In this document: positions 1 to 22,823 of the stretch, in pieces | Position numbering within the stretch: position 1 is the stretch's first letter | How the letters are laid out: every line of letters starts with the position of its first letter | IMG/VR virus record: IMGVR_UViG_3300030012_001143 | Span: 1-22,823 of that record | Origin: a virus | Direction: 5' to 3' (one strand) | Length of the DNA stretch: 22,823 bases | Notes under the pieces: model-generated | Database searches by the model: none | Told to the model about the DNA's origin: nothing | The model's input: only the letters and a program-made list of their open reading frames with translations | Translations under genes and position numbers: made by a program

Positions 1-421
1 TGTCGCTGTAATCTTCGTAATAAACTTTTACAACACCAACCTTTTTGACCAACGCATCTTGAAAAACATCTGACAGAATTTTAAAGCCGTTCGACTCGTT
101 AAATTTGTAATGCATGTATTGCGTGGCTTGCTCTGCTGCCGCAATGTCTTCTGGCCCAGTTGGGACAAACTCAACAGGCTTATCTGTGTTCATGAACACG
201 CGCATTAACGACGGCTTAATCGCGCGGATGTTGTCTCGCACTTTTGTGGCTACAACCCGGGATCGACCTTCCTCGAAACCTAACTCCGTTTTACCATCAA
301 AGTAATCTTGCGCCTTGATTCGGTCAGGAGTGATCTCTGCTTCCACAAAGTCAACCGCATCTTCGATTGCGGTGGCGGCGATGCTTTCGATTTCGTCGTC
401 TTTTAAGGGTTTCAGCTTCAT
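1..421 (-). CDS. Portal protein, N-terminal part (cut by window edge)
   Basis: This is the first 140 codons of a gene that runs off the left edge. The portal is the dodecameric ring at the capsid vertex through which DNA is packaged and ejected. The N-terminus is acidic (KPLKDDEIESIAATAIEDA). It is followed by EGRSRVVATKVRDNIRAIK, a long stretch ending SLMRVFMNTDKPVEFVPTG, then a YMHYKFNESNGFKIL region and VGVVKVYYED. The R-D-x-I-R-x-x-x-P-S-L-M-R-x-F pattern followed by a VEF/P segment is what I recognise from P22-type portals of marine podoviruses. The ATG at 421 overlaps the TGA of the upstream gene as ATGA, which fixes the start. The identification is by pattern recall; about three quarters of the protein is missing. 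Capsid and scaffold genes would be expected beyond it. Confidence 0.75.
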   Translation of the reverse strand, partial: MKLKPLKDDEIESIAATAIEDAVDFVEAEITPDRIKAQDYFDGKTELGFEEGRSRVVATKVRDNIRAIKPSLMRVFMNTDKPVEFVPTGPEDIAAAEQATQYMHYKFNESNGFKILSDVFQDALVKKVGVVKVYYEDYSD

Positions 422-2613
422 AAATTACCTATCATCGTCACCAGCTCAGAAACTGCTGGTGTCCCCGCCGCCCTAATGAGCATATCCAGCTCTGACTTTT
501 CAGTCGCGTCTAGTGTTGCCCCTGCGATCCTTTTGTTTATCAACGCAAACGCACGCTCCGCGCTTTTACCTGTGAGGCCGTCCGCCCCTGTCAAAACGCG
601 CGCCAGCTCTCCTAATGCCCGCTGACGCTGTTCTGTGATTGCGCCCTCAGTGACGCCAGTAATGTTCTGGATAGCGCCTTGAGTAGCATCGCCCGGCCTG
701 CCCATGAGTATTGATTGCGCAGGAGTCGGTGCGGTCGCCTCGTCTATGTTTTCTTTAAGTTGCATTCTGCGCGCGGTGGCGCTGTTTTGCGCAATGTTTG
801 CATCTAAATTGAAGGCAATTCGAGACTGCTCCAGCTGTTGCGTTAGCCTTCTGAACTCATCAGTGTCTTCGCCTAGCAATGCGCCCAGCTTCCTCAAGTT
901 CATTGCGGAGCTCAAATCATTAACAATTTTTCTGCCTGCGGCGATGGCTTGCGGGTCATCTGCGTTGCTGGATATGACGCCCCGAGCGTTTTCCATTGCG
1001 TCCCGGAAGGCTACCCTAGCGCCAAGTCTAAGCGTTTCGAGCTCGGTCTGGCTTGCACTGTTGATTGCAGACAAAACGTCCTCTAGAGGCGTTGCCGCCC
1101 TAAAAATAACCTTGCCGACGTCAGCAGCTTCGGCCTCTTTAATCGTGTCGCCGCCTAGCTTCAACGCTTGCTTATAGGCGGGCACCAAGTCTGCCAGCGC
1201 GTCCCGCAACTCGCCTGCAAAACTGGCGAACAAAGGCTTGTCTACAACGCCTACGTTGTTGAATGCCTCGGCCTGTAACGCTCTCTTGATGTAATCCAAC
1301 TGCATGACATTCGGCTGTTCGCTTAAAGCAACTGACCCGTCGTCTCGCACAGTGAATTTAATTTGGCTTTGCCGGGGCATTCCCTCCAGAGCCATATCGC
1401 GGTTTGCATTCCGGATTGCCTTTTCTGCCGTCTCGACCGGGATGCGCTCAATGATTGCCTCTAATCTTTGGCCCGCTGGTGACGCATAATTTATGGGCGA
1501 GTCATACGCTTTGCTGTATGCCTGCTGTCTTGCGTCGCGCGTCCGTGCATATGCCTCTTGCTGCAGTGTGCGAACTCCCGCTGGCGGCGGGCCTAGCGTT
1601 TCGTCGAGCGCGCTCTCTATCTGCCTGCCTTGGTCAGCTGACCGTCGCGCCACCGTTTGCGTGCCGACACGCTGGGCTTCCGGGCCACCCATCTGGATAG
1701 CAGTGTCTAGCAATGACGCAATGCTCAGGTCCGCATCCGCTAACATCCCTTGGTCACCGGCCTGCCTGATGCGTGCAACGCCGTCTTCAACGCTACCGCC
1801 TCCACGTATGGTCTGCGCTAAAATTAACGCCGCGCCATCTGATATTTGCAAATCTTTAGCAATTTCTTTTGCCGCTTCACGCAGGTCGCCAATACCGCCA
1901 GAGCCGGTCAACAGCCTGGACGATAGGTAACTGAACAACCCGCCGAACGTCGCGCCAAGAGCGGCGTCCTGCGCGCCCCGGATGCCGCGATCAACGATGT
2001 CGCCCTCCCCCGCTCCGAATCCTGATATACCGGCCTCACCACCTGCTAATACGGCACCTCTAGTGCCTGCCGCCAAGGGATTTACTGGAGAACCTAACAT
2101 TGCCCCAGCGCCTGGGATCGCCATCGGAGCTGTAGCGCCAATGGTTCGCGCGCCAAGTGCTAGTGCTGGCTCCTCTTCCTCAAAAACTCTTTGCCGAGTT
2201 TCCATTCTGCTTCGAGCCTCGGGGCTGACGCCACCAACAACCTCCGGGATAAATTCGCCCACAAACGGCAGTCCTTGAGACGCCTTTTCTAGCGTTGCGC
2301 CGAGCGCGCCGCCGGTAGTCTGCATTGACTGCAACGCCTGCATTTCTTCTGGCAATGCACTACGCGGCATTCCAGACTGATGTCGCTGAATAAGGCGTTC
2401 TATTTCTCGCTGGTCGATCGACGAAAAGCTATCGGACACAAACAACAACCCAGACGGTGTCCGGTACACGCGCCCATTGTCTTGCATACCTTGCAATATC
2501 GGCGTCCCTAAAGCGTCCTCAGAGGCCCTTTTTGTAAATGACGGTGAGTCGATTTGCGGTGACGGCCTCTTAATACTTCCGTCAGCTATCAATGAATCTA
2601 GTATGTCGCTCAC
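418..2613 (-). CDS. Large virion protein, candidate ejection/internal protein (731 aa)
   Basis: I cannot place this in a named family. The first 120 residues are polar and include a short RVYRTPSGLLFVSDSFSSID segment. Residues of roughly 145-245 are Gly/Ala-rich with hydrophobic runs (GATAPMAIPGAGAMLG, ALGATFGGLFSYLSSRLL) that could insert into or cross a membrane. The rest looks mainly alpha-helical, rich in Ala, Glu, Arg and Gln. That plan, plus a position between the portal and other virion-type genes, fits internal proteins that are ejected ahead of phage DNA, but this is inference. The gene has 4-bp ATGA overlaps at both ends, with the portal gene and with the 434-residue gene upstream, so the three are probably made from one message. 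No lytic transglycosylase or peptidase motif was seen. Confidence 0.7.
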   Translation of the reverse strand: MSDILDSLIADGSIKRPSPQIDSPSFTKRASEDALGTPILQGMQDNGRVYRTPSGLLFVSDSFSSIDQREIERLIQRHQSGMPRSALPEEMQALQSMQTTGGALGATLEKASQGLPFVGEFIPEVVGGVSPEARSRMETRQRVFEEEEPALALGARTIGATAPMAIPGAGAMLGSPVNPLAAGTRGAVLAGGEAGISGFGAGEGDIVDRGIRGAQDAALGATFGGLFSYLSSRLLTGSGGIGDLREAAKEIAKDLQISDGAALILAQTIRGGGSVEDGVARIRQAGDQGMLADADLSIASLLDTAIQMGGPEAQRVGTQTVARRSADQGRQIESALDETLGPPPAGVRTLQQEAYARTRDARQQAYSKAYDSPINYASPAGQRLEAIIERIPVETAEKAIRNANRDMALEGMPRQSQIKFTVRDDGSVALSEQPNVMQLDYIKRALQAEAFNNVGVVDKPLFASFAGELRDALADLVPAYKQALKLGGDTIKEAEAADVGKVIFRAATPLEDVLSAINSASQTELETLRLGARVAFRDAMENARGVISSNADDPQAIAAGRKIVNDLSSAMNLRKLGALLGEDTDEFRRLTQQLEQSRIAFNLDANIAQNSATARRMQLKENIDEATAPTPAQSILMGRPGDATQGAIQNITGVTEGAITEQRQRALGELARVLTGADGLTGKSAERAFALINKRIAGATLDATEKSELDMLIRAAGTPAVSELVTMIGNL

Positions 2614-3914
2614 TGTCTGAACCCAAACTGTTGTAACGCGGCGTCAACATCGCTTATCCACGCCTCAAGGATTTGAGCCGTTGTTTTGCCCCTGTCTTTC
2701 CCTCTCTTATAAAATTCATCGAACCCGAGAAAAGTGTTGTTCTGCGGATTGTTGGGGTCGTAGTTCAGAACCAAGAATCTATCCGCTTGGGCTAGATATT
2801 TCTGTATTCTTCTTGCCCTGTCGATGTCATTATTTTCGCCTTCGTACCTATACTCTCGATCCCCAGCCAATTCACCAATCGCTATGTTTAGCTGATTTTG
2901 AGCTCTTGCCTCACGGATCAATCCTTTGTTGACCAGCTCTGTATTTTGTTCACTGGGATAGTAGGTTGATGCGAATACAGCATCAAAGTCAGTTTGCGGG
3001 CCTTTGTTCAGACGTAACTCTTCCGAAACCAAACGATTGGACGCCGCTCTGAATTGTTGAGCATTTGAAATAGCGTCAACGTCAACGTCAAATATACCGA
3101 TAGCCGCCAATCGCTCTCTCAACTGATTTTTCAACGCCGCGTTTGGCCCTGTTTCAAACCCGCCTTCCAATATGCGCTGTTGAGTGCCTAGATAAACATT
3201 TTGAGCTCTAGCCTGCTGTGCCCTGCCTCCCACATCGCTGAATAACTGCTCAACCGTTCGCTGTATCTGCGTGTTGTCACCTGGGTTGTTAATAGTGACC
3301 CCAGTACCACCTACAGCACTGATTTTTTCGCGCGTGTCTATGGAGCCATCTGGCAAAATTGCGGCGTTATACATTTTTGCCGGGTCATAAACACCGCCAG
3401 TAATTTTTTCATTTAACTGCGCTCCAGAGAACGTGCGGAAATTAGGCTCCTGAGCCTCTTTGATAAACGCCGCAAAATACTCTTTTGCAAGCATTGGGTT
3501 TGTTTCAATCGCCTGCGCATACTGCTCTGCTTTGGGCCCACCGATCTGGCGAATTGCCGCGGCGGTACGGTTACCTTGCGAGCTCAGCAATTTCATTTGT
3601 TGCGCTGTCTCTAATTGCCTGCCCATCGCTGATGATAGCCCGGCGTCTGGCTGCAGCCGCATTGAGTTAAGCGCCAAAACTAATCTAGCGCGGTTTTCGT
3701 CATCAGAAAGGTATTCATTAACGCCGCGACCAATGCTGCCAAGAATGCCCGTGAGTCTTTCTCCCATACCGGGCGGGCGGGCATAATCAGCTGGCCGTTG
3801 CGTCGGGTCTGCCATAACTTGACGACCAAAGTTGTCAACCCTAAAACTTCTGTTTTCAATTGGCGCAGGGGTAGACGGTGGGACATTGGTAGCTCCCGGT
3901 AACGTAGCGGACAT
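2610..3914 (-). CDS. Virion-associated hypothetical protein (434 aa)
   Basis: The family is not recognised. The first 50 residues are Pro-rich and probably disordered (GATNVPPSTPAPIENR). A helical stretch follows with a basic/acidic mix (GERLTGILGSIGRGVNEYLSD), then long Gln/Ala/Arg-rich helices and a C-terminal helical segment ending in DAALQQFGFRQ. There is no signal peptide, clear transmembrane helix or enzyme motif. It is co-transcribed between the 123-residue and 731-residue genes and overlaps the latter by ATGA. The group of helical, Ala/Gln-rich proteins here is typical of the ejection/internal virion cassette of short-tailed phages, so a role in DNA delivery is a reasonable guess. A structural role in the tail is equally possible. 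Confidence 0.65.
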   Translation of the reverse strand: MSATLPGATNVPPSTPAPIENRSFRVDNFGRQVMADPTQRPADYARPPGMGERLTGILGSIGRGVNEYLSDDENRARLVLALNSMRLQPDAGLSSAMGRQLETAQQMKLLSSQGNRTAAAIRQIGGPKAEQYAQAIETNPMLAKEYFAAFIKEAQEPNFRTFSGAQLNEKITGGVYDPAKMYNAAILPDGSIDTREKISAVGGTGVTINNPGDNTQIQRTVEQLFSDVGGRAQQARAQNVYLGTQQRILEGGFETGPNAALKNQLRERLAAIGIFDVDVDAISNAQQFRAASNRLVSEELRLNKGPQTDFDAVFASTYYPSEQNTELVNKGLIREARAQNQLNIAIGELAGDREYRYEGENNDIDRARRIQKYLAQADRFLVLNYDPNNPQNNTFLGFDEFYKRGKDRGKTTAQILEAWISDVDAALQQFGFRQ

Positions 3915-3916
3915 AA

Positions 3917-4288
3917 CTATTTACCCCCGAACATATCGAACAGGCCCGTAATTGCCTCTTTGCCTTTATCACCAGCTTCAGAAATCCGATTTGGCACGTT
4001 CATAATGCGGTCGCCTAAATTACCTATCCGACCGGAAAGAGAGCTCATTGCCTCTTCATATCTTTTTATATCTGCAGGGTTCATCGGATCCATCCCTGAC
4101 TTTTTCATACGAACCATATCCTCACGACTTAAACTGCCCAGTCCCAACTGACTTAGCAGTTCTAGTAACCCAGGGCTTTGCTGACCCTCCTGCACAGTTT
4201 GCAGCGGCTGTGCGTTTGATGGCTGCACATTCTCTCCGTACTCAAATTGGGTTGCGGGGTTTATTGGTAGCAGTTGGTTCATTATCAT
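3917..4288 (-). CDS. Small helical virion-cassette protein (123 aa)
   Basis: No family is recognised. The N-terminal 45 residues are polar and Gln/Pro-rich. The centre (LLELLSQLGLGSLSREDMVRMKKSGMDP) predicts as short amphipathic helices. The C-terminus carries SLSGRIGNLGDRIMNVPNRISEAGDKG, an amphipathic helical segment with regularly spaced Ile/Leu, and ends Gly-rich (LFDMFGGK). The ATG at 4288 overlaps the stop of the 647-residue gene (ATGA), and only 2 bp separate its stop from the next start. It is clearly part of the same operon. Size and composition would fit a minor virion or assembly factor; nothing identifies it further. Confidence 0.6.
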   Translation of the reverse strand: MIMNQLLPINPATQFEYGENVQPSNAQPLQTVQEGQQSPGLLELLSQLGLGSLSREDMVRMKKSGMDPMNPADIKRYEEAMSSLSGRIGNLGDRIMNVPNRISEAGDKGKEAITGLFDMFGGK

Positions 4289-6228
4289 ATGGTACTTGCC
4301 CCTAACGTCAGATAATCAAAAAGACCGGGCTGTCGAGATTGGGTTTGCGTTTGCGCCCCTGTTTGAGAGCCCGCAAATGCGCCTAGTTGCGTCTGCAGCG
4401 CCTGTTGTGGCGACTGTATAAACCCTAACTGCTGTTGATTAGCTGAATCCAGTAACGCCTGCTGCGCGGCTTGCTCTAGCGCGCCCTGTTGCGCAACCGC
4501 CTGATTGACCTGGTTAGCAATGTCAAACTGTTGGACACCCATGTTGCCCAGTTGCCCTGCAGCCGCCAGATTAAGATTCGCGCCTTGTAACTGAGCATTT
4601 TGGTTCGCAATCCCTGCCTGTAACGCCGCAGCCTGATTTGCCAAAGCTGCCTGGTTAGCTGCGCCTGCTGTAAATTGATTAGCTTGATTTTGCGCTGCTG
4701 CGTTAGCAAGGGCTGCTTGCGTAGCCAGTTGCGCATTTTGTAGACCAGCTGTATTAGATGCTTGCGCACCAAACTGAGCCGCCTGATTAGTCGCCGCTTG
4801 ATTCGCAAGTGCTGCAGTATTCCCTGCTTGCGCACCAAACTGGGCCGCTTGGTTGACGGCTGCTTGATTCGCCAAAGCCGCTCGGTTTGCCGCTTGCGCA
4901 GTAAATTGACTCGCTGCATTACGTGCCGCCGCATTTTGTAAAGCAGCCACGTTCGCCGCTTGAGAGGTGAATTCTGCCGCCCTGTTTTGCGCCGCTTGAT
5001 TAGCCAATGTCGCTTGCGTAGCTAACTGAGCGTTTTGTAAAGCTGCGCGATTTTGCGCTCCTGCACCAAACTGCGCGGCTTGATTTGCTGCCGCCTGGTT
5101 CAGAGCCTGCGCTTGTTGTCCTAGCTGCGCGCTCGTCGTATCTGCTTGCAAGGTTGCACGTTGATTCGCAAGCTGCGCCTGCTGGCCTAGCTGCGCAGTA
5201 GTTGTGCCTGCCTGTAATGCGGCGCGCTGATTCGCAAGATCAGATTGCAGCCTTGAGGCTATGTCCGATTGCGCCGCCTGTTGTGCTTGCGTGAAGCCAG
5301 CCTGTCTCAAGCCTGACGCGGTGCGTGCAGCTTGTTCTGCAAACGCTCGGTTTGTCTCTGCCTCCGCAATGGCTTGGCGAGATCCACCAAACGCCCCTGC
5401 CGCCTGCGCTTGCGCACCCTCGACGTTTTGCTGCATTTGTCTAGCACGTTCAAGGTCAGACAAAGACTGCTGTACTACTTGCGCCTCGAAAGGATTGGTA
5501 TACCGAGACAGATCGGTATCTGCAATTTGCCCCGAGGCAGTGCGCTCGGCCAATAATGGGTCAACGCCTTGCACTCTTTCAGCGCGTACTGGGTCAACGC
5601 CAGCAATTCTTTCTGCGCCATAGCCTTGGGCGCGGGCTCGCTCTGCAGCTGCGTTAGCGAGCGCCTCATACCCTTGTGAAGCCGCCTCTGACGCCGTGTA
5701 CCCCTGAGAGCCTACTTCTCGAGCAGTGAATCCCTGACTACCCACGTTCGCAGCGTTATAACCTCTAGACCCGGTTCCGCTAGATCCGGCAGTTGCTGCG
5801 CCGTAGCCTTGCGATGTTGCTGGGCCTGCTGCAACAGCGCCAGGAGTAAAACCAACGAGACCTTGCGTGCCTGTTGTGGCGTTCTGTATGGCGTCTGCAG
5901 AAGACTGCACTAGATTAAAAGGCTGCGGCTCTGGTGCCGCCACTGGATTGTCTAAAGATTCTAGTGTGCCGAGAATGTTAAAAAAATTCTGTCGGAGCGG
6001 ATCGGCGGTGTTCTGTTGCTGAAGTGCTGGCGTTGCGTTTCCGATAGGGTCAAGACCGCCCAACAAATTAAACATGCCCGGGGCGTTTGCCGTCGCGGTT
6101 TCCATATTTAAGTTAGGAACTGATTGAATGGCACCAGCTGCCCCTGGCAGCTGCCCAGTGTTTACAACTTGTGCGTTGCCTTTCGAGCCGCCCGCTGCAT
6201 TTTGTGGTACTGCTCCGCCGCCTGACAT
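4285..6228 (-). CDS. Ala/Gln-rich repeat virion protein with hendecad repeats (647 aa)
   Basis: Four regions are visible. Residues 1-135 are low-complexity Gly/Ala/Asn. Residues 139-203 carry an SQGY/SQGF motif at 139, 154, 164, 174 and 184, so the core is a decapeptide repeat. Residues 243-320 form a more complex helical segment beginning SRYTNPFEAQVV and containing AGAFGGSRQAIAEAETNRAF, which I recall as a conserved block of large virion proteins in marine phages. Residues 331-540 are an Ala/Gln/Asn repeat whose landmarks recur at multiples of 11 residues, implying one very long helix or coiled coil. The C-terminus (600-647) ends RQPGLFDYLTLGASTI. It starts 9 bp after the 154-residue gene and overlaps the next by ATGA. 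A rod-like, tail or ejection component is inferred; no enzyme motif was seen. Confidence 0.75.
   Translation of the reverse strand: MSGGGAVPQNAAGGSKGNAQVVNTGQLPGAAGAIQSVPNLNMETATANAPGMFNLLGGLDPIGNATPALQQQNTADPLRQNFFNILGTLESLDNPVAAPEPQPFNLVQSSADAIQNATTGTQGLVGFTPGAVAAGPATSQGYGAATAGSSGTGSRGYNAANVGSQGFTAREVGSQGYTASEAASQGYEALANAAAERARAQGYGAERIAGVDPVRAERVQGVDPLLAERTASGQIADTDLSRYTNPFEAQVVQQSLSDLERARQMQQNVEGAQAQAAGAFGGSRQAIAEAETNRAFAEQAARTASGLRQAGFTQAQQAAQSDIASRLQSDLANQRAALQAGTTTAQLGQQAQLANQRATLQADTTSAQLGQQAQALNQAAANQAAQFGAGAQNRAALQNAQLATQATLANQAAQNRAAEFTSQAANVAALQNAAARNAASQFTAQAANRAALANQAAVNQAAQFGAQAGNTAALANQAATNQAAQFGAQASNTAGLQNAQLATQAALANAAAQNQANQFTAGAANQAALANQAAALQAGIANQNAQLQGANLNLAAAGQLGNMGVQQFDIANQVNQAVAQQGALEQAAQQALLDSANQQQLGFIQSPQQALQTQLGAFAGSQTGAQTQTQSRQPGLFDYLTLGASTI
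4624..5241 (-). repeat. Intragenic 33/66-bp coding repeats (hendecad array)
   Basis: This stretch encodes residues about 331-535 of the 647-residue virion protein. The motif [QE]F[GT][AS]xAxN recurs at residues 386, 419, 441, 463, 485 and 518, with spacings of 33, 22, 22, 22 and 33 residues. LANQRA[AT]LQA recurs at 331 and 353, and AQLGQQAQ also recurs 22 residues apart. All spacings are multiples of 11 residues (33 bp). The DNA copies are diverged, so this looks like old tandem duplication under protein-level selection rather than recent slippage. Confidence 0.8.
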
Positions 6229-6237
6229 TATATTCTC

Positions 6238-6702
6238 CTAAACTCGGAAGCCGCCCAGCCTGCTATAGTATGCGGCTAGCTGTTCGGCTGTCATGTTGGC
6301 AAAATCTGGCATTCCGGGAATGCTCGTTGAGCCGTCTCCCGTAGGGTCAAGAAATCTGCTTGTAATTGCTGCATATTGGCCCGGGCGTCTGGCCTCTAGC
6401 TCTGCTAGCGCCTGGTCATACAATCCAATAGTTTCATAACCTCTTATGCCATCAACCTCTACAGCCTCGGGCATTTGAAAATCGCCTGCACCTTGCATAC
6501 CAAACGCCTCGGCCATGTCATTGACATTTTGTCTAGCGGCGACTTGCGCGTCGTTAAACGCGGCAATTTGCGCGCCGGATTGAGGGACATATCCTATCCG
6601 CGACACTTCCCTAGCTTCTGCTAAATTAGCTTTTGACGCATCCTCTAGGTATTTTGGTATTTCTACCTTCGTAGTTGAGCTACCGCCCTTTCCACCTGAC
6701 AT
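6238..6702 (-). CDS. Virion-cassette protein, possible N-terminal partner of the repeat protein (154 aa)
   Basis: The N-terminus is SGGKGGSSTTKVEIPKYLED, followed by a helical region with YVPQSGAQIAAFNDAQVAAR. The C-terminal half is mixed (ETIGLYDQALAELEARRPG, MPDFANMTAEQLAAYYSRLGG). The GGSSTT...IP opening and the YVPQS...QIAAFN block are features I associate with the amino ends of long virion proteins in marine phages whose later parts carry the AGAFGGSRQA block. Here that block is in the next gene, only 9 bp downstream, so this may be a natural fission of one protein; that is inference from memory. The protein has no transmembrane helix and no recognised enzyme motif. The start ATG at 6702 leaves a 1-bp gap after the upstream stop. 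Confidence 0.65.
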   Translation of the reverse strand: MSGGKGGSSTTKVEIPKYLEDASKANLAEAREVSRIGYVPQSGAQIAAFNDAQVAARQNVNDMAEAFGMQGAGDFQMPEAVEVDGIRGYETIGLYDQALAELEARRPGQYAAITSRFLDPTGDGSTSIPGMPDFANMTAEQLAAYYSRLGGFRV

Positions 6703-6703
6703 A

Positions 6704-7093
6704 TCAAATCTCTTTGCTTAACGTGATAAGTGTTGGTTTCCAATCAAACGACTCTAATGCGCGCACCCACCCTTTTCGACCAGACAGCGATAGCGCCGAA
6801 CAGCCCTGAGCCTGAGCCCAGGCGATAACGTCTTCATGCATGTCGGTAAGTGTTTGCAATTTTCCCCCAGCTAAAAAAATGTGTAATACCTTTTTTTTCG
6901 GGTATTGCAATAGTTCAGTAACGAGGCATCCATCCTCGGCAGGCCATAACTGCATTGCGCCCTCGAGTATACCATACGCGACATGCTCATAATCGTGCGT
7001 GTCGCCGCCATATTCCAACGCAGCCTCAATCCATTCTCGGCAGCGCGCTATCTGCATGCCGATTCGATCTTGCTCTAGTGTCGCCATGTTCAT
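6704..7093 (-). CDS. GNAT-like acetyltransferase-fold protein, probably degenerate (129 aa)
   Basis: The order is an N-terminal helical segment (IARCREWIEAALEYGG, HVAYGILEGAMQLWPA), a beta-strand region (CLVTELLQYPKKKVLHIFLAGG), a helix (LTDMHEDVIAWAQAQGCSAL) and a terminal block (LSGRKGWVRALESFDWKPTLITLSKEI). The GR-x-GW-x-R-x-L ending is typical of small GNAT-like proteins encoded by many short-tailed phages next to tail genes. The canonical acetyl-CoA loop (R/Q-x-x-G-x-G/A) is not visible, so catalysis is doubtful. The fold may have been kept for a structural or assembly role. The ATG at 7093 overlaps the preceding TGA; a second in-frame ATG at 7087 is possible. Confidence 0.65.
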   Translation of the reverse strand: MNMATLEQDRIGMQIARCREWIEAALEYGGDTHDYEHVAYGILEGAMQLWPAEDGCLVTELLQYPKKKVLHIFLAGGKLQTLTDMHEDVIAWAQAQGCSALSLSGRKGWVRALESFDWKPTLITLSKEI

Positions 7094-7749
7094 GCGTGTA
7101 GCCTAGCTACACTTAACGTACTAGCTGGGCTAGCAGGCGCGAAACTTGTGGCGCTACCGCCGTTCAATGTGCCGTTAGTACTACTGACAGCAAATTTAAT
7201 TTCAAAGTATTGGTTTGCCGTCATCGTCAGTATGTACGACCGCGTCACGACCACAGTGGATCCGTTGTTGTGCAACACCGTTGTGACCCTGCTATTCGCT
7301 TCGTTCGTGCCATTTACAGCAGGCCACAAATAAAACGTGACATCACTCGCTGACGAGTTTTTCAATTCTGCGGTAACCGTTATTAAATAATCACCGTTTT
7401 CTGTCACTACGATACGCTCAGGGTTAGAGCTGTCACGATCGACGTTGTAGTTGCCGCTCGGCGCGTCATATGTAATCGAGTAAGCTGTGTCAGCTGACGC
7501 CGCCGCCTGGCTTGCTGCTCTTACAAATTGACCATGACCGCCCTCTACGACAATCTGTCGAAAGGCGCTGCTATCGCTGATTACAGGATACCCAGCTGCC
7601 GCATCCCACATTAAAATACCGTCTTCCGTTGCTGATTCGCTTGCAGTTTTGTGAGCCAGCAAGCTGCGAATCGTGCCCAAATATACAGACAGCCGTCTCG
7701 CCCACGTTTGCCATGCATCGCCTGAAGGTGTGGGTATATATTCCGTCAC
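7090..7749 (-). CDS. Tail/appendage protein with C1q/TNF-like beta-sandwich (219 aa)
   Basis: The first 80 residues hold a short Trp-containing helical segment (SGDAWQTWARRLSVYLGTIRS) that may anchor the protein. From about residue 85 onward it is beta-rich with the pattern ENGDYLITVTAELKN...VTFYLWPAVNGT...VTRSYILTMTANQYFEIKFAVSS. Alternating strands with GxY-x-I-x-V-x-A and a late Y-F-E-I-x-F strand are what C1q/TNF-like jelly-roll domains in phage tail proteins look like. Such domains often trimerise at fibre tips. The start is a GTG at 7749 whose GTGA overlaps the stop of the gp10-like gene, a strong sign of coupling. The domain call is by pattern only; receptor binding is a possible role. 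Confidence 0.6.
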   Translation of the reverse strand: MTEYIPTPSGDAWQTWARRLSVYLGTIRSLLAHKTASESATEDGILMWDAAAGYPVISDSSAFRQIVVEGGHGQFVRAASQAAASADTAYSITYDAPSGNYNVDRDSSNPERIVVTENGDYLITVTAELKNSSASDVTFYLWPAVNGTNEANSRVTTVLHNNGSTVVVTRSYILTMTANQYFEIKFAVSSTNGTLNGGSATSFAPASPASTLSVARLHA

Positions 7750-9227
7750 CGCCGACCGCCGTTTATTACGTCCAGCCTGTTAACGCCTACACGCCAATCT
7801 GCTAGTTTTTGGCCCTCAACTCTGATCCGCAGCTGACGTCCTGTAAATCGCACTGACGTAGGGTTAGAAAGGCTGTAAGGGCCATGCTCCGATTCAGCGC
7901 CGTTAGGGTAAAACCGTGTTTTGAACCGGGCCTGCACATCGCCCTGTGTGCGCTCGTCTGGTATTAACTCGACCGCTGACATAACTTGATCGCCGTTAGA
8001 CATCATTATCGGCCCTGACTCTGCGAACGGTGTGGCGCTGCCGTAGTCGAAGCCTATTTCATGCTCGTACACGTGCTTGTCATCAGCGTCCGCCCATAAA
8101 GGGTGCCGAAAAGTGCCGTGATCAATAGCCGCGGTGCGCGCTAGCTGCCCTATCGACCAGGTGTTTTCCGCGTAATTCCACACAACATATCTATCGTTTT
8201 CCGTGCTTGCACCAGACGGATAAAACCACCAGACCTCGCTAAATCGCGCGTTAGTCGTTGCACACACCTTGCTTTGTTGCGATTGGTTGATGTCGCTAAA
8301 CACATAATCAGACACCTCGCTTGGCACCTTTGATACTGCGCCGCCTGAGTACGTGTAAAATGCCTTACGCCCCATCCAAACTGCCCCGAGATCTGTGACC
8401 GCTACGGCTTTGCGTGAGATGATGCCGCACGCAGTTCCAATTCGCTCCCGGGAGTACACGTAGGGCGGGCCGAGGTAGCCCATTGCATGAGCGTCGATCG
8501 TAGTGAGTATTAGCGTCTGACCTCTGACATTGACGCCGCACATAATCTCGCCGCCCGTCTGCAGCTCTATGTCGCCTGCTTCATTGGTTGCAGAAGGCGT
8601 CCACACTGTATTATTTTCTTTGTCGCACCATTGCACTTTACGCGGGTTACCGCCAGCGCCTAACGCAAAAATAAACCTTTCCTCTGTCACGACCAAACCC
8701 AGGCAGCTACTAGGCGAGTTTGTTATCTGCGCCGCTGGTGTTCCTGTGTTTAGCGTCCACTCATACAGCTTGCCGTCATCGGCGCTACAGGCGACAAGGT
8801 TTTGCCCAAACGTGTCCAGCGACCACGTTGTTGCCGGTAGTATTGTGACGCTGTCTGTACGCTCTGTACCGTAATAGCCACTGTTATACGGCCCAGCGCC
8901 ATAGCCAGTGAAGGCAGACGCATCAATGCGCCCAGAAGTGAACCCTGCCGGTGTAATGTCTGCTTGAACGCCCGACTGCGTGTAGGCATACAGTTTATTG
9001 TAAGTGCCTGCGACGAAACGCCTACCGTTACTGTTATCTACCCAAGCCAGTAACGCTCGTATTTTACTAGCCGCAGCAGTTTGCGATTTTTGCTCCCAAC
9101 CGCCGACCGGGCGCAGTGTGTTGTCCGTCCACCTAACTAAACTTGCGTCTCGCCACCTATTCTGACTCTGCAAGTCGGTGCCATTGCGATATACGCCTGG
9201 CTGTATTTCTAACGGCACCAGTGGCAT
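7746..9227 (-). CDS. P22 gp10-like tail/DNA stabilisation protein (493 aa)
   Basis: A beta-rich protein beginning LVPLEIQPGVYRNGTDLQSQ-x-RWRDASLVRW. It has repeated strand-turn units with Trp/Tyr at strand ends, for example VAGTYNKLYAYTQ, LVACSADDGKLYEWTLN, ALGAGGNPRKVQWCDKEN, VWMGRKAFYTYSGG and YVVWNYAENTWSIGQ. This looks like a beta-propeller or prism and matches the opening and style of P22 gp10/packaged-DNA stabilisation proteins, which form the lower tail hub of short-tailed phages. The last 90 residues (FKTRFYPNGAESEHGPYSLS, RQLRIRVEG) resemble a separate beta domain. About 490 residues is usual for this family. It sits between the fibre genes and the jelly-roll protein, as expected for a tail component to which fibres attach. 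Confidence 0.8.
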   Translation of the reverse strand: MPLVPLEIQPGVYRNGTDLQSQNRWRDASLVRWTDNTLRPVGGWEQKSQTAAASKIRALLAWVDNSNGRRFVAGTYNKLYAYTQSGVQADITPAGFTSGRIDASAFTGYGAGPYNSGYYGTERTDSVTILPATTWSLDTFGQNLVACSADDGKLYEWTLNTGTPAAQITNSPSSCLGLVVTEERFIFALGAGGNPRKVQWCDKENNTVWTPSATNEAGDIELQTGGEIMCGVNVRGQTLILTTIDAHAMGYLGPPYVYSRERIGTACGIISRKAVAVTDLGAVWMGRKAFYTYSGGAVSKVPSEVSDYVFSDINQSQQSKVCATTNARFSEVWWFYPSGASTENDRYVVWNYAENTWSIGQLARTAAIDHGTFRHPLWADADDKHVYEHEIGFDYGSATPFAESGPIMMSNGDQVMSAVELIPDERTQGDVQARFKTRFYPNGAESEHGPYSLSNPTSVRFTGRQLRIRVEGQKLADWRVGVNRLDVINGGRR

Positions 9228-9230
9228 GAC

Positions 9231-9743
9231 TTACTCTGGCTTTTCAGGCCATGTAATTGAAGATGGAAACGTCTCCTGCTGCGGCACATCACGCAATGCC
9301 TGCCTGTACGTTGTCATATCGTCTGACATGGTTACATCAGACAACCCATAGTGATCGGTCTCCTTTAACAGTTCGTCCCGCTTAGCGCGTTCTGAAGCCG
9401 CTAAAGCAGCAGTATTTGCCGCATCGTAAGCATCTTTCTGAGCCTGCACAGTTACAGTGGTTTCGTTGCCTTCCCCATCAGTTTCCGTGTACTCAGTGAA
9501 CATATCCTGCTCTGTCCAGGCGTACACCCAATTGTCGTTGGCGTCCTGCTCTACACCGTTACGCACCACGACCTTGTAGTCACCAGAAGGCTCTGGCTTG
9601 GGGGAATCTAGTACTGGGTCAATACCTAGACCGTCACAGGTAGCTTCAGTCCAGACTTTGGGTAAAGATGTGTTGGGATGATCGCTTCGGATTTGGCCTT
9701 GAGTTTTGACCTCACCCGTTGATCTATAACGATATTCCGACAT
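9231..9743 (-). CDS. Phage tail assembly chaperone-like protein (170 aa)
   Basis: The C-terminal 50 residues, RDELLKETDHYGLSDVTMSD followed by M-x-x-YRQALRDVPQQ and TFPSSITWPEKPE, match the signature R-x-x-LL-x-x-TD...YRQ-x-LRD-x-x-Q-x-FP-x-x-I-x-WP-x-x-P of tail-assembly-chaperone/XkdW-type proteins that accompany tail fibres. The first 60 residues hold a small N-terminal domain (EYRYRSTGEVKTQGQIRSDH). A charged beta-hairpin region and an Ala-rich helix (DAANTAALAASERAKRDELL) lead into the signature. The gene lies immediately downstream of the main fibre gene and 3 bp upstream of the gp10-like gene. That position fits a protein that folds, trimerises or attaches the fibre. Confidence 0.75.
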   Translation of the reverse strand: MSEYRYRSTGEVKTQGQIRSDHPNTSLPKVWTEATCDGLGIDPVLDSPKPEPSGDYKVVVRNGVEQDANDNWVYAWTEQDMFTEYTETDGEGNETTVTVQAQKDAYDAANTAALAASERAKRDELLKETDHYGLSDVTMSDDMTTYRQALRDVPQQETFPSSITWPEKPE

Positions 9744-9754
9744 AGTTGATTCTC

Positions 9755-11725
9755 CTATGCTATTGCGTAAAATAAATATGTTTCGCCGCTTTTATTCATC
9801 CCATAACCGGCGGTTCCTTTGACTATAAAACCACTTGATAGGGGGTCTATGGCGTCTAGTGCGCCTTCTTCACTGGTAGAGGTGGTATCTAAGACTATGT
9901 AAGGATCATTACCTGACGAAATCCCTCTCTCTGAATCAAATAAAAACCAATGGCCTGATGACCAAGTGGTAGTCTTGATTAACACGAAACGTGCGCCGTT
10001 GGAAAAACCACAATCAACATTTATATCGCTACCTGTTCCGGTGTAACTGCCGACCTTTGATATTCCAGCTACAGAAGCAAACAGAAAACCATAATATAGT
10101 CCGTAGGAGTTACTGCTATCATTAACCCTATAATTTGTTCCGACACTAAACACACTGGCGGTTGGGTCAGTGCTATTCCAATAAGCCCCCGCCGAGTCAG
10201 CATTTGCGGAATATGTATATGAAAGATCAAGCCACGCTTGATTGCCACTTACTTTGCTATAAACAGCGTGTCGTTCCCCAGCATCACGGGTAAACACCCA
10301 TATCATTTCTGGCGCTACGCCTAAATTATGGGGAATTGTTTTAGCTGATCCGGTGCCTTTCCAAGTAACTACATCGAAAAATCCGGGCGCTCTTCTCCAG
10401 CCCCACCACCTGTACGCCGCAGAAGAAAAATAATCTAAAGCACCGTTCATATAGTCGAAAGCAATAGAAGACCCCGTATTGTTAAAGCTAGTGGTATTAC
10501 TGTTTGTATAGCTGTATTTGTTACCAGCTTGTCTTGCCATTATAAAATTGTTATCAGTAGAGCCTGTTGCTCGCTGAATCCCCATGTCATTGACAAAACC
10601 AGTTACATAAGAAGGACTAACGCTGTCGGATCTGCCTGTTACCGTCTTAAACAAATCAGTAGCCGAAAACTCTGATGCTGGCTTGTGGGGTCTGCGGATT
10701 GCCATGTAGATGTACGTTTCACCACTGCCATTATATTGAGCGCCATTATGTGTGTAAGTAAAACCAGTTGGGTTTATGTCTAGCGAGGAATAACCACTGT
10801 ACTCTGTACCATTATAATTTGCTTGTAATTGTGCATCGTTACCCCCGACAACCATGCCTCGAATGATGTCCCACATTACCCATCCATCATTTCCTGTTGC
10901 GGCTTTAACAAGTAACCACTGAGGCTCAAAACCAAGATTAATTGTAGGCCCAGAACTACTACCGTTCCCAGTGTAACTACCACACTTAATAATCGCTTCG
11001 TCAGAATCTTCACCAAAGTCTTGGGCATCGTGGGCAAATATGTAGGCTACATAAGTGCCGCCAGATCCGTTGTAATAAACGTTATTGTAAGTGCCAATTG
11101 TGAATGATGTAGAACTCCAACCATTCAATGCATTGCCATTAGATTCATTCGTTGTTTCATCTAAAAATATATGGTGGTTTGAGATGCTAGAAAGTGATCT
11201 ATGAAAAACTGTCCATGGAGAGCTTGAATCTAACCTCTTAATGATGAGCATCCCCGGCGTAGAGCCAAGGCTGTGTGAAATTGCACGATTATTAGTACCG
11301 TCCCCTGTCCACGTTACAACGTCGAAAAACCCCGGTTGCTTGCGGAATGTCCAACTAACGTAGTCTGTTCCGTTATAACCGACACGATTATTTGCCCCAA
11401 CACCAAAACCATTACTATTGAATGAAGTAACCATATTGCCAGCGCCGTCTGCCGCCGCAGTAGAGTTACTAGACAAAAATGCTTGCGAGCCACTAACTGA
11501 AGGTTGCACTGTATCTAAAAGGAAATGACCGGCAATCCCAGAGGTTGATGTTCTATTTTTAATCCAAACCAGACCGCCCTCGCCAGCAAGGTCAATGCCG
11601 TTGGTTATAGTCTGAGTAGATCCGTTACCTTGATACAAATGTGTAGAAAACACATCGTCAACGTAAACGGGGTCACCAGCAGCACCAGCCGCAGCCTGTA
11701 TCGCTTTTAACGCTGATCTACTCAT
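9755..11725 (-). CDS. Tail fibre built of degenerate ~105-110 residue repeats (656 aa)
   Basis: After a short helical N-terminus ([23 protein letters not shown]), related beta domains recur. Each opens with a TGxG-type turn at residues about 30 (LYQGNG), 138 (TWTGDG), 250 (SYTGNG), 454 (TWKGTG) and 560 (SYTGTG). This is followed by a strand pair ending in an [IV]K motif, then a W/F-containing strand ([26 protein letters not shown]). PGFFDVVTW occurs at 131 and again at 447. A further diverged copy may lie at 358-440. I associate this repeat with distal fibre or adhesin proteins of marine phages (a DUF7483-like domain, by recall). The start overlaps the stop of the upstream fibre by ATGA. Host recognition is the likely role. 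Confidence 0.8.
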
Positions 11726-12636
11726 CCCAATGCCTGCCCTGCAGTAAATCCGTAGTAGGTAGTACCACCGTCATGCGTGATAAATACAAAGTAATCTACT
11801 GCGTTAGCGGTAGCTGTTAGTGTTGGTGCTGTAGCCGCAGGCCAATCTATTGCTCCCGGCCATGTCACAGTAAACCCTGAAGCACTTCCGTCTTGTACTA
11901 GCTTCAAGGTGAACGCTGACAACTTGCCGCTTGAGGCTGGGTTGCTAAATGTGAACGTAGTATTTTCTGTTAGCGTGTGGCTAAAGTTAGTACCGTCTCG
12001 CAAGTTGACCGTTGTTGCATTTGAGCTAGACGTTACAGCAACGTACTCTTCTGAAATGCCATTATCAAAGGTTGTAACGCCATTTGCGTCCGCTGTAACA
12101 ATACCAGACGCCTGGGTCAGCCCAAGCGTGTCAGGCAGCTTAACCGTGTATGTCGCTGATGCGCTATGTGCTGGGCCTTGGACGCTTACACCATGCGAGT
12201 TGTTTTCGCAGTTAAAGCGTATTGTTCCAGCGTTGGTATTTCCGTACAACTCAGTAAAGCCTGTTCCGTTCGGGAACAGCTGTATGTTGCCGTTTGTATC
12301 AGTTGACTTAACAGCATTACTGTCAATTTGAATGTTGTCGACATCTAGCTCACTAGCAATAATCTGGCCCGCTGCGCCATAAATTACTGCCTTACTGTTG
12401 ACCACTGTGTCAGCTGTGCTGCCGTCTAATAGATTGACCTCCGCGGCTGTAGACGTTACCGCCGTGCCGCCAATTTTCCATGACCCCGCTGTTAGGTTAG
12501 GCTGTATTGCGGTAGTGCCGTCTAGCAAGTTATCTACGGAGTCGAGGTTGTTATTAATTTTGGTTCCCCAGGTGTCGTCAGATGCGCCGACTTCTGGCTT
12601 AACCAAAGAAAAAGTTGTGGTAGTTGTGTCGGCCAT
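11722..12636 (-). CDS. Tail fibre/appendage protein, DTWGTK-type (304 aa)
   Basis: The N-terminus ([18 protein letters not shown], then [19 protein letters not shown]) matches a motif common at the head of tail-fibre and appendage proteins in aquatic phages, L-x-KP-x-VG...DTWG-x-K-x-N-x-NLD. It probably mediates attachment. The middle has repeating beta segments ([53 protein letters not shown]), as in fibre shafts. The last third ([20 protein letters not shown]...[20 protein letters not shown]...[20 protein letters not shown]) is a beta-sandwich tip-like domain seen at fibre C-termini. It lies directly upstream of the 656-residue fibre with ATGA coupling; the two may assemble in series or provide alternative receptor contacts. 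Confidence 0.75.
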
Positions 12637-12638
12637 AG

Positions 12639-13220
12639 CTATGCGCTCCTGCTTGGTGCCTCAGTCCATGTGTCTGACGGATCCGTTACCGGGATCCATT
12701 TATAACGCGCATCTTTCTGTGTGACCTCAGAGGTACAAGCCTCTGTTGCCTCAAATGGTCTAATGCGCAAGTATGTGATATTAGGCGCAACGGTTGGCGT
12801 TGCTGTAGCCGCCCCTGTCGCGCTGTAAAAACCTTGTGCCGCTGTTGTAACTGTTGGCGTAGCCGTTGACTGCCCTTGATGAATGCGGACGCCCACGGTT
12901 GTAGTGGTAACCGTTGCAGTAGTGCTTGCAGCCCCAAAAGGGCGTACTCTTTCGGCATCTGCCTGCGAGACAACTGAGGTGACACTAACAGCAGCCGCGC
13001 CCTTGTCGAGCGTTGATTGGCCGTAGAGCCCGCGCCCATATCTGCCAACGCCATACCCGTCTCGGAGGCGCTCGTCATACTCCTGCCCACCGTAAACATA
13101 TTTGCCAACAGCTGTTGAGGTAACCGTAGCGGTCGCAACAGCCTGCCCAGTGATGACTTGGGGCAGTCCATATTTGTGTGCGCCGTAGCTACCTGTGCCA
13201 TAGCCTGTTCGCAGTCCCAT
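12639..13220 (-). CDS. Gly/Tyr- and Thr-rich structural repeat protein (193 aa)
   Basis: Two copies of a Gly/Tyr motif occur near the N-terminus, [13 protein letters not shown] (about residue 6) and [13 protein letters not shown] (about residue 55). Each is followed by alternating Thr/Val beta segments ([43 protein letters not shown]). The tail end is different ([20 protein letters not shown]) and may be a small binding domain. The alternating hydrophobic/Thr pattern predicts extended beta structure as in fibre shafts. It sits between a fibre gene and a small tail protein with 2-bp gaps on both sides. A tail appendage role is inferred; the family is not one I can name. Confidence 0.65.
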
Positions 13221-13222
13221 GA

Positions 13223-13606
13223 TTAATTCAGCGTGATATCAAGATCACCTGTTGGTATGCGGAATACGTCGCCTGTTGCAATTACTTTAGACGTTGTTAG
13301 TGCTGCATGAACCAACATGTTGCCGCTGCTACTAGCGTCCATGACACCAATGTGCGTAATCGTTCCCCAGCTTGAGGTACAAGCGGGAAACTCTACCGCC
13401 GCACTGTTAGTGCCTGTATCGCCTGAAACGCTAAACGTCACAGCTGTCCTAGCGTAACTGCCACCTGTTACCTCAGTGCCAGCCGCGCCGGTTTCTGTAG
13501 GGTCAGAGGTAAACAGCGCAATGTACCAATTAGTTGGGCGTGTGACGCTTGTCGTAGTTAACGCAAACTGCAAGACGGTTGTCTCAAAAGCATTAGTGAA
13601 TGACAT
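13223..13606 (-). CDS. Small tail fibre-type protein, YIALFTSDP family (127 aa)
   Basis: The sequence follows a pattern found in many phage tail proteins (mycobacteriophage gp80-like, by recall). It has a short N-terminal helix (TNAFETTVLQFALT), RPTNWYIALFTSDPTETGA, GGSYARTAVTFSVSG, a strand (AVEFPACTSSWGTITHIGVM), GNMLVHAALTTSKVIATGD and a final strand FRIPTGDLDITLN. The whole reads as a compact beta-sandwich of usual family length. A good Shine-Dalgarno sequence (AGGAG, 6 nt before the ATG at 13606) and a 1-nt TGATG overlap with the adaptor gene fix the start. It is likely a structural tail or appendage protein; its exact place in the virion is not known to me. Confidence 0.75.
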   Translation of the reverse strand: MSFTNAFETTVLQFALTTTSVTRPTNWYIALFTSDPTETGAAGTEVTGGSYARTAVTFSVSGDTGTNSAAVEFPACTSSWGTITHIGVMDASSSGNMLVHAALTTSKVIATGDVFRIPTGDLDITLN

Positions 13607-14223
13607 CAGTAACTCCTGATTTGTAACTTTAGACCTGTGCCTGCATTGCGAATGCGTTGGCTTTCATTGTTAATGGAATTTATGGCGTTCGAGTATACCA
13701 CAGCCCAGACTTGCACCCTTTGGTCATCCTTGAGATACGGCGCTGATTGCGTCAACGCACCATACAGATAAACGTCTGGGTGAGAGGTCATAAGCCAGTT
13801 TGTGGTTGTGGTGTCTGATAGAGACGGAATGTCCTGGTAGTACAACAGCTCTGTAGAGTATGTGGTATCAGGTGTTGGGTACACCTCAAAGGTGTCGCCA
13901 CTGATCGCGTAGTAACGCGGCTTGCCCGTTGCGCTATTTTCATTACGGTAACGCAACATGTCCGACAGGCTCACCAAGTCGATGGCCGTGCTTTTGTCGT
14001 CGTTATGATGAAATCTTATAGATTCTAAGAAGTCAGCAGGAAACTCAGAGTGTCGGGTATCAACCTCGCCCTCAGAGCGTTGCATCATTTTGTAGTGCCG
14101 TATCTCACGCTTAAACTGTGCCTCTGCCAGCTTGATAAAATCAGGGATGACGGCAGTAAGATCGTCGCGGTTTAAAAAGTCTGCGATAGACGCTTTTAAA
14201 TCGCTATAAGTTGCGAGTGCCAT
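13606..14223 (-). CDS. Head-tail adaptor protein (205 aa)
   Basis: A helical N-terminus (YSDLKASIADFLNRDDLTAV, IPDFIKLAEAQFKREIRH) leads into a beta-rich core (EFPADFLESIRFHH, RYYAISGDTFEVYPTPDTTYSTELLYY). A C-terminal helical region follows (LMTSHPDVYLYGALTQSAPYLKDDQRVQVWAVVYSNAINSINNES). This order, and the L-x-D-x-x-x-x-x-I-x-LAE-x-x-F-x-RE-x-R motif with the P-x-YLYGAL segment, are typical of ring adaptors of podoviruses (SU10-adaptor or T7 gp11-like) that dock under the portal and close the head. Length is normal. It is the first tail gene after the small basic proteins, with a 3-bp gap before it. Function is assigned with good confidence by family resemblance. Confidence 0.8.
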   Translation of the reverse strand: MALATYSDLKASIADFLNRDDLTAVIPDFIKLAEAQFKREIRHYKMMQRSEGEVDTRHSEFPADFLESIRFHHNDDKSTAIDLVSLSDMLRYRNENSATGKPRYYAISGDTFEVYPTPDTTYSTELLYYQDIPSLSDTTTTNWLMTSHPDVYLYGALTQSAPYLKDDQRVQVWAVVYSNAINSINNESQRIRNAGTGLKLQIRSY

Positions 14224-14226
14224 AGG

Positions 14227-14412
14227 CTACCTCTTTTTGCGCTTCTTTGGCTTCTTTGCGGTCTTTGCCGCAGCCTTAAACGCTGCTGCGGTCGGCGCGC
14301 CTTTAGAGCCAGGCTTCCTCATTCGCTCTGGCGTTTCGCCGCGCGACTTCTGCGCCTTGATTCGTCGGCGTTTGGCTTGAATATTGGCATAAAGACCGCG
14401 CTTACTTGCCAT
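14227..14412 (-). CDS. Small very basic protein (61 aa)
   Basis: Nearly 40% of residues are Lys or Arg, with only two acidic residues. The N-terminus SKRGLYANIQAKRRRIKAQK is followed by ETPERMRKPGSKGAPTAAAF and a poly-basic tail KTAKKPKKRKKR. I recall similar 'RGLYANI...MRKPGSKGAPTAxAF' proteins beside terminase or adaptor genes of marine podoviruses, always of unknown function. The start ATG at 14412 lies inside the end of the 21-residue gene (11-bp overlap), and its stop is 3 bp before the adaptor gene. Composition suggests nucleic-acid binding, perhaps in the packaged genome; there is no direct evidence. Confidence 0.75.
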   Translation of the reverse strand: MASKRGLYANIQAKRRRIKAQKSRGETPERMRKPGSKGAPTAAAFKAAAKTAKKPKKRKKR

Positions 14413-14467
14413 AGCCTTTTCCCTTGCCTTTTTTCTTTTTCTTACCTTTGTGAGTACCTGGCATCAT
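14402..14467 (-). CDS. 21-residue Lys/Gly micro-protein
   Basis: The reading frame encodes MMPGTHKGKKKKKGKGKGYG plus a final Lys, and ends TAA at 14404-14402. It fills what would otherwise be a 51-bp gap between two tightly packed genes. The ATG at 14467 forms an ATGA overlap with the stop of the upstream 59-residue gene, a GGGTGG stretch lies just upstream as ribosome site, and its end overlaps the next gene by 11 bp. This overlap pattern is the same as for its neighbours. The peptide is more than 40% Lys. Very short length is the main doubt; a second in-frame ATG at 14464 is also usable. Confidence 0.5.
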   Translation of the reverse strand: MMPGTHKGKKKKKGKGKGYGK

Positions 14468-14643
14468 TTCCACCCTTTTCTAGCTTTTGCTTTCGCTGAC
14501 TTTGATAGCTTGCCAAAATGCACAAGCGGCTTACTGTTGCTGTTGTGTTGCGCGCCAGAGTGCATCATGCCATTTGGCATCTTATGGCTCGCGCCCTTAT
14601 GTTCGGTGCCATCTTTGAAATAGTGCTTTACACCTTTTGCCAT
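14464..14643 (-). CDS. Small basic His/Lys-rich protein (59 aa)
   Basis: It begins MAKGVKHYFKDGTEHKGASH and continues KMPNGMMHSGAQHNSNSKPL, ending SKSAKAKARKGWK. The His/Lys/Gly pattern 'HYFKDGTEHKGxxHKMPxGxxHSGxxHxxxS' is a hallmark I associate with small proteins next to adaptor genes in marine phages; their function is unknown. I use the ATG at 14643 because it shares one base with the upstream stop (TAATG) and is preceded by AGGA at good distance. An upstream in-frame start adding ten residues would lie inside the previous gene without a ribosome site. Regularly spaced His residues could bind metal, but this is a guess. Confidence 0.7.
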   Translation of the reverse strand: MAKGVKHYFKDGTEHKGASHKMPNGMMHSGAQHNSNSKPLVHFGKLSKSAKAKARKGWK

Positions 14644-14879
14644 TACTTTTTCCTCGACTTTGCGCCAGAGCATTTCCAGCGTTTACGTGACAAGTTGTTT
14701 GGCGTGTTGGGGTCGTTTTGTTTTTTCTTAGATAGGCGTTTCTTTATCCCCAGGCTACGCGCACAATAACTGTCGCCCTTCTTTGTCCCGGGCTTCACCT
14801 TTGCACCCTTCAAGCCGTAACTGACCTTCCTGCCAGTTGACGTCTTTTTAACTCTTGCCTTGCCTTTGGCTGGCTTCAT
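14643..14879 (-). CDS. Small basic protein with GDSYCARS motif (78 aa)
   Basis: About a third of residues are Lys/Arg. An N-terminal basic segment (KPAKGKARVKKTSTGRKV) is followed by KPGTKKGDSYCARSLGIKK, then NDPNTPNNLSRKRWKCSGAK. The two Cys in the GDSYCARS and RWKCSG contexts, with DPN-x-PN-x-LSRKRW between them, form a pattern I recall from unnamed small proteins of phages, where it lies close to the terminase. Two Cys alone do not make a zinc site, although a dimer could share one. The ATG overlaps the upstream TGA (ATGA) and the stop overlaps the next ATG by one base. DNA or RNA binding is likely from charge alone. Confidence 0.7.
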   Translation of the reverse strand: MKPAKGKARVKKTSTGRKVSYGLKGAKVKPGTKKGDSYCARSLGIKKRLSKKKQNDPNTPNNLSRKRWKCSGAKSRKK

Positions 14880-15334
14880 TCCCCGATTATACCTTGTTCG
14901 CGACTATCGGCCATCTTTTGGGTTTTCTGCCTGGCGTATTCTAAAGCCATGTCTATTAACTGTGAGCTAGGTACTCTTTGCCCTGTAAATGCGTCGATGC
15001 CTGCTACGTTTTCGTAGAAGTCCTGTATTGAATCATTAGGTCGATCTGCATAATCTTTAAATTGATATGCCCGCGCCATTTCTTTCGCTACCTTCGGCGA
15101 TATACCTTCTCTAGCAGCCCAATCGTATCCACCGGCAAAGTTGACCGCTATATCTAACAAGCCTCGATCTATTCTTTCGCCTAGCTGTGGATTTTCCCGC
15201 CTGATCCTTTGCGCAATAGCCTCGGGAAAAGTAATGTGTTCCATTGCGTCTACTGGGTTTGCTAACACGGTCATCAAGTTGTGATCCTTAATCCTTTGCA
15301 GCAAACCATAATTTTTAAAAGGATCGTCCGCCAT
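14876..15334 (-). CDS. Hypothetical phage protein next to terminase (152 aa)
   Basis: The family is not recognised. It begins ADDPFKNYGLLQRIKDHNLM and has a helical middle (EHITFPEAIAQRIRRENPQL). An Ala/Gly/Trp segment follows (VNFAGGYDWAAREGISPKVA), which might form a buried helix, then a helical C-terminus rich in Gln/Arg. There is no signal peptide and no hydrolase motif, although a GGYDWA-type segment could sit in a helical bundle. It is 13 bp downstream of the large terminase gene and overlaps the first small basic gene by ATGA, so it belongs to the packaging/head-completion segment. Its role is unknown. Confidence 0.6.
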   Translation of the reverse strand: MADDPFKNYGLLQRIKDHNLMTVLANPVDAMEHITFPEAIAQRIRRENPQLGERIDRGLLDIAVNFAGGYDWAAREGISPKVAKEMARAYQFKDYADRPNDSIQDFYENVAGIDAFTGQRVPSSQLIDMALEYARQKTQKMADSREQGIIGE

Positions 15335-15347
15335 GCCTAATTATACC

Positions 15348-16640
15348 TTACGCTAGACCCTGTATATTTCTTCGTATAGGCTCGCCCCAGCTTGACGATA
15401 CAGGGCGATAACCGACGGCCAAGTATCTCATAGCATCGGCTCCATGTGACGACCAATCGTGCTTAGGCTTGCCGCGCCATGCCTTGCCGACGTCATCCCA
15501 ATCGCGGCGATAGTTCATTAGCGCATTAATGCCCCGGTCGCACTTTTCCTTGTCAAACCAGGCCATAGGGATAGTAGAGCGCACTTGCTGTATGCCGTCC
15601 TCGATGCCCATCATGGGGCATATTTCTATGTTAAACAGTCCCAATGACTGCAGCACCTCATAGCGTGATTTACCTGTCCCTAGCTCTTTCACCCTAACGT
15701 CATGCGGCAAAATATGTGATTGGTAGTGATAGCCCTTTTCCTGCAGCACCTTTGCGTAATGATCTAATGCGTAACCACTGGCCTCATAGTAATCAATCAG
15801 GCGCACTTCCTTGCCAACGTACTGCGCAAACCAAATAGCAGTGCTGTCGTCCATTCCCAAGTCCCACGCCGTTACGACGCCGACATTGCGATCATATGGA
15901 ACATTAGAGATACGCTCTTCGTCTCGCGCCTCTGCCATCTCTACCGCGTAATATGCGCCCTCTCGATAGGTCAGGAAGCCACCCTCCCAGATGTGGTCGT
16001 AGGTTTCTGGACGCAGCTTGAGGTCTTGGCGGCGCTCTCTTTCAAGAACAACTGGGAAGTACGGGTTATCTCGCCAGTTGATTTCGGCAATCTTGCAATG
16101 CTCTGGCGGCGTGTCGCGGAACCTTTGATGCGTAGCCGACTGGCTAGACTCTGGGTTGTAGCTTACCCATACCTCAGAGTCCTCTTCGCGCACTGTAGGG
16201 ATTAGCTTGTCGTAGGCGTCCCTGCTAACCGTTTCTGCCTCATCAATCCAACAGAGCAAAATACGAGACTTAGATTTAATACTGTCCAGATTACGCCGTA
16301 GACCGCTAAAGGTGAATTCGATGTTGCGGTCTTTAGAGCGAATATAACGCTCACCAATCTCATAGTAGTCTTCAAGCCAATCATACGCCCGGATCGCCCC
16401 CTCAATCTCCGTGAAGCTGGATTCCGCCAGGCTATTCATGTACTCCCGGGCGCATAGTATCTGCCCTTGCCTACCCTCTTGGCCCCAAATGTAGCCGCGC
16501 ACAGCAGCCATTGTTGCGAACGACCTCGATTTTCCTGATCCCCGGCCACCATACGCAACTCGATACCTCGCCTCACCGTTGAACAGGTCGACCAGCTTTG
16601 GCGGCAACTCAATGGTTTTGGTATTCGGGCTCGTCGTCAT
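15348..16640 (-). CDS. terL: Terminase large subunit (430 aa)
   Basis: This is the packaging motor ATPase and nuclease. Walker A GGRGSGKS is at residues 31-38. Walker B ILLCWIDE is at about 127-134, with the catalytic Glu at 134. The coupling-type motif VWVSYNPES is at about 157-165. The C-terminal RNase H-like nuclease has its first catalytic Asp in TAWDLGMDD (residue 260 region) and a late HDWSSHGADAMRYLAVGY block carrying the last metal-binding Asp. The layout matches PBSX/Terminase_3-like subunits of usual length. It converts ATP hydrolysis into DNA translocation through the portal and cuts the concatemer. The start overlaps the small subunit gene by 32 bp, so the two are almost surely co-translated. 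Confidence 0.95.
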   Translation of the reverse strand: MTTSPNTKTIELPPKLVDLFNGEARYRVAYGGRGSGKSRSFATMAAVRGYIWGQEGRQGQILCAREYMNSLAESSFTEIEGAIRAYDWLEDYYEIGERYIRSKDRNIEFTFSGLRRNLDSIKSKSRILLCWIDEAETVSRDAYDKLIPTVREEDSEVWVSYNPESSQSATHQRFRDTPPEHCKIAEINWRDNPYFPVVLERERRQDLKLRPETYDHIWEGGFLTYREGAYYAVEMAEARDEERISNVPYDRNVGVVTAWDLGMDDSTAIWFAQYVGKEVRLIDYYEASGYALDHYAKVLQEKGYHYQSHILPHDVRVKELGTGKSRYEVLQSLGLFNIEICPMMGIEDGIQQVRSTIPMAWFDKEKCDRGINALMNYRRDWDDVGKAWRGKPKHDWSSHGADAMRYLAVGYRPVSSSWGEPIRRNIQGLA

Positions 16641-17013
16641 CTACATAGTGCTCGTGATCTGGCAGCTTTGCAGTTAGCTCAATGCGTGTAGGCGGCGCTT
16701 CTACTGGGTCAGGCACTGTTTCTTTCCAGCCGCCCCTAGTCTTTAAGAAAAAGATTTGGGCTGTTGTGTTGCCCTCTGTTGCGCTACGCAATAACGATTG
16801 TGCCACTGTACCCACAGCCTTGGCGCAACCCCTTTTATATGCGGCAGAAACCTCTTCATCACGGGCCATGATCTCCCGAAATGTGCGCGTAGGGATGCCC
16901 AGATAATCGCATAGTTGCGTTTGATTTAGGACAGCCGCCAACTTCTCGACCTCTACAATCTGGTCTTCAGTGAGCTCTGTGCGCGGCCTGCCGCCTTTGT
17001 TGATTTCGTCCAT
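16609..17013 (-). CDS. terS: Terminase small subunit (134 aa)
   Basis: It recognises viral DNA for packaging and stimulates the large subunit. The N-terminal helix-turn-helix region reads GGRPRTELTEDQIVEVEKLA, then LNQTQLCDYLGIPTRTFREI. A helical oligomerisation region follows (DEEVSAAYKRGCAKAVGTVAQSLLRSATEG, FFLKTRGGWKE), and the tail is acidic (DHEHYVDDDEPEYQNH), the part that usually meets the large subunit. The F-x-LKT-x-x-GW motif is standard for this family. I chose the ATG at 17013, 4 bp after the methyltransferase stop. A TTG at 17031 would add six residues but has its ribosome site too close. The 32-bp overlap with terL supports the pairing. Confidence 0.88.
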   Translation of the reverse strand: MDEINKGGRPRTELTEDQIVEVEKLAAVLNQTQLCDYLGIPTRTFREIMARDEEVSAAYKRGCAKAVGTVAQSLLRSATEGNTTAQIFFLKTRGGWKETVPDPVEAPPTRIELTAKLPDHEHYVDDDEPEYQNH

Positions 17014-17017
17014 GTCG

Positions 17018-18256
17018 TTAATCGCCGCCAAAACCCTCGCCCGTTTCAGAATGCGTTGCTTTTTTGCCGGTGTAATCCTGCCAGCGATTAATAATTACAT
17101 CACAATATTTGGGGTCTAACTCAACTAATCTGGCGTGCCGAGACATACGCTCGCAAGCAATCAGTGTAGAGCCCGAACCACCGAAACAGTCGATGACCAC
17201 GTCCCCCGTCTTGCTACTGTTTTCTAACGCTCTTTCGATTAACTCTACAGGTTTTTGGGTCGGGTGAACGTAATTCTGGTGTGCCTCTCGGCGCATCTGC
17301 CATACATCAGACTCGGCTCTACTGCCGTACCAGCGCCCAGCACAGTAAAAAATAAACTCGTGCTGCGGGCGATACTCCTGATTGCCAAGGCCGATAGACT
17401 TTTTATCCCAGACGATGCACGCTTTAACTGAGCGCCCCAATTCCTCTAAAGCGGCCTCAAACTGTGCATAGGTTCGCCAAGTGAAACAGGCGTATAGCGG
17501 CACATCAGGCTTCGAATGCGTCATAGCAGTCGCTAGCGCGTCACGAACCAGCGATATGAGACTGTCGCCTTTCAGATCATCGTTAATGATCATCCCGTGA
17601 GCTTTGACTTTAGCGCCCTTTGTAGTGTCCCCCGCGGCGCGTCCACCGCCATAGCTCATACCGTATGGGGGGTCTGTAAAGATGAGGTCCGCGCGGCTAT
17701 CCATCATCCCGTCATAAGACGTTGTCGCCGTAGCATCACCGCAGACCAGCTTATGATCGCCAAGAATCCAAACGTCTCCCAGAACAGTTTCAGGATGTTC
17801 AGGAAGATGCGGCAACGCGTCTTCATCTGTTTTTCCGTCTACGATCTCAGGTTGTAATAACTGAGCAAGTTCATTTGTGTCAAAACCGATCAAATCAAGG
17901 TCAAAGTCTAGCTCTTGCAACCTCAAAAGCTCTGCGCTTAGAACTTCTGTATCCCAACCAGCATTTAGCGCCAGCTTGTTGTCCGCAATTACGTAGGCTT
18001 TTTTCTGCGCTTCTGATAAGCCGGTTAGTGTAATGGTTGGCACGGACGCAAGGCCGAGCCGTTTAGCAGCTAACACTCTGCCATGTCCCGCTATGATACT
18101 GCTATCTTCATCAATCAAAACGGGGTTAGTGAACCCAAACTCTGTGATGCTTGCCTCGATTTGAGCCACCTGGCTGTCGGAGTGCGTTCGCGAGTTTAGC
18201 GCGTAAGGTATTATTTTTTCGCTGCTTACGTACTCAATCTGTAAACTTCGATCCAT
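17018..18256 (-). CDS. ParB-domain / DNA methyltransferase fusion (412 aa)
   Basis: Residues 1-100 form a ParB/Srx-type N-terminal domain: L-N-SRTHSD at 20-27, VAQIEASITEFGF-x-NP near 30-45 and the box II motif IIAGHGR-x-x-A at 54-63. Residues 155-400 are an amino-methyltransferase: the catalytic DPPY at 195-198, HPTQKP at 331-336, the S-adenosylmethionine site DCFGGSGS at 356-363 and ELDPKY at 379-384. DPPY before FxGxG means a beta-class enzyme, which methylates adenine N6 or cytosine N4. No restriction endonuclease gene is adjacent, so it is probably an orphan modifier, for defence evasion or packaging/regulation marking. The start ATG at 18256 has a GGGGAAG ribosome site. The target sequence cannot be told from here. 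Confidence 0.93.
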   Translation of the reverse strand: MDRSLQIEYVSSEKIIPYALNSRTHSDSQVAQIEASITEFGFTNPVLIDEDSSIIAGHGRVLAAKRLGLASVPTITLTGLSEAQKKAYVIADNKLALNAGWDTEVLSAELLRLQELDFDLDLIGFDTNELAQLLQPEIVDGKTDEDALPHLPEHPETVLGDVWILGDHKLVCGDATATTSYDGMMDSRADLIFTDPPYGMSYGGGRAAGDTTKGAKVKAHGMIINDDLKGDSLISLVRDALATAMTHSKPDVPLYACFTWRTYAQFEAALEELGRSVKACIVWDKKSIGLGNQEYRPQHEFIFYCAGRWYGSRAESDVWQMRREAHQNYVHPTQKPVELIERALENSSKTGDVVIDCFGGSGSTLIACERMSRHARLVELDPKYCDVIINRWQDYTGKKATHSETGEGFGGD

Positions 18257-18302
18257 ATACGATTACTTCCCCTTTCAGCCACCCATTGATGTGTTCGGGT
18301 GT

Positions 18303-18497
18303 TTATTCTGGTGGGTCGAGCGGATAGGCCCAGTATAGGCCTTTACTGTATCCGGCTATGATTGTGCCTGTGTCGATATCGGCTTGACTGATTGGGTAAG
18401 TTTCGACGCTTTCGTCATCAAAGGCAATCAAATACGTGCCTTCCTTTTTCGGAAGGGTTTCAATCGGGTGCCACTCGATCACTATCTCTTGATACAT
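18303..18497 (-). CDS. DUF551-like small protein (64 aa)
   Basis: The sequence YQEIVIEWHPIETLPKKEGT, then YLIAFDDESVETYPIS and a late GYSKGLYWAYPLDPPE follows the W-x-x-I-x-T-LP-x-x-G-x-Y-L-I-AF pattern of DUF551-like phage and prophage proteins (usually 60-80 residues). Their function is unknown. I use the ATG at 18497, which has GGGG about 8 nt upstream; a GTG two codons earlier lies too near that site. It overlaps the end of the upstream gene by 38 bp, more than is usual in this operon. A 45-bp gap follows, before the methyltransferase start, and I see nothing in it beyond the latter's ribosome site. Confidence 0.65.
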   Translation of the reverse strand: MYQEIVIEWHPIETLPKKEGTYLIAFDDESVETYPISQADIDTGTIIAGYSKGLYWAYPLDPPE

Positions 18498-18753
18498 GCC
18501 CACTGCCCCAAGGCTTTGTAATCCACTGCTGCCGCCATTTACTTAGCTCATACCGTGTAACGTCCTGGTCGCTACTGTTGACGCGCTTTGTAACCCGTAT
18601 TTTATCCTGCGACGTCCCATAAACAATAACCGCCATAGCCTGTTTTTTATTGATACCTAACAGCTCTTGTATGTCTTGTGACGTAAAAGATGTAATCTCC
18701 ATTTTTTGCAGTGCCTCGAATCGCTCAGGCGCTGACGCTTTCTGTGTTTTCAC
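18460..18753 (-). CDS. Small HTH-like hypothetical protein (97 aa)
   Basis: The centre, EITSFTSQDIQELLGINKKQ followed by AMAVIVYGTSQDKIRVTKRV, reads as a winged-helix/helix-turn-helix unit: helix (SQDIQELLG), turn (IN), recognition helix (KKQAMAVIVYG) and a beta wing (KIRVTKRV...VTRYELSKW). The C-terminal part (WITKPWGSGHVSRDSDRVAPD) looks disordered. It may bind DNA or be a small regulator of the early operon; this is inference. The GTG at 18753 is 2 bp after the upstream stop, consistent with coupling, though its ribosome site is poor. An ATG at 18702 with GAGG 11 nt upstream is the alternative and would keep the HTH intact. Confidence 0.6.
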   Translation of the reverse strand: MKTQKASAPERFEALQKMEITSFTSQDIQELLGINKKQAMAVIVYGTSQDKIRVTKRVNSSDQDVTRYELSKWRQQWITKPWGSGHVSRDSDRVAPD

Positions 18754-18755
18754 AG

Positions 18756-18944
18756 TTACAAAGACTCATACCATGAGCAATCTCGGTCGTCGTAATTAGG
18801 GTGCCCGCGCGTTCCTTTGTGACGAACCCAGCTGTCAACCATCGCGCAGTAATGAGTCGCTTCTCTTTCTGCATCCACATAGTCACCCGTACTGACAAAA
18901 CTATAGGCGACGGTAATTCCAATGATCATTAATACTTCTTTCAT
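18756..18944 (-). CDS. Small protein with N-terminal hydrophobic helix (62 aa)
   Basis: Residues 4-17 (VLMIIGITVAYSFV) form a hydrophobic helix that could be a membrane anchor or an uncleaved signal. The rest is polar: DAEREATHYCAMVDSWVRHKG and GHPNYDDRDCSWYESL. The 'ExxHYCxMVxxW...GxPxY' block is one I recall from many small phage proteins of unknown function, most often beginning with the same short hydrophobic stretch. A GAGGAG ribosome site lies about 8 nt before the ATG at 18944, the best in this part of the operon. A location at the host inner membrane is plausible. Two Cys (in HYC and DDRDC) might form a disulfide if the body faces the periplasm. Confidence 0.65.
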   Translation of the reverse strand: MKEVLMIIGITVAYSFVSTGDYVDAEREATHYCAMVDSWVRHKGTRGHPNYDDRDCSWYESL

Positions 18945-18964
18945 ATCATTGTTCTCCTCATAGG

Positions 18965-19402
18965 TCAGATGTTTTTCAAACTACGATGATACTCCACATT
19001 ATTGAGGTGCTGCTCCAAAATGTCAGCTCTGTTCGTGTTCCAATATGGCACGGCTAATCGCTCATCTTCGAGCATTTCGTTAATGCTTTTATCGTGACCT
19101 TCGACCCAAATCTCGCCTAGCGTTCTGCCATATTTACCCCGGTCAAGATACGTTTTTACAAAAATCTCACCGCTTTGCGGGATCAACCTCCGCACAAACT
19201 CTGTCGCTAATACGCCTAACGCCTTGAGGTCTTCAGTCCCACCCGCGACCATTCTCTTTTCTGGCGTATCGATTCCATATAGCCGGATATCTTCCTCTTT
19301 CCAACACCCGAACCCCAAATCGAGTTTTGCGCGTAAGGTATCGCCATCAACTACGCGCCCACAAACACCCCTGTAGAAATATCGTTCTCGGTCACCGTGC
19401 AT
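18965..19402 (-). CDS. Thermonuclease-fold (SNase-like) nuclease (145 aa)
   Basis: The catalytic pattern of staphylococcal nuclease is intact: VVDGDT at 17-22 (metal ligands Asp19/Asp21), IRLYGIDTPE at 39-48 (catalytic Arg40, Asp45, Thr46, Glu48), KYGRTLGEIWV with catalytic Arg93, and the closing S-x-NEMLEDERLAVPYW. These enzymes cut DNA or RNA using Ca2+. There is no signal peptide, so this one acts inside the cell, perhaps in host DNA breakdown or recombination. I chose the ATG at 19402 because AAGGAGG sits 9 nt upstream; a longer reading frame to 19456 lacks a ribosome site and overlaps the zinc-ribbon gene. The gene starts inside the last codons of that gene (11-bp overlap), so they are coupled. 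Confidence 0.88.
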   Translation of the reverse strand: MHGDRERYFYRGVCGRVVDGDTLRAKLDLGFGCWKEEDIRLYGIDTPEKRMVAGGTEDLKALGVLATEFVRRLIPQSGEIFVKTYLDRGKYGRTLGEIWVEGHDKSINEMLEDERLAVPYWNTNRADILEQHLNNVEYHRSLKNI

Positions 19403-19535
19403 TGCCCGCCCCCTCCTTTTTTCTCCAACGAATGTAAACGCGCCCACACGCCACACACTTTTCGTATTTTGTCACGACAATTTTGTCTTTCGTTTCTTGT
19501 CGCTCGACCATAACACCGCCGCAACTGCACTGCAT
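19392..19535 (-). CDS. 47-residue zinc-ribbon-like protein
   Basis: A short reading frame fills the gap between the NinG-like and thermonuclease genes. It begins MQCSCGGVMVERQETKDKIV and continues VTKYEKCVACGRVYIRWRKK with a short Gly/Ala tail. Two knuckles, C-S-C-GG (Cys3, Cys5) and C-VA-CGR (Cys27, Cys30), about 22 residues apart make a zinc ribbon; the first is CxC rather than CxxC. The tail is basic. AGGGGAAG lies about 6 nt before the ATG at 19535, and the TGA overlaps the next start by 11 bp, both in keeping with the operon's style. It may bind nucleic acid or a partner nuclease. The function is unknown; the gene is probably real. Confidence 0.7.
   Translation of the reverse strand: MQCSCGGVMVERQETKDKIVVTKYEKCVACGRVYIRWRKKEGAGNAR
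19412..19418 (-). promoter_or_regulatory. Strong Shine-Dalgarno site for the thermonuclease gene
   Basis: The minus strand reads AAGGAGG here, 9 nt before the ATG at 19402. This perfect match decides between that ATG and longer in-frame starts. It lies inside the end of the zinc-ribbon gene, so ribosomes finishing that gene can restart here. Confidence 0.75.
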
Positions 19536-19544
19536 ATGCTTCCC

Positions 19545-19958
19545 CTAGAAGTAATCTTCAAACTCTATACGACCCGTAGCCCCACACTCCCGCAGCTGAA
19601 GCATCATGTCTAGCTGCTCTCGATAATGTTTAGCTATGTCGCCTTTGCCCTTTGTCTTACGTGCGATCTTGCCTGCCTGTATATCATTCGCCACCTCTCT
19701 GATGCGCTCACGCTCAAATTCAGACAGCATTCTTTGCATCCAATTACCGCCCTCGAGCTGATGACAGCCATAACACGCACTTATCGCATTTAGCCCCATA
19801 AACCTTGTCGCCCAGGTGCCGCGGCCGATACCGTGACTACAATGCAAACCCCGGTGCCCCTCTGGGTATTTAGTTCCGCACCGTTCGCACGCCCAGCCTG
19901 CTCGCTCCTTAACGCATTTGGCAAACGATGTATCTGCGGGCGTAATTTTTACTCCCAT
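19545..19958 (-). CDS. NinG/HNH-like recombination nuclease (137 aa)
   Basis: A Cys/His metal domain occupies residues 23-72: ACERCG (Cys24, Cys27), LHCSHGIGRG (His39, Cys40, His42), a conserved Asn57 and ACYGCHQLEGGN (Cys62, Cys65, His66). The order CxxC, H-x-x-H, N, CxxCH is the HNH/NinG arrangement. The C-terminal half is helical and charged (SEFERERIREVANDIQAGKI, ARKTKGKGDIAKHYREQLDM). Lambda NinG (Rap) targets branched recombination intermediates and is about 200 residues; this one is shorter. It overlaps the NinB-like gene by 10 bp, the same functional pair as in lambdoid phages. A general HNH endonuclease is the main alternative. Confidence 0.78.
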   Translation of the reverse strand: MGVKITPADTSFAKCVKERAGWACERCGTKYPEGHRGLHCSHGIGRGTWATRFMGLNAISACYGCHQLEGGNWMQRMLSEFERERIREVANDIQAGKIARKTKGKGDIAKHYREQLDMMLQLRECGATGRIEFEDYF

Positions 19959-20353
19959 GTGTTTCTACCAAACGGCACAACGATGTCAAACTTCTCCGCT
20001 AGGTGTTTCGAAATAACCTGATAAACCATGTCGACCTCTTGCGTAGTTAGGTCAGAGGTCGACGTTTTATCTAAGACTTTCGCTTGTATCGGTTTCCACA
20101 TGTGATCTTTCACAATTTGCATGGTGGGAGTAATTTCTACCGTTGGCTTCAGTACCTCGCGCATGTCCATGCCCCGGGCACACATTTGCTCTGACACATC
20201 CCGTAGATAAGCGTGCAGCGCATTATTCTGTTTAACAGTGCGCTGCCCACGAGTAATTGCAAAAGTTATATCTGCATCTTGATTTGCGTTTATATAGTCA
20301 ATCAGTGCCTTGCGCTCTTCGCGATTACTCACAATCCATGTTTCACCTGACAT
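19949..20353 (-). CDS. NinB-like recombination mediator (134 aa)
   Basis: The sequence resembles lambda NinB (Orf), a single-strand-binding mediator of strand annealing. It has a strand-rich start (SGETWIVSNREERKALIDYI), a pair of strands ending FAITRGQRT, then the diagnostic VKQNNALHAYLRDVSEQM. The middle matches the family (DMREVLKPTVEITPTMQIVK), as does the final helical part (TTQEVDMVYQVISKHLAEKF). About 140 residues is normal. I use the ATG at 20353 with an AGGTG-type ribosome site 8 nt upstream; a GTG at 20362 is too close to it. It overlaps neighbours on both sides. Together with the annealing protein and SSB at 21735-22823 it suggests a RecA-independent recombination pathway. Confidence 0.82.
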   Translation of the reverse strand: MSGETWIVSNREERKALIDYINANQDADITFAITRGQRTVKQNNALHAYLRDVSEQMCARGMDMREVLKPTVEITPTMQIVKDHMWKPIQAKVLDKTSTSDLTTQEVDMVYQVISKHLAEKFDIVVPFGRNTWE

Positions 20354-20720
20354 GCCGCACACCTTTTGAGTCTACATATTGGCCGTGTGCAGATAACCAT
20401 TTTTCTGCTTGCGTAGGGTTGTCCATAAAATCATGCGTCAACATGTCCAGCATTGTCCATTGCCTCACAGGGATCGGCTCGCCAGGCTTCAGCTCTGGTC
20501 TGAATTGCGCAGGACTCCCGCCCATTTTGTTAGCGCGACTCAACCACATGTTTACAAATCTGGACATCCCCCGGCGCGTCTTACGCTTGCTTGGATTCGC
20601 TTCCAGCCAACAATCCATTGCGTCTAACTCAGTGAAAACATCCACCTCTTTGTAGGCGTGCTGCCACTTCGCAAGCTGCTCGTCAGAGGGTTGCCAATCG
20701 TCACCTTGCTGGGTCTTCAT
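20343..20720 (-). CDS. Replication-associated hypothetical protein (125 aa)
   Basis: The motif W-x-PSDEQLAKW-x-x-AYKEVDV, then ELDAMDCWLEANPSKRKTRRGMSRFVNMWLSRA is common in phage and prophage proteins next to or fused with replication genes (primosome or replisome-organiser C-termini). There it lets a short helical domain contact partners or DNA. Here it stands alone, followed by FRPELKPGEPIPVRQWTMLD and a short tail. No ATPase or nuclease motif is present. The ATG overlaps the upstream stop by ATGA and the gene overlaps the NinB-like gene by 11 bp. A role in replication initiation is inferred from motif and context, not proved. Confidence 0.65.
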   Translation of the reverse strand: MKTQQGDDWQPSDEQLAKWQHAYKEVDVFTELDAMDCWLEANPSKRKTRRGMSRFVNMWLSRANKMGGSPAQFRPELKPGEPIPVRQWTMLDMLTHDFMDNPTQAEKWLSAHGQYVDSKGVRHVR

Positions 20721-21139
20721 TCGTAATCACTCCGCGTCAGCTCTGGAAGGTTAGTAGCACGTTGATCACTAGACGTCTGTTCCCGCGTTCTAAAAAAACC
20801 ATCGTGCTGTGGATACATCCTGTGAAAACGCCTAGCGTAATACGCTCTGTAATTATTGTTAAGCTTAAAAGGTTGTTTGGAAGGTATCGGCACAGGCTCG
20901 CCGCCGTTAATGTTGCCCGAGTGGTCTGTAGGCAAACTAGCAAATATTTTGCTCGACACTGTCGGGGTATTTACGTCTACCTCCCACCTGATGCGCTCGA
21001 AAATAGCATTGGCGCTATAGTGCTTAAAGCCAGCGTGTATCACGTTATTTGTAAACTTAACGAATAAGCGCCAAACTTCTGGGTGTTCATTGTGAAACGC
21101 CTGGCATTGCTCTGCCATTTCTTCCTGTCTAGTTTTCAT
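20717..21139 (-). CDS. Conserved phage protein of unknown function (140 aa)
   Basis: The first half reads AFHNEHPEVWRLFVKFTNNV and GFKHYSANAIFERIRWEV. The second half has FKLNNNYRAYYARRFHRMYP and DGFFRTREQ. The signature W-x-x-F...HY-x-x-x-x-I-x-x-RIRWE...K-x-NNNY-x-x-x-YAR-x-F...P...FF-x-x-R is widely seen in phages and prophages with no known activity; a compact helical domain is expected. I chose the ATG at 21139, preceded by AAGGGG 5 nt upstream. A GTG 15 codons earlier lacks a ribosome site. It is the first gene after the structured gap and probably opens the operon; any promoter must lie at 21140-21466. Confidence 0.72.
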   Translation of the reverse strand: MKTRQEEMAEQCQAFHNEHPEVWRLFVKFTNNVIHAGFKHYSANAIFERIRWEVDVNTPTVSSKIFASLPTDHSGNINGGEPVPIPSKQPFKLNNNYRAYYARRFHRMYPQHDGFFRTREQTSSDQRATNLPELTRSDYE

Positions 21140-21343
21140 TTTTTCCCCTTTTACTGCACAAGCTTCGCCCGTGCTGTTACACACTATACGTTACAAGATA
21201 ACGAGCTACGACTGCTGTATCGAATCTTGACGTCTATCCCGCCTACCTGCTCTCGGCATTCGGGGGCGTGCATAGAGAGGGTCAACTCTGCTCCGGGGTT
21301 ATTTGGTTCCCCGGCCTACCGCCCAACAGTCTCTGGGGATTGT

Positions 21344-21375
21344 TTGCGGTTTTGCTTAGGCTTCGATAAAATCGA
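21344..21375 (+). promoter_or_regulatory. Possible plus-strand promoter overlapped by a 13-bp dyad
   Basis: TTGCGG (21344-21349) and TAAAAT (21367-21372) are separated by 17 bp, which would start a plus-strand RNA near 21379. The -35 box matches the consensus at only half its positions; the -10 box matches at five of six. TCGATaaaATCGA (21363-21375), a perfect dyad, covers the -10 box and could be an operator for the XRE-like protein encoded at 21467-21751. This is weak, purely sequence-based evidence. Confidence 0.25.
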
Positions 21376-21408
21376 TGTGCCGTAGCTTCAGATCCCCTTT
21401 GAAGCGAT

Positions 21409-21463
21409 GGCACTCCTAAAAGTAGTACCCCCCCGAGTGCCGCAACACACCGGGGGGTTTTAA
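21409..21463 (+). terminator. Plus-strand intrinsic terminator that can fold as an H-type pseudoknot
   Basis: On the plus strand CCCCCCG (21429-21435) and CGGGGGG (21451-21457) form a 7-bp GC stem followed at once by TTTTAATTT. This is a good intrinsic terminator for plus-strand transcription. GGCACTC (21409-21415) can instead pair with GAGTGCC (21435-21441). With the C-run in its loop and the G-run after it, both stems can form together as an H-type pseudoknot with no bases between them. On the minus strand the stem is followed by GTACTACTTTT, a poorer terminator for the gene at 21467-21751. Confidence 0.55.
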
Positions 21464-21466
21464 TTT

Positions 21467-21751
21467 CTACACGTTCACTACAACCTGGTTCTCACTGACT
21501 GACACTACCGGCTGCTCCATTTGTTGTACAACGCTCGTTGCTTCCAGTCCTAAATCTAGAAACTCAGAAATCGTCATACCAAAAAATGTAGCAAGGCTCT
21601 CTAGTCGGCTCAACCTCATGTCGATCGCAGCTCGCCAACGTGTGACCTGAATTGGCGCAACGCCCATATGCTTCGCTAATTCTCGGTTGCTCACGCGGTT
21701 TTTAGCCTGCGCGTAACGCACACTTAAACCGGGGTTAAAACGGGATGTCAT
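21467..21751 (-). CDS. XRE/Cro-like helix-turn-helix regulator (94 aa)
   Basis: The DNA-binding unit is SVRYAQAKNRVSNRELAKHM followed by GVAPIQVTRWRAA and then MRLSRLESLATFFGMTISEFLDLGLE. The pattern VSNRELAKHMGV (helix 2), APIQVTRWR (recognition helix) and LESLATFFGMTISEFL (helices 4-5) is the Cro/C1/XRE fold. The 25-residue C-terminus is short and polar (VVQQMEQPVVSVSENQVVVN), with no cleavage or sensor domain, so it is more Cro-like than a full repressor. It overlaps the SSB gene by 17 bp. Its stop is next to the structured gap, a plausible site for its operators. It may regulate the switch from early to later genes. Confidence 0.8.
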   Translation of the reverse strand: MTSRFNPGLSVRYAQAKNRVSNRELAKHMGVAPIQVTRWRAAIDMRLSRLESLATFFGMTISEFLDLGLEATSVVQQMEQPVVSVSENQVVVNV

Positions 21752-22163
21752 CTTCCAGCACTCCTATCTCTTGTGGTTTTCCTTGATCTGCCGCTACCGA
21801 CTTATGATCAGTTTTTGGCTCATCCGATTTGCCGTCTAACAACTGCATTTCAGTGCAAATGATTTCAGTTGTGTACCGCTTCTGACCATCCTTGCCTTCC
21901 CACGACCGTGTACGCAGCGAACCCTCCACGTACATCTTTGCGCCTTTGTGAGCGAGGTTTTTGACTACGTCGGCAAGAGGCCCAAAAAATACACACTTGT
22001 GCCACTCTGTGCGCTCAGCGTCTTGCCCGGTCTTCTTGTCTTTCCAAGACTCTGATGTCGCTACACTCACATTGGTAACAGACCCGCCGGAGGGCATGGC
22101 CCGTGTCTCTGGGTCGTTGCCCACATTGCCAACCAGCATCACTTTGTTTATGCCGCGTTTCAT
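21735..22163 (-). CDS. ssb: Single-stranded DNA-binding protein (142 aa)
   Basis: A bacterial-type OB fold: INKVMLVGNVGNDPETRAM, then SVTNVSVATSESWKDKKTGQ, TEWHKCVFFGPLADVVKNLA, GAKMYVEGSLRTRSWEGKDG and Q-KRYTTEIICTEMQLLDGK. It is followed by a polar linker and the acidic tip DDIPF, the canonical partner-binding tail. It coats replicating and recombining DNA and recruits enzymes through the tail. The ATG at 22163 overlaps the upstream TGA (ATGA). A longer start would run back into that gene without a ribosome site. Length is that of ordinary phage SSBs. It is co-translated with the annealing protein that would use the same substrate. Confidence 0.95.
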   Translation of the reverse strand: MKRGINKVMLVGNVGNDPETRAMPSGGSVTNVSVATSESWKDKKTGQDAERTEWHKCVFFGPLADVVKNLAHKGAKMYVEGSLRTRSWEGKDGQKRYTTEIICTEMQLLDGKSDEPKTDHKSVAADQGKPQEIGVLEDDIPF

Positions 22164-22823
22164 TGCTCCATTTCCTCTTGGATTTCGTTCCACTTGCTCA
22201 GGCGCTCTGCAGACAAACCATTTGCAGCGTCAACTTGTAACCACTGCGGCATTTCATCCCACGCCTGCGTAGCGCCTAACGTATCGCGCTTATCGACCAG
22301 TAATTCAAACCTTTGGCGTAACTCCTGCGCCATCTTAACACCCTTCGCCTCTAGCGTTCTACACGCATCCTTAAATGCTGTTTTCTTGCTCTTAGGCGCG
22401 CAGTTAAATGCCTGGATGTACTCTTCTTCAGTGACATCTTTCCGCCATGACATAAACGTCAGGCCGTCGTCATCGCTCGCCATCATGCGGCGCAGGGTCT
22501 TATATAAGATCGTCCATTCTCGGTTAACAAAGTCGTCCGCCTCCTCCTCCGTGTAGGCGTCCCCATGCACATCTAACAGCTTGAGCACAACGCGATCCTT
22601 GGCGCGCTTCTCCGCCATGGCAAACGGATACTGAGCCTTGATATTCGATGGTGACGCCTCACCAAATGACCACTCGCTGCGCCCACCATCACCCATAGTG
22701 CCAGTCACGTAAAACGCTACTGAGCCGGTCGCCATGTCTGCATGGACTTGCGTGGGCTCTGAAAACTGAATGTTGTGATGCGCTGCAAGACGCTCGATGG
22801 CTTTGTGCTTGATCGCCCATACT
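22160..22823 (-). CDS. Probable single-strand annealing recombinase, ERF/Sak type (5' end outside window)
   Basis: The frame stays open to the right edge, so 220 codons are seen and the start is missing. Visible order: VWAIKHKAIERLAAHHNIQF, GSVAFYVTGTMGDGGRSEWS, FGEASPSNIKAQYPFAMAEK and RAKDRVVLKLLDVHGDAYTE, then a second segment (WTILYKTLRRMMASDDD...FMSWRKDVTEEEYIQAFNCAPKSKKTAFKDA) and a helical C-terminus. A compact G-x-G-D...W-x-x-GEA-x-P-x-N and Y-P-x-AMAEKRA-x-DR-x-x-L-K-L block, adjacent to ssb, is what I recall from Rad52-like/ERF-like annealing proteins of phages; the C-terminal half may be a replication-linked domain. Recombination by annealing is inferred; a search would be needed to name the family. 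Confidence 0.6.
   Translation of the reverse strand, partial: VWAIKHKAIERLAAHHNIQFSEPTQVHADMATGSVAFYVTGTMGDGGRSEWSFGEASPSNIKAQYPFAMAEKRAKDRVVLKLLDVHGDAYTEEEADDFVNREWTILYKTLRRMMASDDDGLTFMSWRKDVTEEEYIQAFNCAPKSKKTAFKDACRTLEAKGVKMAQELRQRFELLVDKRDTLGATQAWDEMPQWLQVDAANGLSAERLSKWNEIQEEMEQ

Follow-up and report, generated by a model that had tools for sequence, protein, structure and literature searches.

The window, that is, the whole 22,823-base stretch of IMG/VR viral DNA analysed here, carries likely genes that are all encoded by the minus strand, with neighbours abutting or overlapping. According to the ORF list, the sole large gap is the 327 bp at 21140–21466, between genes at 21139 and 21467, and this bears out the single large gap among overlapping neighbours described in a first-pass annotation made from the sequence alone. 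Its account of the flanks also holds, with a Cro-like HTH gene (PF13443) on one side and a block containing NinB and NinG on the other. The SSB (phrog_44) and HTH genes lie at higher coordinates than the gap, which is the upstream side, and downstream of it follow c9, c1, NinB, NinG, a nuclease, a methyltransferase, terminase and the structural genes. The c1 gene had no Pfam or PHROG match and distantly resembles a “replisome organizer” by tblastn (MT980840 gp42). Across the loci compared, the usual order on one strand is c0, an SSB-like gene, HTH, the RNA described below, a variable first gene, c1, NinB, an exonuclease (phrog_704) and NinG; the conserved gene c0 matched no family, and its label “Erf” is a guess. 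No tRNA was found. The features are as follows.

21467–21751, minus: Cro/CI-type HTH gene (c2) upstream of the RNA; PF13443 at 26.0 bits (cut-off 22), phrog_4583
21378–21466, plus: candidate antisense sRNA made up of the H1' hairpin (loop AUCCCCUUU), a ACUCCUAAAAG linker, a terminator hairpin and a U tract; fold z -5.23
21429–21457 and 21458–21466, plus: terminator hairpin and U tract of the candidate sRNA; antisense terminator present in relatives
21344–21372, plus: putative promoter of the candidate sRNA, TTGCGG-17-TAAAAT; 3/100 shuffles score as well in the window
21335–21397, minus: P6, H1 loop GGGGAU (21397–21392) with AUCCCC (21340–21335) just 5' of the core; permutation test
21189–21338, minus: family A RNA core, 150 model positions; covariance model R1 matches 21190–21338 at 155.8 bits, E 3.7e-37
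21210–21331, minus: P1, 8 bp, 21331–21324 with 21217–21210; 99.9% of cells paired, double changes in 7/8 pairs
21265–21323, minus: P2, 4 bp, 21323–21320 with 21268–21265; 100% of cells paired, double changes in 2/4 pairs
21293–21314, minus: P3 hairpin, 6 bp, 21314–21309 with 21298–21293; 99.6% paired, double changes in 4/6 pairs
21274–21289, minus: P2b hairpin, 4 bp, loop UUGACCCU, 21289–21286 with 21277–21274; 98.1% paired, outside the fitted model
21238–21264, minus: P4 hairpin, loop GAGAGCA, 21264–21255 with 21247–21238; 95.9% paired, double changes in 8/9 pairs
21203–21252, minus: pseudoknot, P4 loop GAGC (21252–21249) with GCUC (21206–21203); 100% paired, double changes in 2/4
21145–21174, minus: 3' hairpin P8 (21174–21156) and the conserved AAAAGGGG (21152–21145); AAAAGG in relatives
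20717–21139, minus: c9, first gene behind the RNA, function unassigned, phrog_13625; unrelated genes instead in relatives
20343–20720, minus: c1, conserved neighbour gene; tblastn to MT980840 gp42, E 2e-9

The folding check proposed in the first-pass annotation came out in favour of structure, with the gap folding better than dinucleotide-shuffled controls on both the plus strand (z -3.95, 0/100 as good) and the minus strand (z -3.01, 2/100 as good). Since the 150-nt core alone is of ordinary stability (z -1.26, 20/200 shuffles as good), the energy signal of the gap comes mostly from the outer hairpins, and it is covariation, not energy, that makes the case for the core. The annotation had also counted at least seven inverted repeats in 230 bp, some of them mutually exclusive. 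This number did not emerge from an inverted-repeat search of 21000–21600, where both arms fell within the gap in three (I1, I3, I4) of 10 pairs. By comparative structure it is about right, since six core helices are accompanied by the hairpins H1 and P8, the terminator and the P6 pairing. Mutually exclusive pairings are supported, with alternative partners available for the terminator arm (I3) and for the H1 loop and P6 strand.

Protein searches led to two relatives, L013 and L014, in which the gap is 94% and 92% identical in DNA to that of the window, whereas the proteins of the next gene are only 63% and 36% identical. In conservation the non-coding stretch therefore exceeds the next gene, and the RNA (family A) persists while the first gene changes, as between the window and L014. 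In a further relative, L002, the core is 81% identical to that of the window. Conservation among relatives, on whose absence the first-pass annotation would have given up its candidate, was thus looked for and found.

With a DNA pattern and the covariance model, family A was detected in at least 133 IMG/VR contigs besides the window, a lower bound in which contigs are not independent events. The first pattern, drawn from the core, returned 74 IMG/VR stretches, two of them chance matches (L078, L088) and 72 with the whole core; these 72 represent 71 contigs since L032 and L072 are the two ends of one. A second pattern, drawn from a different part, returned at least 120 stretches. Among the matches listed for it were 65 new loci, and R1 found the RNA in 60 of these, two being cut by contig ends, and missed it in L106, L126, L132, L137 and L155. 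Two further members (L203, L241) came from the survey of c1 loci and are counted in the 133. R1 was built on the 53 sequences of alignment A3, from which L054 was left out, and gave one match in each of 100 loci scanned, these having been chosen as members. The first pattern fixes the GAGCNGAGTTGACCCTC columns in A3, and members found by the second free that region; 41 of the 43 rows of alignment A4 do not match the first pattern, one of these (L106) being a non-member. Loci of identical sequence were dropped before the locus counts for terminators, promoters, folds, loops, the P6 split and start sites. The RNA is single copy per record (10/10 records), and the two copies in record G002 are due to overlapping contig ends. 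On contig 3300045135_000767 (34.6 kb), to which L032 and L072 belong, the RNA stands at both ends, 32 kb apart, which means that the contig ends overlap; this genome, of ~32 kb, is probably either a circle or circularly permuted.

The gap encodes a structured, conserved RNA, and of this we are practically certain. Helices P1–P4 and the pseudoknot were first read from the alignment by eye, and P2b was added from the members found by the second pattern. In A3, aligned with MAFFT alone, the share of paired cells is 98.2%, compared with 83.0% after shuffling. In alignment A5 (100 loci, 94 distinct), fitted to P1–P4 with the pseudoknot and P2b lying outside the fitted model, the six helices have 98.7% of cells paired (86.7% shuffled), 362 double-change cells (93.5 shuffled) and a covariation of 0.372 (0.146 shuffled). 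None of these values was reached in 500 shuffles, double changes occur in 25 of 35 pairs, and sliding the partners by 1–3 columns lowers the pairing to 37–44%. The minimum-energy fold of the window core yields P1, P2, P3, P2b and P4 unaided. Outside the helices, 43 of the 81 unpaired core columns are at least 97% conserved. P2b occurs as GGAG/CUCY, AGAG/CUCU, GUAG/CUAC and AUAC/GUAU, and at L094:5455–5603 and L098:1434–1582 the near-invariant GGAGUUGACCCUCU hairpin is swapped for AUAC-CUGAGAGU-GUAU, a natural exchange of P2b. In L054 (3212–3399, minus strand) an insert of ~38 nt sits in the P3 arm and the remaining core is intact.

G-U pairs exceed A-C combinations in the covarying helices of A3 (P1 34 vs 0, P3 11 vs 0, pseudoknot 9 vs 0, P4 60 vs 21), which places the RNA on the minus strand, the strand of the operon. 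The A-C cells of P4 are nearly all in one pair, a mismatch in one subtype, and P2 has neither combination. The core also folds better than its own reverse complement in 47 of 47 loci. A coding explanation, considered because some loci have open frames across the core (clusters c13 and c22), was rejected since the frames lie on different strands and in different frames and P3 and P4 carry indels.

No Rfam model matches the family A RNA: cmscan against Rfam 15 gave no match at the gathering score for the whole window, for 20700–21900 at E up to 1, or for seven family A relatives. By blastn, the gap and one relative found nothing among 50,697 GenBank phage records, and another relative found nothing among plasmids. 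Of two patterns run over genome contigs, one found nothing and the next gave just 4 chance matches to unrelated sequence; this latter pattern catches 71 of 132 known member loci, so that absence from genomes is only half tested by it. R1 found no family A in the cultured phages Paracoccus KLEP18-1, Sulfitobacter pCB2047-A and Rhizobium RHph_Y1_10, which have some of the nearest terminases, nor in part of Vibrio 1.275.O, the best score across the cultured phages scanned being 15.1 bits (E 0.37). Our literature searches found no published description of this RNA. The “candidate novel phage RNA” of the first-pass annotation is, then, a new RNA family, being conserved, covarying and outside Rfam.

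In window-like loci, P6 is formed by the upstream hairpin loop GGGGA... and the UCCYC that immediately precedes the core on its 5' side. The mean run in 18 such loci, hand-picked for an A(A/C)GGGG loop, was 6.17 bp compared with 5.41 bp when partners were permuted (0/5000, in a test that ignores kinship); an earlier, crude clade split had given 58/500 and 2/500. The UCCYC strand is missing in the promoter-bearing clade. Of 54 distinct loci, 32 by hand count have a sigma70-like promoter directly upstream of the RNA, at a similar place, its forms being TTGACT-19-TATCTT, TTTACA-17-TATCTT, TTGCAC-17/18-TATCAT or closely similar; none was seen there in the window. An operator cluster need not be invoked for the core, but could still account for a palindrome that, in one clade, covers the sense -10. 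On the 3' side, 55 of 56 distinct downstream segments have a hairpin and then AAAAGG, placed at +125 to +142; the window has an AAAAGGG start site. A start codon at suitable spacing stands behind it in 51 of the 56, opening a frame of at least 30 codons in 32 and only a mini-ORF in 19, and four segments have no start within the interval tested. Several window-like loci carry AAGGGG in both the H1 loop and the start site. In L002, L023 and L026, a mini-ORF begins right behind AAAAGGG and its TGA overlaps the ATG of the next gene, an arrangement that suggests translational coupling.

On the opposite strand, an intrinsic terminator lies upstream of the RNA in 52 of 57 loci, with its U tract typically 2–8 nt from the HTH stop; in the window the U tract ends at 21466 and the stop codon begins at 21467. 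Antisense intrinsic terminators upstream of the RNA number 61 in 203 kb compared with 19–22 in the other three classes (54 loci), and the antisense side has 6.3 T of 8, on a side selected for T, compared with 1.8 on the sense side. From the putative promoter at 21344–21372 the predicted sRNA would be ~85 nt long. Across the family this promoter reaches ≤5/100 shuffles in 18 of 57 loci (mean z 1.23) and is weak in about half, and the fold energies of the sRNA 5' part choose no strand (antisense better in 19/47, sense in 27/47). On balance the candidate antisense sRNA is somewhat more probably real than an artefact. Direct pairing of its loops with the first start site was slightly better than elsewhere (median fraction 0.21, ≤0.05 in 5/32) and was left as weak, as was a CsrA-type reading of the AGGA loops. 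Of the four options in the first-pass annotation, two appear to hold at once: the family A core would be the structured operon leader, and the candidate sRNA the plus-strand RNA that stops at the terminator. Elsewhere in the window, a strong plus-strand hairpin inside NinB (20030–20072, -19 kcal/mol) is followed by TTTTATCT, a possible second antisense terminator.

The slot itself was surveyed in c1 loci, taking the best 80 of 552 relatives. Family A is present in 40 of these 80, always upstream and on the same strand. At least 1000 nt upstream were available in 26 of the remaining 40, and in 23 of the 26 a second conserved, RNA-like element, family B, occupies the same place; neither was found in the other three of these testable loci (L211, L214, L224). 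The family B pattern matched 73 stretches, 71 of which were scanned with the family A model without a hit, and blastn found no family B in family A loci. The relatives identified through c9 or HTH (L003–L012, L015) have no family A, and one of them, L005, carries family B. The context of family B comprises an HTH gene upstream (50/60), c1 downstream (47/56) and an antisense terminator upstream (63 of 65 testable loci). Two of its hairpins covary in 24 sequences, one with 100% of cells paired and double changes in 4/5 pairs; a closing helix CTAGTC/GACTAG was dropped as unsupported (81% of cells paired, no double change). RNAalifold on alignment A7 gave almost no covariation. On its own strand family B had no Rfam match in four relatives, with a subthreshold algC match (E 1.9) near it in L178, and phage records gave no credible match, with nothing for one query and one 33-base match at E 1 for the other. 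Five loci (L243, L246, L257, L300, L282) hold very divergent family B members, and a recognised c1 within 2 kb is absent in four of them (L246, L257, L300, L282); family B may reach into other phage groups.

From the structure, strand, slot and exchange observed above we infer the action of the RNA. A conserved fold at a fixed slot and strand, with free exchange of the next gene and replacement by an unrelated RNA, argues for a cis controller of the whole operon, and it is likely that family A is a cis-acting leader. It would lead the gene block that begins with the replication and nin genes and continues into the terminase and structural genes, and the folded RNA would act in cis on all transcription passing through it, probably switching on the main gene block of the phage. 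Since no promoter was seen in the window, the leader there would probably be transcribed by read-through from the SSB–HTH genes. As a first choice, the folded leader would modify the elongating RNA polymerase, like lambda nut or HK022 put; as a second, it would govern how ribosomes enter at the start site a fixed distance behind it. The candidate opposite-strand RNA, whose sequence complements the P6-forming 5' arm, could hold the leader in an off fold, although that the sRNA acts on the leader is a tentative proposal. The most likely reading overall is that an exchangeable cis-acting leader governs the main operon through put/nut-like elongation control tuned by an antisense sRNA. To this whole explanation, the operon leader with elongation control as first choice and the candidate antisense sRNA, we assign a probability of about 0.5.

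Processive antitermination by the leader is placed first, still as a conjecture, because the slot is like that of nutR and putR and the layout like pO/OOP/tO. In the window, the 21 kb that follow the RNA showed no clean sense-strand intrinsic terminator, and in 54 loci sense terminators showed no enrichment downstream (22 in 203 kb) over upstream (19 in 203 kb), so that nothing obvious needs anti-termination; some relatives (L051, L063, L020, L074) do have clear sense terminators downstream. The fixed start-site spacing fits translation control equally well. In a translational switch, a possibility ranked second, the AAAAGGG start site would be opened or closed by the RNA, alone or together with a ligand or protein, and the antisense sRNA would release the UCCYC strand so that it could cover that site. 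It would account for AAAAGG at a fixed distance, the AAGGGG shared by H1 loop and start site in several window-like loci, the P6 covariation and the unpaired core columns conserved as at ligand or protein sites. Of the features of a riboswitch, these conserved columns are the one observed. It sits poorly with the downstream segments offering only a mini-ORF or no start, with the free exchange of the first gene and with a promoter-bearing clade that has no UCCYC strand.

A trans-acting phage RNA binding a host machine (polymerase, ribosome or an Hfq/Csr-type protein) is unlikely: the compact conserved fold and the promoter of its own in 32 of 54 loci would suit it, but a terminator directly behind is absent and the RNA is continuous with the start site and operon. 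Still less probable is a replication element, either a pair like ColE1 RNA II/RNA I or a transcription-activated origin. The dual RNAs, the single copy and the adjoining SSB and replisome-organizer-like genes speak for it; on shallow inspection, however, no iterons or AT-rich unwinding tract were seen, the covariation at the RNA level exceeds the needs of a DNA origin, and the two transcripts overlap only briefly in the promoter-bearing clade. We give hardly any credence to a catalytic or intron-like RNA. The 5' CAGAGAYUA and the AAGAU before the P1 3' strand resemble the group I R and S elements in motif only, and there was no Rfam intron or ribozyme match in the window, nor in seven relatives at E up to 5, no P3–P6 region, and no resemblance in the family B that fills the same slot.

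Returning to the cis-acting leader, a wider reading, which we regard as speculative, is that the slot is filled by A or B, unrelated large knotted RNAs each with an opposite-strand sRNA, as interchangeable RNA-only operon controllers of a new class acting on the transcription complex. As part of that joint reading, the phages sharing the slot would be a large, uncultivated, largely marine-type group with at least two such RNAs and a genome-long operon. To our knowledge, very few elements of RNA-only control of phage transcription are known, put being the model. If the reading is true, two covarying RNA classes at one locus in uncultivated phages would be independent solutions to compare, and it would become testable how nascent RNA alone reprograms polymerase or ribosome entry. 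Since neither family is in Rfam, genome annotation misses both.

HK022 put brings about terminator read-through and contacts the beta-prime zinc-binding domain. In the available portion of its description, put is ~70 nt long with two stem-loops in a V shape, putR lies ~270 nt downstream of the PR start, and put acts on terminators 10 kb away with no dedicated protein needed (PMC9378689). Family A would likewise be a phage leader RNA of an early operon; a sigma70-like promoter stands directly upstream of it in 32/54 loci, though not in that of the window. Its slot, with a Cro-like gene on one side and replication and nin genes on the other, is one we take to be the map position of lambda nutR and near that of HK022 putR. 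Unlike put, family A has 150 nt and six helices with a pseudoknot, and no common sequence was noticed; this difference in fold led us to reject family A as a put element. As far as the part of the source available to us describes it, lambda OOP is a short opposite-strand RNA that starts in the interval separating the cro/cII-side regulator from the replication genes and ends adjoining the 3' end of the regulator, in the unit pO/OOP/tO (PMC3985674). The candidate sRNA is like OOP in layout only: its end in the window abuts the stop codon without reaching the regulator coding region, and its sequence complements the 5' arm of the structured leader. The anti-hemB model (RF02837), of the similar C-rich-loop sRNAs, matches the opposite-strand stretch in three of 11 relatives at a loose threshold, namely L178 (35.8 bits, E 5.9e-5), L217 (E 0.47) and L020 (E 0.61), and not in the window. 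With the best score below the gathering score of 49.5, the opposite-strand RNA was not accepted as anti-hemB. The L178 match (3636–3715, minus strand) lies on the opposite strand beside family B, a hint that phage C-rich-loop sRNAs may form a wider class. In ColE1, the antisense RNA I competes with the folding of the structured sense RNA II, and the candidate pair might work alike, its overlap being short and any part in replication conjectural. Membership of the group I introns was rejected since the Rfam intron models do not recognise the core in the window or seven relatives. Family A thus stands as a new RNA family outside put, the group I introns and the families of Rfam.

Follow-up and report, generated by a model that had tools for sequence, protein, structure and literature searches.

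What is the role of two interlocking G+C-rich stems in a short intergenic region of an uncultured phage? The region belongs to the IMG/VR record IMGVR_UViG_3300030012_001143, whose 22,823 nt were analyzed as a whole and are called the window here. The window carries its main genes on the minus strand, and the stems sit in the gap between a Cro/C1-type HTH gene and a downstream gene with a likely start at 21139 (Table 1). A preliminary description had read them as an H-type pseudoknot overlapping a terminator. By inspection of the sequence, we found both stems and the T-run where they had been described. The second stem pairs CCCCCC (21429-21434) with GGGGGG (21452-21457), with an extra seventh C at 21428, and the crossing loops are indeed 13 nt (21416-21428) and 10 nt (21442-21451) long with zero bases between the arms. 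A perfect interlock of 7 + 6 bp with such geometry occurred in 0.65% of dinucleotide-shuffled 324-nt intergenic regions and in 12% of shuffled whole windows; the arrangement is notable locally, but only mildly so for a search of the whole window.

Table 1. Features of the locus, in window coordinates.
Feature	Position	Strand	Basis or remark
Downstream gene p20717 (phrog_13625), likely start 21139	20717..21139	-	other genes at its place in some relatives
Likely ribosome site of p20717, AAAAGGGG	21145..21152	-	sequence
Conserved structured leader RNA core, helices P1-P4 and pseudoknot P5	21197..21335	-	covariation, covariance model
Predicted small-RNA promoter: -35 TTGCGG, 17 nt, -10 TAAAAT	21344..21372	+	-10 spacing in relatives
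Predicted small RNA, about 88 nt, putative ends	21377..21464	+	order of promoter, hairpins and terminator shared with relatives
5' hairpin H-b	21377..21413	+	fold energy; own-arm pairing in relatives
Stem 1, 5' arm GGCACTC	21409-21415	+	overlaps 3' arm of H-b
Intrinsic terminator stem-loop C6...G6 (feature studied)	21428..21457	+	sequence, relatives
Stem 1, 3' arm GAGTGCC	21435-21441	+	within terminator loop; window clade only, mismatched in L026
T-run TTTTAATTT after terminator stem	21458-21466	+	sequence, relatives
Cro/C1-type HTH gene, upstream neighbour	21467..21751	-	

Relatives were collected from IMG/VR by protein and motif searches, which yielded nine syntenic loci and then 72 stretches holding GAGCRGAGTTGACCCTCT. 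A core of about 140 nt is present in all of these stretches except L111 (Paenibacillus), the sole match in the genome collection, which was set aside as a chance match; the 20 loci returned by the pattern GTGTGCCATCGCTTCA were chance matches, too. Identity of the window to five more distant relatives is 74-81% in the core and 58-67% in the HTH, p20343 and ninB genes, and the gap is therefore under stronger constraint than its neighbours.

Some observations concern the neighbouring proteins themselves. The C-terminal 15 residues of the HTH protein (QPVVSVSENQVVVNV; window 21467-21511, minus strand) are invariant in three relatives, and an insertion is located directly ahead of them in L003. Elsewhere in the window, positions 17018-18256 (minus strand) encode a ParB-like domain fused to an N6/N4 DNA methylase.

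Scanning both strands of 44 distinct related virus segments for terminators resulted in a plus-strand call in 40 and none in L054, L071, L098 and L106. About 38 of the calls are convincing, because those in L043 and L077 are odd, so that the terminator is doubtful or absent in these six relatives. The calls share the orientation and the build of an intrinsic terminator, a G+C-rich stem-loop followed by a T-run, and mostly fall just short of the stop codon of the HTH gene next to them. Outside the window clade (the window, L025 and L026) the loop is short, often a tetraloop. Furthermore, the stem of L026 and L034 has gained a T...A pair by insertion on both arms. Recurrence in most relatives and this two-sided gain bear out the earlier view of the second stem as a plus-strand terminator, and we consider this assignment very probable. 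With the relatives taken into account, the terminator part is far above chance.

The next question is what such a terminator would end. It is likely that it ends a plus-strand small RNA of about 88 nt, which would be made opposite the early operon, with the HTH regulator gene on one side and a structured leader RNA on the other. This RNA, which we infer to be transcribed, would consist of a C-rich-loop hairpin at its 5' end, followed by the C6-G6 stem and the T-run end. In the window, the hairpin H-b is predicted to form an outer stem GTGCC/GGCAC and an inner stem GCTTCAGA/TTTGAAGC with the loop UCCCC. C-rich hairpin loops such as CUCCCC, CUCCU and CCCUCC were found in most relatives, and many carry a second C-rich hairpin ahead of the terminator that is lost in the window clade. 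Judged by folds that start at the first hairpin and extend to the T-run, the RNA mostly measures 69-101 nt in relatives, with two long exceptions (L077 and L098). Comparison among relatives shows the order of promoter, hairpins and terminator in this predicted unit as well as its strand.

The -35 element of the window is poor (3/6 matches). The -10 hexamer lies 4-7 nt ahead of the first hairpin in 27 of the 34 relatives in which this hairpin could be placed, and at any other spacing in at most 2 relatives. In an arm-swap test, which like the -10 spacing is supportive but not blind because anchors and hairpin starts were picked by eye after viewing the sequences, the first hairpin formed 7.6 bp with its own arms versus 3.8 with swapped arms (16 window-type sequences) and the second 5.2 versus 3.5 (15 sequences); none of 5000 permutations did as well as own-arm pairing. 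Read on the plus strand, the hairpins contain G-U and A-C in a ratio of 19:7. The covariance-model search for known RNAs, which had been proposed earlier, returned no Rfam family above threshold: the small RNA did not reach a gathering threshold, and only weak, sub-threshold matches, mostly on the plus strand and including sRNAs that have C-rich loops or come from alphaproteobacteria, such as 6C, ar14 and sX13, fell on its segment.

In many relatives, among them L043, L044, L046, L050, L056 and L064, the stretch from the terminator to the core carries a promoter-like pair on the gene strand (TTTACA or TTGCAC, 17 nt, TATCTT or TATCAT), which overlaps the small RNA gene; none was seen in the window clade.

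Alternatively, the terminator might merely block antisense read-through into the HTH gene, with the preceding segment not being a functional small RNA. This explanation is unlikely: it fits a terminator that varies less than the hairpins and finishes close to the HTH stop, but not the -10 at near-fixed spacing, the C-rich loops and the self-complementary arms. As for the function of the preferred small RNA, its C-rich loops could pair with G-rich ribosome sites, the nearest being AAAAGGGG of the downstream gene, which is complementary to UCCCCUUU at 21393-21400 of the small RNA. In addition or instead, it may be antisense to any transcript that extends from the HTH gene into the leader. An action on G-rich ribosome sites is a tentative proposal, as the pairing with the target involves few bases and a G-rich sequence is usual for ribosome sites in any case.

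In contrast to the terminator stem, the first of the two interlocked stems did not hold up when both were followed through the relatives. Stem 1 is possible only in the window, L025 and L026, which form a three-member clade, and in L026 it is broken by GCGTGCC in place of GAGTGCC. In all three, GGCAC pairs with GTGCC (21377-21381 in the window), and formation of stem 1 would require opening this GTGCC/GGCAC helix of the 5' hairpin, whose fold has -21.2 kcal/mol versus -11.4 kcal/mol for the stem-1 duplex. Judged from these relatives, the proposed pseudoknot is not conserved. It is very unlikely that an H-type pseudoknot toggles termination and read-through here: in spite of the perfect geometry with short loops, the stem-1 duplex of -11.4 kcal/mol and the five contiguous pairs retained in L026, stem 1 is missing beyond three close relatives, one of them mismatched, and draws on H-b bases kept in every clade member. 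Evidence supporting the suggested switch between termination and read-through was not found in the analysis. A role of the stem on the minus strand, either at the 3' end of the HTH message or within the leader RNA, is highly improbable, for although it also forms in the minus-strand fold and the genes and the leader sit on that strand, 42 of the 44 relatives have no minus-strand terminator call (the exceptions being L094, where the call sits upstream inside the HTH gene, and L099) and an A-run precedes the stem in most relatives.

The gap also holds the leader RNA, in which the P4 loop pairs with a segment 3' of P1 to form the pseudoknot P5. Across 30 distinct sequences, 99.7% of the cells in P1-P4 and P5 are paired, compared to 34-44% in slid controls. 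Two-sided changes were observed at 19 of the 33 pairs, and in 150 cells versus 37 in shuffles. In a 54-sequence alignment read as minus-strand RNA, G-U outnumbers A-C by 214 to 12, which fixes the strand as minus and rules out a core on the plus strand. A coding sequence was rejected as well, since L043 has a stop in the shared frame and L057 a deletion of 2 nt that breaks it. This covariation support reaches the standard by which new RNA families are defined.

Using the covariance model, the window copy scored 136 bits and divergent members 93-95 bits. The RNA is present in about 70 virus contigs, and the model matched in all 20 virus records searched, with a single copy in 19. The record G003 has two copies (L057 and L096) 31,964 nt apart, probably in redundant contig ends, which would put the genome at about 32 kb. 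The copy at L079 3219-3396 (minus strand) carries an internal insertion, so that the model match spans 178 nt. Changes in the P3 loop correlate with the junction before the 3' arm of P1, possibly reflecting a tertiary contact.

An Rfam search at gathering and E-value thresholds gave no family for the leader. No match was obtained in the isolate phages searched, in plasmids or in a single pattern scan of the genome collection: BLAST of leader cores against phages and plasmids was empty, L037 gave only short matches to phages, located at its terminator end, and the covariance model found nothing in those isolate phages whose terminase or p20717 is nearest, an empty answer that is weak by itself, although this model matched in 20 of 20 virus records. 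We are highly confident that the leader represents a new RNA family. As the genes downstream of it vary between relatives, a riboswitch for one pathway is argued against.

With roughly even probability, the control locus consists of two back-to-back RNAs outside known families that jointly set early-operon expression, namely a new-class 139-nt pseudoknotted leader on the gene strand and, opposite to it, a small RNA with C-rich loops that ends at the terminator studied here. Together, the leader and the predicted small RNA provide a concrete candidate RNA control point in uncultured phages, which suggests that early regulation in these phages may rest on RNA.

By analogy, both RNAs resemble put, oop and sX13 in layout but are not members of these groups. 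The put RNAs of HK022 are about 70 nt long with two stem-loops (PMC9378689); the leader is likewise predicted to fold within an early phage transcript, but has a 139-nt multi-helix pseudoknotted fold. The oop RNA of lambda is transcribed leftward from pO, ends at the terminator tO and has an overlap of 52 bases with cII (PMC5869508). The predicted small RNA is similar by position only, being a short opposite-strand RNA that ends at a terminator beside a DNA-binding regulator gene, and nin-type genes lie downstream here, too. Unlike oop, it would stop a few nt outside the HTH gene with no reading-frame overlap, it has C-rich hairpin loops, and the regulator is of the Cro/C1 type. The Xanthomonas sRNA sX13 uses its three C-rich loops to repress mRNAs that have G-rich motifs close to their start codon (PMC3771888). 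In contrast to sX13, 6C (RF01066) and ar14 (RF02344), the predicted small RNA is phage-borne, combines one or two C-rich loops with a terminator and scores far below gathering in Rfam. It shares with them the stable hairpins with C-rich apical loops, which, as in other C-rich-loop sRNAs, would suit pairing with G-rich ribosome sites.
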